Positions 1-57,357 of a stretch of DNA of 57,357 nt are shown here, piece after piece; the stretch's first letter is position 1, and each line of letters begins with the position of its first letter. The translations under genes were made by a program, and so were the position numbers. Under the pieces are notes generated by a model, which saw nothing but the letters and a program-made list of their open reading frames with translations, made no database searches and was not told the DNA's origin. This DNA comes from Gammaproteobacteria bacterium (GTDB taxonomy: Bacteria > Pseudomonadota > Gammaproteobacteria > UWMA-0217): contig JALWKV010000068.1 in the NCBI GenBank assembly GCA_027081275.1, positions 1-57,357 of the forward strand, in the 5' to 3' direction.

Positions 1-80
1 ACCCGATTGTAGACGGCGGGGCTGTCATCCAAGTGACAATGATCAGGCGGGGGCGCTTGGCGGGAGGGAGTGAGTAGCAG

Positions 81-104
81 ACGCCGGGGAGGTTTCCCCG
101 GCGT
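81..104 (-). terminator. GC-rich hairpin after the DUF1931 gene
   Basis: Perfect 10-bp stem (ACGCCGGGGA / TCCCCGGCGT) about 27 bases past the stop codon of the minus-strand DUF1931 gene. It has no clear T-run, so it may be an RNA 3' stabiliser rather than a true intrinsic terminator. Confidence 0.5.
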
Positions 105-130
105 GGTCCTTGTGTTTCGGCGGCAGCTCG

Positions 131-577
131 CTACAGCAGGATGCGATAGATCTGTTCGATCTTTTCCCACTCGGCGGTGGCCGGGTTCTTCAGTTTCGGG
201 TCGACGGCCTTGAACACTTTTGCGAGGCTGACGGTGATGCCGCCGGTCAGCTCGGGGATCTTCTCCTCCAGCGCTTCGCTGTGGGGCAGGTCCATCGGCG
301 GCAGCCGCGAGAGGCTTTCCAGTATTTCGGAGAGCGACAGCGTCTCGTCCATCTTGCCGAAGGCGTGGATATTTTCCTGCAAACCTTTCGTCACCGGCAC
401 GTCGATCCAGTCGATGACCGGACGTCCGTTGGCCTTGGCCTTCGTCTGCGCCAGCAACAGCAGATCATGCAGCCGTTCGTTGACGAAATCGTCGAGCCGC
501 TTGAGGTCGCTCTTGTCGATATCGAGCGAAGCCGCCTGTCTGAACAGCGAGTGGAATTGCGTGATGCCCATTACCAT
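131..577 (-). CDS. DUF1931 family histone-fold protein
   Basis: 148-residue protein of the DUF1931 family, whose solved member (Aquifex Aq_328) is a single chain holding two histone-fold halves, like a fused histone dimer. Recognisable family stretches are DKSDLKRLDDFVNERL (about residues 20-36), KANGRPVIDWIDVPVTKG (about 47-65), the LSRLPP segment and the C-terminal KNPATAEWEKIEQIYRILL. The role is not established; nucleoid or DNA binding is inferred from the fold. An AGGAG lies 8 bases before the chosen ATG; an in-frame ATG two codons on is the alternative. It follows the hdeD-like gene by 64 bases on the same strand, so the two are probably co-transcribed, which would fit a stress function. 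Confidence 0.85.
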   Translation of the reverse strand: MVMGITQFHSLFRQAASLDIDKSDLKRLDDFVNERLHDLLLLAQTKAKANGRPVIDWIDVPVTKGLQENIHAFGKMDETLSLSEILESLSRLPPMDLPHSEALEEKIPELTGGITVSLAKVFKAVDPKLKNPATAEWEKIEQIYRILL

Positions 578-641
578 AGTTTTTTCTCCTTGACTAAAAA
601 ATGTTGGGCCGGCGGGCCGGGCAGGCCGCCGGAGCGGGTGG

Positions 642-1235
642 TCAGCCTGCGTGGTCGGCGCCGGCCTTGCGGGATGTCCAGGCGGTCAGCACCAGATACC
701 AGCCGTTCATCAGCAGTTCGATGGCGAAGAACAGCCCCGGCACCCAGATGCCGGTGGCGGGCCAGCCGATCGTCAGCAACGCCGCGATGGCGATGTCGAG
801 CAGGCCAAGAAACACCGGCCACAGCCAGCTCCAGCCCTGTTTCTTCTGCTGGAAGCCGTAGACAATCCGAATGGCGCCGATGGCCAGCAGCAGCGAGGCG
901 AAGAACAGCGTCAGTCCCGCCGCCGCGCCGACCGGGTTCCACAGCGCGATGCCGCCGGCGATGATGTAGACGAGCGCCACCAGCGTGTGTGCCAGTTTCC
1001 CTTTCCAGGTCTTTTCACCGGAGGTGAAGGCCGAGATCAGCTGCACGCTGCCGGCGCCGAGCAGGAAGGCACCGAATACCATGGCGACCCCGATCGAATA
1101 GGCCGGGGCCCAGATGATGCCCATGGTGCCGAAAACCAGCATCAGAATGCCGAGCGTCAGCAGCGCGCCCCAGTTGCGCGGCAGTTCGCCGCTGGCGTGG
1201 CGGGGCAGGTCGGCCCCCTGGTTGTTGTCAGTCAT
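642..1235 (-). CDS. HdeD/DUF308 family membrane protein
   Basis: 197-residue inner-membrane protein with six predicted membrane helices (about residues 22-42, 45-68, 80-98, 103-126, 135-155, 160-184), the layout of the HdeD acid-resistance family (DUF308). In Escherichia coli HdeD supports acid resistance at high cell density; here that is inference from family. The ATG at 1235 is chosen because AAGGAG stands 6-7 bases upstream; the open frame continues about 32 codons further but without a ribosome site or membrane-protein character. First gene of a likely two-gene unit with the DUF1931 protein. Confidence 0.8.
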   Translation of the reverse strand: MTDNNQGADLPRHASGELPRNWGALLTLGILMLVFGTMGIIWAPAYSIGVAMVFGAFLLGAGSVQLISAFTSGEKTWKGKLAHTLVALVYIIAGGIALWNPVGAAAGLTLFFASLLLAIGAIRIVYGFQQKKQGWSWLWPVFLGLLDIAIAALLTIGWPATGIWVPGLFFAIELLMNGWYLVLTAWTSRKAGADHAG

Positions 1236-1525
1236 TGAATTGCTCCTTTTGTTGCGTTTGTTGGTGCGATGAAAAAGCGGCCAGTCGGCCGCCCCTGATC
1301 CGGATATTGGGGAGGAGGCGGGGTGATTCAATGATCTTCGAGAAAACTATTTGTTGTGCTTATGCTTTACCTTGGGGGGTTACCCTTGGTTTTGCTCGCA
1401 TTGCAGGTCTCGGAGCGAAGAAAAATCCGGAATACGGTGTTTTGCGTGAGCAGGCCCGCGTTATGCCGGCATCGCTGGATGAGGGGAGCGGGCAAAAAAG
1501 GGGGGCTCCGAGTCACCAGCGGCCA

Positions 1526-1539
1526 TTAACATAAGTCAA
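1526..1539. promoter_or_regulatory. Possible CRP/FNR-family site upstream of the octaheme cytochrome
   Basis: TTAAC-ATAA-GTCAA, a near-palindrome close to the TTGAT-N4-ATCAA type recognised by FNR/ANR/DNR regulators. It lies about 190 bases before the octaheme cytochrome gene in a 496-base gene-free stretch (1236-1731). The match is imperfect, so this is only a candidate, but anaerobic control of such a cytochrome would make sense. Confidence 0.3.
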
Positions 1540-1599
1540 TGACCCCAATGCCGGTGAGGCTGATAATCGTTCGGTATCAGAATATCGGGCAGCGGCGTG

Positions 1600-1655
1600 G
1601 GAGCCTGTCGGACTTGACCGTTTGAAGCCAAACAGCGTCAAGTCCGACAGGCTCC
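1600..1655. repeat. Long perfect hairpin (19-bp stem) before the cytochrome operon
   Basis: GGAGCCTGTCGGACTTGAC (1600-1618) is the exact reverse complement of 1637-1655, with an 18-base loop that can itself pair (GTTTG/CAAAC). It ends 76 bases before the cytochrome start codon. It could be a REP-type dispersed palindrome or a leader structure; there is no T-run. The rest of 1236-1731 shows nothing I can name. Confidence 0.75.
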
Positions 1656-1731
1656 TGGTGCCGTTTTCCGCATCCATTTTCCAGGCGCCGGGTCTATCCG
1701 TCCCGGGCTTTTCAGTCAGAGGAGCCTCTGC

Positions 1732-3462
1732 ATGTGGATCAGTAAACGAGGGTTTGCGCGTCGGGCGGTACGCTGCTGCGCCGCCGCGGCCATGATATTG
1801 ACGGGAAGCATGGTGGCAACCGTGCAGGCCGACGAGCAGGCGGCGGCAAAAGCCGGTGAGGCCGCGGGCAAGGTCGAAATCGGCATCAACGAATATGAGG
1901 ACACGGCAAAAAAGCGGCCGGTCGACAAGTCGGTAACGCGGCTCGGTGAAAAACCCGAGGACAAGTCGACCACCGACCACGCCAAGCTAAAGGAATTGCA
2001 GGGGCCGTTCTCCAGTGGTCCGGAGGTGACCAAGGCCTGTCTCGGCTGTCACAACAAGGCCGGGCACCAGTTCATCAAGAACAAGCACTGGACGTGGAAA
2101 TACCACAACCCGAAAACCGGGCAGGATCTCGGCAAGAGCGTGCTGGTCAACAATTTCTGCACCAACGCCGCCGGCAATGAGGGAATGTGCGCGCAGTGCC
2201 ACGCAGGCTACGGCATGACCGATGCGCGCACCTACGATTTCAAGAACGAGGAGAATATCGATTGCCTCGTTTGCCACGAGTCGACCGGCACCTATTACAA
2301 GCTGCCGCCGACGCCGGGCAACAAGGCCTGCTCGGTGATGTTCGAGGGCAAGAAGCCGATCGACTATACCAAGGTGGCGCAGAGCGTGACGCTGCCGGGA
2401 CGCAACAACTGCGGCGCTTGCCACTTCTATGGCGGCGGCGGCGACAACGTCAAGCACGGCGACCTGTCATCGGCGCTGTTCAAGCCGTCGAAGAAAATCG
2501 ACGTGCACATGGGCGAGGATGGCGAGAATTTTTCCTGCATCATCTGTCACGTCGGCGAAGGTCATGAGTGGGCGGGCAGCCGCTATGCGCCGATCGCCAA
2601 GGACACGACGAAGAGCAAGCCCGGTCTGCCGCGCCAGACCGCTACCTGTGAAAGCTGTCATGGCGTCGAGCCGCACCCGATGTCGCTGATGGGCATCAAG
2701 CTGAACGACCACACCGATCGCGTCGCTTGCGAAACATGCCATATTCCAGAATATGCCACCGGTGGCGTCGCCACCAAGATCCACTGGGACTGGCGCACCG
2801 CGGGCAAGCTGAAAAATGGCGAGGGCTACCGCGAGGAGGGATATATTCAGGGCAATGGCGAGCCGCGCCATACCTACAAGTCGATCAAGGGCAATTTCAA
2901 ATACGGCGAGAACCTCAAGCCGATCTACAAGTGGTTCAACGGCACCGAGATCTACACGACGGTGCACGACAAGTTCGACCCGAGCAAACCGGTGGAGATC
3001 AACCATCTGGAAGGCAGCCCGGACGATCCGGATTCGCGTATCTGGCCGTTCAAGAAAATGGTCACGATCCAGCCCTACGACAAGGGCAACAATACGCTGG
3101 TCTACATGCACCTCTGGGGCGACGATGACGACGCCTTCTGGGGCAACTACAAGTTCGACCGGGCGATCGCCCGCGGCATGAAGGATTTCAACCTGCCCTA
3201 CAGCGGCGAGTTCGGATTCGTCGAAACCTGGTCCTACTGGCCGATCGTTCACATGGTCCAGCCCAAGGAAAATGCGCTCTCCTGCCAGGAGTGTCACGCC
3301 CGGGAAGGGCGCCTGAAGGATCTGAAGGGGTTCTACATGCCCGGCCGCGATCGTAACGAATGGATTGATCGGATCGGCATCTTCATCGTCCTGGCAACAC
3401 TGCTTGGCGTGCTCGGCCACGGCCTGTTGCGCATTCTGTTTTCACGTGGGAGGAGTCACTGA
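1732..3462 (+). CDS. Octaheme c-type cytochrome, tetrathionate reductase (OTR) family, membrane-anchored
   Basis: 576-residue periplasmic octaheme cytochrome of the OTR family, whose Shewanella member reduces tetrathionate, nitrite and hydroxylamine in vitro. Eight CXXCH haem sites are visible: CLGCH 103, CAQCH 153, CLVCH 178, CGACH 227, CIICH 269, CESCH 306, CETCH 333 and CQECH 518. An N-terminal signal peptide (about residues 1-33, ending VQADEQ) sends it to the periplasm. A single membrane helix near the C-terminus (about 549-570, followed by Arg-rich SRGRSH) anchors it, unlike soluble OTR. The stop codon overlaps the ATG of the cytochrome b gene (ATGA), so the two form one unit, inferred to be a quinol-linked reductase or oxidase. 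The physiological substrate cannot be read from sequence. Confidence 0.88.
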   Translation: MWISKRGFARRAVRCCAAAAMILTGSMVATVQADEQAAAKAGEAAGKVEIGINEYEDTAKKRPVDKSVTRLGEKPEDKSTTDHAKLKELQGPFSSGPEVTKACLGCHNKAGHQFIKNKHWTWKYHNPKTGQDLGKSVLVNNFCTNAAGNEGMCAQCHAGYGMTDARTYDFKNEENIDCLVCHESTGTYYKLPPTPGNKACSVMFEGKKPIDYTKVAQSVTLPGRNNCGACHFYGGGGDNVKHGDLSSALFKPSKKIDVHMGEDGENFSCIICHVGEGHEWAGSRYAPIAKDTTKSKPGLPRQTATCESCHGVEPHPMSLMGIKLNDHTDRVACETCHIPEYATGGVATKIHWDWRTAGKLKNGEGYREEGYIQGNGEPRHTYKSIKGNFKYGENLKPIYKWFNGTEIYTTVHDKFDPSKPVEINHLEGSPDDPDSRIWPFKKMVTIQPYDKGNNTLVYMHLWGDDDDAFWGNYKFDRAIARGMKDFNLPYSGEFGFVETWSYWPIVHMVQPKENALSCQECHAREGRLKDLKGFYMPGRDRNEWIDRIGIFIVLATLLGVLGHGLLRILFSRGRSH

Positions 3463-4118
3463 TGGCCGTCTATAAAGTAAAGGTATTCTCGCGCTTCGAG
3501 CGGTTCTGGCACTGGACGCAGGCGGCGCTGATTTTCATCCTGCTGTTTTCGGGCTTCGCCATTCATGGCTTCTTCCGTCCGACCGGCTTCGAAAATCTTG
3601 TCTGGACGCATGTCGTTGCCGCCAGCGCGCTTATCGTGCTGTGGATATTCGCGATTTTCTGGCATTTGACCACCGGGAACTGGCGCCACTACCTGCCGAC
3701 CACGAAGGGGCTGTTCAAGGTCGCGAGATACTACGCCTGGGGGATATTCCGCGGCGAGGACCACCCCTACAAGAAGCGTTTCTGGCACAAGCACAATCCG
3801 CTGCAGGCGCTCGCCTATCTGGGACTGAAGCTGTTCCTCTTCCCGGTCATCTGGATCACCGGGCTGGCCTATCTGCTCTATGGCTTCTGGTCGCAGGGTC
3901 CGGTCACCGCCTCCTCGCTGGAGTGGGTCGCGGTGATCCATACGCTGTTCGCGTTTCTGATGGCCGCGTTCATCATCATCCACATCTATCTGCTGACCAC
4001 CGGCCACTCGTTCAAGGAGCACGTCAGCCCGATGATCACCGGCTATGACGAGGTAGAGCTGACCGATGCCGAAAAGGCCTATCTGGAGCAGGATGAGCCG
4101 GGCAGGATAATGACCTGA
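3462..4118 (+). CDS. Cytochrome b561-type membrane subunit (thiosulfate reductase/formate dehydrogenase gamma type)
   Basis: 218-residue di-haem-type cytochrome b with four membrane helices (about residues 20-36, 47-68, 117-140, 155-178). Histidines suited as haem ligands sit at H17 (RFWHW), H50, H68, H160 and H174 (IIIHIYLL). This family passes electrons between the quinone pool and a periplasmic partner; the partner here is clearly the octaheme cytochrome encoded directly upstream with a 1-base start/stop overlap. GGGAGGAG lies just ahead of the ATG. The C-terminal 30 residues are acidic and predicted cytoplasmic. Confidence 0.85.
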   Translation: MAVYKVKVFSRFERFWHWTQAALIFILLFSGFAIHGFFRPTGFENLVWTHVVAASALIVLWIFAIFWHLTTGNWRHYLPTTKGLFKVARYYAWGIFRGEDHPYKKRFWHKHNPLQALAYLGLKLFLFPVIWITGLAYLLYGFWSQGPVTASSLEWVAVIHTLFAFLMAAFIIIHIYLLTTGHSFKEHVSPMITGYDEVELTDAEKAYLEQDEPGRIMT

Positions 4119-4127
4119 AGTCGGTGG

Positions 4128-4297
4128 GTAACTACTGCTCACCCCTGAAATCCGCCATTTCTGCGTTCGAAAATGGTCATTTACATTTGTAAACTCACAT
4201 TTATTTTCATGGATGGACTGTATTTCGCATGGAGCCATGGATGGCGGTGCGATTCTGCCTTGAACTGGCGGATTTCAGGGGCAATCTGAGCAGTTAC
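4128..4297. mobile_element. MITE-like repeat A, copy 1
   Basis: About 170 bp with long imperfect terminal inverted repeats: the left end reads GTAACT(act)GCTCA then CCCCTGAAATCCGCCA, the right end TGGCGGATTTCAGGGG...TGAGCAGTTAC. The interior includes a second palindrome (ACATTTGTAAA...). A second copy lies inverted at 47209-47380. No coding capacity. It begins 9 bases after the cytochrome b stop codon. Related end motifs (GAGTAGTTAC) recur at 4316-4327. Confidence 0.8.
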
Positions 4298-4412
4298 AGG
4301 CGAATTTCCGAATGAGCTGAGTAGTTACGTCGGTGGCTTATCGATAGTTGCAAGAATAGCCCCACTCATTCTGGTGCATAAAATGCACTCTCCCCCTTTG
4401 GATGGGATGTAG

Positions 4413-4429
4413 GGTGCGTTTCACGCACC
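4413..4429. repeat. Short palindrome GGTGCGT-ttc-ACGCACC
   Basis: A 7-bp stem preceded by GTAG, within the 4119-4988 repeat cluster. The same style of palindrome (GGTGCG...CGCACC and GTAGGGCGCA...TGCGCTAC) occurs after mutM at 47875-47932. It resembles REP-type dispersed palindromes; no function is evident. Confidence 0.5.
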
Positions 4430-4460
4430 GATGGGAACTGCGGGAATACTCTGCAACGGA

Positions 4461-4644
4461 TTAACCCGGATTTCTCACCACCGTTCGTAGCGAGACGGAT
4501 CAAGGGTGCGGCATGGGTGGCTTTCGCGACCGAGGAGCGCGCAGGCATAGCCGACACGATGTCGAGCACTCCGACCGAGCGAAAGCCAGCCAAGGCGCGC
4601 CATTGGAACGTCGCAGTAGAAGGGTGGTGAGAAATTCGGGTTAA
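4461..4644. mobile_element. MITE-like repeat B, copy 1
   Basis: 184 bp bounded by TTAACCCGGATTTCTCACCA and its near-exact inverse ending ...GAAATTCGGGTTAA. The interior matches, at high identity but inverted, the copy at 26012-26192. TTAA at both outer ends could be a target duplication. A reading frame beginning MAGFRSVG is open across both copies but shows scattered replacement changes, so it is not called as a gene. Confidence 0.8.
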
Positions 4645-4652
4645 TATCCGCG

Positions 4653-4680
4653 AAAAAACGGGCCTTCTGGCCCGTTTTTT
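4653..4680. terminator. Bidirectional intrinsic terminator
   Basis: AAAAAACGGGCC-ttct-GGCCCGTTTTTT, a strong stem with a T6 run in either direction, placed 9 bases after repeat B. It can end transcripts from the cytochrome operon on the plus strand and from the coiled-coil protein gene on the minus strand. The remaining part of the gap (4681-4988) shows no gene or motif that I can support. Confidence 0.85.
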
Positions 4681-4988
4681 CGGCGCCGAATTGGTCAGCC
4701 CGGTAGCGCGGGTTTTGAGTCTGAGTTTGCGGCGGATGGGCGTGAGCTCTGGGGCGGGAGAAAATAAAGAGTATGGCCCGCAATGCGCTCAGGTCGAAAA
4801 TGGAGGGTGAGGTGAAACGTCGCGCCCTTGGCGTCGTCGCTGGCCGGCTTGCCGGCCTCGCACAGGTGCATGTTGTCGGGGTGGGCCGCTAACCAGCAGC
4901 GGCGTTAAATAAAGTGGGTGTCACGCAGGCGTCACGGAATTCTCACGAACGCGGAACTGGCGGATTGCGGAGGTGGGCCGGGCAGTCG

Positions 4989-5576
4989 TTACCACGGCGT
5001 GAAGTTGTTCATGATGTCCATCGGCTCGCTCAGGTCGTTGATGTCGCGGCTCATGCGGCGGGTGCTCAGGTTCATGTCGCGCATCGCGTTGTTCATCTGG
5101 TAGATGTTCCAGCTCATGGTGTTGATGGCGGTCTTCATCTCGCCCATGTCCCCGGTCATCTCCGTCATCGAGCCGTTGACGCTGTCGATGGTGGTCGTGA
5201 TGCGGGTGATGTTGCTGTCCATGCTTTCCAGCTTTTCCACCATGATGCCGATCTGGCCGGTCATCTTTTCGATGTTTTCCGAGAGCCTTGCCATGTGGCT
5301 CGACATGGCGCTGAGGTTGTCGGCCATGCGCGGGTCGATGCTTTGGGTCATCGTCGTCATGTCACGGGTAAGGTGGTAGATCAGGTAGAAGCCGGAAAAG
5401 CCGAGAATGGCGAGGATGAACACGGTTGGATAGACCAGCCGTTCCCAGCGGCCGATGCTCTCGTTGAAGGACTTGAAGAACTTGGTGAGCGTGATCTCCA
5501 GCTTCACCATCGCCTTCTGCTCGGGCGAAAGTCCCTTGATGTCTGCTTCGAATGTTCTGGGGTCTTTCTCGAACAT
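4989..5576 (-). CDS. Met-rich membrane-anchored coiled-coil protein of unknown function
   Basis: 195 residues: a short cytoplasmic N-terminus, one membrane helix (about 48-68, TVFILAILGFSGFYLIY), then a roughly 120-residue periplasmic region with regularly spaced hydrophobic residues typical of a long coiled coil. Methionine is unusually frequent (21 of 195), mostly at core positions (for example SMTEMTGDMGEM). The chain ends MDIMNNFTPW. I do not recognise a named family; the outline resembles the helical part of chemoreceptors or MlaD-like tethers but has no signalling tip. It is transcribed alone, divergently from the formyltransferase gene. Confidence 0.65.
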   Translation of the reverse strand: MFEKDPRTFEADIKGLSPEQKAMVKLEITLTKFFKSFNESIGRWERLVYPTVFILAILGFSGFYLIYHLTRDMTTMTQSIDPRMADNLSAMSSHMARLSENIEKMTGQIGIMVEKLESMDSNITRITTTIDSVNGSMTEMTGDMGEMKTAINTMSWNIYQMNNAMRDMNLSTRRMSRDINDLSEPMDIMNNFTPW

Positions 5577-5844
5577 GGTGCTTTACCTGGTCGGTGGAGA
5601 AGGCCGGCTCCATTATGGACTGTCCGGCAGTGCCCCGCATTGACTTGCCGCGGATCTCTCGCCTGTCAGTATCACATGCGCCGTCAGCGTCGCCTTTGAT
5701 GATTGTCAGATGATGCACAACCGAATCGACGGCTGTGCGTGGTTCGACCTTCATACGGGGAACCTCGGGCGCCGGTGGCCGGTCTCAACTCAGACCGATG
5801 CCGCAACCCGGCTGGCTATTCCACGTGACATCGAGGTCCGCCCG

Positions 5845-6792
5845 TTGAGAATCGTATTCATGACCCCCTGTCCGGGGCCCTGCCTGAGCATGGTGGCCCG
5901 CCAACACGCCCTGGTGGGCGTTGCCACCGATGATTCCGGCGGTTGTGCCGGCGTTTCCGGGCTGCTGCGGGAGGTGTGGAGCGGGTTGCGCGGCGAACCA
6001 TCGCTGCAGCTCTGGGCGGCGTGGCGAGGCATCCCGCTGCATCACTATCGCCGCGAGCGGGCAGAGGCGTTCGCTGACTGGTTGCACCGGCTGGAGCCCG
6101 ATCTGCTCGTGACCTGCAAGGCGCCGCTGCTGCCCGCATCGGTCTTTACGCTGCCCCGCCACGGCGCGATCAACATTCACTACTCGTTGCTGCCCGCCTA
6201 TCGCGGCGGCTCGCCGCTGTTGTGGCAGGTCGTCAATGGCGAGACGCAGGGTGGCGTCACGATCCACTATATCGATGCCGGCATCGATACCGGGCCGGTT
6301 CTCCGTCAGGCGCCGTTGCCGTTGCCCCCGGGCGCCACGGCAGGTCAGCTCGAACACTTGCTCGGCAAGCTGGCGGCAACGCTGCTGGCCGATGCGCTGG
6401 CAGCCGTCGCCGCCGGCGAGCAGGGCGTAGCCCTCGCCCGTCCCACGGATCAGACGGTGTTTGCCCGCAATATCGAGCAAGCGTCGCTGGTCGATTTCAT
6501 CGACTGGGACGACTGGCCGCTGGAGAAGATCTGGCGGGTGCTGCGGTTCATGGCGTTCTGGCCCGCCAGTCATGGCATTCCGCCGGGCTGGCCCCGGCTG
6601 CTGCGCTGGCGGGTCGGTGATATCGTCTCCCGCGATGCCGTGCTGCCGGCGGGCGGCTGGCGCATCGACACCGTCGGCCGCCGCCTGCTGCTGAGAACCC
6701 GACGTGGTGCGATCGAGCTGAGACCGTCGATCCATCCGCCGACGCTGCTGCGCGGCTGGCGCGGTCTCCGGCGCCCCCTCCGTTGCGGCTGA
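5845..6792 (+). CDS. Formyltransferase family protein (Fmt-like)
   Basis: About 315 residues from a TTG start at 5845, preceded by GAGG 8 bases upstream; this start is chosen because it opens directly with the Rossmann-like LRIVFMTP strand and places the catalytic triad at N110, H112 (NIHYSLLPAYRGG) and D148 (GIDTGP), the positions seen in methionyl-tRNA formyltransferase. An upstream in-frame ATG at 5710 would add 45 residues that do not look like the family. The C-terminal part (WPLEKIWRVLR...) resembles a reduced Fmt C-domain. Probably transfers a formyl group from 10-formyl-tetrahydrofolate to a sugar-amine or similar acceptor rather than to tRNA, because no def or sun gene is adjacent; that is inference. 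Confidence 0.75.
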   Translation: MRIVFMTPCPGPCLSMVARQHALVGVATDDSGGCAGVSGLLREVWSGLRGEPSLQLWAAWRGIPLHHYRRERAEAFADWLHRLEPDLLVTCKAPLLPASVFTLPRHGAINIHYSLLPAYRGGSPLLWQVVNGETQGGVTIHYIDAGIDTGPVLRQAPLPLPPGATAGQLEHLLGKLAATLLADALAAVAAGEQGVALARPTDQTVFARNIEQASLVDFIDWDDWPLEKIWRVLRFMAFWPASHGIPPGWPRLLRWRVGDIVSRDAVLPAGGWRIDTVGRRLLLRTRRGAIELRPSIHPPTLLRGWRGLRRPLRCG

Positions 6793-6873
6793 GCCCTGGA
6801 GTCTGGCGCTTGCCAGTGGCCATGACTGGAGTAGACTTCCACGGCACCCAAAAATCAACCGGAGATTCCGATC

Positions 6874-7359
6874 ATGGCGGACAAGGAGATCGTCAAGCGC
6901 TTCCTGCGCGACCACGAACTGTGCAAGGCCCTGACGGCCAGTGAAATCGACACGTTCCTGGAATACACGCAGGAGGTGACGTTCAACAGGGGCGATACCA
7001 TCGCCGACATCGGCGAAGTGGGCGATGCGCTCTACCTCGTCCTTTCGGGCGAAGTCGTGCTGCTGGCCGATGACGGCAACGAGGAGCTGGAGGTCGGGCG
7101 GATGCGCCAGGGCGAGCTGGCGGGCGAGATGTCCTTCTTCGACCGGCAGCCCCGTACTGTGCGGCTGCGCGCCGTCAAGGATGACAGCCACCTGCTCAAG
7201 CTCAGTCGCGAGATGTACAAGCGGCTCCGCGTCGAGCATCCCTACATCGTCGTCAACCTGCTCGAATTCGCCATCGTCAGCCTCGATCACCTCGTCCGGC
7301 GTCAGAGCTCGGACGTGGCGACGTTCACCAGGTATCTGTACGGCAAGGGAAAGAAGTAG
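6874..7359 (+). CDS. Cyclic nucleotide-binding domain protein
   Basis: 161 residues consisting almost entirely of one cNMP-binding (CAP_ED) domain: glycine turns in FNRGDTIADIGEVGDALYLV and the phosphate-binding-cassette region GELAGEMSFFDRQPRTVRLRA (about residues 88-108), where E-M-S-F and the R-T-V pattern match ligand-binding members. There is no DNA-binding helix-turn-helix and no enzymatic domain, so it is probably a stand-alone sensor or partner protein. CGGAG stands ahead of the ATG. Single gene, followed by a 276-base spacer without recognisable features. Confidence 0.8.
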   Translation: MADKEIVKRFLRDHELCKALTASEIDTFLEYTQEVTFNRGDTIADIGEVGDALYLVLSGEVVLLADDGNEELEVGRMRQGELAGEMSFFDRQPRTVRLRAVKDDSHLLKLSREMYKRLRVEHPYIVVNLLEFAIVSLDHLVRRQSSDVATFTRYLYGKGKK

Positions 7360-7635
7360 GGACAAGGGTTGGCGGGAGTTCGCGGCCCCTCGCCGCCGGT
7401 CGGACGGACGTGGCCGAGAGGCTGCCGCTTGCCGGCGATACGGCAAGCTTTGTCCGCTGGCCACAATCCCAATGAGGCGTGGTTCACGTCGAACTGTCAT
7501 CGGATGATATACGGTCTGCTGTTCCGAAACGCGGGAGGTCGATTGGGCATCGGCCCAGGCCGGTCAGGCCATTGTTTGCCGCTTGTTCAGCTTATCTGCC
7601 GCCGCCTGACGGCAGGGGCGATAGGGAGTCGTCGA

Positions 7636-9474
7636 TTGAATCCTGGTCTCACTCAAAATTCTCCTTTCCCGGTCTGCCGGACTGCCATTGCGCTGTTACT
7701 TGCGCTGGTTGTCGGCTGGGTATCTGGTGTTTCTGCGCAACCCGCTCCCGCAGTGGCGGAAAAGCCCGCCATGAAGGCGACGCTGAAAGCAGTCTCCAAG
7801 TCGGCTTCCAAAGCGGCTCCGGCAGCATCGCTCGTACATTTCCCTGCCACGTCGATTCATCCCCGCAGCAAGCCACCTCTGGCAAAGCCAGTGTTCGAGG
7901 CGCTGCCGCGCTGGACCAGTCTGGCGGCGGGCAAGCAGCTCGATATCGCCGACAATATTCCTCTGGAACCCGAGCAGTGGTATCTGCTGGAGTTCGAGGC
8001 GCGGTCGAGCGGCAAGAAAGGGGGGCGCTACGATTTCTGGATTACGCAACGCCTCAAGGATGGGCGCTGGCATTCCAATAATGACAGCAGCGGCTATGCC
8101 TTCGGCATGCCTGACGACAAGGTTCACCATTTCGAGTTGCGCTACTACATGCCCAATCTGCGCCGTCGTCACTCCGGCGCTTCTCTCTTTTCTCCTTCCT
8201 ATTACAAGGCGCTTTTTTCGGAAGAGGACGAGGGGTTCTACCCGGCCGGAATTTCGCTGACGCTGAACAATCTCACCCCCCTGGACCGGGAGAAGACCAC
8301 GGTCGAGATCCGCAAGCTGCGCATCACGCCGATCCCGCAGGCGGACTATCGCCGTCACCCGGCGAGCATGCGCAAGCCATTCGATGGCGGTCGGGTGCGC
8401 ATCGATGCGCTCGGTAACTGGGAGGTGTTGGAGAATGGAAAATGGCGTCCTTACTTTCCGCTTGTCATGTATCCGGCCGGTGGCAATGTCGACTACCGGA
8501 AATACCGGGAAAACGGCTGGAATACGCTGACGCAGATCAGCGCGGTTTCGGCTGGCGAGCGGGCCGCCGACGCAGGGCTCTATTTCCAGATCGATTTCAG
8601 TTCGACATTCATTCGCTACGGGACGCGGGAGGCGGTCGCCCTGTTGCGGAAGTTTCAGGCGAGTCGCGCCTGGGACCGTGTCGTCGCGCTCTATTTCGAT
8701 CTGGAGAATGGCACCGAGTTCAAGCGGCGCAAGGCGATCGACATGGTAACGGCCCTGAAGGAGGCCCTGCAGAAGGATGGCAAACAGGAGGTGCCGGTCA
8801 TCGTCAACCACCTCTCTCCGGAAGCGATGAATGCTTTCGGTGATCTTTTCGATGTGGTTGGCGCCTACGTCAATACGGTCGTCAGCCCGTGGAACCGCTC
8901 TTCGACCGTCGGCACCCACCTCGGGCAGATGGAGGCATTCGTCACCGCCGTCAACTCCGAGAACATGCTGGTTCCCGTCGGGGTCGGCACCGCCAACATG
9001 CCGCACGAGGGCGATCATCTGGAAACGTTGCTTTGGGCGGCGATCGTCAGGGGGGCGAGGGCATTCGGTTACTGGCGGGATCGCTACGACGACACCCGCG
9101 CCACCGACATTGCGCGGAAGAAGTGGTTCAGCGCCTTTCCCCGGCACGCCGAGAAGGTCCGCAAGGCATTGCCGATTCTCAGGCAGCCGAGTCACCCTCC
9201 GTTTCGCATAACCATGAACGAGCGGGAGAGGGAGCAGGGCGTCATCTTCACGACCCGGGAATACAAGGGGAAGCCCGTGCTCATCGTGGTCTACCAGGGA
9301 TCGAACATGGCGACGACGAAAAAGCCGAAAACGGTGGCCTTCTCGGCCGATGTCCCCTTCCGTACGGCAAGAGACGTGTTTACCGGCAAGGTCGTGGCCG
9401 TCAGCAAGAAGGGAAGTTTTTCGTTGAAACTCGAGCCGTATGAGTATCGCCTGCTCTATCTGGACGACAAGTGA
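7636..9474 (+). CDS. Secreted glycoside-hydrolase-like (TIM-barrel-like) protein
   Basis: About 612 residues from a TTG at 7636 that has AGGGAG 7 bases upstream; the signal peptide (TAIALLLALVVGWVSGVSAQ) follows. After an Ala/Lys-rich linker come a beta-rich ligand-binding-like region (YDFWITQRLKDGRWH...) and, from about residue 270, alternating strands and helices with LVMYPAGGN, VVALYFDLENGTE, VIVNHLSPE and VPVGVGTANMP, which looks like a TIM barrel; the acid residues in YFDLENGTE could be catalytic. A C-terminal beta domain closes the chain. No specific family can be named. Convergent with an acyltransferase gene, so a role in surface polysaccharide is possible but unproved. Confidence 0.6.
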   Translation: MNPGLTQNSPFPVCRTAIALLLALVVGWVSGVSAQPAPAVAEKPAMKATLKAVSKSASKAAPAASLVHFPATSIHPRSKPPLAKPVFEALPRWTSLAAGKQLDIADNIPLEPEQWYLLEFEARSSGKKGGRYDFWITQRLKDGRWHSNNDSSGYAFGMPDDKVHHFELRYYMPNLRRRHSGASLFSPSYYKALFSEEDEGFYPAGISLTLNNLTPLDREKTTVEIRKLRITPIPQADYRRHPASMRKPFDGGRVRIDALGNWEVLENGKWRPYFPLVMYPAGGNVDYRKYRENGWNTLTQISAVSAGERAADAGLYFQIDFSSTFIRYGTREAVALLRKFQASRAWDRVVALYFDLENGTEFKRRKAIDMVTALKEALQKDGKQEVPVIVNHLSPEAMNAFGDLFDVVGAYVNTVVSPWNRSSTVGTHLGQMEAFVTAVNSENMLVPVGVGTANMPHEGDHLETLLWAAIVRGARAFGYWRDRYDDTRATDIARKKWFSAFPRHAEKVRKALPILRQPSHPPFRITMNEREREQGVIFTTREYKGKPVLIVVYQGSNMATTKKPKTVAFSADVPFRTARDVFTGKVVAVSKKGSFSLKLEPYEYRLLYLDDK

Positions 9475-9558
9475 CCGTGGGTGGTCGCTGCGCAACTTTG
9501 CCGGGTCGGCCGCCGCATTGAGCTCGGGCGTGATCTGCCGGCAGCGGAACGGTGGCTG

Positions 9559-10647
9559 TCAGCAGGGGGTCATTCGTTGGCTTCTGGGCCGATAAAGCCA
9601 GTGTCCGATTTCCCTGAAAGACTTCATCTTGAGGAAGGGCTTTTCCACCAGCGCGTGGGACACATGGGCGAGCGCGATGACCAGAACGCCGTAGAGCGCG
9701 AACCGTATCGGCCCCGGTATCTCGGGAAACAGCCCCAGGCCGTTGGCGATGAAGATGTGCCAGATGTAGATGCTGAAGCTGATTTCTCCCAGATAGGCCA
9801 TGATCCGGGATGAGAAGAGTCTGCGTAGCATGGGTACTGACCAGGTCGCGCCGAGGACCAGTGCGGTGCTGATGACGCCAAACATGATGAAGTTGTAGTG
9901 GAAATGGTTCTGGGGGATCTCTTTGTCGGTGATATGTCCCCAGACTGAGGGTGTCGTAATGGTAATGGCCAGCAGCGACAGTACGCAGGCGGCAGTGGCC
10001 AAGCCGCGAAACAATTTGCCGACAACGATGTCGGCATGGTGCTGTTCCATATAGTAGTAGGTATAGGCGGCAACCGAACCCATGAGGAACAGTGACAGAA
10101 AGTAAGGCGTAAAGGGCAGGAAAACCGGAGGAACGAGGTTCTGCCACAGCGCCACGAACAGGATGAGCGAGATGAGTACCAGGCCCGGTCGCTTTCGCGC
10201 CACCAGCAATCCCGCCACGACGATCGGCAGAATCAGGTAGTAGCCGAACTCGACCGGAATGGTCCAGAAGATGCCCCGGCCTTCGAGTAGCAGCAGATGG
10301 CCGATCAGCGATGCAAGAGAATCGACGTAGAACGGCGCGTAGACCAGGGACACGACCAGGCTCGCTGTCAGGGCGAGGAGATAGAGAGGGTAGATACGGA
10401 GTATCCGCCGGGTGATATAACGCGGCATCGCGGCGACCAGGTCGGCCACCGAGCGGGACTTGACGAGCAGTCCGTAGGTCAGCAGGAAGGCGCTCAGCAC
10501 GAAGAAGATGAAGACGCCGGTCTTGCCGAGGCCGTTGAAGTCGAGGCCTTCGATCAGATGCAGTTCATGGTAGCTTGCATGCGAGAGTACGACCAGCAAC
10601 ACGGCGAAGCCGCGTACGCCATTCAGAGGTTCGATCAGCGAGCGCAT
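9559..10647 (-). CDS. Acyltransferase 3 family membrane protein (OafA/YrhL type)
   Basis: 362-residue integral membrane O-acyltransferase. It starts with the family signature IEPLNGVRGFAVLLVVLSHA, carrying the R-G of the first helix and the proposed catalytic His (SHASYHE), and has about ten membrane helices to the end. Such proteins acetylate sugars of lipopolysaccharide, exopolysaccharide or peptidoglycan on the periplasmic side. The motif GRGIFWTIPVEFGYYLILP (around 130-150) is also typical. No clear ribosome site before the ATG. Convergent with the secreted barrel-like protein gene and separated by 84 bases. Confidence 0.85.
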   Translation of the reverse strand: MRSLIEPLNGVRGFAVLLVVLSHASYHELHLIEGLDFNGLGKTGVFIFFVLSAFLLTYGLLVKSRSVADLVAAMPRYITRRILRIYPLYLLALTASLVVSLVYAPFYVDSLASLIGHLLLLEGRGIFWTIPVEFGYYLILPIVVAGLLVARKRPGLVLISLILFVALWQNLVPPVFLPFTPYFLSLFLMGSVAAYTYYYMEQHHADIVVGKLFRGLATAACVLSLLAITITTPSVWGHITDKEIPQNHFHYNFIMFGVISTALVLGATWSVPMLRRLFSSRIMAYLGEISFSIYIWHIFIANGLGLFPEIPGPIRFALYGVLVIALAHVSHALVEKPFLKMKSFREIGHWLYRPRSQRMTPC

Positions 10648-10844
10648 GGGGAAGACAGTTGGATGGAGTTAACCCTGGACGTTGTGAGCCGGTGCAACCA
10701 GAAAGCCGTCCGTGTCGCTGATCCGCCGGAATATCGACCAGTATATCCGCGCTGCGCGTTGGTGGTGTGATGTGGGTCACGCAATGGACGCTGAAACCGT
10801 AATGGGTCATCGCGCCCGAAATCAGCGGCCGTTCGTTGCCGCGA

Positions 10845-12125
10845 TCACTCTTTCCTGATGGGTGGATGTTCCGCGGGAGGGCGTGTGCGTGTTTCGACCG
10901 GCGGTGTCGGGGCCGGCTTTTTCTTCGCGCTGATGCCCAGTTCGTGCATCTTGCGGGCGCTGGGGATGAGCTGGCGCTCCAGCGAGCCGATGGCCCTGTT
11001 GAAGTGTTCGACGCTGCTGTCGAGGCTCTGGCCGAGTCGGGCGAAGTGTTCGGTGAGGGTGGCGATGCGCTGGTAGAGGTTTTCGCCCAGTTCGCGGATC
11101 TGTTCGGCATTGGCGGAGAAGGTGGCCTGGCGCCAGCCGAAGGCGACGGCGCGGAGCATGGCGATGAGGCTTGCGGGGGTGGTGAGGATGACGTTCTGTC
11201 GCAGTGAATCCTCCAGCAGCGCCGGGTCGTGCTCCAGCGCGGCATTGAGGAACTGGTCGCCGGGGACGAACATGACGACGAAGTCCGGGCTGTTCCTGAA
11301 CTGGTTCCAGTACTGCTTCGATGACAGCTCCCGCATTCTGTCGCGCAGGTTTTTCGCGTGGCGTTGCAGCGCGGCCTTGCGCTCGCCGTCGTCTTTCGCA
11401 TCGACGGCCTCGAGGTAGGCGGCCAGTGGCGTCTTGGCATCGACGATCAGCTCGCGCTGGTCGGGCATGCGAATGACCATGTCCGGGCGCGAGCGCCGGC
11501 CTTCCGCGCTGGTGCTCACCTGTTCGTCGAAATCGGCGTATTCGACCATGCCGGCCAGCTCCACCAGCCGCTTCAGCGTCATCTCCCCCCAGCGTCCGCG
11601 CACGTCGGGCCGTTTCAGCGCCTGGATCAGATTCTGCGTCTCCGCCTGCAGCCGGCCTTCCGACTCGGCGAGCTGGCGGATCTGGGATGAGAGTTCACCG
11701 AAGGATTTCTGCCGCTCCCTTTCGATCTTCTCGATCTGCGCCTCGGTACGTGCCAGCGCCTCTTGGATCGGCGTGATCAGCGCATCGACTTCCTGCCGCT
11801 TGCGCTCCAGCTCGCTCTGAGCGCGGTGCTGTTGCAGCTTGAGGTTCTGGTTCGCCAGTTGCAGAAAGAGGCTGTTGTTCTGCTTCAGCGCCTTGTGCGA
11901 CAGCACGGCGAAGTGGCGCGTCAGCGAATCGCGTGCCTGATGCAGCAGCGCCAGCTGCTCCTTGTAGTGCTCGGCATCGCCCTCCAGTTCGGTTTCGAGG
12001 CGGGCGATGGTAACATTGAGCTGCTGGATCTCGCGTTGCGCCAGCAGGCGGGCGACGAGGTAGCCGACCAGCATGCCGACTCCGGCCGCGAGCACGATGC
12101 CCTGGCTGACGTCGTCGAGGGTCAC
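10845..12125 (-). CDS. rmuC: DNA recombination protein RmuC
   Basis: 426 residues: an N-terminal membrane helix (about 9-28), a long coiled coil (about 30-170) and the RmuC nuclease-like domain with RGRWGEMTLKRLVELAGM, RPDMVIRMPD and LIVDAKTPL, the last resembling a PD-(D/E)XK core. RmuC limits inversions at short repeats. Begins with GTG whose bases overlap the gph stop codon (GTGA), so it is the distal gene of an mtaD-ubiG-gph-rmuC run. The C-terminal 40 residues are Pro/Lys-rich and probably disordered. The 197 bases between this gene and the acyltransferase hold nothing I can name. Confidence 0.9.
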   Translation of the reverse strand: MTLDDVSQGIVLAAGVGMLVGYLVARLLAQREIQQLNVTIARLETELEGDAEHYKEQLALLHQARDSLTRHFAVLSHKALKQNNSLFLQLANQNLKLQQHRAQSELERKRQEVDALITPIQEALARTEAQIEKIERERQKSFGELSSQIRQLAESEGRLQAETQNLIQALKRPDVRGRWGEMTLKRLVELAGMVEYADFDEQVSTSAEGRRSRPDMVIRMPDQRELIVDAKTPLAAYLEAVDAKDDGERKAALQRHAKNLRDRMRELSSKQYWNQFRNSPDFVVMFVPGDQFLNAALEHDPALLEDSLRQNVILTTPASLIAMLRAVAFGWRQATFSANAEQIRELGENLYQRIATLTEHFARLGQSLDSSVEHFNRAIGSLERQLIPSARKMHELGISAKKKPAPTPPVETRTRPPAEHPPIRKE

Positions 12126-12790
12126 GGTCGCCGCCCGTGATACCAGTCAAGGATCTCGTGCATGTTGGCCACCCTGCCGTCGGCGCCCCAGCTTTCCGGG
12201 CTCTGTCCGGCGTCGATGTAGCCCCAGTCCGCGATCAGCGTCGTCATGCCGGCGGCATTACCGGCGGCGATGTCGCGTTCGGCGTCGCCGACGTAGATGC
12301 AGGCCTCCGGCGGTACGCCGGCTTGTTCGGCGGCGGTCAGCATCGGCAGCGGATGGGGCTTGGTCTCGTCAGTGGTGTCGCCGCTGATGATGCAGGCGGC
12401 GCGCTCTTCCAGTTCGAGCTCGTAGATCAGCGGGTCGGTCAGAAACGACGGCTTGTTGGTCACCACGCCCCAGCGGCCGCCGCTGCGTTCGATCTCGGCG
12501 AGCACGGCACTGGTGCCGGGAAACAGCCGCGTGTATTCGCAGATGTTGTCGCGGTAGCGGTCGAGGAACAGCTTGCGGCGGCGGGCGAAGTCCTCCTCGG
12601 GCTGATCTTCGCCGAAGGCGAGCCGCAACAGGTAGTTGCTGCCGTGGGAGACGTAGTCGCGCACGGCGGACATCGGCAGCGGCGCGCGCCCCTCGGACTC
12701 GAGGACGTGGTTCAGCGCGGCCAGCAGGTCGCCGGCGGTGTGGGCAAGCGTGCCGTCTAGATCGAACAGCACGCACTGGTATCGGCTCAT
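12122..12790 (-). CDS. gph: Phosphoglycolate phosphatase-type HAD hydrolase
   Basis: 222-residue HAD-superfamily phosphatase. Motif I is [11 protein letters not shown] with nucleophile and acid Asp, followed by an alpha-helical cap, motif II in GVVTNKPS, motif III Lys in ETKPHPLPM and motif [11 protein letters not shown]. It sits between ubiG and rmuC, the position of the phosphoglycolate phosphatase/MupP group in many gammaproteobacteria; the MupP role (MurNAc-6-phosphate phosphatase) is an equally good reading, and sequence alone does not separate them. The ATG overlaps the ubiG stop codon (ATGA), indicating translational coupling. Confidence 0.85.
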
Positions 12791-13497
12791 GCGGTTCTGA
12801 TGGTGGTGACGAGGTAGTTGACGTCGATGTCGCGACCGAGCCTGTAGCGACGGCTCAGGGGGTTGTAGGTCATGCCGGTGACATCGACCGTTTCCAGCCC
12901 CGCCTGCCGCGCCCAGTGGTCGAGTTCGGAGGGACGGATGAACTTGGCGTACTCGTGCGTGCCCTTCGGCAGCATGCCGAGGATGTATTCGGCGCCGACG
13001 ATGGCGAGCAGGAAAGACTTGGGGTTGCGGTTCAGCGTCGAGAAGAAGACGTGCCCCTCCGGCTTCACCAGCCGGCTGCAGGCGCGGATGATCGACGACG
13101 GATCGGGAACATGCTCCAGCATCTCCATGCAGGTGACGATATCGAAATGCTCCGGCATCTCCTCGGCCAGATCCTCGGCGGCGATGCGCCGGTATTCGAC
13201 CGATTCGCCGCTCTCCAGCAGATGCAGCTCGGCCACCGACAGCGGCGCCTCGCCGAGGTCGATGCCGGTCACCTCGGCGCCGCGCGACGCCATCGCCTCG
13301 GCGAGAATGCCGCCGCCGCAGCCGACGTCGAGCACCTTCTTCCCGGCCAGTCCCGCCTGCCGGTCGATGTAGTCCAGCCGCAGCGGATTGATGTCGTGCA
13401 GCGGCTTGAACTCGCTGTTCGGATCCCACCAGCGCGAGGCCAGCGCCTCGAACTTGGCGATCTCGTTTGGATCCATGTTGATCTGGGTAGCTGTCAT
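12787..13497 (-). CDS. ubiG: Ubiquinone biosynthesis O-methyltransferase
   Basis: 236-residue SAM-dependent methyltransferase carrying out both O-methylations of ubiquinone synthesis. The N-terminus has the UbiG signature [20 protein letters not shown]; motif I is [16 protein letters not shown] (about 55-70), and the membrane-contact segment follows [11 protein letters not shown]. Length is normal. Transcribed after mtaD and overlapping gph by four bases. Its presence indicates aerobic-type ubiquinone respiration. Confidence 0.95.
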
Positions 13498-13532
13498 TTC
13501 TCAGTGCCTATCAGATTGGTGAAATTCGCTCA

Positions 13533-13628
13533 GGCGAGTGCGAGACAAGGCGAAAACCGGCGAAAAAGCGCAGTTTATACGCAATAAATGAGCATTTTGA
13601 GTCGGTTTTCAACGCTGTGTCGTGCCGC
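13533..13628. repeat. Palindromic intergenic repeat between mtaD and ubiG
   Basis: About 95 bp with interrupted self-complementarity (GCGAAAACCG ... CGGTTTTCAACGC, and outer GAGACA...TGTGTC). The pattern of a GCGAAAAC arm, an AT-rich centre (TTTATACGCAATAAATGAGCA) and a GTTTTCAACGC arm is known to me as a common dispersed palindrome in gammaproteobacterial genomes. Only one copy is in the window. Confidence 0.55.
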
Positions 13629-13639
13629 ATGAGTGGATT

Positions 13640-14962
13640 TCAACAGCCTGACAAGCGTTGCTGCCACTCGTGCGCGGTCTTTAGCAGCGTCGTTTCGTCC
13701 AGCGTCGTCAGCAGCCGGTTCTTCATCAACTGGCGACCGGCGACCCAGCAGTCGGTGACCTGTTCCCGCGAGCTGCTGTAGACCAGCGCCGAGACCGGGT
13801 CGTAGTGGGGCGTGCTCTCTAGTGTGTCGAGCCTGACCGCGATCAGGTCGGCAGCCTTGCCCGGCTCGAGCGAGCCGACCCGGTCGCCGATGCCGAGCGC
13901 GCGCGCGCCGTTGATCGTGGCCATCGCCAGCGCCTCGTGGGCCGACAGGCGCGAGGCATCGCCGCTGGTGCCCTTGGCCAGCAGCGCTGCCGTGCGCATC
14001 TCGCCGAGCATGTCGAGGTCGTTGTTGCTGGCGCTGCCGTCGGTGCCGAGCGCGATGTTGAGGCCCGCGTCCTGCAGGCGCGTCACCGGGCAGATGCCGG
14101 AGGCGAGCTTCAGGTTGGATTCGGGGCAGTGGGCGATATTGACGTTGTACTCAGCGCAGAGGTCGATGTCGCTGTCGTCCAGCGCCGTCATGTGCACCGC
14201 CAGCAGGTTCGGCCCGAGCAGCCCCAGCTCACGCAGCCGTTCGATGGGGCGCTTGCCGGTCTGCTCGACGGCCTGGGTCACCTCCCGCGCCGTTTCGTGC
14301 AGATGGATGTGCACCGGCAGGTCGAGTTCGTTGGCCAGCGTGGCGATGCGCTCGAGCGGCCCATCGGAGACGGTGTAGGGCGCATGCGGCGCCAGCTGCA
14401 TCGACACCAGCGCGTCGCCCTTGAGCTCGTCGCGCAGCGCCAGCCCCTTGGCGAGGTACTCGTTCGCATCGCGCGCCCATGGCGTCGGAAAGTCGATGAC
14501 GACGATGCCGATGGCGGCGCGGATGCCGGCCCGGATGGCGCGCTCCGCGCCGATGTCCGGGAACAGGTACATGTCGTTGAAGGTGGTCGTGCCGCTGCGG
14601 ATCATCTCGGCAATGGCCAGATCGGTGCCGTCGCGCACGAAGGCCTCGCTGAGCCAGCGTCCCTCGGCGGGCCAGATATGTTCCTCCAGCCAGCGCTGCA
14701 GCGGCAGATCGTCGGCAATGCCCTTGAGCAGGTTCATCGCCGCATGGGTGTGGGCGTTGACGAAGCCCGGCAGCAGGGCGTGTCCGTCGAGCTCGATGGT
14801 CCGTTCGGCGCTGAATCGCGTTCTGGCCTCGTCGACCGGCAGCACGGCGATGATCCTGCCGTCGCGAATGGCGACCGCATGGCCGGCCAGCACCGTGGCC
14901 GGCTCTACCGGCAGCACCCAGCGGGGGCAAATCAGCGTGTCGATCGATCCGGTGTTGTCCAT
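13640..14962 (-). CDS. mtaD: 5'-Methylthioadenosine/S-adenosylhomocysteine deaminase (TRZ/ATZ amidohydrolase)
   Basis: 440-residue metal-dependent amidohydrolase. Metal-binding residues are visible in FVNAHTHAAMNLLKG (about 65-80), HIHLHETA (about 215), AVHMTALDD and LGTDGSASNND. It deaminates S-adenosylhomocysteine, methylthioadenosine and similar adenosyl by-products, which fits its place next to ubiG, a SAM-using methyltransferase. The chain is full length and the ATG follows the terminator of the upstream OmpA gene. Confidence 0.9.
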   Translation of the reverse strand: MDNTGSIDTLICPRWVLPVEPATVLAGHAVAIRDGRIIAVLPVDEARTRFSAERTIELDGHALLPGFVNAHTHAAMNLLKGIADDLPLQRWLEEHIWPAEGRWLSEAFVRDGTDLAIAEMIRSGTTTFNDMYLFPDIGAERAIRAGIRAAIGIVVIDFPTPWARDANEYLAKGLALRDELKGDALVSMQLAPHAPYTVSDGPLERIATLANELDLPVHIHLHETAREVTQAVEQTGKRPIERLRELGLLGPNLLAVHMTALDDSDIDLCAEYNVNIAHCPESNLKLASGICPVTRLQDAGLNIALGTDGSASNNDLDMLGEMRTAALLAKGTSGDASRLSAHEALAMATINGARALGIGDRVGSLEPGKAADLIAVRLDTLESTPHYDPVSALVYSSSREQVTDCWVAGRQLMKNRLLTTLDETTLLKTAHEWQQRLSGC

Positions 14963-14989
14963 GGAGCGCGATTATACTTGGACAGGCAC

Positions 14990-15020
14990 AAAAAAGGCCG
15001 ATCCGTTGCCGGATCGGCCT
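14990..15020 (-). terminator. Intrinsic terminator of the first OmpA-like gene
   Basis: On the minus strand GGCCGATCCG-gcaa-CGGATCGGCC is followed by T6. It starts about 27 bases after the stop codon at 15047 and insulates the OmpA-like gene from mtaD. Confidence 0.85.
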
Positions 15021-15046
15021 TCGACCGTCAAGCAGTCGTGGGAGTC

Positions 15047-15721
15047 TTACTCGGTGACAGTCTTGATGCCCTCGATCTCGATCTCCACGCGACGGTTCAT
15101 GGCGCGGCCTTCCTTGGTGCTGTTGTCCGCGATCGGCTGGTCTTCACCGGCGCCGATGGCAGTCAGCAGCGCGGGGTTGACGCCACGCGAGATCATGTAG
15201 TCGCGAACCGCGGCGGCGCGACGCTCGGACAGCTTCTGGTTGGCGGCTGCCGAACCGGTGCTGTCGGTGTGGCCTGTGATCACGATCGACTTGACGCGAT
15301 CGAAACTGCGCAGTTCCTCGATGACCTGATCGACAGCTTCGCGACCGGCTTTCGTGAGGCGGGCACTGCCCACGGCGAAATTGACGCTGCCGGATGCGCT
15401 GCTCAGGGTAATGGTCTGCTTCACCGGTTGTGGCGGCGGAGCGACGGGCACGGGCGCCGGCTCGGGCGTGGCTACGGGCTGAGGTGCCGGCTTGGGCGCC
15501 GGTTTCGGCTTCGGCTTGGGTTTCGGTTTGCCGCAGGCTTCGGTCCATTGATCCTTCGACCAGGTGGACGTCTTGACGCATTTGCCCTGCGAATCTCTGA
15601 CGTTGGCGCCGTCAGCCGACACGGTATAGGCGCAGCCGCTGATGGCCGGGGAAACCGGAGCCATTGCCGCAACTAGTACCGCTACTGCTGACAAAGTACT
15701 GATCGCACTTGTTTTTTTCAT
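15047..15721 (-). CDS. OmpA C-domain protein with short conserved N-domain (paralogue 1)
   Basis: 224 residues: signal peptide (MKKTSAISTLSAVAVLVAAM...), a short module VRDSQGKCVKTSTWSKDQWTEACG (about 42-65), a Pro/Lys linker (KPKPKPKPAPKPAP) and an OmpA/MotB peptidoglycan-binding domain with ITGHTDSTGS, NQKLSERRA and NRRVEIEIEG. It has no beta-barrel, so it is a periplasmic or outer-membrane-associated peptidoglycan binder. GAGG precedes the ATG at 15721. It is paralogous over its full length to the next gene. A vertebrate-like promoter is absent, but a good sigma-70 pair lies upstream at 15834-15862. Confidence 0.85.
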   Translation of the reverse strand: MKKTSAISTLSAVAVLVAAMAPVSPAISGCAYTVSADGANVRDSQGKCVKTSTWSKDQWTEACGKPKPKPKPKPAPKPAPQPVATPEPAPVPVAPPPQPVKQTITLSSASGSVNFAVGSARLTKAGREAVDQVIEELRSFDRVKSIVITGHTDSTGSAAANQKLSERRAAAVRDYMISRGVNPALLTAIGAGEDQPIADNSTKEGRAMNRRVEIEIEGIKTVTE

Positions 15722-15833
15722 AGCTATAGCCTCGAATTGATTGGAGAAAATCTGAAAGTTCCCTAGAAATAAGACGTGTGACTTCCGTTTAGACAGTGCT
15801 AGCGCGTGCTTCTGGGAAATCGTAGTAGCTATT

Positions 15834-15862
15834 TTAATACACTTTCCTAAATAATCCAGCAA
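15834..15862 (-). promoter_or_regulatory. Sigma-70 promoter of OmpA-like gene 1
   Basis: Reading the minus strand: -35 TTGCTG (15862-15857), 17-base spacer, -10 TATTAA (15839-15834). This leaves a leader of about 105 bases in an AT-rich stretch before the start codon. The spacer 15722-16021 otherwise contains only purine-rich low-complexity sequence near 15935-15970. Confidence 0.55.
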
Positions 15863-16021
15863 CTTTTGATGCAAATATGCAACACTTTCTTCGGTGTGAC
15901 ATGGAGTTGACAATTTTTTGACGTTGGCTGGCGGGGGCAGAGGGCAGAGGACAGAGGGCAGAAGAGGGCCGGGGATGGAATGGTTGGCCCGAAACCGGGG
16001 CGGGTTCGGGCCGGGGGCGTG

Positions 16022-16657
16022 TTACTTCGGCTTGGTGCCGATGATGTCGATGACGGCGCGGCGATTTTTCGCGCGACCCTCTTTCGTGCTGTTATCGGCG
16101 ACCGGCTGATCCTCGCCCATGCCGGCGGTGCTGATCAGTTTCGGGTTGACGCCGCGGCTGATCAGGTAGGAGGCGACCGCTTCGGCGCGTCGCTCCGACA
16201 GCTTCTGGTTGTATTCGCGGCTGCCGATGCTGTCGGTGTGGCCGGTGATGCGGATCTCCTTCACGGTAGCGAAGGTTTTCAGCTGATCGATGATCGCATC
16301 GAGCCTGGCCTGGCTGTCGGGATCCAGATCTGCTTTGTCGAAATCGAAGAAGGTCATGCTGTCGATGGTGACCGTCTCGATGACGGGCCTGGTCGGCGCC
16401 GGCGGTACCGGTGGTGGCTCGACCGGTTTGGCGAGCGGTGGTTTGGGCTTCGGCCTGGCCTTGGGCTTGCCGCAGGCCTCGGTCCAGTCTTTCCTGGTCC
16501 ATGCCGGGGTCTTGACGCAGTTGCCGAAGGAATCGCGGACGTAGCTGCCGCTGGCTTTCAAGACGTAGCCGCTCTGGGCCAGCGCGCTGCCGACCGGTGC
16601 AGCCGCGAGCGCGGCGAGGGTGACCAATGGTGTGATGTGCTTGCGAGAGATTTTCAT
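16022..16657 (-). CDS. OmpA C-domain protein with short conserved N-domain (paralogue 2)
   Basis: 211 residues with the same plan as its neighbour: signal peptide cleaved after SALA, module VRDSFGNCVKTPAWTRKDWTEACG, a Pro-rich linker, then an OmpA domain (FFDFDKADLDPDS, ITGHTDSIGS, NQKLSERRAEAV, NRRAVIDIIG). ATG at 16657 follows AAGGAGG. The two genes are in tandem with a 300-base spacer and appear to be an old duplication. Paralogue 2 keeps the FDFDKADL start of the OmpA domain, which paralogue 1 has replaced with VNFAVGSARL. Confidence 0.85.
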   Translation of the reverse strand: MKISRKHITPLVTLAALAAAPVGSALAQSGYVLKASGSYVRDSFGNCVKTPAWTRKDWTEACGKPKARPKPKPPLAKPVEPPPVPPAPTRPVIETVTIDSMTFFDFDKADLDPDSQARLDAIIDQLKTFATVKEIRITGHTDSIGSREYNQKLSERRAEAVASYLISRGVNPKLISTAGMGEDQPVADNSTKEGRAKNRRAVIDIIGTKPK

Positions 16658-16871
16658 GGCGCCTGGCCTCCTTGAATCTGTAACGTGCGTTGTTGTCCTG
16701 ACCGCTCCGGTGGCATACATACTAGTTTACAATGTTGCCGATTGCGAATGGCGGTGCTGCTCCGGGTTCGGCGACCCCAATATTCCCCTTCATTTTTTCC
16801 GGTTTGCGTCAGAGCGCGCTGAAACGTTTCATACGCTCTTAAACTCTCGCTGCCGTAGGTGGGGCTTGTGT

Positions 16872-16879
16872 GATAAAAT
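16872..16879 (+). promoter_or_regulatory. Candidate extended -10 promoter of gyrA
   Basis: TGA-TAAAAT 41 bases before the gyrA ATG matches an extended -10 element (TGn-TATAAT type). No convincing -35 box is present 16-18 bases upstream. The divergent 260-base region also serves OmpA paralogue 2. Confidence 0.4.
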
Positions 16880-16919
16880 CCGCGTTCCTGCCTCAAATTA
16901 GATCCAATCCAGGGAAGTC

Positions 16920-19496
16920 ATGGCTGAATTTGCCAAAGAAGTCCTCACGGTGAACCTCGAGGACGAGATGCGCCAGTCCTATCTGGACTACGCCATGAGC
17001 GTCATCGTCGGCCGCGCGCTGCCGGATGTGCGCGACGGACTCAAGCCGGTCCATCGCCGCGTCATCTACTCGATGAGCGAGCTGCACAACGACTGGAACA
17101 AGCCCTACAAGAAGTCGGCGCGCATCGTCGGCGACGTCATCGGTAAGTACCACCCCCACGGCGACACCGCCGTCTACGACACCATTGTGCGGATGGCGCA
17201 GCCGTTTTCCATGCGCTACATGCTGATCGACGGCCAGGGCAACTTCGGCTCGGTCGACGGCGACTCCCCGGCGGCCATGCGTTACACCGAGATCCGCATG
17301 GCGAAGATCACCCACCAGCTGCTGGCCGACATCGATCGCGAGACGGTCGATTTCGTCGCCAACTACGACGAATCGGAACACGAGCCGAAGGTGCTGCCGA
17401 CCAGGGTGCCGAACCTGCTGGTCAACGGCTCGGCCGGCATCGCCGTCGGCATGGCCACCAATATTCCGCCGCACAACCTCACCGAAGTCGTCAACGCCTG
17501 CCTGCATCTGCTCGACGTGCCCGATGCCTCGGTGGACGCGCTGATGGAGCATCTGCCAGGGCCGGACTTTCCCACCGCGGCGATCATCAACGGCGCCCAC
17601 GGCATTCGTGAGGCCTACAAGACCGGGCGTGGCCGCATCTATCTGCGCGCCCGCGCCCATATCGAATCGGACGAGAGCAGCGGCAAGGACACGATCATCG
17701 TCACCGAGCTGCCGTATCAGGTAAACAAGGCCCGCCTGCTGGAGAAGATCGCCGAACTGGTCAAGGAGAAGCGCATCGAGGGTATCGCCGAGCTGCGCGA
17801 CGAATCCGACAAGGACGGCATGCGCATGGTCATCGAGCTGCGTCGCGGCGAGATGGGCGAGGTGGTGCTCAACAACCTCTACAAGCAGACCCAACTGCAG
17901 ACCGTCTTCGGCATCAACATGGTGGCGCTGGAGGATGGTCAGCCGCGGCTGATGAATCTGGTGCAGATCCTGTCGGCGTTTCTCAAGCATCGCCGCGAGG
18001 TGGTCACCCGCCGCACCGTCTTCGATCTGCGCAAGGCGCGCGAGCGGGCGCATATCCTCGAGGGCCTGGCCGTGGCGCTGGCCAATATCGACGAGGTGAT
18101 TGCGCTGATCAAGGGCTCGCCGACGCCGGCCGAGGCCAAGCAGGGCCTGATCGAGCGCGTCTGGCAGCCGGGCGTGGTGACCGAGATGCTCTCCCGCGCC
18201 GGCGCCGAGGCGACCCGGCCGGAGGATCTCGAATCGCAGTACGGCCTCAGGGAGGACGGCTACCACCTCTCACCGGCGCAGGCCCAGGCCATTCTCGACC
18301 TGCGCCTGCATCGCCTGACCGGGCTGGAGAAGGACAAGATCGTCGCCGAGTATCGCGAGCTGCTGGAGAAGATCCACGATCTGCTGGAGATCCTCTCCAA
18401 TCCCGACCGTCTCACCCAGGTCATCCGCGAGGAGCTGCAGCAGCTGATCGCCGACTTCGGCGACGAGCGTCGCACCGAGATCGTGCAGGCGCACCAGAAT
18501 CTCTCGTTGGAGGATCTGATCACGCCGGAAGACGTGGTCGTCACCATCTCCCATGCCGGCTATGTCAAGGCGCAGCCGCTGGCCGACTACGAGGCCCAGC
18601 GTCGTGGCGGCAAGGGCAAGTCGGCCACCAGGATCAAGGACGAAGACTTTATCGAGAAGCTCTTCGTCGCCAATACCCATGACACCATTCTCTGTTTTTC
18701 CGGCGCCGGCAAGGTTTACTGGCTGAAGGTCTACGAGGTGCCGCTGGGCTCGCGTGCCGCGCGTGGCCGGCCGATCATCAACCTGCTGCCGCTGGAAGAG
18801 GGTGAGCAGATCCAGGCGATCCTGCCGGTGCGCGACTACGCCGAGGATCAGTACGTGGTCCTCTCGACCCGCAACGGCACGATCAAGAAGACGCCGCTGT
18901 CCGAGTTCTCGCGGCCGCGCAGCAGTGGCATCATTGCGCTCGACCTGCGCGAGGGCGACAGCCTGGTGGGCGTTTCGCTGACCAATGGCGGCCAGGAGGT
19001 GATGCTGTTCAGCAACGCCGGCAAGGCGATACGCTTTGCCGAGACCGACGTCCGGCCGATGGGGCGCACCGCCGCCGGCGTGCGCGGCATCCGCCTCGTC
19101 GAAGGCCAGCATGTCATCGCGCTGGTCGTGATCTACCCCGACAGCGACGCGCGCGTCGTGCTGGCCTCCGAAAACGGCTTCGGCAAGCGCACCCGGGTGG
19201 CCGAGTTCGCGGTACAGAAGCGCGGTGGCCAGGGCGTCATCGCCATGAAGCTGACCGAGCGCAATGGCGACCTCGTCGGCGCGGTGCTGGCCGAGGAGGA
19301 GGACGAGATCATGCTGATCACCACCCGCGGCACGCTGGTGCGGACGCCGGTGGCGGGTATCTCGGAGATCGGTCGCAATACCCAGGGCGTCATGCTGATC
19401 CGTCTCGGCAAGGGCGAGAAGCTGGCCGAGATCGAACGCATCGCCCATCTCGGCGGTGATGAAGACGAGTCGTCCGAGGTATCGACCGATCAGTAG
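16920..19496 (+). CDS. gyrA: DNA gyrase subunit A
   Basis: 858-residue gyrase A subunit, which cuts and rejoins DNA during negative supercoiling. Seen: N-terminal [28 protein letters not shown], the quinolone-determining region [20 protein letters not shown] (Thr rather than Ser at the position equal to E. coli 83; Asp kept at 87), the active-site tyrosine in [12 protein letters not shown], and the GyrA-box QRRGGKG at about residue 560, followed by the six-blade C-terminal propeller and an acidic tail (DEDESSE). The box identifies it as gyrase and not ParC. First gene of a gyrA-serC-serA-pheA-hisC-tyrA run; AGGGAAG is its ribosome site. Confidence 0.98.
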
Positions 19497-19573
19497 CGCC
19501 CGCCGCTGCCGCGAAACCAGTTTTTCTTTCGTAACCATTCCGCCGCTGAAAGGGGGCGTCGCAATAGCCCTCT

Positions 19574-19745
19574 CCCCAGCGGGGAGGCTGTCGCAAAAAG
19601 AAGTAGGCTCGATCAAGCTGTAGCGGATCGGACAACGGCGTGACTTCAAGGCAACGCTGCTGCCGGTTCCGCTGCGCTTGAACCGGCCTGCCAACGCCCT
19701 CTCCCTCGTGGGAGAGCGTTTTGTGACACCCTCTCGGGGCGAGGG
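19574..19745. repeat. Hairpin-array repeat D, copy 1
   Basis: About 170 bases between gyrA and serC, delimited by GGCTGTCGCAAAA (19586) and TTTTGTGACACCCTC (19720-19734). Internal hairpins include GCCGGTTCC...GAACCGGC (19662-19686) and AACGCCCTCTCCC...GGGAGAGCGTT. It is inverted relative to the copy at 32188-32352, with which it is clearly homologous throughout. Confidence 0.75.
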
Positions 19746-19811
19746 GGTGGGAGGGGGTAGGCCATTGTTTTCACCCTCTCCCCAGCCCTCTCCCTCAAGG
19801 GAGAGGGAGCT
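19740..19811. repeat. CCCTCTCCC-type palindromic repeat F, copy 1
   Basis: Arms GAGGGGGTGGGAGGGGGTAG and CACCCTCTCCCCAGCCCTC, then CTCTCCCTCAAGGGAGAGG, linked by CCATTGTTTT. A direct-orientation copy stands before pyruvate kinase (34798-34868). Both lie within about 65 bases of a start codon. This is a frequently met dispersed palindrome type in proteobacteria. Confidence 0.7.
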
Positions 19812-19874
19812 AAAGCGCGTAGCGACAGCCTTTGCAGGCGAACGGCTTTTTCCTTTAATTGGGGACAACAATCA

Positions 19875-20957
19875 ATGAGCAGAGTATTCAATTTCAGCGC
19901 CGGGCCGGCGATGCTGCCGGAGCCGGTGTTGCAGCAGGCCCGGGACGAAATGCTGGACTGGCGCGGCAGCGGCATGTCGGTCATGGAGATGAGTCATCGC
20001 GGCAAGGCGTTCATCTCGATCGCGGAGCAGGCCGAGGCCGACCTGCGCGAGCTGCTGGCGATTCCCGACAACTACAGGGTGCTGTTTCTGCAGGGTGGCG
20101 CCAGCCTCCAGTTCGCCGCCATTCCGATGAACCTGCTGCGCGGCGCGAAGCGGGCCGACTACATCAACACCGGCGCCTGGTCGAAGAAGGCCATCGCCCA
20201 GGCGAAGCAGTACTGCGATGTGAACGTCGTCGCCTCCACCGAGGAGAGTGGCTTCACCTGCGTGCCCGACGAGGCCAGCCTGGCGTTCGACGCCGATGCC
20301 GCCTATGTCCACTACACGCCGAACGAGACGATCGGCGGCGTCGAATTCCCCTACATTCCCGATACCGGCGACATTCCGCTGGTGGCCGACATGTCGTCGA
20401 CGATCCTGTCGCGCCCCCTCGACGTGTCGAGATTCGGCCTGATCTACGCCGGCGCGCAGAAGAACATCGGCCCCGCCGGCCTGACCATCGTCATCGTCCG
20501 TGACGACCTCATCGGCGAGACGCTGCCCGGCACGCCCGGCGTCATGGACTACAAGGCGCAGGCCGACGCCGGCTCCATGCTGAACACGCCGCCGACCTAC
20601 TCCTGGTATCTGGCCGGGCTGGTGTTCCAGTGGCTCAAGCACCTTGGCGGGCTGGCCTCGATGGCCGAGATCAACCGCCGCAAGGCGGAGAAGCTCTACG
20701 CCGCCATCGACGCCACCGATTTCTACAGCAGCCCCGTGGAGAAAAGCTGCCGCTCGTGGATGAACGTGCCCTTCACGCTGGCCGATTCCGAGCTGGACAA
20801 GGCCTTTCTCGAAGGCGCCGAGGCTGCTGGACTTGCGACGCTGAAGGGGCACCGCTCGGTCGGCGGCATGCGCGCCAGCATCTACAACGCGATGCCGGAA
20901 GAGGGCGTCGATGCGCTGATTGCCTACATGCAGGAGTTCGAGAAAAAACATGGATAA
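19875..20957 (+). CDS. serC: Phosphoserine aminotransferase
   Basis: 360-residue PLP enzyme making phosphoserine (and 4-phosphohydroxythreonine) from the 3-oxo precursor. Seen: the N-terminal [16 protein letters not shown], the turn EMSHRGKAF, the PLP-binding lysine in [12 protein letters not shown], and the C-terminal [18 protein letters not shown]. Its last codons overlap the serA start by 8 bases. Together with serA it gives two of the three steps of serine synthesis. The ATG has GGGGAC upstream and is separated from gyrA by repeats D and F, so it may have its own promoter. Confidence 0.95.
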
Positions 20958-22122
20958 GTTCAAGATCCTCACCCTCAACAACATTTCCGCCAAGGGGCTG
21001 GAGCGCTTTCCGCTGGAGCGCTACGAGGTGGCCTCCGAGATGACCCATCCGCAGGCGATTCTGCTGCGTTCCTACAACATGCACGACATGGCGCTGCCGG
21101 AGACGCTGCTGGCCGTCGGTCGCGCCGGCGCCGGCGTCAACAACATTCCGGTCGATCGCATGACGAGTCTTGGCATTCCGGTCTTCAACGCGCCGGGCGC
21201 CAACGCCAATGCGGTGAAGGAGCTGGTCCTCGCATCGATGTTGCTCGGCTGTCGCAATATCTGTCAGGCTTGGGGCTATTCCCGCAACCTCCAGGGCGAC
21301 GACAAGGAGATCGCCGTCGCCGTGGAGAAGGGCAAGAAGCAGTATGGCGGTTTCGAGCTGCCGGGGCGGACGCTGGGCGTCATCGGTCTCGGCGCCATCG
21401 GCGTCAAGGTGGCGAACGCAGCGCGGGCGCTGGGGATGAACGTCATCGGCTTCGACCCGACCATTACCGTCAAGAGCGCCTGGCAGCTCTCCTCCGACGT
21501 CGATTCGGCCAACTCCGTAGACGAGGTCTTTGCGCAGGCGGATTTTCTCACCTTCCATGTGCCGCTGCTCGATTCGACCCGGAATCTGGTCAACCGCGAG
21601 CGACTGGCGGCGATGAAGGACAATGTCGTCATCATCAATCTGGCGCGCAATGGCATCGTCGATGACGAGGCCGTGCTCGAAGCGCTCGACAGCGGCAAGG
21701 TCTACAGCTACATCAGCGACTTTCCGAGCAATCTGATCAAGGATCACCCGCGCGTCATCGTGCTGCCGCACCTCGGCGCCTCCACGGTCGAGGCCGAGGA
21801 GAACTGCGCCGTCATGGTCGCTGACGAGATCCGCGACTATCTGGAGGAGGGCATCGTTCGCAATTCGGTGAACTTTCCGGAGATCACCTCGGCCCGGACC
21901 GGTGTCAGCCGCGTCACCGTGGTCAACGAGAACCGCCCCGACATGCTGGCGCAGATCTCGCACTGGATGGGACAGGCCGGCCTCAACATCAACCACATGG
22001 TCAACGAGGCCCGTGGCGACATCGCCTATACCGTCGTCGATCTCGATTCCGAGGTGAAGGGCGAATGCTGTGAGGAGTTGCAGCAGGTCGACGGTATCAT
22101 CCGGGTGCGTATCCTGCCGTGA
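20950..22122 (+). CDS. serA: D-3-phosphoglycerate dehydrogenase
   Basis: 390-residue NAD-dependent dehydrogenase for the first step of serine synthesis. Seen: nucleotide fold [20 protein letters not shown] (about 140-160), the Arg-Glu-His catalytic set including [13 protein letters not shown] and [16 protein letters not shown], and a C-terminal ACT domain ([20 protein letters not shown]) that usually binds serine for feedback inhibition. The ATG at 20950, inside serC, has GGAG upstream and matches the family N-terminus ([10 protein letters not shown]); a start at 20920 would add an out-of-family extension. The stop overlaps the pheA GTG. Confidence 0.93.
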
Positions 22123-23201
22123 GCCAGGAGGAGCTCAAGAGGATCCGCGACCGGATCGACGACATCGACCGCCGGCTGCTGGAGCTGATCAGCGCGCGGG
22201 CGCGTTGCGCGCAGGAGGTGGCCGAGGTCAAGCGCCGCCACGGCGACAACACCACCTTCTACCGCCCGGAGCGCGAGGCGCAGGTGTTGCGCCGCATCCA
22301 GCAGCAGAACCCCGGCCCGCTCGACGACGAGGAGATGGCGCGGCTGTTCCGCGAGATCATGTCGGCCTGCCTGGCCGCCGAGGAGCGGCAGAAGATCGCC
22401 TACTTCGGCCCGGCCGGCTCGTTCACGCAGATGGCGGCGCTGAAGCACTTCGGCCACTCCATCGACACGCTGCCGCTGAACGCCATCAACGAGGTCTTCC
22501 GTGAGGTCGAATCCAAGTCCTGCGCCTATGGCGTGGTGCCGATCGAAAACTCCACCGAGGGCGTCGTCAACCACACGCTGGACAGCTTCCTCGAATCGTC
22601 GCTGAAGATCTGCGGCGAGGTGGAGATCCGCATCCACCAGCATCTGATGTCGCGCTGCGCCGAGCTGACACAGATCGAGCGCATCTACTCCCATCCGCAG
22701 TCGCTGGCGCAGTGTCGCGAATGGCTCGATACTCATCTGCCCCATGCCGAGCGGATCAATGCCTCCAACAACGCCGAAGCGGCGCGGCGGGCGGCCGAGG
22801 AGCCGGGCGCGGCGGCCATCGCCGGCGAGGCGGCGGCGGAGCTCTACGGGCTCGACATCCTAGCCCACAATGTCGAGGACAACCCCAACAACACCACCCG
22901 TTTTCTCGTCATCGGCCACCAGGAGGTGCCGCCGTCGGGCGATGACAAGACCTCGCTGCTGGTGTCGGCGCAGAATCGGCCGGGGGCGCTCTACCACATC
23001 CTCTCGCCCTTTGCCGACAACAACGTCAGTCTGACGCGGATCGAGTCGCGGCCGTCCCACTGCGTCAACTGGGAATACGTCTTCTTTCTCGACCTGCAGG
23101 GTCACGTTTCCGAACCGGGCATCCAGAAGGCGCTCGCCAGTCTCGAAGAGACCGCCGATCTGGTGCGGGTGCTCGGCTCCTATCCGCGGGCGGTCCTGTA
23201 A
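22119..23201 (+). CDS. pheA: Bifunctional chorismate mutase/prephenate dehydratase (P-protein)
   Basis: 360 residues in three parts: AroQ-type chorismate mutase (about 1-90, RIRDRIDDIDRRLLELI), prephenate dehydratase (about 95-275, AYFGPAGSFTQMA, PIENSTEGVVNHTLD and NNTTRFLVIG) and a regulatory ACT domain (from about 280, with NRPGALYHILSPFADNN and the phenylalanine-binding ESRP motif). Converts chorismate to phenylpyruvate. GTG start overlapping the serA stop (GTGA) implies translational coupling. Confidence 0.96.
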   Translation: MSQEELKRIRDRIDDIDRRLLELISARARCAQEVAEVKRRHGDNTTFYRPEREAQVLRRIQQQNPGPLDDEEMARLFREIMSACLAAEERQKIAYFGPAGSFTQMAALKHFGHSIDTLPLNAINEVFREVESKSCAYGVVPIENSTEGVVNHTLDSFLESSLKICGEVEIRIHQHLMSRCAELTQIERIYSHPQSLAQCREWLDTHLPHAERINASNNAEAARRAAEEPGAAAIAGEAAAELYGLDILAHNVEDNPNNTTRFLVIGHQEVPPSGDDKTSLLVSAQNRPGALYHILSPFADNNVSLTRIESRPSHCVNWEYVFFLDLQGHVSEPGIQKALASLEETADLVRVLGSYPRAVL

Positions 23202-23218
23202 ATGCCGAGGCATCACCG

Positions 23219-24337
23219 ATGATCATCGATTTTCTGCTCAAGGCCACCCCGGGCGTGCAGGGGCTGCAACCCTACATTCCCGGCAAGCCGGTGGAGGAGC
23301 TGCAACGCGAGCTGGGGCTTGCGCATATCGTCAAGCTCGCCTCGAACGAGAATCCGCTGGGGCCGAGTCCGCTCGGCAAGGCGGCCGCCGCGGGCGAGCT
23401 GGACGGCCTCAACTGGTATCCCGACGACGTCGGCTATCGGCTGAAGCAGAAGCTGGCCGAGCGTTACGGGCTGGCCTTCGAGCAGATCACCCTTGGCGCC
23501 GGCTCCAGCGATGTCATCGACATGGTGGCGCGCAGCTTTCTCGGGCCGGGGCGCAATGCCGTCTATGCCGCCCACAGCTTCGCCATGTACGCCATCTACA
23601 GCCGGGCCGCCGGCGCGGAAGGGCGCGTTGCGCCGGCGCTGCCGCCCGACGGCGACATGCCCTACGGCCACGACCTCGATGCGATGGCGGCGCTGATCGA
23701 CGACGACACCCGCGTCGTCTTCATCGCCAATCCCAACAATCCCACCGGCACCTGGCTCGACGCCGATGCGCTCCACGCCTTCATCGAGTCGGTGCCGCCC
23801 GATGTGGTGGTGGTCCTCGACGAGGCCTATACCGAGTATGTCAGCCGCCCGGGTTTCCCCGACGGCGTGGCCTGGCTGCAGGATTTCCCCAACCTGATCG
23901 TCACCCGCACCTTCTCCAAGATCTACGGACTGGCCGCGCTGCGAGTCGGATACGGCCTCGCCAGCGCCGAGCTGACGGCGGTGATCAACCGCGTGCGTCA
24001 CCCGTTCAATGTCAATTCGGTGGCGCTGGCGGCCGCCGAGGCGGCGCTCGACGACAGCGACTTCATCGCTCGCAGCGTCGCCAACAACGATGCCGGCATG
24101 GCGCAGTATCTCGCCGCCTTCGAGGAGATGGGGCTCGAAAGCATCCCGTCGGTAGGCAACTTCGTCTGCGTCGATGTGGTGCGCCCCGGCGCCGAGGTCT
24201 TCGAGGAGATGCTGCGGCTCGGCGTCATCGTCCGCCCGGTCGGCAACTACGACCTGCCGAACCATCTGCGCATCACCATCGGCACGCCGGCGGAGAACGA
24301 AACCTGCATCGCGGCGCTGAAGCAATGCCTCTCGTAG
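23219..24337 (+). CDS. hisC: Histidinol-phosphate/aromatic aminotransferase
   Basis: 372-residue fold-type I PLP aminotransferase. Seen: KLASNENPLGPSPLG (substrate-binding), ANPNNPTGTW, DEAYTEYV and the PLP lysine in TFSKIYGLAALRVGYG. In this pheA-tyrA setting it is usually the HisC2-type enzyme, able to act on aromatic keto acids as well as imidazole-acetol phosphate; the exact preference is not determinable here. Overlaps the tyrA start by 13 bases. Confidence 0.9.
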   Translation: MIIDFLLKATPGVQGLQPYIPGKPVEELQRELGLAHIVKLASNENPLGPSPLGKAAAAGELDGLNWYPDDVGYRLKQKLAERYGLAFEQITLGAGSSDVIDMVARSFLGPGRNAVYAAHSFAMYAIYSRAAGAEGRVAPALPPDGDMPYGHDLDAMAALIDDDTRVVFIANPNNPTGTWLDADALHAFIESVPPDVVVVLDEAYTEYVSRPGFPDGVAWLQDFPNLIVTRTFSKIYGLAALRVGYGLASAELTAVINRVRHPFNVNSVALAAAEAALDDSDFIARSVANNDAGMAQYLAAFEEMGLESIPSVGNFVCVDVVRPGAEVFEEMLRLGVIVRPVGNYDLPNHLRITIGTPAENETCIAALKQCLS

Positions 24338-25188
24338 AGCGGCTCTGCATCATCGGCGTCGGCCTGATCGGCGGCTCGCTTTCGCTGGCGCTGAAACAGG
24401 CCGGCGCGGTCGGCTCCGTGATTGGCGTCGGGCGCAGCGCGGCCAATCTGGACGACGCGCTGCGCCTCGGCGTCATCGACGAGGCCAGCCATGACGCGGC
24501 GAGCGCCGTCGAGAGCGCGGACATGGTGGTGCTGGCCGTCCCGGTTGGTACGACGCAAGCCGTCTGCGAGCAGATTCGCGATCACCTCAATGCTGACGCA
24601 GTGCTGACCGATGTCGGCAGCGTCAAGGGCGATGTGGTGGCGCAGGTCGAGGCGGCTTTCGGCGAGGCGCCGGCGAATTTCGTCCCCGGTCATCCCATCG
24701 CCGGCACCGAGAAGAGCGGCGCCGCCGCGGCCTTCCCGACCCTCTACGAAGGGCGTCGCGTCCTGCTGACGCCGCTGGCCCATACTGCCGAGACCGCGCT
24801 CGACAGGGTGCGGCGCATGTGGGAAACGGCCGGCGCGGAGGTCGAGACGATGGAGGTGGCGCATCACGATGCCGTGCTGGCCGCCACCAGCCACCTGCCG
24901 CACATGCTGGCCTTCGGGCTGGTCGATCGGCTCGCGCGGATGGAGGATTCCGGCGAGATCTTCCGCTACGCCGCCGGGGGGTTCCGCGACTTCACTCGCA
25001 TCGCGTCGAGCGATCCGGTGATGTGGCGGGATATCTGCATGCACAACCGCGAGGCGCTGCTGGCGGCGATGGCTCAGTTCGAGGAGGAGCTGGCGGAGCT
25101 GCGCCGGGCGATCGACGCCGGTGACGGCGAGCGGCTGTTCGAGATCTTCACCCGTGCGCGGGAGGCGCGGGACGGCTTTACCGGCTGA
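24325..25188 (+). CDS. tyrA: Prephenate dehydrogenase
   Basis: 287-residue NAD(P)-dependent dehydrogenase for tyrosine synthesis. Seen: IIGVGLIGGSLSLALKQAG nucleotide fold at the N-terminus, TDVGSVKGDV, the substrate loop PGHPIAGTEKSGAAAA and the catalytic-site helix VAHHDAVLAATSHLPH. In many relatives aroA follows directly; here the run ends, and the next gene is convergent with an 11-base overlap of the 3' ends. Confidence 0.95.
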   Translation: MPLVERLCIIGVGLIGGSLSLALKQAGAVGSVIGVGRSAANLDDALRLGVIDEASHDAASAVESADMVVLAVPVGTTQAVCEQIRDHLNADAVLTDVGSVKGDVVAQVEAAFGEAPANFVPGHPIAGTEKSGAAAAFPTLYEGRRVLLTPLAHTAETALDRVRRMWETAGAEVETMEVAHHDAVLAATSHLPHMLAFGLVDRLARMEDSGEIFRYAAGGFRDFTRIASSDPVMWRDICMHNREALLAAMAQFEEELAELRRAIDAGDGERLFEIFTRAREARDGFTG

Positions 25189-25777
25189 CCAGTTGGTCGA
25201 GCTGCCGGTCATGCAGCCGGCTCAGCGTCAGCAGCGCCGTGATCGCGCCCAGCAGCGCGTACCACATGTCCGACTGCGTATCCCACTGATAACCCTGCGT
25301 GCCGAGAAAGGCCGTGGCCGAGTCGCCGCTGGCGAGCGCGGCCGCCCATTCGATCAGTTCGTAGAAGGCCGAGAAGCCGAGACAGAAGCAGATCACCAGA
25401 AAATTCAGCCAGCCGCGACCGTTGACGACCTTGTTGCGAATCAGGATCTCGCGCGCGAGGATCGCCGGGACGAAGCCCTGGGCGAAGTGGCCGAGCTTGT
25501 CGTAGTTGTTGCGCGACCAGCCGAAGGCCTGCGCTGCCCAGTCGCCGAGCGGCACCTCGGCGTAGGTGTAGTGGCCTCCGACCATCAGGATGCTGCTGTG
25601 CAGCAGAATCAGCAGATAGGCCAGCGGCGTCAGCCGGAAGCGGTTCCAGGTGGCGGCCAGCACCGCCAGCCCGATCAGCGCCGGTGCGACCTCGAGCAGC
25701 CAGGTGAAATAGTCCTTCGGCGCGATGGCGGACCAGACGAGGATGCCGAAAAAGATGGCGAGCCAGAGCGTTTTCAT
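25178..25777 (-). CDS. DUF2238 family membrane protein (YjdF-like)
   Basis: 199-residue inner-membrane protein with about six helices. Family marks are VGGHYTYAEVP, NNYDKLGHFAQGFVPAILARE and the ending QWDTQSDMWYALLGA, with conserved His, Asp and Glu residues facing the membrane. Function unknown. Its 3' end overlaps that of tyrA by 11 bases on the opposite strand. Confidence 0.85.
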   Translation of the reverse strand: MKTLWLAIFFGILVWSAIAPKDYFTWLLEVAPALIGLAVLAATWNRFRLTPLAYLLILLHSSILMVGGHYTYAEVPLGDWAAQAFGWSRNNYDKLGHFAQGFVPAILAREILIRNKVVNGRGWLNFLVICFCLGFSAFYELIEWAAALASGDSATAFLGTQGYQWDTQSDMWYALLGAITALLTLSRLHDRQLDQLVSR

Positions 25778-25819
25778 GGCGCGATGGTAGCAGTTCCGGC
25801 GCGTCCCGGCGTGTGACCT

Positions 25820-26011
25820 TCAGTCCGCGAGGACGAAGGTGACCTTCAGGCGTACCCGGTATTCGCGGATCTTGCCGTTCTTGCCGCATTTCACTTTGTG
25901 ATCACTCACCCAAGCGCCCTTAACGTTCTTCAGCGTCTTGTTGGCGCGCTTGATGCCGGCCTTGACGGCGTCGTCGAAGCTCTTGTCGGACGAGGCGATG
26001 ATTTCGGTGAC
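25820..26011 (-). pseudogene. Dodecin gene without its start, cut by repeat B
   Basis: Reading the minus strand, 63 codons of an otherwise intact dodecin are present: VTEIIASSDKSFDDAVKAGI... through GAWVSDHKV to EYRVRLKVTFVLAD and stop. Dodecins are about 65-70 residue flavin- or coenzyme A-binding dodecamers beginning M-(3 to 5 residues)-VTEI. Directly upstream of the V codon is an in-frame TGA (26012-26014) that belongs to the MITE-like repeat B, so the initiation codon and leader are gone. A ribosome-site-like AAAGGAG lies beyond the far end of the repeat (26214-26220). The gene therefore looks inactivated unless an unusual start is used. Confidence 0.75.
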
Positions 26012-26192
26012 TCAGCCCGCATTTCTCGCCACCCTTCTACTGCGGCGGCCCAATGGCACGCCCTGGCCGGCTTTCGCTCGGTCGGAGCGCTCGACATGGT
26101 GTCGGCCATGCCTGCGCGCTCCTCGGTCGCGAAAACCACCCATGCCGCACCCTTGAGCCGTCTCGCTACGAACTGTGGCGAGAAATGCGGGC
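26012..26192. mobile_element. MITE-like repeat B, copy 2, inserted in the dodecin gene
   Basis: About 180 bp with terminal inverted repeats GCCCGCATTTCTCGCCAC / GTGGCGAGAAATGCGGGC. Inverted and roughly 85-90% identical to copy 1 at 4461-4644 by eye, including the interior GCGCGCAGGCAT and CGAGCGCTCCGACCGAGCG stretches. The left end abuts codon 4-6 of the dodecin gene. No clear target duplication. Confidence 0.8.
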
Positions 26193-26238
26193 CGCTACGG
26201 AATTGGTTTCTCGCTCCTTTGCGTGGTGTTGGAATCCG

Positions 26239-26413
26239 CCCCGGGAGGTTGTCGCAAAAGCGGTAGCTTTGCGGCAACCTCGCGCAGCACAAGGATGTGC
26301 TGCCAGAAACAACGACGATAAGTCGTTGTTTCTGCGAGAAAAGGAAAAATCGCACTTTTTCCTTTTCGTGTGTCGCAAAGTCCTGGATGGACTTTTGCGA
26401 CACCCTCCCGGGG
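26239..26413. repeat. Five-hairpin structured repeat C, copy 1
   Basis: About 175 bases closed by outer arms CCCCGGGAGG / CCTCCCGGGG. In order on the plus strand: AGGTTGTCGCAAA/TTTGCGGCAACCT, GCAGCAC/GTGCTGC-type small stem, AAACAACGAC/GTCGTTGTTT, a GGAAAAAT-cgc-ACTTTTTCC stem and TGTCGCAAAGTCC/GGACTTTTGCGACA. Inverted relative to copy 2 (47473-47659) and to the divergent copy 3 (36473-36618). It ends 7 bases before the stop codon of the M48 protease gene. Confidence 0.75.
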
Positions 26414-26420
26414 GAGCAGA

Positions 26421-27398
26421 TCAGAAGTAGCCCGGTCCCGCCTTCTCCTGCTCCTGCTCGGCGGGCGGGCTGGTTGTCGGTTCGCCGGCGTTGTCGGCGG
26501 ATGGTCGCGGCAGTGGTGAGTGGTCGCCGCAATGCTCGGCATAGACCTTCAGCGCTTCCGGCATCCACTGCTCGAAGTTGTGGATGCGGGTCTCCGGGCT
26601 GGGGTGGGTCGAGCTGAACTCGGCGACGTTGCCGCTGCCCGCCTCCTGCATGCGCTGCCACAGCTTTGGCGCCTCGCGCGGATCAAAGCAGGCGCGGGCC
26701 ATGTAGATCAGCCCGATGTAGTCGGCCTCGGTCTCGTGCTTGCGCGAGAACGGCAGCAGCACGCCATACTGGCTGCCCGCGCCCATGGCGCCCATGATGG
26801 CCCGGCGGGTGCCGAAATCCATGTCGCCGAGGGCGACGCTGGCGGCCATCGAGCCGAAGTGGACGAGCTTCTGGTAGGCCATCCGCTCGGCGCCGTGGCG
26901 GGCGATGGCGTGGGCGATCTCGTGCCCCATGATGGCGGCGACGCCATCGGCGTTCCGCGCGATCGGCAGGATGCCGGTATAGAAGGCGACCTTGCCGCCG
27001 GGCAGGGCGAAGGCGTTGATCTGCGGCGAGTCGATCAGGTTGAACTCCCAGTCGAAGCCCGGGTCTTCACTGGCGGCCGCCCTGGCGATGCGCCGGCCGA
27101 CGTCGCGAATCACGTCGAGATTGTGGCCCGAGCGGATCAGATCCGACTGGCGGGCGATCTCGGCCCACGATTGCAGCCCGAGCTGAACCTCCTGCTGGCG
27201 GTCGATATCGACGAGCTGCGAGCGGCCGGTGATCGGCACTGTCTCCTGATGGCTGAAGTAGTAGAATGTGAAATAGCCGGCAAACAGCAGAATCGGTATC
27301 CAGCGCAGGCTGAATCCGCTGCGGCGGCGTCGGCCCCAGGTGCGGCGGGCGGGATACTGGCGATAGGGATAGCGCATGGTGTCTGTCGTCGTGTTCAT
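26421..27398 (-). CDS. M48 family zinc metalloprotease
   Basis: 325-residue membrane-anchored protease. One membrane helix (about 30-48, WIPILLFAGYFTFYYF) follows an Arg-rich N-terminus. The catalytic motif is GHEIAHAIARHGAERM (HEXXH) with the third zinc ligand in RKHETEADYIGL, and the STHPSPETRI segment is typical of the BepA/LoiP/YcaL-like M48C group acting in outer-membrane protein quality control. The acidic Pro/Glu-rich C-terminus ends GPGYF. It is divergent from gmk over a 223-base spacer in which no clear promoter was found. Confidence 0.88.
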   Translation of the reverse strand: MNTTTDTMRYPYRQYPARRTWGRRRRSGFSLRWIPILLFAGYFTFYYFSHQETVPITGRSQLVDIDRQQEVQLGLQSWAEIARQSDLIRSGHNLDVIRDVGRRIARAAASEDPGFDWEFNLIDSPQINAFALPGGKVAFYTGILPIARNADGVAAIMGHEIAHAIARHGAERMAYQKLVHFGSMAASVALGDMDFGTRRAIMGAMGAGSQYGVLLPFSRKHETEADYIGLIYMARACFDPREAPKLWQRMQEAGSGNVAEFSSTHPSPETRIHNFEQWMPEALKVYAEHCGDHSPLPRPSADNAGEPTTSPPAEQEQEKAGPGYF

Positions 27399-27621
27399 TG
27401 GCTGACTACATCATGCAAGTATAACCACGCGGGGCGTTCCCGTTCGGCACGCGCGTGGCCCGTGATGTCCGTTGGCTCTCTTTGCCGCGGCGCGCGCAGA
27501 AAGCATCCCGTAATGTTTGGGGCTTTTCGCAATTATCGGAATTTGAACGAGTATTTCGTCGCTTGCGGTCCGCCGGGCAGCGTGGTCGGGCGTCGCCAAT
27601 CAACAGCAGGAGGATGCAGCC

Positions 27622-28236
27622 TTGTTTTCGGGAACGTTATTTATTGTTTCGGCGCCGTCCGGGGCGGGCAAGAGCAGCCTGGAGAAGGCATTGCTGCAGC
27701 GGGTCGACGGCATCGAGCGGTCGATCTCCCACACCACCCGTCCGCCGCGCCCGGGCGAGCGCGATGGCGTCGATTACCACTTCGTCTCGCGCGAGGATTT
27801 TGAACGGATGGTGGCCCGCGGTGAGTTCCTCGAATACGCCACGGTCTTCGACAACATGTATGGCAGCCTGCGCTCGCTGGTGGAGGAGAAGCTGCGCGCC
27901 GGCATCGATGTCATCATGGACATGGACTGGCAGGGGGCGCGGCAGGTGCGCGAGGCGATGCCCGATGTGGTGACGATCTTCATTCTGCCGCCGTCGCTGG
28001 AGGAGCTGCGCCGCCGTCTGGAAGGTCGCGGTCAGGACAGCGAGGAGGTCATCCAGCGACGCATGCAAAAGGCGCGCGACGAGATCGCTCACTATGTCGA
28101 GTATGACTACCTCGTCGTCAACGATGATTTCGATACCGCGGCCCGGCAGTTGGAGCACATCGTCCGCGCCAGCCGTCTGCGGCTCGGCCCACAACAGGTG
28201 CGCAATGCCGCGATGATCGCATCACTGTTGGGGTGA
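27622..28236 (+). CDS. gmk: Guanylate kinase
   Basis: 204-residue kinase phosphorylating GMP to GDP. Seen: P-loop IVSAPSGAGKSSL at the N-terminus, SHTTRPPRPGERDGVDYHF for GMP binding, and lid residues around RLEGRGQDSEEVIQRRM. The start is TTG at 27622 with AGGAGG 8 bases upstream; the ATG at 27614 is out of frame. Leads the conserved gmk-rpoZ-spoT group, in which guanine-nucleotide supply and (p)ppGpp metabolism are neighbours. Confidence 0.97.
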   Translation: MFSGTLFIVSAPSGAGKSSLEKALLQRVDGIERSISHTTRPPRPGERDGVDYHFVSREDFERMVARGEFLEYATVFDNMYGSLRSLVEEKLRAGIDVIMDMDWQGARQVREAMPDVVTIFILPPSLEELRRRLEGRGQDSEEVIQRRMQKARDEIAHYVEYDYLVVNDDFDTAARQLEHIVRASRLRLGPQQVRNAAMIASLLG

Positions 28237-28269
28237 CGGCTCTGTTGTTGATCGAGCCGAGTCGTTACG

Positions 28270-28299
28270 TTGGCATAAAGCTGCCATTCCCCATACAAT
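28270..28299 (+). promoter_or_regulatory. Sigma-70 promoter of rpoZ
   Basis: -35 TTGGCA (28270-28275), 18-base spacer, -10 TACAAT (28294-28299), 41 bases before the rpoZ ATG. A good match that would drive rpoZ-spoT-ridA independently of gmk. Confidence 0.6.
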
Positions 28300-28340
28300 C
28301 GTCCGATTACACTTGCTGAACTGAAATACTTGGAGAAAAC

Positions 28341-28580
28341 ATGGCTCGCGTTACCGTTGAAGACTGCATGGAGAAGATCACCAACCGTTTCGATCTGGTG
28401 CTGGCGGCGGCCCGTCGGGCGCGTCAGATCTACGCCGGCGCGCAGCCGACGGTCGAGGAGGAGAACGACAAGCCGACGGTGCTGGCGCTGCGGGAGATCG
28501 CCGACGGCAATATCGGCCTCGAAGTGCTCGATCAGCCCGATGACCTGTCCCGCAGCGAAGCGGACATGATCACCTTCTGA
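28341..28580 (+). CDS. rpoZ: RNA polymerase omega subunit
   Basis: 79-residue omega subunit, beginning [29 protein letters not shown] as is universal for the family, with [19 protein letters not shown] in the middle. It helps assemble the beta' subunit and forms part of a ppGpp site, which gives meaning to its place before spoT. GGAG precedes the ATG. Confidence 0.97.
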
Positions 28581-28608
28581 AGCTGCGCCGCGCGGCGATC
28601 GACGACCC

Positions 28609-30783
28609 ATGTCCAGTGAGCCACCAGGCCTGAAACCCGAGGAAGAAGGCGTTTCCCTGCGGCATGCTCCGGAGCCGGAACGCTTCCTGGTCAGCGATCT
28701 CTGCGCGATTCTGGAAACCTACCTCGAACCCGAGGAGATCAAGACCATCTACCGCGCTTATCTGGTCGGCGCGGACGCCCACGATGGCCAGCTGCGCGCC
28801 AGCGGCGAGGCCTACATCTATCACCCGCTGGCGGTGGCCCGCATTCTCGCCGAGATGCACATGGACGCGGACAGCATCACCGCCGCGATCCTGCACGATG
28901 TCATCGAGGACACCTCGGTGGAGCGGGAGTACATCAGCGAGCAGTTCGGCGAGGATGTCGCCATGCTCGTCGACGGCGTCAGCAAGCTCACCCACCTCAA
29001 GTTCGACTCCCGCGAGGAGGCCCAGGCCGCCAACTTCCGCAAGATGATGCTGGCGATGGCCAGCGATCTGCGGGTCATCCTCGTCAAGCTGGCCGATCGC
29101 CTCCACAACATGCGCACCATCGGCGTGCTGCGGCCCGACAAGCGCCGGCGCATCGCCCGGGAGACGCTGGAGATCTACGCGCCGATCGCGCAGCGGCTCG
29201 GCATGAGCGCGATCCGGCGCGAACTGGAGCGGCTCGGCTTCGAGGCGCTCTATCCGATGCGCTACCGCGTGCTGGAGGCGTCGGTGCAGCGCGTCAAGGG
29301 GCAGCGCAAGGAGCTGATGCACAAGGTGGAGGGCGCGATCGTCCGCCGGCTCGAGGAGTACGGGATCCAAGCCCGCGTCCACGGCCGCGAGAAGAATCTC
29401 TGGAGCATCTACCGCAAGATGCGCGACAAGCATCTCTCCTTCAGCGAGGTGTTCGATGTCTTCGCGCTGCGCATCGTCGTCGAGAACAAGGACACCTGCT
29501 ATCGCGTGCTCGGCGCCGTGCATACCCTCTACAAGCCGCTGCCGGGCCGCTTCAAGGACTATATCGCCATTCCCAAGGCCAATGGCTACCAGTCGCTGCA
29601 TACCGTGCTGTTCGGGCCGCACGGCATCCCCATCGAGGTACAGATCCGCACCGTGGCGATGGATCGCGTCGCCGAGACCGGCATTGCCGCCCACTGGCAC
29701 TACAAGACCGGCGACGAGCACAGCAACGCGGCGCAGCGGCGCGCCCACGAGTGGCTGCGCACGGTGATGGATCTGCAGCACAACACCGGCAATGCGCTGG
29801 AGTTCATGGAGAACGTCAAGGTCGATCTCTTTCCCGACGAGGTCTACGTCTTCACGCCGCTAGGCGAGATCATGGAGCTGCCGCGTGGCGCCACCGGCCT
29901 TGATTTCGCCTATGCCGTCCATACCGACATCGGCAATTCCTGCGTCGCCATCAAGATTGACCGTCACCTCGCGCCGCTGTCGACGCCGCTGCAGAACGGG
30001 CAGACGGTGGAGGTTCTCACCGCGCCCAATGCGCGTCCCAAGTCGGCCTGGCTCAACTATGTCGTTACCGCCAAGGCGCGCCACAACATCCGCAGCTTTC
30101 TCAAGAACATCCGCCGCCAGGAGGCCGTCGAGCAGGGGCGGCTGCTGCTGGAGAATGCGCTGGCGCAGAAGGGATACCGCGATCCCGAGCTGCCGGAGAC
30201 GCTGGCTGCCGTGCTCGAAGAGCTGGGTTACGCGAAGCCCGAGGACCTGTTCTTCGATATCGGCACCGGCGAGCGCCTGCCGACCGTCGTCGCCGCCAGA
30301 CTGCTGACCGGACGCGAGACGCCGGCCGGCGGCGACAGCGACAGCCCGCTGATCATCGAGGGCGCGGAGGGGATGGTGCTCAACTTCGCCCGCTGCTGCA
30401 CGCCGATCCCCGGCGACCCCATCGTCGGCACGATGACGGCCGGCAAGGGCATCGTCATCCATCGCGCCGAATGCGCCAACGTGCGGCGCATCAGCGACGA
30501 CGGGCGCGTGCTCTCGGTGGAGTGGTCGCCCGATCTGGACGAGGAGTTTCCGGCCTCGATCCGGCTCGTCACCCGCAACGAGCGCGGCGTGCTGGCGCGG
30601 ATCGCCTCGACGATCTCCTCCCAGGGCGCCAACATCTCCGGCGTCACCATCAGCGACGACGATTCCATGGCCTCGACGATCAACATGGTCGTCGAGGTGC
30701 GCAACCGCAAACACCTTGCCGACATCCTGCGCAAGCTCAGAAACATCCCCGAAGTGATGAAGCTGATACGCGCGCTGGGGTAG
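28609..30783 (+). CDS. spoT: Bifunctional (p)ppGpp synthetase/hydrolase
   Basis: 724 residues with the full RelA/SpoT order: HD hydrolase domain (HPLAVARILAEMHMD, AAILHDVIEDT with the HD and ED residues), synthetase domain (GRFKDYIAIPKANGYQSLHT and IEVQIRT), TGS (VYVFTPLGEIMELPRGAT), a zinc-finger/helical part (ARCCTPIPGDPIVG) and a C-terminal ACT domain (RNERGVLARIASTISSQG). The intact HD motif means that it can degrade as well as make the alarmone, hence SpoT and not RelA. Sits 28 bases after rpoZ. Confidence 0.96.
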   Translation: MSSEPPGLKPEEEGVSLRHAPEPERFLVSDLCAILETYLEPEEIKTIYRAYLVGADAHDGQLRASGEAYIYHPLAVARILAEMHMDADSITAAILHDVIEDTSVEREYISEQFGEDVAMLVDGVSKLTHLKFDSREEAQAANFRKMMLAMASDLRVILVKLADRLHNMRTIGVLRPDKRRRIARETLEIYAPIAQRLGMSAIRRELERLGFEALYPMRYRVLEASVQRVKGQRKELMHKVEGAIVRRLEEYGIQARVHGREKNLWSIYRKMRDKHLSFSEVFDVFALRIVVENKDTCYRVLGAVHTLYKPLPGRFKDYIAIPKANGYQSLHTVLFGPHGIPIEVQIRTVAMDRVAETGIAAHWHYKTGDEHSNAAQRRAHEWLRTVMDLQHNTGNALEFMENVKVDLFPDEVYVFTPLGEIMELPRGATGLDFAYAVHTDIGNSCVAIKIDRHLAPLSTPLQNGQTVEVLTAPNARPKSAWLNYVVTAKARHNIRSFLKNIRRQEAVEQGRLLLENALAQKGYRDPELPETLAAVLEELGYAKPEDLFFDIGTGERLPTVVAARLLTGRETPAGGDSDSPLIIEGAEGMVLNFARCCTPIPGDPIVGTMTAGKGIVIHRAECANVRRISDDGRVLSVEWSPDLDEEFPASIRLVTRNERGVLARIASTISSQGANISGVTISDDDSMASTINMVVEVRNRKHLADILRKLRNIPEVMKLIRALG

Positions 30784-30807
30784 CGGCCGGACAAGGAGAA
30801 CAACAGC

Positions 30808-31191
30808 GTGGCAAGAGAAATCATCTCGACCGACAGGGCGCCGCAGGCCATCGGCACCTATTCGCAGGCCGTCAAGGTGGGCGACACCGTCTATCTCTCG
30901 GGTCAGATTCCGCTGGTGCCGGAGACGATGGAGATGGTCGAAGGCGGCATCGAGGAGCAGATCCGGCGCGTCTTCGACAATCTGAGCGCCGTGGCCGAGG
31001 CGGCGGGTGGCTCACTGGCCGATGTTGTCAAGCTCAACGTCTTTCTGACCGATCTGACGCACTTCCCGGTCGTCAATGAAATCATGGCGGGCTATTTCGC
31101 CGAGCCTTATCCGGCCCGTGCCGCCATTGGTGTCGCCGAGCTGCCGAAAGGGGCGGCGGTGGAGATGGACGCGGTGATGGTGCTGTCCTGA
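30808..31191 (+). CDS. ridA: 2-Iminobutanoate/2-iminopropanoate deaminase (RidA/YjgF)
   Basis: 127-residue RidA-family protein that hydrolyses reactive enamine/imine intermediates from PLP enzymes. Seen: [16 protein letters not shown] at the N-terminus, [13 protein letters not shown], and the C-terminal signature [20 protein letters not shown] with the substrate-binding Arg. GTG start with AAGGAGA upstream. Its place after spoT is conserved in gammaproteobacteria. Confidence 0.95.
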
Positions 31192-31211
31192 GGCCCCGGT
31201 AGCCAGCGCCG

Positions 31212-31814
31212 TCAGGGCAGCAGCGCCCACGGCGCGATGGCGCCCGAGCGGTGCAGCTCGACCATCAGCATCACCAGCGCATAGGCGAGAATGAAGCCCA
31301 GCACGTCGCCGACCTCGCGGCGGAAGGTGAGCGGGTTGACCTGCCAGGTCTCCGGTTCCTGAAGCAGGCTCGGGCGGGGCCAGAAGCGCGGCGTGGTGCG
31401 AACGTAGTCGTCGAAGTCGGCGCCGAACTCGCGTCGCAGAAACGACTCCTCGTGACGGATCACATAGGGATAGAACAGCAGGAACAGCGCCGCGGTGCCG
31501 AGTCCGATCGTCAGGCTCTGGGTCGCCATGCCGATCCCGGTAAAGCCGAGAAAGGAGAAGAAATAGAGCGGGTTGCGCGTCATCGAATAGGGGCCGGAGC
31601 GGATCAGCTGCTGGTTCTTGTAGCCCGCGATGTAGAGACTGCACCACAGCCGCCCGGCCACGGCAATGCCCGTCAGCAGCAACCCCAGGAAAGCAAGCAG
31701 CGCGCCCGGCACCGTGCCGGTCAGCCGGCTGCCCGTCAGTATGACCAGCGCAATGAAGGCGGCGCCGACGAGGCGTGAGATCCAGATGCGGTATTTGGCG
31801 ATCAGAGCGTCCAT
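31212..31814 (-). CDS. Isoprenylcysteine methyltransferase-like membrane protein (ICMT/PEMT fold)
   Basis: About 200 residues, with the internal ATG at 31814 preferred over 31841. Several membrane helices; the SAM-binding signature RSGPYSMTRNPLYFFSFLGF (RHP-Y...NP-Y type) at about 72-91 and the following EESFLRREFGADFDDYVRTTPRF match ICMT/PEMT-type methyltransferases. The acceptor is unknown; bacterial relatives are often annotated as protein-S-isoprenylcysteine methyltransferase without evidence. Convergent with ridA. The 31815-32094 stretch beyond it has no recognisable feature. Confidence 0.75.
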   Translation of the reverse strand: MDALIAKYRIWISRLVGAAFIALVILTGSRLTGTVPGALLAFLGLLLTGIAVAGRLWCSLYIAGYKNQQLIRSGPYSMTRNPLYFFSFLGFTGIGMATQSLTIGLGTAALFLLFYPYVIRHEESFLRREFGADFDDYVRTTPRFWPRPSLLQEPETWQVNPLTFRREVGDVLGFILAYALVMLMVELHRSGAIAPWALLP

Positions 31815-32094
31815 GGGGATTCCGGCTTGGCAGCTTGGCAAGGGCCGGGATTATCCCGCAACGCCGGGCAATGTCCAGTGCCGGCGCGCTTCAGGCGCGG
31901 TGGTTGTGGTGATTGCGGTTGAGGTGGCGGATATGCCACTGGAGCCAGTGAATCGCCATCCATATCTATCCGCTGCGGGAACTGGCGGATAATGTCCGGC
32001 TGGCGCCCGATGCGCCTGGCCCGCTATGTCAGCACCACAAAAGCGGGTCGCGCGGATGACGGTGCGGCGAAATGATTTTGTCTTGGCAGCCCTG

Positions 32095-32396
32095 CAACTA
32101 CTCAGCGCCCCAGCCCGCTGCCGCGCGCCCGCGCATGAAAGTAACGGCGTCACCATGAAGCGCCGTTGCAGAATCCTCCTCAATCCGGCTTTGGGAGGGT
32201 GTCGCAAAACGCTCTCCCACGAGGGAGAAGGCGTTGGTACGCCGGTTCAAGCGCAGCGGAACCGGCAGCAGAATTGTCACGAAGTCGCGCCGTTGCCCGG
32301 TCAGCTACGGCTTGATCGGGCCGACTTCTTGTGGCGACAACCTCTGGAAAGGGATGAAGGCCTCGGCGTTGGAGTCGGCAGTAGCTCTTGTCACGC
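32095..32396. mobile_element. Composite repeat E with hairpin core D (copy 1)
   Basis: About 300 bases. The left arm (32095-32172, AACTACTCAGCGCCCCAG...ACGGCGTCACC) and right arm (32353-32396, GGGATGAAGGCCTCGGCGTT...TGTCAC) are inverted matches of the arms at 47671-47750 and 47396-47441. Between the arms here is hairpin core D, while in the other copy the core is the unrelated-looking hairpin array C. Confidence 0.7.
32188..32352. repeat. Hairpin-array repeat D, copy 2
   Basis: Bounded by GGGTGTCGCAAAA and TGGCGACAACC, which can pair to close the array. Internal stems: CGCTCTCCC...GGGAGAAGGCG, GCCGGTTC-aagcgcagcg-GAACCGGC (32241-32266) and GAAGTCG...CGACTTC around GCCCGGTCAGCTACGGCTTGATCGGGC (written as one nested stem). 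Inverted copy of 19574-19745. Confidence 0.72.
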
Positions 32397-32491
32397 ATCC
32401 AGGGCACAAGTCTCTTGGAAGCCGTTTGCTTGACCTGTCGGACGCACTGGACTAGATTTGGGAAAATATTCCCAATTATGAGGGCGGCCTG

Positions 32492-34648
32492 ATGAAAACG
32501 ATACGATCTGCGACATGTCTGCTGCTGGTGGCGCTGCTGGCCAGTGGTTGTCAGCTCACGGCTGGAGATGGTGGCGCGCTGCCGGCCACCGACAATGGCG
32601 GCGGTAGCGATGCTAAGGCCGCCGGAAAGCTGGTGCGCGCCGACAGCGCCAGCCTGCTGGCGCATTTCCGCGATGTGCTCGCGGCCTCGGCCGAGACGGC
32701 AGGCGATGCCGACAAGGCGCCGGCGCTCGAATCGGCGAGCGCCGCCGATGCGGGTGGAACGCCGGTCTCCACCACGAATCTGCAGGAGGCTGGTGTCGAT
32801 GAGGCCGATCTGCTCAAGACCTCGGCGGATGGCAGGTTTATCTATGCCGTGCGTTCCGGTGCGCCGCGTTATGGCGGCGGGCCGATCGTGCTGGAAGATG
32901 GTGCCGCATCGGATGTGCCCGAAATGTCGCCGGCAATCCGGGTGATGGCGGCAAGCGGTGACGGCGCGCTGACCGAGTTGACCTCGATTCCACTGGACGA
33001 TGCCGCTCTGGAGCAGAAGGGGCTCTATCTGCTCGAATCGGCCAACCGGCTGGTGGCGCTCGACCGCTCGGTCGGCTTGGTCTACGCGTACTGGTTTCGG
33101 CCGGGGCATTTCGCGCGCCAGCGCACGCGTCTGCGTTTCATCGACATTGCTGATCCGGCCAAGGCGGCCGTGGTCGGTAGGCTGGGCTTCGATGGCGCGC
33201 TGGTGGCGAGTCGGCGGGTCGGCGATGTGGTCTACCTGGTGCTCAGGCACTATCCCGATCTGTTCATTGACGGGACCAACGCCAAGGGGGAGGGGGCTGC
33301 GCCCGAACTCGATATCGACCGCCTGCTACCGCACTACCGCATCGATGGCGTCGATCAGGGGTTGCTGGTCGAGCCCGGCGCCTGCTACCTCAACCGCGAT
33401 GCCGCGGTGAAGAGCGCCGACGTCATCTCCATTGTCGCCGTCGATCTGCGCAGCGATGGACGCAACTTCAACAGCCGCTGCTATGTGGGCGCGAGCGAAG
33501 CGCTCTACGCCTCGACCCGGGCGCTCTATCTGGCGTCGACGCGGCATCCCTATCGCCATGCTGGCGGTGGCATCGTCTATGACGACGGCGTCACCACCGA
33601 CATCCACAAGTTCGCCTTTGCGGGACTAGACCTCGACTATCGCGGCTCCGCCGAGGTCAAGGGGCATCTCGGCTGGCATCAGGATCAGAAGTCCTTCCGC
33701 TTCAGCGAGTCGGCGAGCGGTGACCTGCGCGTGATCACCTTCAACGAGCCGCGCCGCTTCTTCTTTCCGCAGCCGGTCGACGATGCCGTTACCGTGCCGG
33801 GGGAGGCCGCTGCAACGCGGCCGAAGGAGGAGACGGCCACGCCCGATCCCGGGCAATCGCCGGTACGGCTGACGATCCTGCGCGAAGCAGCGACGCGCGC
33901 GGCGCTGGAGGTGGTGTCGGCCTTGCCCAACCGCGACCGGCCCGAGCCCATCGGACGGCCGGGCGAGCAGCTCTATGGCAGCCGCTACATCGGCGATCGG
34001 GCCTTTCTCGTTACTTTTCGCGTCACCGATCCGCTCTATGTGCTCGATCTCTCCGATCCGACAGACCCGCGCATCGCCGGCGAGCTGAAGATCAGCGGCT
34101 ACTCCGACTATCTCCACCCCGTTACCGAAACGCTGCTGCTCGGCATCGGCAAGGAGGCGATAGCGGCGCCCTCGGTCGGCGCCGGTGATTTCGGCGGCGC
34201 CTGGTACCAGGGCATCAAGCTCTCGCTGATCGACATCTCCGACCCGGCCCGGCCGCGTGAGGTCGACAGGCTCGAAATCGGCAAGCGCGGCACATCGAGC
34301 GCCGCCCTGCAGGCGCACCATGCTGTCACCACGCTGCGCATCGGCGACACGATGCGTGTGGCGTTGCCGATCGAGCTGCACGATACGCCCTCGAAATACG
34401 GCGATCCCGCCTCGCCCAGCTACTACTACGACTACAGCCGGACCGCGCTCTATCGCTTCAACATCGACAGCGCCAGCCAGCGGATCGATGCGACACCGGT
34501 TCCGCTCGTCGTCGCCGACCGCAATGGCGGGGTGCGCGGCAGCTGGAACGATCGCAGCGTCATGATCGGGGATTACGTCCACTACTTCCATGCGGGCCGC
34601 TTTTGGAGCCAGCATTGGGTCGACGGCACGATCGCCGGACCGCGCTAG
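32492..34648 (+). CDS. Beta-propeller domain lipoprotein
   Basis: 718 residues. The N-terminus is a lipoprotein signal peptide with lipobox LLASGC (Cys about residue 20), so it is secreted and membrane-anchored. The rest matches the secreted beta-propeller C-terminal family (PF09826 type): VSTTNLQEAGVDEADLLKT is the family signature (about 93-111), then repeated blades such as LRFIDIADPAKAAVVGRLGFD, YVLDLSDPTDPRIAGELKISG, LSLIDISDPARPREVDRLEIG and the internal GSRYIGDRAFLVTFR. A loop of about 45 residues (PGEAAATRPKEETATPDPGQ) is probably disordered. The function is unknown. Confidence 0.85.
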   Translation: MKTIRSATCLLLVALLASGCQLTAGDGGALPATDNGGGSDAKAAGKLVRADSASLLAHFRDVLAASAETAGDADKAPALESASAADAGGTPVSTTNLQEAGVDEADLLKTSADGRFIYAVRSGAPRYGGGPIVLEDGAASDVPEMSPAIRVMAASGDGALTELTSIPLDDAALEQKGLYLLESANRLVALDRSVGLVYAYWFRPGHFARQRTRLRFIDIADPAKAAVVGRLGFDGALVASRRVGDVVYLVLRHYPDLFIDGTNAKGEGAAPELDIDRLLPHYRIDGVDQGLLVEPGACYLNRDAAVKSADVISIVAVDLRSDGRNFNSRCYVGASEALYASTRALYLASTRHPYRHAGGGIVYDDGVTTDIHKFAFAGLDLDYRGSAEVKGHLGWHQDQKSFRFSESASGDLRVITFNEPRRFFFPQPVDDAVTVPGEAAATRPKEETATPDPGQSPVRLTILREAATRAALEVVSALPNRDRPEPIGRPGEQLYGSRYIGDRAFLVTFRVTDPLYVLDLSDPTDPRIAGELKISGYSDYLHPVTETLLLGIGKEAIAAPSVGAGDFGGAWYQGIKLSLIDISDPARPREVDRLEIGKRGTSSAALQAHHAVTTLRIGDTMRVALPIELHDTPSKYGDPASPSYYYDYSRTALYRFNIDSASQRIDATPVPLVVADRNGGVRGSWNDRSVMIGDYVHYFHAGRFWSQHWVDGTIAGPR

Positions 34649-34717
34649 CGCCGGCACAACGCGCCGGGTCGGTTGCATTGGCCACGGCCCGGATGGATGA
34701 TACGCCTCTGATAAAGA

Positions 34718-34868
34718 GGGCGTCGCAAAAACCCTCTCCCCTCGGGGGAGACGACTGCATGGATGCAGGAGGTAGGGCGACGCAGGAAGCCAAAGCCGGG
34801 GGGGGGAGAGGGGGTAATCCATTGGTTTTCACCCTCTCCCCGACCCTCTCCCTCAAGGGAGAGGGGGC
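34718..34868. repeat. Repeat F, copy 2, with G9 tract, before pyruvate kinase
   Basis: Contains GGGCGTCGCAAAAACCCTC at its left end (the GTCGCAAA terminus shared with repeats C and D), a G9 run (34798-34806), CCATTGGTTTTCACCCTC and CTCTCCCTCAAGGGAGAGG. Direct-orientation match to 19740-19811. Its right edge is 28 bases before the pyk ATG. Confidence 0.7.
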
Positions 34869-34896
34869 GACGCCCTCAGATAATCGAGAGGTATCC

Positions 34897-36360
34897 ATGT
34901 CAGACAAGACCCGCTCCCCCGCGCTGCGGAAAACCAAGATCGTCGCCACCATCGGCCCGGCCTGCGACTCGCCGGAGATGCTCGAAAAGATGCTGCTCGC
35001 CGGCGTCAATGTGGCGCGCCTGAATCTTTCGCATGGCAGTTTCGAAGGCCATCAGCGGATGATCGGCCGGATTCGCGATGTCGCCGCCAGACTCGGCCAT
35101 CACATCGCCATCATGATCGATACCCGCGGCGTCGAGATTCGCACCGGCCTGTTGCGCGACGGCAAGGTCGAGTTGGAGCGGGGCGCGGAATTCGTGCTGC
35201 GTGTCGACGACGTGCCGGGTGACGTCCACGGCGTGTCGATGACCTACCCCAATCTGCCGCGCGAAGTGGCGGTCGGCGCGCCGATCCTGCTCGACGATGG
35301 CGCCATCGAGCTCCAGGTGGTGGAAACGAGCGACACCGGGATCCGCTGCGAGGTCGTCCACGGCGGCACGCTGGGCGAGCGCAAGAGCATCAATCTGCCG
35401 GAGACCCGGCTGAAGCTGGCGACGGCGAACCCCGAGAGCCGGGACGATGTCAAGAAGGAGCTGGACTTCGCCTCGGCCAACGATATCGACTATATCGCCG
35501 CGTCGTTCGTGCAGTCGGCCGACGATATCCGCACGATGCGGGAGATCCTGCGCGAGAACGGCCGCGACATTCCCATCATCGCCAAGATCGAAAACAAGGC
35601 CGGCATCGACAATCTGGAAGAGATCGTGCGCGAGGCCGACGGCGTCATGGTGGCGCGGGGCGACCTCGGTGTCGAGCTGCCGTTCGGCGAGGTGCCGGAG
35701 GCGCAGAAGCGGATGATCCGCACCACTGTCATGAACGGCAAGCCCGTCATTACGGCGACGCAGATGCTGGCGTCGATGGAGAACAACCCGAAGCCGACGC
35801 GCGCCGAGGCGAGCGATGTGGCCAACGCCATTCTCGACGGCACCTCGGCGATCATGCTGTCGGGGGAGACAGCGACCGGCAGGTATCCGGTCGAGGCGGT
35901 GCGGACGATGAGCGATCTGGCGCTGCGCACGGAATCCTATCTCGACGAGTTCGGCTATCTGCAGAAGATCCTGCCGAACCCCTCCAATGTCGTCACCGAC
36001 GCCGTTAGTCAGGCTGTCGTGGCGATGGTCAAGCAGCTCAACGCCGCCGCGGTCTTCAGCCTCACCAACACCGGCTTCACCGCGCGGCTCATCTCGAGAC
36101 ATCGTCCCGAATGCCCGATCTTCGCCGTTACCGGCAGCGTCAGCGTGGCCCGCAGGCTGTCGATGAACTGGGGCATCACCGCGCTGCTCTGCGAGCCGGG
36201 TCTGTCCGACCAGCAGCGCATCGGCTATGGCGTCGAGCAGGCGCGCCGGCTCGGCTTCGTCGACAGTGGCGACATCATCGTCGCCACCTGGGGCTACAAG
36301 CACAGCACCGGCGGCACCGACATGATCCGCGTGCTGGAGGTCGACGGCAAGGCGGAATAG
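34897..36360 (+). CDS. pyk: Pyruvate kinase
   Basis: 487-residue glycolytic enzyme converting phosphoenolpyruvate and ADP to pyruvate and ATP. Seen: KTKIVATIGPACDSPEML, ARLNLSHGSFEGH, the lysine/metal-site segment IIAKIENKAGIDNLEEIV, MVARGDLGVELPFGEVP and the allosteric C-domain. The ATG at 34897 is selected because it directly precedes the conserved KTKIVATIGP strand and has GAGAGG upstream; the longer open frame runs through repeat F. It is single and ends at a strong terminator. Confidence 0.95.
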   Translation: MSDKTRSPALRKTKIVATIGPACDSPEMLEKMLLAGVNVARLNLSHGSFEGHQRMIGRIRDVAARLGHHIAIMIDTRGVEIRTGLLRDGKVELERGAEFVLRVDDVPGDVHGVSMTYPNLPREVAVGAPILLDDGAIELQVVETSDTGIRCEVVHGGTLGERKSINLPETRLKLATANPESRDDVKKELDFASANDIDYIAASFVQSADDIRTMREILRENGRDIPIIAKIENKAGIDNLEEIVREADGVMVARGDLGVELPFGEVPEAQKRMIRTTVMNGKPVITATQMLASMENNPKPTRAEASDVANAILDGTSAIMLSGETATGRYPVEAVRTMSDLALRTESYLDEFGYLQKILPNPSNVVTDAVSQAVVAMVKQLNAAAVFSLTNTGFTARLISRHRPECPIFAVTGSVSVARRLSMNWGITALLCEPGLSDQQRIGYGVEQARRLGFVDSGDIIVATWGYKHSTGGTDMIRVLEVDGKAE

Positions 36361-36375
36361 ACAGAGCCCAAAACG

Positions 36376-36406
36376 AAAAAGGGCCCGACTTTCGTCGGGC
36401 CTTTTT
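36376..36406. terminator. Intrinsic terminator of pyk
   Basis: GGCCCGAC-tttc-GTCGGGCC followed by T5, preceded by A5, 22 bases after the pyk stop codon; usable in both directions. Confidence 0.9.
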
Positions 36407-36472
36407 CGCAAATCTTACCGCTCAACCAATTCCGGTGCTGTGGCGTGACGCCTCCCGAGCGTCTTATGGAAT

Positions 36473-36618
36473 CTCTGAACAATTCATCCCTGAATTGTCA
36501 GAGGACGAAAAACGAAAAGTGCGATTTTCGTTTTTCTTACAGAATCAATCGCTTGAGGCGATTGATTCTGGCGGCACCTCCATGTGCCGCAGGAAGGTCT
36601 GATTTGATCAGACCTTCC
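36473..36618. repeat. Five-hairpin structured repeat C, divergent copy 3, at the rpoH 3' end
   Basis: Same hairpin order as copies 1 and 2 but with different stems: CTCTGAACAATTCA/TGAATTGTCAGAG (36473-36503), AACGAAAAGTGCGATTTTCGTT, AGAATCAATCGC/GGCGATTGATTCT, GGCAC/GTGCC and GGAAGGTCTGAT/ATCAGACCTTCC (12 bp perfect, 36592-36618). Loops and linkers (ATCC, GACGAAAA, AGTGCGATTTT, TTCTGGC) match copy 2. The last hairpin touches the rpoH stop codon, so it may also terminate or stabilise the rpoH message. Confidence 0.72.
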
Positions 36619-37479
36619 TTATGCCGCCATCGCCGTGCGCATCTTCTTGAAGGCGTTCTTTTCGAGCTGACGAATCCGCTCGGCTGACACGCCGTATTCG
36701 TCCGCCAGCGTCTGCAGCGTCTCCTTGCCGTTCTCGTTCAGCCAGCGACGGCGGACAATGTCCTTGCTGCGTTCGTCGAGCGTCTCCAACGCTTCCGTCA
36801 GTTGCGCCAGCTCTTGCTGCTGCGTGTCGTCACTCTCCAGCTGCGCCAGAGGATCGTCGCTGTCATGCGCCAGATAGGCGACCGGCGAGGCGTAGTCCTT
36901 GTCGTCGTCATCGGCCGGCAGATCGAAGCCGACATCGCGGCTGTTCAGCCGGGACTCCATCTCCATCACCTCTTCCGGTTTGACGCCAAGATCATCGGCA
37001 ATGGAGTTGATTTCCTCCTGGTTCATCCAGCCGAGACGCTTCTTCGCGCTGCGCAGATTGAAGAACAGCTTGCGCTGTGCCTTCGTGGTCGCCACCTTGA
37101 CGATGCGCCAGTTGCGCAGGATGTATTCGTGGATCTCCGCGCGAATCCAGTGGACCGCAAAGGAGACGAGCCGGACATTCATCTCCGGATCGAAGCGCTT
37201 GACCGCCTTCATCAGGCCGATATTGCCTTCTTGCACCATGTCGGCCAGCGGCAGGCCGTAACCGGCATAGCCGCGAGCAATCTTGATGACGAAACGCAGA
37301 TTGTGCAGTACCAAGGCACGCGCCGCTTCCAGATTGCCGTTCTGGCGATAGTCCTTCGCCAGTTCATACTCTTCTTCCTTGCTCAGCACCGGGAACTGGT
37401 GAGCAGCCTGGATAAAGCCATCGATATTGGCTGTCGCGACAGGCATGTTGCCTGTGATTCGCTGAAGTTCGTTGCTCAT
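36619..37479 (-). CDS. rpoH: RNA polymerase heat-shock sigma factor (sigma-32)
   Basis: 286-residue sigma-70-family factor directing heat-shock transcription. Seen: region 1.2 (VLSKEEEYELAKDYRQNG), region 2 (RFVIKIARGYAGYGLPLADMVQEGNIGLMKAV and LVSFAVHWIRAEIHEYILRNW), the RpoH box QRKLFFNLR that is diagnostic for sigma-32, and region 4 (LQTLADEYGVSAERIRQLEKNAFKKMR). Its promoter overlaps a perfect CIRCE operator (37522-37548), which points to repression by HrcA. Located after ftsYEX and a receiver-like gene, close to the classical ftsYEX-rpoH order. Confidence 0.97.
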   Translation of the reverse strand: MSNELQRITGNMPVATANIDGFIQAAHQFPVLSKEEEYELAKDYRQNGNLEAARALVLHNLRFVIKIARGYAGYGLPLADMVQEGNIGLMKAVKRFDPEMNVRLVSFAVHWIRAEIHEYILRNWRIVKVATTKAQRKLFFNLRSAKKRLGWMNQEEINSIADDLGVKPEEVMEMESRLNSRDVGFDLPADDDDKDYASPVAYLAHDSDDPLAQLESDDTQQQELAQLTEALETLDERSKDIVRRRWLNENGKETLQTLADEYGVSAERIRQLEKNAFKKMRTAMAA

Positions 37480-37521
37480 TCTCTAGTCTCCCGTCAATGG
37501 ATTGGTTTCTTGATCATAAGA

Positions 37522-37548
37522 TTAGCACTCGCATGGGTAGAGTGCTAA
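37522..37548. promoter_or_regulatory. CIRCE operator (HrcA binding site) of rpoH
   Basis: TTAGCACTC-gcatgggta-GAGTGCTAA: an exact 9-9-9 match to CIRCE. It begins about 12 bases after the -10 box of the rpoH promoter and so covers the expected transcription start and early leader. HrcA releases CIRCE when GroEL is titrated by unfolded protein. hrcA is not in this window. Confidence 0.92.
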
Positions 37549-37560
37549 CAATATTCACTG

Positions 37561-37590
37561 ATATTAGGGTAAATGTTTGATATTCGTCAA
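37561..37590 (-). promoter_or_regulatory. Sigma-70 promoter of rpoH
   Basis: Minus strand: -35 TTGACG (37590-37585), 18-base spacer, -10 TAATAT (37566-37561). The -35 box overlaps the stop codon of the upstream receiver gene. The predicted start falls between the -10 box and the CIRCE operator. Confidence 0.75.
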
Positions 37591-37997
37591 ATAATCGGCA
37601 TGAAATTTCTCAGGATCTGAGAGCTTTCGGGGGATTCGGCCAGCGTTTCGAGGATGCAATCGGTCAGTGCGCCGATGCCGAGGGACTTCTGGCAGATGCG
37701 GCTGATCTTCAGCTCCGGGTCGAAGCTGGCTTCGGAGACCTCGTCGCCGGTGAGGACGATGATCGGCGTGTTTTCGAAACCGTGGGTGTTGCGAATCCCA
37801 GCGATGAAGGCGGAGCATTGCTCGTCCGGCAGCGCCTTGGCGGTGGTGATCAGAGAGATGGGGTGCCGATGGAGCTTGGCCAGCGCCTGGTTTGCGCTGG
37901 CGGCGTGCAGCACTTCGACGCCGTGCGCCTGGAGCTTGAGCTCAAGCATTTTGCGTGTGGCTCTGGAGCTGTCGACGATCAGGACGGTCTGCGTCAT
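37587..37997 (-). CDS. Degenerate response-regulator receiver domain protein
   Basis: 136-residue single CheY-like domain. Acid pocket residue in LIVDSSRATRKML and the conserved Lys in ICQKSLG and Thr in IIVLTGDE are present, but the phospho-acceptor Asp at the end of strand 3 is replaced: the segment reads ISLITTAKALPDEQ, giving Thr52 where Asp is expected. It therefore probably does not receive phosphate in the usual way and may act as a pseudo-receiver. It is between ftsX and rpoH on the same strand, and its stop codon overlaps the rpoH -35 box. Confidence 0.8.
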   Translation of the reverse strand: MTQTVLIVDSSRATRKMLELKLQAHGVEVLHAASANQALAKLHRHPISLITTAKALPDEQCSAFIAGIRNTHGFENTPIIVLTGDEVSEASFDPELKISRICQKSLGIGALTDCILETLAESPESSQILRNFMPII

Positions 37998-38098
37998 GAC
38001 AAGGAAGGTGAACTAATGTCTCGTCATCGTAACGGTTCGGGGGGGACAGATAAAGGCGTGGGTTGCGGTTTTGATAGCCATTTCACTTCCGCTCCCGC

Positions 38099-39043
38099 TC
38101 ATGGCTGGATGTCGCGCAGCAACGCGCCGAGGCTGATGCGCGACGACAGCAGCGCGAGAATGACTGCCAGCAGCACCAGCGTGAAGGCGTAGCCGATGGT
38201 GAGGTCGAGCGGCAGTTCGACGCCGTAGGCTGCGCCCAGTTCGTCGAAGCGTGGCTGCAGCAGGGCAAACACGATGGCGATGAGCAGTGAAGCCAGCAGG
38301 CCGCCGGCGGCGCCGAGCAGGACGGCGTGGTAGTGGAACGGGCGCTGGATGTAGTGGTCGCTGCCGCCGACCAGCTTGATGACCTCGATCTCCTGTCGGT
38401 GCCGCAGCACGTCGATGCGCAGGCCGTTGTAGATGACCAGCGCCACCAGCAGCGCGAACAGCAGCATCATCAGCATCGAGAAGCGTTCGAAGGCATGCAG
38501 CGCCGAAAACAGCGTGCCGATCCATTCGCGATCCAGCATGACCTCGTCGACGCCTTCGCGGCCGCGTATCGTGATCGCCAGTTGCTCCAGCGCATCCATC
38601 TCGTCGATGTCGGCGCGGGGATGGATGACGAGCACCGCCGGCAGCGGATTGGCCGGCAGCAGGTCGAGCAGATCGGCCATGCCGCTGCGCTCGCGGAAGC
38701 GCTGCAGCGATTCGTCGCGGGTGATGACATCGACGCTGTCGATATCGGGATTCTTCTCCAGCTCGGCCGCCAACCGGTGCAGCGCCTTGCCGTCCACCGA
38801 GAGCTTCATGAAGACAGAGATTTGCCGACCCTGCTGCTGGCCGAGGACGTTGCCGAAGCTGTCGATGGTCAGGAACAGCGCATTCGGCAGCGCCAGCGCA
38901 ATGGCAATGGCCAGCACCGTCAGCGCGGCGCCGAGCGGCGCGGACCGGATGTGCTCGATTGCCGTGCGCAGCGCCAGCCGATGCTGGTTGAGCCACGCCG
39001 TCAGGGCGTCGCGGGAGGGCCGCGGCAGCTTGAACCGTTTCAT
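38099..39043 (-). CDS. ftsX: Cell division protein FtsX (permease-like)
   Basis: 314-residue membrane partner of FtsE. An N-terminal cytoplasmic segment, helix 1 (about 36-58), an extracytoplasmic domain (about 60-180) and three more helices (about 185-210, 232-260, 280-300) match FtsX. Together FtsEX regulates septal peptidoglycan hydrolases through EnvC/NlpD-type activators. Its ATG overlaps the ftsE stop (ATGA). Confidence 0.93.
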   Translation of the reverse strand: MKRFKLPRPSRDALTAWLNQHRLALRTAIEHIRSAPLGAALTVLAIAIALALPNALFLTIDSFGNVLGQQQGRQISVFMKLSVDGKALHRLAAELEKNPDIDSVDVITRDESLQRFRERSGMADLLDLLPANPLPAVLVIHPRADIDEMDALEQLAITIRGREGVDEVMLDREWIGTLFSALHAFERFSMLMMLLFALLVALVIYNGLRIDVLRHRQEIEVIKLVGGSDHYIQRPFHYHAVLLGAAGGLLASLLIAIVFALLQPRFDELGAAYGVELPLDLTIGYAFTLVLLAVILALLSSRISLGALLRDIQP

Positions 39044-39723
39044 GCCGGCACGTACTCCTTCGCCAACTGCCCCTCGTCGAGCACGATGGTGCGGCGGGTG
39101 AAGTGCTCGATCAGCGAATAGTCGTGGGTCGCGATCAGCACGGTGACGCCCACCTCGTTGAAATCGACGAACAGCTTCATGATCTCGCTGGACAGTTCCG
39201 GGTCGAGGTTGCCGGTGGGCTCGTCGGCCAGCAGGATGGCGGGGCGGTTGACCACGGCGCGGGCGATGCCGACGCGCTGCTGCTGGCCCGCCGACAGCGC
39301 CTGCGGATTGCTGTGCTCGCGCCTGAGCAGCCCCACCTTGTCGAGCGCCGCGCGCACCCGGCGCGAGATCGTCTTTTCATCGAGCCCGGTGATGCGTAGC
39401 GGCAGCGCGACGTTTTCATAGACGTTGCGGTCCGTCAGCAGGCGGTGGTCCTGGAAGATGATGCCGAGCTTCTGGCGGTAGCGGGGAATGCCGATGTCCG
39501 GCAGCCTGGTCATTTCGTGCCCGTTGATGCGCAGGCTGCCGCGGGTGGGTCGCTCGATCATCGCGATCAGCTTCAGCAGCGTACTCTTGCCGGCGCCGGA
39601 GTGGCCGGTGAGAAACACCATCTCGCCGCGGTCGATGCGCAGATTGATGTCCAGCAGCGCCTCCTCGCTGCCGGGATAGCGCTTGCCGAGGTGGCGACAT
39701 TCGATGATCGGCGCGCTGCTCAT
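39040..39723 (-). CDS. ftsE: Cell division ATP-binding protein FtsE
   Basis: 227-residue ABC ATPase. Walker A GHSGAGKSTL, signature LSAGQQQRVGIARA, Walker B ILLADEPTGNLDPE and the H-loop TVLIATHDYSLI are complete. Powers FtsX conformational change during division. Stop and start codons overlap those of ftsX and ftsY, so the three genes are translationally coupled. Confidence 0.96.
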   Translation of the reverse strand: MSSAPIIECRHLGKRYPGSEEALLDINLRIDRGEMVFLTGHSGAGKSTLLKLIAMIERPTRGSLRINGHEMTRLPDIGIPRYRQKLGIIFQDHRLLTDRNVYENVALPLRITGLDEKTISRRVRAALDKVGLLRREHSNPQALSAGQQQRVGIARAVVNRPAILLADEPTGNLDPELSSEIMKLFVDFNEVGVTVLIATHDYSLIEHFTRRTIVLDEGQLAKEYVPA

Positions 39724-40715
39724 TCGTCGCCGTCGGTGGCCAGCAATGCCTCGACGAACTCGCCGGCGTCGAAGGGGCGCAGATCCTCCAGCTTCTCGCC
39801 GACGCCGATGAAGCGGATCGGCAGCTTCGTCTTCTCCGCCAGCGCAAGGACGATGCCGCCCTTGGCCGTGCCGTCGAGCTTGGTGATCGCAAGCCCCGTC
39901 AGCTCGATCGACGTGTTGAAGGCCTCGGCCTGGCGCAGCGCGTTCTGGCCGGTGCCGCCGTCGACCACCAGCAGCGTCTCCTGCGGGGCGTGTTCGTCCA
40001 GCTTGCCCATGACGCGCTTGATCTTCTTCAGCTCCTCCATCAGGTTGTCCTGGGTGTGGAGCCGGCCGGCGGTGTCGGCGATCAGCACGTCGATGCCGCG
40101 GGCTTTCGCCGATTGCAGGGCGTCGAAGATGACCGAGGCGCTGTCGGCGCCGGTGCCCTGGGAGACGACCGGCACGCCGTTGCGCTCACCCCAGGCCTGC
40201 AACTGCTCCACCGCGGCGGCGCGAAAGGTGTCGCCGGCGGCCAGCATCACCGACAGCCCCTGACCGCGGAAGTGGTGCGCCAGCTTGCCGATGGAGGTGG
40301 TCTTGCCGGCGCCGTTGATACCGACGACGAGAATGACGAAGGGTTTGGCGCTGGTATCGACCTCGAGCGGCTGCGCCACCGGCTCGAGAATCTCCACCAT
40401 GATCTCGCCCAGCGCCTGATAGAGATGCTCGGCATCGTCGAGCTGCTTGCGCTTCACCCGCGCCGTCAGCGCGTCGATGATGCGGGTGGTCGCCTCGATG
40501 CCGACATCGGCCATCAGCAGCCGGTTCTCCAGCTCCTCGAACAGCTCGTCGTCAATCTTCTTGCGGCCGACCAGCTTGCCCATGCCCGCGGTCAGCGTGC
40601 TGCCGGTTTTCGACAGCCCCGACTTCAGGCGGCCGAACAGCCCCTTGCGCTGCTGTTCGGGTTGCTTGACCGTTTGTTCATCTTTGGCGGGGTTTTTCTT
40701 GAAACCGAACATCAA
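39720..40715 (-). CDS. ftsY: Signal recognition particle receptor FtsY
   Basis: 331-residue SRP-receptor GTPase that docks ribosome-SRP complexes at the membrane. The NG domain is complete: VVGINGAGKTTSIGKLAHHF, DTFRAAAVEQLQAW, IADTAGRLHTQ, ITKLDGTAKGG. The N-terminal acidic A domain is nearly absent, replaced by a short Lys/Gln-rich stretch, as in many non-enteric proteobacteria. Divergent from the M16 peptidase genes with a 69-base intergenic region. Confidence 0.96.
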   Translation of the reverse strand: MMFGFKKNPAKDEQTVKQPEQQRKGLFGRLKSGLSKTGSTLTAGMGKLVGRKKIDDELFEELENRLLMADVGIEATTRIIDALTARVKRKQLDDAEHLYQALGEIMVEILEPVAQPLEVDTSAKPFVILVVGINGAGKTTSIGKLAHHFRGQGLSVMLAAGDTFRAAAVEQLQAWGERNGVPVVSQGTGADSASVIFDALQSAKARGIDVLIADTAGRLHTQDNLMEELKKIKRVMGKLDEHAPQETLLVVDGGTGQNALRQAEAFNTSIELTGLAITKLDGTAKGGIVLALAEKTKLPIRFIGVGEKLEDLRPFDAGEFVEALLATDGDE

Positions 40716-40784
40716 CGATTTACTCTATGGCGACGTGCGAAACGACGCCCAATGCTATCACCACGAGGTATAGAACTCATCAGC

Positions 40785-42170
40785 ATGAAAATACTCAAGG
40801 CAGCAGGAATCATGCTCGCGCTCGGTCTCGCCGTCGTGGCGCGGGCCGGCGACGAGGTCAGGGAGTACCAGCTCGAAAACGGCATGAAGGTGCTGGTCAA
40901 GCCGGATCACCGCGCTCCGGTGGCGGTATCGCAGGTCTGGTACAGGGTGGGTTCCAGCGACGAGCACAGCGGCATCACCGGCATTTCCCACGTGCTGGAG
41001 CACATGATGTTCAAGGGGACGAAGGCCTATCCGGCCGGTCGTTTCTCGGCGATCATCGCCGAGAACGGTGGCGAGGAGAATGCCTTCACCAGCCGCGACT
41101 ACACCGCCTACTACCAGTTCATGGGCAGCGACCGGCTGGAGATCGCCTTCGAGCTGGAGGCCGACCGCATGCGCAATCTGCTGCTGCCGGAACAGGAGTT
41201 CCAGAAGGAGCGCCAGGTCGTGCGCGAGGAGCGTTTCATGCGCACCGACGACAAGCCCGAAGCGCTCACCTACGAGCGCTTCAACGCCGTCGCCTCGCTC
41301 AACGGGCCGTATCGCAACCCCGTCATCGGCTGGGACGAGGATCTCGAGGCGCTGACCGTCGATGACCTGCGACGCTGGTATCGGCGTTACTACGCGCCCA
41401 ACAATGCGACGCTGGTGGTGGTCGGGGATGTCGATCCCGATGCCATCTTCAAGCTGGCGGCGAAGCACTTCGGCAAGCTCGACCCCAGCGAGCCGCCGGT
41501 CGTCAAGCCACGCGGCGAGCCGCGCCAGCGGGGCGAGCGGCGCATCCGGATCCATGCGCCGGCCAAGGTGCCCTACGTCATCGTCGGCTACCACGCGCCG
41601 TCGCTGAAGACGGCGAAGGAGAAGTGGGAACCCTACGCGCTCGATGTGCTGGCCGGGATTCTCGACGGCGGCGCCAGCGCCCGGCTGACGCGCGAGCTGA
41701 TCCGCGAACAGGAGATCGCGGCGTCGGCGTCGGCCGGCTACGACCTCACCGCCAAGTACCAGACGCTGTTTCTGCTCGACGCCAACCCCACCGAGAAGCA
41801 TGGCATCGACGAGGTGGAGCAGGCGCTCTACCGGCAGATCGAGAAGCTGAAGCGCGAGCTCGCCACCCCGGCCGAGCTGAAGCGGGTCAAGGCGCAGGTC
41901 ATTGCCTCCAAGGTCTACGAGCTGGATTCGGTGCAGCGGCTCGCCACCCAGATGGGTGCGCTGGAGACGGTCGGGCTCGGCTGGCGGCTGATGGAGGACT
42001 ACCCCGAACGGATCAAGGCCGTGACCGCGGAGCAGGTGCGCGAGGTGGCGCGGAAGTATCTGGTCGACAAGCACCGCACCGTCGCCGTGCTGGTGCCTGA
42101 GTCGGTCGATGGCGATGCCGCCGCCGACAAGGCGATGAAATCGAAGAAGGAGTCCGCCGGTGAAGGCTGA
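40785..42170 (+). CDS. M16 family zinc peptidase, catalytic subunit
   Basis: 461 residues: signal peptide (MKILKAAGIMLALGLAVVARA), then the N-domain with inverted zinc motif HVLEHMMFKG (HXXEH) and the distal Glu in EEN-type sequence EENAFTSRDYTAYY, and a C-domain with the R/Y pair (DGGASARLTRELIR). A pitrilysin/YmxG-type periplasmic protease. Overlaps the next gene, an M16 paralogue without the zinc motif, by 11 bases, so the two probably form one heterodimer. The tail is Lys/Glu-rich. Confidence 0.9.
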   Translation: MKILKAAGIMLALGLAVVARAGDEVREYQLENGMKVLVKPDHRAPVAVSQVWYRVGSSDEHSGITGISHVLEHMMFKGTKAYPAGRFSAIIAENGGEENAFTSRDYTAYYQFMGSDRLEIAFELEADRMRNLLLPEQEFQKERQVVREERFMRTDDKPEALTYERFNAVASLNGPYRNPVIGWDEDLEALTVDDLRRWYRRYYAPNNATLVVVGDVDPDAIFKLAAKHFGKLDPSEPPVVKPRGEPRQRGERRIRIHAPAKVPYVIVGYHAPSLKTAKEKWEPYALDVLAGILDGGASARLTRELIREQEIAASASAGYDLTAKYQTLFLLDANPTEKHGIDEVEQALYRQIEKLKRELATPAELKRVKAQVIASKVYELDSVQRLATQMGALETVGLGWRLMEDYPERIKAVTAEQVREVARKYLVDKHRTVAVLVPESVDGDAAADKAMKSKKESAGEG

Positions 42171-43479
42171 GAGATGGATGAAATGGCTGCTGGGCGCGCT
42201 GCTGCTCGGCGCGATGCAACTGGCGCTGGCCGGTCCCGCGATCCAGCACTGGACCACCGCCAATGGCATGCGGGTCTACTTCGTCCCGGCCGACGAGCTG
42301 CCGATGATCGACATCCGCGTCACCTTCGCCGCGGGCGCGGCGCGGGACGGCGACAAACCCGGCATTGCGTCGATGACCAGCCGGATGCTGACCCAGGGCG
42401 CCGGCGGACGTTCCGCCGACGAGATCGCGCAGGCCTTCGAGGATGTCGGTGCGCGCATCGGCACCGGCGCGCTGCGGGACATGTCGTGGCTGTCGCTGCG
42501 CAGCCTCTCCGATCCCGAATATCTGGAGCCGGCGCTCGACGCCTTCACCCGCGTTCTCTGGCATCCCGATTTCCCGGAGGCCGATTTCCTCCGCAACCGC
42601 AATCAGCAACTGCTCGGCATCAAGGCGGGCGAGGCCAGCCCCGGCAAGATCGCCAGCAAGGCCTTCTATCGCGCCGTCTACGGGGACCACCCCTATGGCA
42701 GTCCGGTCGAGGGGACGAAAGAGTCGGTGGAGAAGCTGACCGTCGATGATCTCAAGGCCTTTCATCGCCGCTATTTCGTCGCTCGCAATGGCGTGCTCGC
42801 CATCACCGGCAAGTTGACGCGGGCGGAGGCGGAAAAGCTGGCCGGGCGCCTCAGTTCCGGACTCGAGCCCGGCGAGGCCGCGCCGCCGACCCCGCCGGCG
42901 CCGGCGCTGAAGGAGCCGAAGGAGATCCGCATTCCCTTTCCGTCGCGGCAGGCGCATGTCTACATGGGCCATCCCGGCATCGAGCGCGGCAACCCCGACT
43001 ACTACGCGCTCTACCTCGGCAACCATGTGCTCGGTGGCGGCGGCTTCACCTCGCGGCTGGTGAAGGAGGTGCGGGTCAAGCGCGGCTATGTCTATTCGGT
43101 CTACAGCTACTTTCTGCCGATGGCATCGCAGGGGCCGTTCCAGATCGCGATGCAGACGCGCGGCAGTCAGGTGGACGACGCCATTGCCGTCAGCCGCGAC
43201 ACGCTCCGGCGCTTCATGGCCGATGGCCCGAGCGCCGAGGAGATCGAGGCGTCGAAGAAGAACATCACCGGCGGCTTTCCGCTGCGCATCGCCAGCAATG
43301 GCGACATCGTCGAATACCTGGCGGTGATCGGTTTCTACCATCTGCCGCTGGAGTATCTCGATACCTTCACGAAGGAGATCGACGCGGTGCGGGCGGAGGA
43401 GATCGTCGCGGCCTTCGAGCGGCATGTGCATCCCGACAGCATGGTGACGGTGATCGTCGGTGGCGGCAAGGAAGAGTAG
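42160..43479 (+). CDS. M16 family peptidase, non-catalytic partner
   Basis: 439 residues with signal peptide (WLLGALLLGAMQLALA) and two M16 domains. At the place of HXXEH the sequence is GIASMTSRMLTQG, so zinc cannot bind; the Gly-rich loop GGGGFTSRLVKEVR and RGYVYSVYSY that complete the active site of a partner subunit are kept. This matches the active/inactive M16B pairs seen in many bacteria. GTG start with AAGGAG upstream, overlapping the catalytic subunit gene; its end overlaps rsmD by 20 bases. Confidence 0.9.
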   Translation: MKAERWMKWLLGALLLGAMQLALAGPAIQHWTTANGMRVYFVPADELPMIDIRVTFAAGAARDGDKPGIASMTSRMLTQGAGGRSADEIAQAFEDVGARIGTGALRDMSWLSLRSLSDPEYLEPALDAFTRVLWHPDFPEADFLRNRNQQLLGIKAGEASPGKIASKAFYRAVYGDHPYGSPVEGTKESVEKLTVDDLKAFHRRYFVARNGVLAITGKLTRAEAEKLAGRLSSGLEPGEAAPPTPPAPALKEPKEIRIPFPSRQAHVYMGHPGIERGNPDYYALYLGNHVLGGGGFTSRLVKEVRVKRGYVYSVYSYFLPMASQGPFQIAMQTRGSQVDDAIAVSRDTLRRFMADGPSAEEIEASKKNITGGFPLRIASNGDIVEYLAVIGFYHLPLEYLDTFTKEIDAVRAEEIVAAFERHVHPDSMVTVIVGGGKEE

Positions 43480-44053
43480 ACGGCACTGGCCCGCCCGCGG
43501 GGAGCCGGGGCAGGTCAGGATCATTGCCGGGCAGTGGCGCGGCCGCAAGCTCGCCTTCATCGGCGCCGAGGGTCTGCGGCCCACCGGCGACCGCATGCGC
43601 GAGACGCTGTTCAACTGGCTGCAGCCGATGATCGAGGGCAGCCGCTGTCTCGACCTCTTTGCCGGCAGCGGCGCACTGGGTTTCGAGGCCGCCTCGCGCG
43701 GCGCCGCCGATGTCATGCTGGTCGAATACAACCCGGCCACGGCGGCGCAGCTCGCGGCCGAGGCCGAGCGGTTCGGGGCCGACAACATCCGCGTCGAGCA
43801 GGGTTCGGCGTTGCAGTATCTGCAGACGCTGGACGAGCCGGTGGACGTGATGTTTCTCGATCCGCCCTTCCACAGCGAGCTGCTCCAGCTCAGCCTCGAC
43901 CTGATCGAATCCCGGATGCTGACGCCCGCTGGCAGGATCTATCTGGAATATCCGCTGCGTCGCCCGCCGACGCTGCCGGAGGACATGGTCCTGCTGCGGG
44001 AAAAGAAGGCCGGCGACGTCGGATTTGGCCTCATCGGCATCGATGGGGCATGA
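43460..44053 (+). CDS. rsmD: 16S rRNA (guanine966-N2)-methyltransferase
   Basis: 197-residue SAM-dependent rRNA methyltransferase. Seen: RIIAGQWRGRKL (family N-terminus), RPTGDRMRETLFNWL, SAM motif LDLFAGSGALGFEAASRGA and catalytic motif IV FLDPPFH. The GTG start at 43460 lies inside the preceding gene; a later start is possible because the conserved part begins at about residue 19. Its position before coaD is conserved. Confidence 0.95.
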   Translation: MAARKSRRHWPARGEPGQVRIIAGQWRGRKLAFIGAEGLRPTGDRMRETLFNWLQPMIEGSRCLDLFAGSGALGFEAASRGAADVMLVEYNPATAAQLAAEAERFGADNIRVEQGSALQYLQTLDEPVDVMFLDPPFHSELLQLSLDLIESRMLTPAGRIYLEYPLRRPPTLPEDMVLLREKKAGDVGFGLIGIDGA

Positions 44054-44584
<531 letters not shown>

Positions 44585-44711
44585 ACAGTGCAGGCGCGTT
44601 GGAACATGATCAGAAGAAGCTCCGCGCCGGTCGTGCCGACCATTTTGAGATCTGTCATTCACCCCAGGGCCGGAACGGTAGTACCGTTGGGCGCAAACCG
44701 AGGAGAGTTAA

Positions 44712-44966
<255 letters not shown>

Positions 44967-44970
44967 CGGC

Positions 44971-46686
44971 GTGCGTGCAGGTTGCATCGAATTGCTGAAA
45001 AGGCTCCTGATCGGAGCCTTTTTTATTTCTCTTGGCGGTGGCGCGGTCGCAGAGCAGCCCCGGATTCAGCCCGCCATCGCCAGCGCGCATCCGCTGGCGA
45101 CCGAAGCGGGCATGGAGATTCTGCACCGTGGTGGCAACGCCTTCGACGCGGCGGTTGCCGTCAGCGCCGCGCTGGCCGTGGTCGAGCCCTACTTCTCCGG
45201 TCTCGGCGGCGGTGGATTCTGGCTGCTGCACCGGGCCAGCGATGGCCATGAGGTGATGATCGACGGCCGCGAAAAGGCGCCGCTGGCCGCCACGCGCGAC
45301 ATGTATCTCGACGAGGATGGTGAAGTCGTGGCCGGCAAGTCGATCGACGGCCCGCTCGGGGCCGGCATTCCGGGCGAGCCGGCCGCGCTGGCGCATATTT
45401 CGGCGCGCTACGGCCGGCTGCCGCTGAAGGAAGTGCTGGCGCCGGCGATCCGCCTCGCCGAGCAGGGATTTCCCGCCGACGAGGTCTACCTGAAAATGCT
45501 CGGGTTCCGTCGCGAGGCGGTCGAGGCATCGCCCGCGGCCGCGGCGGTGTTCCTGCCCGGCGGCGAGCTGCCGCAGCAGGGCGAGCCGATCGTGCAGCGG
45601 GATCTGGCAAAGACGCTGCGCGCGCTGGCCGAAAAGGGCAGGGAAGGCTTCTACGATGGCGATGTCGCCGCCAGGCTGATCGCCGCCGTGCGCAAGGCCG
45701 GTGGCATCTGGCAGCGACGGGATCTGGCCGAATATGCGGTAGTCGAGCGTGAGCCGGTGCGGGGCAGCTACCGGGGCATGCGCATCACGACCGCCGCCCT
45801 GCCGTCCTCCGGCGGCATCGTGCTGTTGGAGATACTCAACCAGCTCGAAGGCCATGACCTCGGCGCGATGGATGCCGCCGGGCAGATGCACCATATCGTC
45901 GAGGCGATGCGCCGGGCCTATCGCGATCGCGCCGAATATCTCGGCGACAGCGATTTCGTCGAGGTGCCGCAGAAATTGCTGACCGACAAGCGCTACGCCG
46001 CCGGCCTGCGGCAGTCGATCCGTCCCGACAGGGCCACGCCCAGCGACATGCTCGCGCCGACGGTGCGGGAGTCCGGCGGTGGATATCACACCACCCACTT
46101 CTCGATCGTCGACGGCGAGGGCAACCGCGTTGCCGCGACGCTGTCGATCAACTACCCGTTCGGCTCCGGTTTCGTCGCCGCCGGCACCGGCGTTCTGCTC
46201 AACGACGAGATGGACGATTTCGCCGCCCGTCCCGGCACGCCGAATGTCTACGGGCTGGTCGGCGCCAGCGCCAACGCCATCGAGCCGGGCAAGCGCATGC
46301 TGTCGTCGATGACGCCGACGTTTCTCGAATCGGGCCGGCGCGTGGCCATCGTCGGCACGCCGGGCGGCAGCAGGATCATCACGATGGTGGCGCTGGCGGC
46401 GCTGGCTTTCCGCGAAGGCGCCAGCGCGCAAGAGATGGTGGCGATGCCGCGATTTCACCATCAGTATCTGCCGGACGTGATTCAGCTGGAAAAAAACGCC
46501 GCCGACGAAGCCGTGCTCGAGCGCCTGCGAAAAATGGGGCATGCATTCCGCGAGATCGAGGATGGTTACGGCAACATGCAGGTCGTCATCGTCGATCGAC
46601 GCGGGCAGGAAACCGAAGCGGCCAGCGACCCGCGCGGCATCGGCCGGGCCATGGTCGGGGATGTGCTGCCCGAACTGTTACAGTAG
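44971..46686 (+). CDS. ggt: Gamma-glutamyltransferase
   Basis: 571-residue periplasmic enzyme that hydrolyses or transfers the gamma-glutamyl group of glutathione and self-cleaves into two chains. Catalytic threonine is in GGYHTTHFSIVDGEGN (about residues 370-385); the oxyanion GSRIITMV and GGGGFWLLH segments are present. Signal peptide: ELLKRLLIGAFFISLGGGAVA. The GTG at 44971 or the TTG at 44992 are the possible starts; in both cases the signal peptide is encoded by the hairpin of the preceding gene's intrinsic terminator (44998-45024). It follows the ferredoxin stop by 4 bases. Confidence 0.92.
   Translation: MRAGCIELLKRLLIGAFFISLGGGAVAEQPRIQPAIASAHPLATEAGMEILHRGGNAFDAAVAVSAALAVVEPYFSGLGGGGFWLLHRASDGHEVMIDGREKAPLAATRDMYLDEDGEVVAGKSIDGPLGAGIPGEPAALAHISARYGRLPLKEVLAPAIRLAEQGFPADEVYLKMLGFRREAVEASPAAAAVFLPGGELPQQGEPIVQRDLAKTLRALAEKGREGFYDGDVAARLIAAVRKAGGIWQRRDLAEYAVVEREPVRGSYRGMRITTAALPSSGGIVLLEILNQLEGHDLGAMDAAGQMHHIVEAMRRAYRDRAEYLGDSDFVEVPQKLLTDKRYAAGLRQSIRPDRATPSDMLAPTVRESGGGYHTTHFSIVDGEGNRVAATLSINYPFGSGFVAAGTGVLLNDEMDDFAARPGTPNVYGLVGASANAIEPGKRMLSSMTPTFLESGRRVAIVGTPGGSRIITMVALAALAFREGASAQEMVAMPRFHHQYLPDVIQLEKNAADEAVLERLRKMGHAFREIEDGYGNMQVVIVDRRGQETEAASDPRGIGRAMVGDVLPELLQ
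44998..45024 (+). terminator. Intrinsic terminator of the ferredoxin gene, inside ggt
   Basis: AAGGCTCC-tgatc-GGAGCCTT followed by T4 more, preceded by A-rich sequence: a standard intrinsic terminator. It lies within codons of the ggt signal peptide (K-R-L-L-I-G-A-F-F), so a transcript must read through it to give ggt mRNA. Confidence 0.85.
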
Positions 46687-46780
46687 GTAAACTGGCGGAC
46701 GGGTAACTCGTTGATCGTGTTAGCATGATTTCGTCCGGCAGGGATTGCTGCCACCACTCAAGCATGAAGAGGTTGATGAA

Positions 46781-47182
46781 ATGCGATTCAAGGTTGTACT
46801 GAGTTCCCTGGCCGTTGCGGTCGCGCTGGCGGTTGGCGGATCGGCGCAGGCGGCGTCTGCCTGCAAGGGGTTGAGCAAGAGCCAATGTGGTGCGGGATGC
46901 ACCTGGATCGACGGTTACAAGACCAAGACCGGCAGCAAGGTCAGCGGTTATTGTCGCGCCAAGCCCGGCAAGGCGACCGGCGCCGCCAAGCAGAAGGCCA
47001 CCAAGGCCGGTGAAAAGGCGGAGGCGAAGCTGAAGGAGAAAAAGCCCAAGGCGGCGGCCAAGGCCAAGAGCGCCGGCAAGGACAAGGCCGAGAAAATGAA
47101 AAAGAAGGCAAAGGAAAAGGCCAGGACGAAGGTAGACAAGGCCAAGTCCAAGGCGGCGGAAAAACTCAAGAGCGCCAAGTAA
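46781..47182 (+). CDS. Small secreted protein: Cys-containing module plus Lys/Ala-rich tail
   Basis: 133 residues. Signal peptide ends AQA; then a compact module with four cysteines (C28, C36, C40 and C58: CKGLSKSQCGAGC...GYC), followed by about 70 residues almost wholly Lys, Ala and Glu (KAEAKLKEKKPKAAAKAKSA...), like a histone H1 or TolA-type helical tail. I do not recognise a named family. AGAGG stands 9 bases before the chosen ATG; the ATG at 46764 or earlier in-frame starts would put residues before the signal peptide. The basic tail could bind nucleic acid, polyanions or the cell envelope. Confidence 0.7.
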   Translation: MRFKVVLSSLAVAVALAVGGSAQAASACKGLSKSQCGAGCTWIDGYKTKTGSKVSGYCRAKPGKATGAAKQKATKAGEKAEAKLKEKKPKAAAKAKSAGKDKAEKMKKKAKEKARTKVDKAKSKAAEKLKSAK

Positions 47183-47208
47183 GCCGGCTTGCGCGAGATG
47201 AAGCGATA

Positions 47209-47380
47209 GTAACTGCCCAGATTGCCCCTGAAGTCCGACAGTTCAAGGCAGAATCGTACCGCCATCCATGGCTCCTTGCGAAATACAACCCTTCCATGGG
47301 CATCAATGTGAGTTTACAAATGTAAATGCCCATTTTCGAACGGAGAAATGGCGGATTTCAGGGGTGAGCTTCCAAGTAAC
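47209..47380. mobile_element. MITE-like repeat A, copy 2
   Basis: 172 bp, inverted relative to 4128-4297. Ends: GTAACTGCCCAGATTGCCCC and TGGCGGATTTCAGGGGTGAG...AAGTAAC. Shared interior: TCCATGG...ATGTGAGTTTACAAATGTAAAT. It is directly followed by composite repeat E. Confidence 0.8.
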
Positions 47381-47395
47381 TTATGCCTTGACTAC

Positions 47396-47750
47396 GTGAC
47401 AGGGCGCGCTGCCGGCTCCAACGCCGAGGTACTCATCCCTCCAAACCTCCCTTCGCCAAGGGAGGCTTTCTTCCCCCTTTTCCAGAGGGTGTCGCAAAAG
47501 TCCATCCAGGACTTTGCGACAGACGAAAAGGAAAAAGTGCGATTTTTCCTTTTCTCGCAGAAACAACGACTTATCGTCGTTGTTTCTGGCAGCACATCCT
47601 TGCGCTGTGCGAGGTTGTCGCAAAGCTAGCGCTTTTGCGACAACCTCTTCCAAAGGGGGACCGAGGGAGATTCAACAACGGTGCTTCGTGGTGACGCCGT
47701 TACTCTCAGGTAGGGGCGCGCGGCAGCGGTCTGGGGCGCTGAGTAGTTAC
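47396..47750. mobile_element. Composite repeat E with hairpin core C (copy 2)
   Basis: Arms 47396-47441 (GTGACAGGGCGCGCTGCCGG...CATCCCT) and 47671-47750 (TTCAACAACGGTGCTTCGTGG...GAGTAGTTAC) match in inverted order the arms at 32095-32396. The core here is hairpin array C, copy 2. Its right terminus TGAGTAGTTAC is close to the TGAGCAGTTAC terminus of repeat A. Confidence 0.7.
47473..47659. repeat. Five-hairpin structured repeat C, copy 2
   Basis: Outer arms CCCCCTTTTCCAGAGG / CCTCTTCCAAAGGGGG. In order: GTCGCAAAAGTCC-atcc-aGGACTTTGCGAC, GGAAAAAGTGCGATTTTTCC, AGAAACAACGAC-ttat-GTCGTTGTTTCT, GCACA...TGTGC and TTGTCGCAAAGC-ta-GCGCTTTTGCGACAA. Copy 1 has different outer arms yet keeps their pairing. 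Confidence 0.78.
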
Positions 47751-47777
47751 GTTGTGGATTCAGATCCTTCTGTACCG

Positions 47778-47932
47778 CGGGCGTCTTGCGCGCCCGCTGT
47801 CGGTCTGTAACGAGTCGTTACTCCTTTTGCCTAATTCCTCTTTAAGTGTTGCAGATATTCCCGCAGGCCGAGGCGGTGCGTTAAGCGCACCTACATCCGG
47901 TCCAAAGGTGTAGGGCGCAATTTATGCGCTAC
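47778..47932. repeat. Three short palindromes downstream of mutM
   Basis: GCGGGCG-tcttgcg-CGCCCGC (47778-47798), GGTGCG-ttaag-CGCACC (47875-47891) and GTAGGGCGCA...TGCGCTAC (47909-47932). They lie past the mutM stop codon and could end or stabilise its message. Otherwise 47751-47985 shows nothing identifiable. Confidence 0.5.
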
Positions 47933-47985
47933 CAGGAACGCGGCCACTCTTGCAACTATTGATCCGTTTCGTCCGACCGGCGTGG

Positions 47986-48801
47986 CTATCTCTGACAGCG
48001 GCTGCAATAGAAAGTCGAGCGTTGCCCGATGACGATTTCCCTGATGGGATTGCCACAAGAATGGCAGGGTTCTCCCGTTTTTCCATAGACATGCAGTTTC
48101 AGGCTGAAGTAGCCGGGTTCGCCATCGGCGTGAACGAAGTCGCGTAGCGTTGTCCCGCCCTGTTCGATGGCGCTGGCGAGCACCGAGCGGATGCTGTCGA
48201 CGAGTCTTTCGAGCCGCGCTCTCGAAATGCGACTGGCGGCCCGTTTGGGATGAATGCCGGCCAGAAAAAGCGCCTCGCTGGCGTAGATGTTGCCGACACC
48301 GACCACCACCTTGCCATTCATGATGTGCTGCTTGATCGTCGTCTTGCGACCGCGACAGCGCTGGTAGAGGTAGTCGGCGTCGAAGTCGTCGCCGAGGGGT
48401 TCCGGCCCCAGTTCGGCCAGCAGTGGGTGATCGACGATATCGCCCTCGTGCCACAGCACGGCGCCGAAGCGGCGCGGATCGTGCAGCCGCAATTCCATGC
48501 CGGAAGCGAGTCGCAGAATGAAATGGTCGTGCTTTTTCAGCGGCGTCTCGGCGTCGGTCAGACGCAGGCTGCCGGACATGCCGAGATGCATTATCAGCGT
48601 GCCGGCTCCGGTATGGAGCAGCAGGTATTTGGCGCGGCGCTCCACCGCCGTGAAGTCGAGCCCCCGCAGACGCCGGGGCAGCGAGGGCGGCACCGGCCAG
48701 CGCAGCCGCGGGTTGCGGACGATGACCTCGTCGACGCGCTGGCCGATCAGATGCGGCGCGATGCCGCGGCGGGTGGTTTCGACTTCAGGCAGTTCGGGCA
48801 T
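47986..48801 (-). CDS. mutM: Formamidopyrimidine-DNA glycosylase
   Basis: 271-residue bifunctional glycosylase/AP lyase removing 8-oxoguanine. Catalytic N-terminal proline and Glu in (M)[12 protein letters not shown], the Lys near residue 57 (RRAKYLLLH), the helix-two-turn-helix [13 protein letters not shown] and the C-terminal zinc finger [25 protein letters not shown] are all intact. Its start overlaps the end of the permease gene by 17 bases, so it is probably co-transcribed with the ABC transporter. Confidence 0.97.
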
Positions 48802-50876
48802 GGGAGCGTCTCGTTCCGCGCCAGCGCCACAGGGCGATGCCGAGGAATATCAGTGGCAACCCCAGCAGCAGCGCGGCGGCGATCGGCAGCAGCAGGCGCT
48901 CGTCGATATTGGCTTCGATCGGCGGCGCTTTGGCGTCGGAGCTCGCATCCGCCCCTGTCGTCAGCCAGTCGAACAGCCCGAGCGCAAAGGCGGCGTTGTC
49001 GACCAGGCCGATATATTCGTTGTCGAGAAAATCGCTGTCGCCGATCGCCACCGCCCGCTGCGGCTGGCCGCGATGCGTTCTCTGGGCAATGATGCCGAGC
49101 GCCAGCGGGCCGGGGCGTTCGTCGCCGCCGGCGTCGAAGCGGACATGGCCCCGCAGGTCGCCGGTTTCGTTCCAGCTGTCGACGTTGGAACGCAGCAGGG
49201 GCAGATGGTTCCAGCCCGAGTCGTCACTGCTCGTCAGCGCCGATGCGAGCGGCAGCAGCAGGCGCGTGCCGTTGCCGACGGCAAAGGGCGTGGCGGCGAA
49301 ATCGGTGACCGGAATGACGGCCGGATGGCGTATCGCCAGCAGCTTGCGCAGCCGATCGTTGGCGTCGATGACGATGCCGGGCAGCGCCGTGACGCCGACA
49401 TCCGCGAGCAGCCGGTCGATGCCCTCGGCGGCGTCGGGATCGCGCAGCAGCAGCAGGTTGCCGCCCCTGGCGACGAACGAGGCGATGGCGGTCAGTTCGC
49501 CCTCCAGCATTTCCTCCGTCGGTCCCGCGAGCACCAGCAGCGTCGCGTTGTCGGGAATCGCCGGCAGCTTCAGCAGATTGATGGCCTGGGTGTGGAGGCC
49601 GCGCTCCCGCAGCAGCCGGTCCAGCGTCGAGTAGCCGCCGTTGGCGCGGTCGTAGAGCGATTTTTCGCCGTGACCCTCGAGAAAGACGATCCACTGCTCG
49701 CGCCCCTCGATCAGCCGTTGCAGCGCGCGCAGCAGCGTGGCCTCGCCCAGCGTCGTCAGCGTCTCCTCCTTCTGGCCGTAGCGCAGCAGCAGACGACCCT
49801 GCTGGTTGAGCCGCCCGGCCGATGTGACCGCGTTCTCTTCCGGCGTCGCGAAATGGAGCGAAATCCGCGCCGAGGCATCGAGCCACGGCGCCAGCGCCTG
49901 TTCGATTTTTCGTCGCAGCGGCGGCGAGTCGGCGACGATGGCGTGGACTTCTAGCGGCTGCGTCATCTTTTCCACCAGCCTGGCCGCCGCCGGCGAGAGG
50001 CTGTTGATCCGCGCCTGCGACAGATCGGCGCTGATGTCGAAGCGCTGGGCCGCGATGCCGGCGAGCAGGAATGCCGCCATACCGAGCAGGGTGACGGTGG
50101 CTGCGGCGATGCGTCGCCTCCTCGCGCCGATGCCGGCATACTCCGCGCCGATGCGGCGGATCGCCAGCCAGAGGAAAATCGCGGCCAGCAGCAGAAACCA
50201 GAGCAGGTGGGCGCTGCTGAACCGCGCCTCGACAAAGGGGAGGAAATGGCTGAACGGCGACAGCCAGTAGAGCCCCGGCGCGAGCACGCCAGGCATGGTG
50301 CTGGTGACGTGAAACAGCATCAGCAGCAGGAGAAGGCCGTAGTGCAGCAGCGCCGCGTTGACCGGCTCGTCGACCACGGCGGAAAAGAAGATGCCCGCGG
50401 CGGTCGAGGCGGTGACGAGCAGGGCGATGCCGAGCATGGCGCTGAACCACTGTCCCGCGTCCAGCGTGCCGAACAGCGCCAGCGTCAGCGGGATCAGCGC
50501 CGTTACCAGCAGCGGCCCGCCCAGCGTCAGCAGCGCGCCGAGCAGCTTGCCGAGGACGATCTGCGTCGGCGTCAGTCCCGCGCCGCGCAGCAGCGGCCAG
50601 GTGCGGTCGCGCCGTTCGCCGGCAATGGCGCGCATCGTCAGCAGGGGCGTCAGCAGCATCAGCACGATGCCGGCCTGCGCCATCCACGGCTGCATGATGG
50701 CGCGACTCATCAACAGCCGCGCCGCGCCGGCCAGGTTGGCGGCGCGCACCGCCTCGAAGCCTTCGACGAAGCGCAGAAAAAGGAAGGCGAGGACGAAGGT
50801 CAGCCCGGCCAGCAGCAGCCAGTATGAGGGGCGCCGCAGCCAGCGCAGCAGCTCGAAGCGGGCGATCGTCAGCAGC

Positions 50877-50884
<8 letters not shown>
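48785..50884 (-). CDS. Fused ABC-2 permease and GldG-like periplasmic domain protein
   Basis: About 699 residues. The N-terminal 260 residues form a six-helix ABC-2 permease ([35 protein letters not shown]), like GldF. Another helix then leads into a GldG-like part ([52 protein letters not shown]) with a last membrane helix near the C-terminus. Such GldF-GldG systems (gliding or cell-surface ABC exporters; related to intraflagellar IFT52-like domain) are normally two proteins. GGAGG before the ATG at 50884 supports that start over 50896. The stop codon of the ATPase gene overlaps it. Confidence 0.82.
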
Positions 50885-51596
<712 letters not shown>

Positions 51597-51754
51597 GGGG
51601 CATAGTTTACCGGAGTCGCCAAGTGACCGTCCGTCGCCGTTTTTCGACCGCTGCGCCGCCACGAAACGGTTTTTCCGTGAAGGGGTTAACAGCCGCGCGT
51701 GGTGCGGCGGTCTTATCGTGGCCGCATCCGAGAACAACAACAAGAGGAGGTGGG

Positions 51755-51940
51755 ATGGAGAAGATGGCGACGCACGAAGGCTTGTTGCTGGCGATGGGCG
51801 CGATGCTGCTGCTGTTGGCTCTGATGGCGATCGTGGGTGGGCTGAAGCGGTTCGGCTGCGTCGATGCGCAAGCCTGCCCGCCGCTGGGCGGTCTGGTGCT
51901 GGCCGGCCTGCTGCTGGTCGGGTTGCGCCTTGTGGTGTGA
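51755..51940 (+). CDS. Small two-helix membrane protein of unknown function
   Basis: 61 residues with AAGAGGAGG 4-5 bases before the ATG, the strongest ribosome site in this area. Two hydrophobic helices (GLLLAMGAMLLLLALMAIVGG and GGLVLAGLLLVGLRLVV) flank a short loop RFGCVDAQACPPL carrying two cysteines. No family recognised. It stands alone between the divergent ABC transporter and metY. Confidence 0.6.
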   Translation: MEKMATHEGLLLAMGAMLLLLALMAIVGGLKRFGCVDAQACPPLGGLVLAGLLLVGLRLVV

Positions 51941-51989
51941 GGCAGATCACATGAAGTTGACAGGGTTTCTGTAGCGGCGTAGATAAATC

Positions 51990-52036
51990 GGTTTCCGGTC
52001 GCGCACGGGCGCGGCCCGCCACCAGACGAGGAAACC
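51990..52036 (+). promoter_or_regulatory. Possible Shine-Dalgarno-sequestering hairpin of metY
   Basis: GGTTTCC (51990-51996) is the perfect complement of GGAAACC (52030-52036), which contains part of the metY ribosome site GAGGA (52028-52032). The loop holds another stem GGGC-gcg-GCCC. Formation of the helix would hide the ribosome site. It does not match a riboswitch class that I know. Confidence 0.4.
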
Positions 52037-52040
52037 ACCA

Positions 52041-53315
52041 ATGAAAATAGAAACCATCGCCATCCATGGCGGCTACCAGCCCGATCCCACCACCAAGGCG
52101 GTCGCCGTGCCGATCTACCAGACCACCTCCTACGCTTTCGACAGCACCCAGCACGGCGCCGACCTGTTCGACCTGAAGGTCGAGGGGAATATCTATACCC
52201 GCATCATGAATCCCACCTCCGACGTGCTGGAAAAGCGCGTCGCGGAGATGGAGGGTGGCGTCGGTGGCCTCGCGCTGGCTTCCGGCATGTCGGCCATCAC
52301 CTACGCCGTCTTCACCATCGCCCAGGCGGGCGACAACATCATCGCCACCACCCAGCTCTATGGCGGCACCTACAACCTTTTCGCCCACACGCTGCCGCGC
52401 CTCGGCATCGAGGTGAAATTCGCCGACGCCAAGGATATCGACGGCATGGCGGCGCTGATCGACGATCGCACCCGCGCCGTGTTCTGCGAGTCGATCGGCA
52501 ACCCGGCCGGCAATGTCGTCGATTTCGGCGCCATCGGCGAAATGGCCCACGCCCACGGCATTCCGCTGATCGTCGACAACACTGTGCCGACGCCCTATCT
52601 CTGTCGTCCCTTCGAGCACAACGCTGATATCGTCGTCCATGCGCTGACCAAGTACATGGGCGGCCACGGCACCTCCATCGGCGGCATCATCGTCGATTCG
52701 GGGAAATTTCCCTGGGCCGACCACGCCGACCGCTTTCCGATGCTGAACGAGCCCGATGTCTCCTATCACGGCGTGGTCTACACCGAGGCGCTGGGGCCAG
52801 CGGCCTATATCGGTCGCGCCCGGGTCGTGCCGCTGCGCAACATGGGCGCGGCCATTTCTCCGTTCAACAGCTTTCTGATTCTGCAGGGCATCGAGACCCT
52901 GCCGGTGCGGATGGATCGCCACTGCGAGAACGCGCTTGCCGTGGCCCACTATCTGCGCGATCACGACCGGGTCAGCTGGGTCAACTACGCCGGCCTCGAC
53001 GACCATCCCGACCATGCGCTGGTGGAGAAATACATGGGCGGCAAGGCGGCCTCGATTCTCACCTTCGGCATCAAGGGCGGACGCGAAGCCGGCGCGCGCT
53101 TCATCGACGCGCTTAAGCTGATCGTGCGACTGGTGAACATCGGCGACGCCAAGTCGCTGGCCTGCCATCCGGCTACGACCACCCACCGCCAGCTCAATGA
53201 GGAGGAGCTGAAAAGCGCCGGCGTCAGCGAGGATCTGGTGCGGCTGTCGATCGGCATCGAGAATATCGACGACATTCTCGCCGATATCGAGCAGGCGCTG
53301 GCGGCGGCAGCGTAA
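52041..53315 (+). CDS. metY: O-acetylhomoserine sulfhydrylase (aminocarboxypropyltransferase)
   Basis: 424-residue PLP enzyme of the Cys/Met metabolism family, making homocysteine from O-acetylhomoserine and sulfide. Seen: KAVAVPIYQTTSYAFDS, LASGMSAITYAVFTIAQAGDN, LIVDNTVPTPYLCRPFEHNAD, and the PLP lysine in VVHALTKYMGGHG. The length and the YTRIMNPTSDVLEKR segment distinguish it from cystathionine gamma-synthase. Assimilates sulfide directly, suited to a sulfur-metabolising host. Monocistronic, with a possible structured leader. Confidence 0.95.
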   Translation: MKIETIAIHGGYQPDPTTKAVAVPIYQTTSYAFDSTQHGADLFDLKVEGNIYTRIMNPTSDVLEKRVAEMEGGVGGLALASGMSAITYAVFTIAQAGDNIIATTQLYGGTYNLFAHTLPRLGIEVKFADAKDIDGMAALIDDRTRAVFCESIGNPAGNVVDFGAIGEMAHAHGIPLIVDNTVPTPYLCRPFEHNADIVVHALTKYMGGHGTSIGGIIVDSGKFPWADHADRFPMLNEPDVSYHGVVYTEALGPAAYIGRARVVPLRNMGAAISPFNSFLILQGIETLPVRMDRHCENALAVAHYLRDHDRVSWVNYAGLDDHPDHALVEKYMGGKAASILTFGIKGGREAGARFIDALKLIVRLVNIGDAKSLACHPATTTHRQLNEEELKSAGVSEDLVRLSIGIENIDDILADIEQALAAAA

Positions 53316-53332
53316 CCGCTCGCGGAGTACAG

Positions 53333-53364
53333 AAAAAAGGCCGACCGCTGTCGCGGTCGGCCTT
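53333..53364 (-). terminator. Intrinsic terminator between metY and hsp20
   Basis: GGCCGACCGC-tgtc-GCGGTCGGCC. On the minus strand it is followed by T6 and so ends hsp20; on the plus strand the T-run is short but it may also serve metY, whose stop codon is 24 bases away. Confidence 0.85.
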
Positions 53365-53390
53365 CTGCTCAGGCGTGCTGTCTTTCTGCG

Positions 53391-53897
53391 CTACTCGATA
53401 TCGATCTTTTTCTTTTTCTCCACTTTTTTCTTCGGCAGGCGGATCTCCAACATTCCGTTCTTGAATTTCGCCTTCGCCTTGCTGCTGTCCACTTCGCTCG
53501 GCAGCATCAGCGAACGCGAGAACGACATCTGCCGCACCTCCGACTGATAGTAGTCTCCCTCTTCCTTCTTGTTTTCCTCTTTCATCGTGCCTTTCAGCGT
53601 GATGCTGTTGTCGGTGAGGGAGACGTCGATATTGTCCTTGTCGAAGCCCGGCACCTCGGCGCGCACGACGAGCTTCTTGCCCTTGTCGATCACGTCGACC
53701 TTCGGCGTCGGCGCCTCGGCGGCGAGCTCGGGCCAGTCGCTCTCGAACGGCGCCATCCAGCCGCGCGACATGAACTCCTCGAAGCGCTTCTCGAGTGATT
53801 GCAGTTGCGACTGCATCTGCGTCATCAGGTCGGTGGACTTTTCCGGCGCCGGCTTGTTGGTCTTGGCCTTTTCGATCTGCTTGCCTTTCTTGCTCAT
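53391..53897 (-). CDS. Hsp20/alpha-crystallin family small heat-shock protein
   Basis: 168 residues. An N-terminal Lys-rich stretch and helix, then an alpha-crystallin domain (about 65-155: KLVVRAEVPGFDKDNIDVSLTDNSITLKG, RSLMLPSEVDSSKAKAKFKNGMLEIRLPK) and a Lys tail. A holdase preventing aggregation. No clear sigma-32 promoter was found in the upstream region; an ANR/FNR-type box is present at 53972-53985, about 75 bases before the start codon. Confidence 0.92.
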   Translation of the reverse strand: MSKKGKQIEKAKTNKPAPEKSTDLMTQMQSQLQSLEKRFEEFMSRGWMAPFESDWPELAAEAPTPKVDVIDKGKKLVVRAEVPGFDKDNIDVSLTDNSITLKGTMKEENKKEEGDYYQSEVRQMSFSRSLMLPSEVDSSKAKAKFKNGMLEIRLPKKKVEKKKKIDIE

Positions 53898-53971
53898 TGT
53901 TGCTTCCTCGTCTGAAGGGAAATGTTGGTTGGTGCTATCCCTGTAGGTAGGTCTTGTGGTGGAAAAATCAA

Positions 53972-53985
53972 TTGATAAAGGTCAA
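53972..53985. promoter_or_regulatory. ANR/FNR-type box between hsp20 and the Rof-like gene
   Basis: TTGAT-AAAG-GTCAA. This fits the ANR/DNR consensus TTGAT-N4-RTCAA exactly. It lies about 75 bases before hsp20 (minus strand) and 46 before the Rof-like gene (plus), so either or both could respond to low oxygen. Confidence 0.55.
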
Positions 53986-54030
53986 TGCCTTGCCCGATAC
54001 TGGGAGTTCCATTCCGAGGTGGAGGCGTCA

Positions 54031-54273
54031 ATGAGCGACTATCGCCCCGTATCCTGCGCGCTGCACAGCGAGTTCGAGCTGGCCATCATGCATGGTCGGC
54101 GGATGAAGTTGAAATGGCATGACGATGACGGTGCTGTACGGGAGGCGGTCGTCAGGCCGGTCGATCTGGTGACGAAGAAGCACGAGGAGTTTCTTGTCGT
54201 CGAGCACGAGGGCGAACGCCGGATGATCCGCCTCGACAGAATCAGCGCGGCGCAGGCCGCAACGGAGAAATGA
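54031..54273 (+). CDS. Rof-like Rho-binding antiterminator
   Basis: 80 residues matching the Rof/YaeO family: the N-terminus SDYRPVSCALHSEFELAIMHG follows the family pattern (YxPIxCxxHDxLE), then a five-strand Sm-like barrel. Rof binds Rho and blocks RNA loading, lowering Rho-dependent termination. GGAGG 7 bases before the ATG at 54031 decides the start. The next gene begins one base after the stop codon. Confidence 0.8.
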   Translation: MSDYRPVSCALHSEFELAIMHGRRMKLKWHDDDGAVREAVVRPVDLVTKKHEEFLVVEHEGERRMIRLDRISAAQAATEK

Positions 54274-54274
54274 G

Positions 54275-54817
54275 ATGAAACTGGCCGTCCGCATTGCCCA
54301 GATTGTCGTTGTCCTGTCGCTGCTGTTCGCCGCGGCGGGATTCCTGCTGCCGTCGAAACAGACGGTGACGCGCAGCATCGTCATCGATGCGCCGTCGCAG
54401 AAGGTCCTGCCGCATCTGGCGGGCGCCAAGGCCTTTCACCGCTGGTCGCCGTGGGCGCAAATGGAGCCGGATCTCGACGTTTTCTGGTTCGGGCCGGAGC
54501 AGGGCAAGGGGTCGGGAATGAAGTGGGAGAGCGCGCGCTCGGGCGAAGGAAGCTGGACCATCACCGACGTGGTCGACAACCGCCGGGTCGACATCGCCAT
54601 GACCTTCGGCGGCAGCAGCGAGGCGACCGCCTGGTTCGAGCTGGAGCCGGCGCCGGGCGGTACCAGGGTGACCTGGGGATTTTCCACCGAGGCGGGAATG
54701 AATCCGATTCACCGCTGGTTTGGGCTGATGCTCGACGATTGGGTCGGCAAGGATTTCGAAAAGGGGCTGCATCGGCTCAAGGCGCGGGTCGAGGGCGGCG
54801 CGGATATTCCGGCCTGA
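54275..54817 (+). CDS. SRPBCC (polyketide cyclase-like) family protein
   Basis: 180 residues: an N-terminal membrane helix (about 5-24, IAQIVVVLSLLFAAAGFLLP) followed by a START/Bet v 1-like SRPBCC fold (SIVIDAPSQKVLPHLA, FHRWSPWAQMEPDLDVFWFG, TRVTWGFSTEAGMNPIHRW, DWVGKDFEKGLHRLKA). A putative small-molecule-binding periplasmic-side protein; ligand unknown. In an operon with the Rof-like gene. Its stop codon falls within the 10-bp duplication caused by the element at 54821. Confidence 0.85.
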   Translation: MKLAVRIAQIVVVLSLLFAAAGFLLPSKQTVTRSIVIDAPSQKVLPHLAGAKAFHRWSPWAQMEPDLDVFWFGPEQGKGSGMKWESARSGEGSWTITDVVDNRRVDIAMTFGGSSEATAWFELEPAPGGTRVTWGFSTEAGMNPIHRWFGLMLDDWVGKDFEKGLHRLKARVEGGADIPA

Positions 54818-54820
54818 GCG

Positions 54821-55691
54821 CAATGCCGTTCAATTAGTGAGTCCCTGGATCGCGAGGCCGGTTCAAGCGTAGCGGAACCGGCTGCGGCGCTGCTACGAAG
54901 CAAGCCTTTTTTGTCAGCTCTGCCGAGTTCATGGGCATGGTTGGCGTCCTGCGGGTTTCGGCCCCCTCCCAAGGGGCCGAGTCCCTTTTTGTCAACAGCA
55001 ACAAAAAGGGACGAAAAAATGCCGCCCACTCATCCCGCTATTTCCTGCGCTTCTCGGCCCGGCCGGGGGTCGGCTGACGCGTTCCTACGCGCAGCCGACG
55101 TGAGCCATCCCTGGCTCACCCCTGCGGGCCTGATCCGGCCGCCCCTGCGATGCTCGGGCGGGACGAAGGGGAAACCTGCACGGCTCGCCGGCTATCGCCG
55201 GCATCGCGCAAGTTGGGCGTAGCCCAACGAGCCGTCGGCCAAGTACCCTTCACGCGCTCCGCTGGCAGTCGCGACTGGAAGGGTCGATTGGCCAGGGATG
55301 GCCAATCGAGGTGCGCGCCACAGGAAGTGGCTCGCACCGACCCTGGAAGGCGTGACTGACAGCGGGGACAAGCGCGTGGTGGGGAGCCCTTTTTTGGGTT
55401 CCGTTTTTTGGGCGAGCAAAAAATGGAACTCGCGCCGTGCACGATTGCCACAAAAGAAGCGCGGCCTGATCGGGGCGCGAAACGGATACCACTGGGACTG
55501 CTTAGTGGATCAAGAGGCGTTGCCACGAAGTGAGGCCCTCAACCGCACGGGCTTGTCGGTTTCGTTTGACCCAACCGCTTGCAAGGGTGGATCAAGCGCA
55601 GCGGATCCACCGTTTACGGGCGCAATTAGGTGGATCCATCGCTTTGTTTCCTGGTCCACCCTGCAAACGAAGCGTTAATTGAACGGCATTG
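54821..55691. mobile_element. 871-bp non-autonomous transposon-like element with perfect TIRs and 10-bp TSD
   Basis: Ends are 16-bp perfect inverted repeats: CAATGCCGTTCAATTA (54821-54836) and TAATTGAACGGCATTG (55676-55691). The 10 bases GGCCTGAGCG flank both ends directly (54811-54820 and 55692-55701), the mark of a target-site duplication. The interior has no transposase; it is full of palindromes (GTGAGCCATCCCTGGCTCAC, TTGGCCAGGGATGGCCAA, GTTGGGCGTAGCCCAAC) and two hairpins with a shared AAGCG-Y-AGCG loop but different stems (54857-54882 and 55586-55611). A moderately long minus-strand frame (55116-55526) is not supported as a gene. Confidence 0.85.
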
Positions 55692-55736
55692 GGCCTGAGC
55701 GGTGATGGGGCATTTCCGATCGCACCGCGTTTCCCG

Positions 55737-56054
55737 CTATTCCCACGCCTCGAAATCCTCGCCGAGGTGGACGACTTCGATTTCCAGATTGCCGTTGGTA
55801 GCGCCGACGCAGCAGAGTCCCTTGCCCGCGGCCACTTCCTCCTCGAACAGCGCCAGCGGTGGTCCGTCGGGGTAGTGGATGGCGCCAGCCACCACGCGAC
55901 TGATGCAGACGCCACAAACGCCGGCGCGACAGCCCACCGGCAGCGTGACGCCGTTTCTCTCCGCCGCCTCGAGAATTCTCTCGCCCGGCCGGACATCGAA
56001 GCTGATGCCTGCGTTGACTACCGTTACGTTGACAATATCCGCCCTTTCTTTCAT
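55737..56054 (-). CDS. 2Fe-2S ferredoxin-like protein
   Basis: 105-residue plant-type ferredoxin fold. Cluster ligands in VGCRAGVCGVCISRV (C-X4-C-X2-C) and the distal Cys in KGLCCVGAT. The start at 56054 (MKERADIVNVTV) begins at the first beta strand; the longer frame enters mog. Resembles the ferredoxin domains used with oxygenases or reductases, but no partner gene is adjacent. Follows mog on the same strand by 23 bases. Confidence 0.85.
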   Translation of the reverse strand: MKERADIVNVTVVNAGISFDVRPGERILEAAERNGVTLPVGCRAGVCGVCISRVVAGAIHYPDGPPLALFEEEVAAGKGLCCVGATNGNLEIEVVHLGEDFEAWE

Positions 56055-56077
56055 CGTCGTTTCACGGCGGCAGCGGG

Positions 56078-56608
56078 CTATTTCAATTTTGGTCGAAATG
56101 CCTTGATGACGCTTTCGTCGGTTTCCAGATAGGGGCCTTCGAGCAGGTCGATGCAGTAGGGCACGGCGGGAAAGACGGCGTCGAGGCATTCGCGAATCGA
56201 CTTCGGCTTGCCGGGCAGGTTGATGATCAGCGCCTTGCCGCGGATGCCCGCCGTCTGGCGCGACAGGATCGCGGTAGGGACATACTGCAGGCTGACCTGG
56301 CGCATCAGCTCGCCGAAGCCGGGCATCATCTTGTCGCAGACGGCTTCGGTCGCCTCCGGCGTCACGTCGCGCAGCGCCGGGCCGGTGCCGCCGGTGGTGA
56401 CGACGAGGCAGCAGTCCTGCTCGTCGATCATCTCTTTCAGGGTGGCTTCGATGGTGGCCCGGTCATCGGGAATCACCTTGTAGACCGGCTCCCAGGGCGA
56501 GCTGAGGTAGTCGCGCAATGTGTCGATGATCGCCTGGCCGGAGAGATCGTCGTAGACGCCGGCGGTGGCGCGATCCGAAGTGGTGATGATGCCGATTCTT
56601 GCGGTCAT
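56078..56608 (-). CDS. mog: Molybdopterin adenylyltransferase
   Basis: 176-residue enzyme that adenylates molybdopterin before molybdate insertion. Seen: the N-terminal RIGIITTSDRATAGVYDDLSG, catalytic TTGGTGPALRDVTPEAT and MPGFGELMRQVSLQ, and INLPGKPKSIRECLDAV. These distinguish Mog/MogA from MoaB. Implies that molybdoenzymes exist in the organism. Confidence 0.94.
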   Translation of the reverse strand: MTARIGIITTSDRATAGVYDDLSGQAIIDTLRDYLSSPWEPVYKVIPDDRATIEATLKEMIDEQDCCLVVTTGGTGPALRDVTPEATEAVCDKMMPGFGELMRQVSLQYVPTAILSRQTAGIRGKALIINLPGKPKSIRECLDAVFPAVPYCIDLLEGPYLETDESVIKAFRPKLK

Positions 56609-56629
56609 GTCGTTGCTCCCGGATGGCTG

Positions 56630-57259
56630 TCAGCAGTGGTTGAGAAAATAGCGCGCCGCCTCGACCATCTTGCGTCGCCGCAGCATCAGCTTGAACTTGC
56701 TGCCGCCGGCCTGTTTCCACAGTACCGCGCCGCGAATGCCACCCAACAGCATGGTGCGAATCTCCGCCGCGGTGGTGGCGCTGGTCAGATGCGCCTCCTC
56801 GCCCTTGACGATGATGCGTGGCCCCAGCGTGCTGATGGTCTGTTGGTAGGTTTCGGCCAGCCGCCCGATGATGCTGGGGTTGAGCACGTCGTCGAAATAG
56901 TCCTTCTGACGTTGCGCCTCCTCGATTCCCTGCATCAGCTTCCTGCCCATCTCCGGTTGCTTGCGCAGTTGCGTCTCCAGGTGCAGCAGGCCGATGGCGT
57001 AACGGGTGATGTCCACCGATTCCGGCGTCTTGCTCGGGGTGGTCAGCAGGCCCGACAGCAGCGTGAACCCCGAACGCAGATTGGCGAGCCCGCCATAGAT
57101 CTCCTCGATGGTGTCGACCTCGTTGCGGAACAGGCTGTTGACGATGGTGCGGCGGTCGTCCTCGTCGGCCGCGCCCTCCGCCCCCAGCTTGCGGACCAGC
57201 GCGCTGGCCTGAAAGACGGCCGCGAGGGCGATGGTGCGGTTCTTGTCGTTCTGTTCCAT
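56630..57259 (-). CDS. hflD: High-frequency lysogenisation protein HflD homologue
   Basis: 209 residues, all-helical HflD family. Seen: KNRTIALAAVFQASALVRKL at the N-terminus, LLHLETQLRKQPEMGRKLMQGIEEA and the C-terminal GGIRGAVLWKQAGGSKFKLMLRRRKM. In E. coli HflD is a membrane-associated factor first found through phage lambda CII control; it usually follows mnmA, which would lie just beyond the window. The ATG at 57259 (MEQNDKNR) is preferred over a TTG 21 bases earlier. Confidence 0.9.
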   Translation of the reverse strand: MEQNDKNRTIALAAVFQASALVRKLGAEGAADEDDRRTIVNSLFRNEVDTIEEIYGGLANLRSGFTLLSGLLTTPSKTPESVDITRYAIGLLHLETQLRKQPEMGRKLMQGIEEAQRQKDYFDDVLNPSIIGRLAETYQQTISTLGPRIIVKGEEAHLTSATTAAEIRTMLLGGIRGAVLWKQAGGSKFKLMLRRRKMVEAARYFLNHC

Positions 57260-57357
57260 GTCGGCGTTGCGGGGTCGCAATGTTCGGGTCGAGAGCCCGA
57301 AGTCTAGTGTGTTTGCAGCGCCATTTCATCCCCGCTTTGGCTTGGCGGCGCGGCGCC

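Follow-up and report, generated by a model that had tools for sequence, protein, structure and literature searches.

The window, that is, the whole stretch of 57,357 nucleotides analysed here from a Gammaproteobacteria bacterium (contig JALWKV010000068.1), carries three copies (C1, C2 and C3) of a short hairpin repeat. Sequence comparison indicates that these repeats probably represent a mobile element family carrying CsrA/Rsm-binding hairpins. We read them as non-autonomous DNA transposons (MITEs, ~150-165 bp) with five hairpins (HP1-HP5) in fixed order, and their mobility is well supported. Binding of CsrA by the minus strand of HP4 and HP1 is what we infer from the loops of these two hairpins.

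Element copies in the window

C3, of the C3-type subfamily (GGAATC...CTTCC), occupies positions 36468-36618 on the plus strand, as defined by sequence, fold and alignment, and is flanked by a TTAT target-site duplication (TSD) at 36464-36467 and 36619-36622. Its insertion point is the extreme end of a gene of the sigma-70 family (rpoH-like; 36619-37479, minus strand), and the right TTAT overlaps the stop codon of that gene, so that it preserves or supplies the stop. On the basis of the fold, the hairpins are HP1 (36473-36503, containing the left terminal inverted repeat, TIR), HP2 (36507-36536, a 12-bp stem with loop GTGCGA), HP3 (36540-36570, a 13-bp stem), HP4 (36571-36590, a 7-bp stem) and HP5 (36591-36619, containing the right TIR, with an outermost A-T pair that uses the first base beyond the element). 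The HP1 loop ATCCCT (36486-36491; fold and motif) reads AGGGAT, an ANGGAX sequence, on the minus strand, and the HP4 hexaloop CTCCAT (36578-36583; motif) reads ATGGAG, likewise ANGGAX and of CsrA/RsmE type.

C2, of the C2-type subfamily (GAGGGTGTCGC...CAACCTC), was placed by sequence and fold at 47485-47647 on the plus strand between TTCCA duplications at 47480-47484 and 47648-47652. Its HP1 (47490-47521; sequence and fold) has the loop ATCCA, or TGGAT on the minus strand. HP2 (47525-47554), HP3 (47558-47588) and HP4 (47589-47608) follow from sequence and core alignment, and HP5 (47611-47647; sequence and fold) holds the right TIR. The C2 HP4 loop ATCCTT (47596-47601) matches the motif as AAGGAT (ANGGAX) on the minus strand. 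C1 (26245-26407, minus strand; sequence and fold) is also C2-type, lies inverted relative to C2 and is 97% identical to it over 163 bp; its flanks are CCGG, at best a 4-bp duplication. On the plus strand of the window the C1 HP4 (26284-26303) reads GCAGCACAAGGATGTGCTGC, in which ACAAGGATGT is an exact match to WCANGGANGW.

An earlier, sequence-only reading of this DNA had assigned an outer closing helix (CCCCGGGAGG, CCCCCTTT) to the repeat. This helix lies outside the element and consists of target-site sequence plus the duplication, for example CCCCCTTTTCCA-element-TTCCAAAGGGGG. The empty site of C2 would be the palindrome CCCCCTTTTCCAAAGGGGG; C2 split this palindrome, so what was taken for its outer helix is insertion-site sequence. 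Several C2-type copies lie within palindromes or terminator-like sites that were there before the insertion (47473-47659, 26235-26417, and loci L008 and L013), which suggests hairpin targeting by the putative transposase. Elsewhere in the window, a multihaem cytochrome c gene (1732-3462) has a Cytochrome_cB, MtrC/MtrF-like domain match, and a role in extracellular electron transfer is possible for its product.

Shared fold and covariation

The three window copies fold with z-scores of -11.9, -12.9 and -12.7 against dinucleotide shuffles. One HP1-HP5 layout is common to C1, C2 and C3, with the hairpins matching one to one, which bears out the earlier claim of five hairpins in each. Loops and linkers are common to the C2-type and C3-type elements while the stems differ; the stems quoted in the sequence-only reading do stay paired in each copy, C2 and C3 being separated by double (paired) changes in HP2, HP3 and HP4.

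In 28 ungapped HP2-HP4 cores, 96% of cells are paired and 12 pairs have changes on both sides; none of 500 shuffles scored as high, and slid registers gave only 0-5 double-changed pairs. A larger set of 162 non-redundant cores from 40 genomes or records was parsed hairpin by hairpin, the cross-genome MAFFT alignment having been dropped for pair counting because HP2 and HP3 slip by one column. Here HP2 is 90-98% paired; the parser, which may shift the register by a few bases to find the best one, slightly favours pairing. Mutual information per pair reaches 1.16 bits in HP2 and 1.36 bits in HP3, and the shuffled maxima are 0.04-0.15 bits in a shuffle that ignores the ancestry of the copies.

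Compensatory change is thus found both genome-wide and class-wide, and the stems are therefore held paired. The further step taken in the sequence-only reading, from compensatory change to selection on the fold, does not follow from covariation alone, because replication-coupled palindrome correction gives the same pattern. Better evidence of function is provided by the loop code, in which GGA is fixed and N and X are free.

Distribution and subfamilies

BLAST of C2 and C3 against their own genome resolved two subfamilies, each with at least 40 partial or full copies. A covariance model (R1) was built on the 87-nt HP2-HP4 core; this single model of the common core recovers both subfamilies, which rules out two unrelated repeats. 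The search of the genome and its relatives that had been proposed at the outset returned ~80 copies in the own genome and copies in 12 of 56 relatives. Two findings named beforehand as fatal, a lack of covariation and a set of identical duplicates to which C3 is unrelated, were not what emerged. Among 232 genomes sampled evenly from class Gammaproteobacteria, 39 carry the core, and carriers have between 1 and ~80 copies each.

A scan of named genomes, whose sequences were chosen by the HP4 pattern, found carriers almost throughout Gammaproteobacteria, including Halothiobacillus, Marinobacter, Sedimenticola, Candidatus Tenderia, the Olavius Gamma 3 symbiont, Chromatiales and Thiotrichales; entries titled Nitrospirae or Klebsiella may be misbinned MAGs. 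Several TIR types occur (IS5-like; CAGG.TGTTGAAA; GAGG.TGTCGC; TATTAACC.GGC) and TSD lengths differ, while the hairpin order is kept. Genome G022 contains HP1-HP4 tandem arrays (L095, L105, L142, L143, L146) whose units are spaced ~121-125 nt apart and are not separated by an HP5. The HP4 pattern was present in a single contig (L325, IMGVR_UViG_3300022745_000063) among 2.9 million viral contigs, and phage carriage was rejected on this count; that contig could be a prophage flank. Plasmid carriage was rejected too, the one query used having no plasmid match.

The element had been put forward as a candidate for an undescribed one, and the searches agree with this: no Rfam match above the gathering threshold was found in the window, the relatives gave no relevant match, and no earlier description was found in Rfam or in the searchable, mostly open papers, where it may exist under another name.

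Terminal repeats, duplications and IS5-family partners

The sequence-only reading had set this repeat apart from mobile repeats. That contrast is false, as the copies are TIR-bounded, TSD-flanked MITEs, some of them amplified very recently. The TIRs are held in HP1 and HP5. C2-type elements are 163 bp long (GAGGGTGTCGC...CAACCTC) with TIR ends GAGG.TGTCGC, and have a 5-bp TSD that is exact in ~14 of 21 full copies (TTCCA, TTCAG, CTACT, CACCG, CAACA, CACGA and others). C3-type elements are ~151 bp long (GGAACCTCTGA...TTTCC) with IS5-like TIR ends GGAA..TCTGA, and about half of the copies have a 4-bp TSD (TTAT, TCAA, TAAA, TATA, TTAA). Compared with the YTAR kind of the IS5 group, this own-genome set and the duplications of genome G116 (CTAG, TTAA, CTAA, TGAA) are similar but not strict. 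The elements have no coding capacity, since ~150-165 bp is too short for a transposase, and the ~80 copies are dispersed over 3.2 Mb, between genes where checked.

Candidate partners for the C3-type are the autonomous relatives L295 and L297. In same-genus genome G001, an IS5-family transposase (L295; a 403-aa frame with DUF772 and DDE_Tnp_1) is bounded by GGAACCTCTGATCAATT and GGAACCTCTGATTAATT, which equal the C3 end, and the same-genus IS5-family TIR is GGAACCTCTGAT[CT]AATT. A second IS/MITE pair, in G025, has the ends GGAAACTCTGA and GGAACCTCTGC, TTA[AG] flanks and a matching TIR; G025 also has a five-hairpin element matching its IS. These IS5-family partners share only ~18 bp of TIR with the repeats, ruling out that the element is the end of an IS, and the hairpin interior is absent from the autonomous partners examined. 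A search for an IS with the same ends as the C2-type found no autonomous partner, and neither DDE_Tnp_1 nor DUF772 was matched in the own draft assembly.

In the finished genome G116, variants of 208-213 bp are 99.5% identical at different sites, with CTAG/TTAA-type duplications. Transposition was therefore recent in this genome. These longer repeats have no ORF of their own, which rules them out as the autonomous element. Copies in G086 (L337-L346) end at recurrent points, each beside unique flanks, with the break either on the left at the inner HP1 stem (just before GTCCCTCC) or on the right at the HP5 apex (just after CTCTGCC). Such breaks suggest that DNA was cut or deleted precisely, perhaps in connection with a hairpin.

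The HP4 loop and the CsrA/RsmE consensus

The most conserved part of the element is the HP4 hexaloop, X-TCC-N-T, four of whose bases are nearly fixed while X and N are free. Across distant genomes the entropy over X-T-C-C-N-T is 1.92, 0.26, 0.13, 0.00, 1.46 and 0.23 bits, for sets of model hits that are mostly far above threshold and to whose score the loop adds only a part. The own genome and own family have the same entropy pattern. The sequence-only reading had seen conservation in the ATCC and GCAC-TCC loops but left this code uninterpreted. XTCCNT is present in ~140 of the 162 cores, with 15 of the 16 X/N combinations observed.

Within subfamilies, X/N is changed in 28 of 44 cells of the C3-type HP4, against 2 of 88 for TCC+T (Fisher p 4e-15, with copies treated as independent; they share ancestry, so the p-values overstate the significance). 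In the C2-type HP1 the corresponding counts are 12 of 52 for X/N and 0 of 78 for TCC (Fisher), while in the C2-type HP4 X/N does not exceed TCC+T in variability (p 0.4). As internal controls, the HP3 and HP5 loops vary by 12-16%. The HP2 loop (RYGYGR), for which CsrA offers no explanation, is conserved to a fair degree as well, and this counts against the CsrA reading.

Read on the minus strand, HP4 is A-N-GGA-X with C-G closing the loop, and nearly all exact WCANGGANGW matches are on this strand. According to Duss and colleagues, RsmE/CsrA binds with high affinity where the six-base loop ANGGAX sits immediately on a stem and the bases N and X loop out (PMC4005645). The HP4 minus strand agrees with this consensus, including the same two variable positions. 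The HP1 GGA is on the same strand as that of HP4 in most copies of most genomes; the C3-type HP1 is a full ANGGAX match (UCAGGGAUGA), while C2-type and same-genus elements lack the A of ANGGA. In one G116 variant HP1 is lengthened, and an additional ANGGAX hairpin (TCC[ACGGAT]GGA) has arisen. In some C3-like copies (L050, 1496-1725; L059, 1094-1323; and, by motif, L056) a longer segment takes the place of HP4, and in it a hairpin around CACATGGATGTG puts an ANGGAX-like loop on the other strand.

Host csrA and gene context

The genome from which the window comes has three csrA genes. csrA is present in 37 of the 39 genomes that carry the element (the other two are fragmented drafts) and in 205 of the 232 sampled genomes; it is near-universal in the class. 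Co-occurrence of csrA with the element is not significant (p 0.27, 232 genomes) and, csrA being common anyway, was rejected as proof of a CsrA link. The strand carrying GGA has no orientation bias toward neighbouring genes among 54 own-genome copies (sense 17, antisense 16, convergent 14, divergent 7; genes called by a simple codon-usage score). This gives no indication that the host selects copies for a role in cis, and an argument for cis-regulation from strand bias was rejected. Selection may act on the source copies of the element.

Proposed role and alternative readings

We propose that IS5-family transposases of a related genome move the C3-type elements in trans. The minus strand would be transcribed, probably within a neighbouring transcript, and its RNA would present HP4 as one strong ANGGAX hairpin and HP1 as a second GGA hairpin, which is variable; the two would bind the CsrA/RsmA dimer. 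Every copy would thereby provide a mobile CsrA site, acting as a decoy or putting the adjacent mRNA under CsrA control; HP2 and HP3 may be insulating or stabilising stems. More tentatively, it is possible that the elements serve class-wide as transposable CsrA/RsmA decoys, of which tens of copies per genome would buffer the Csr regulon, rewire it or draw genes near insertions into it.

In Gammaproteobacteria, CsrA/RsmA is a main global post-transcriptional regulator, and little is understood of how sites are added to its regulon. If the proposal is true, transposition would be a route by which a post-transcriptional regulon acquires them. Mobile, near-perfect CsrA hairpins at 1 to ~80 copies per genome would offer a testable source of sites and a natural titration experiment, and would account for an abundant hairpin repeat that Rfam release 15 does not contain. 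With covarying stems and a fixed loop code, the family is also a clean case in which to separate RNA selection from palindrome-correcting mutation.

That distinction bears on the reading we rank next, which we consider rather unlikely: that the repeats are ordinary MITEs whose hairpins have no RNA role, with template switching (quasipalindrome correction) pairing the stems and recent ancestry accounting for the loops. Palindrome correction would give perfect long stems with drifting sequence such as these, and the well-supported mobility and unbiased GGA strand fit as well. Left unexplained are the fixed loop bases beside two that take all four letters in the same hexaloop, across subfamilies with unrelated stems and ends, and a five-hairpin order kept across the class.

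An improbable alternative gives the hairpins a role as single-stranded DNA: exposed in replication or transposition, they would guide a transposase or a host factor that contacts the loops. The strong DNA folds, the TIRs inside HP1 and HP5 and the palindromic target of C2 are consistent with this. However, loops read by a transposase should change with the TIR, and the same HP4 loop occurs with several TIR types and TSD lengths; the autonomous IS partners have no internal hairpins, and DDE transposition uses double-stranded ends. A direct pairing of loop and TIR (UCC with GGA) was ruled out, as C2-type TIRs have no GGA. It is very improbable that the plus strand is the active RNA, a multicopy antisense sRNA whose UCC loops pair with the Shine-Dalgarno GGA, since, although UCC is fixed in two loops per element, longer pyrimidine runs would be favoured, and neither the final U, which is fixed and corresponds to the A of ANGGA, nor the free X and N beside UCC would be explained.

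Comparison with known systems

Like IS5-family-derived MITEs, the elements are short and without an ORF, share TIRs with an IS5-family element, and have 4-bp TSDs and many intergenic copies. They differ in a five-hairpin interior that is kept class-wide while stems and TIR type change, and that is absent from the examined IS partners. REP/REPIN elements with RAYT transposases are likewise numerous intergenic hairpin repeats, whereas DDE-type TIRs and 4-5 bp TSDs are found here. To our knowledge REP-type hairpins lack TSDs, and REP/REPIN membership is disfavoured because the element copies have them.

QMITE2 of Coxiella burnetii, compared by description only, is also a strongly folded MITE (150-190 bp), mainly in 3' UTRs and intergenic regions, and one copy is transcribed as an sRNA, CbsR16 (PMC5896051). 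It differs in its 7-11 bp direct repeats and GTAG REP-like palindrome, and no five-hairpin order is described for it (PMC5896051). No paper joining CsrA with MITEs in the present sense was found in a mostly open literature, and a review of prokaryotic MITEs does not mention CsrA (PMC10969869).

A functional parallel proposed here is with CsrA sponges of the CsrB/RsmY/RsmZ type, which have GGA-loop hairpins in pairs, as the element may have in HP4 and HP1; HP4 fits the ANGGAX-on-stem consensus (PMC4005645). The candidate GGA-hairpin sponges TwoAYGGAY and reverse-complement Bacillaceae-1 are fixed families (PMC4333381). Sponges are fixed genes or RNA families, whereas the element described here is transposable, occurs in many copies and ends in inverted repeats.
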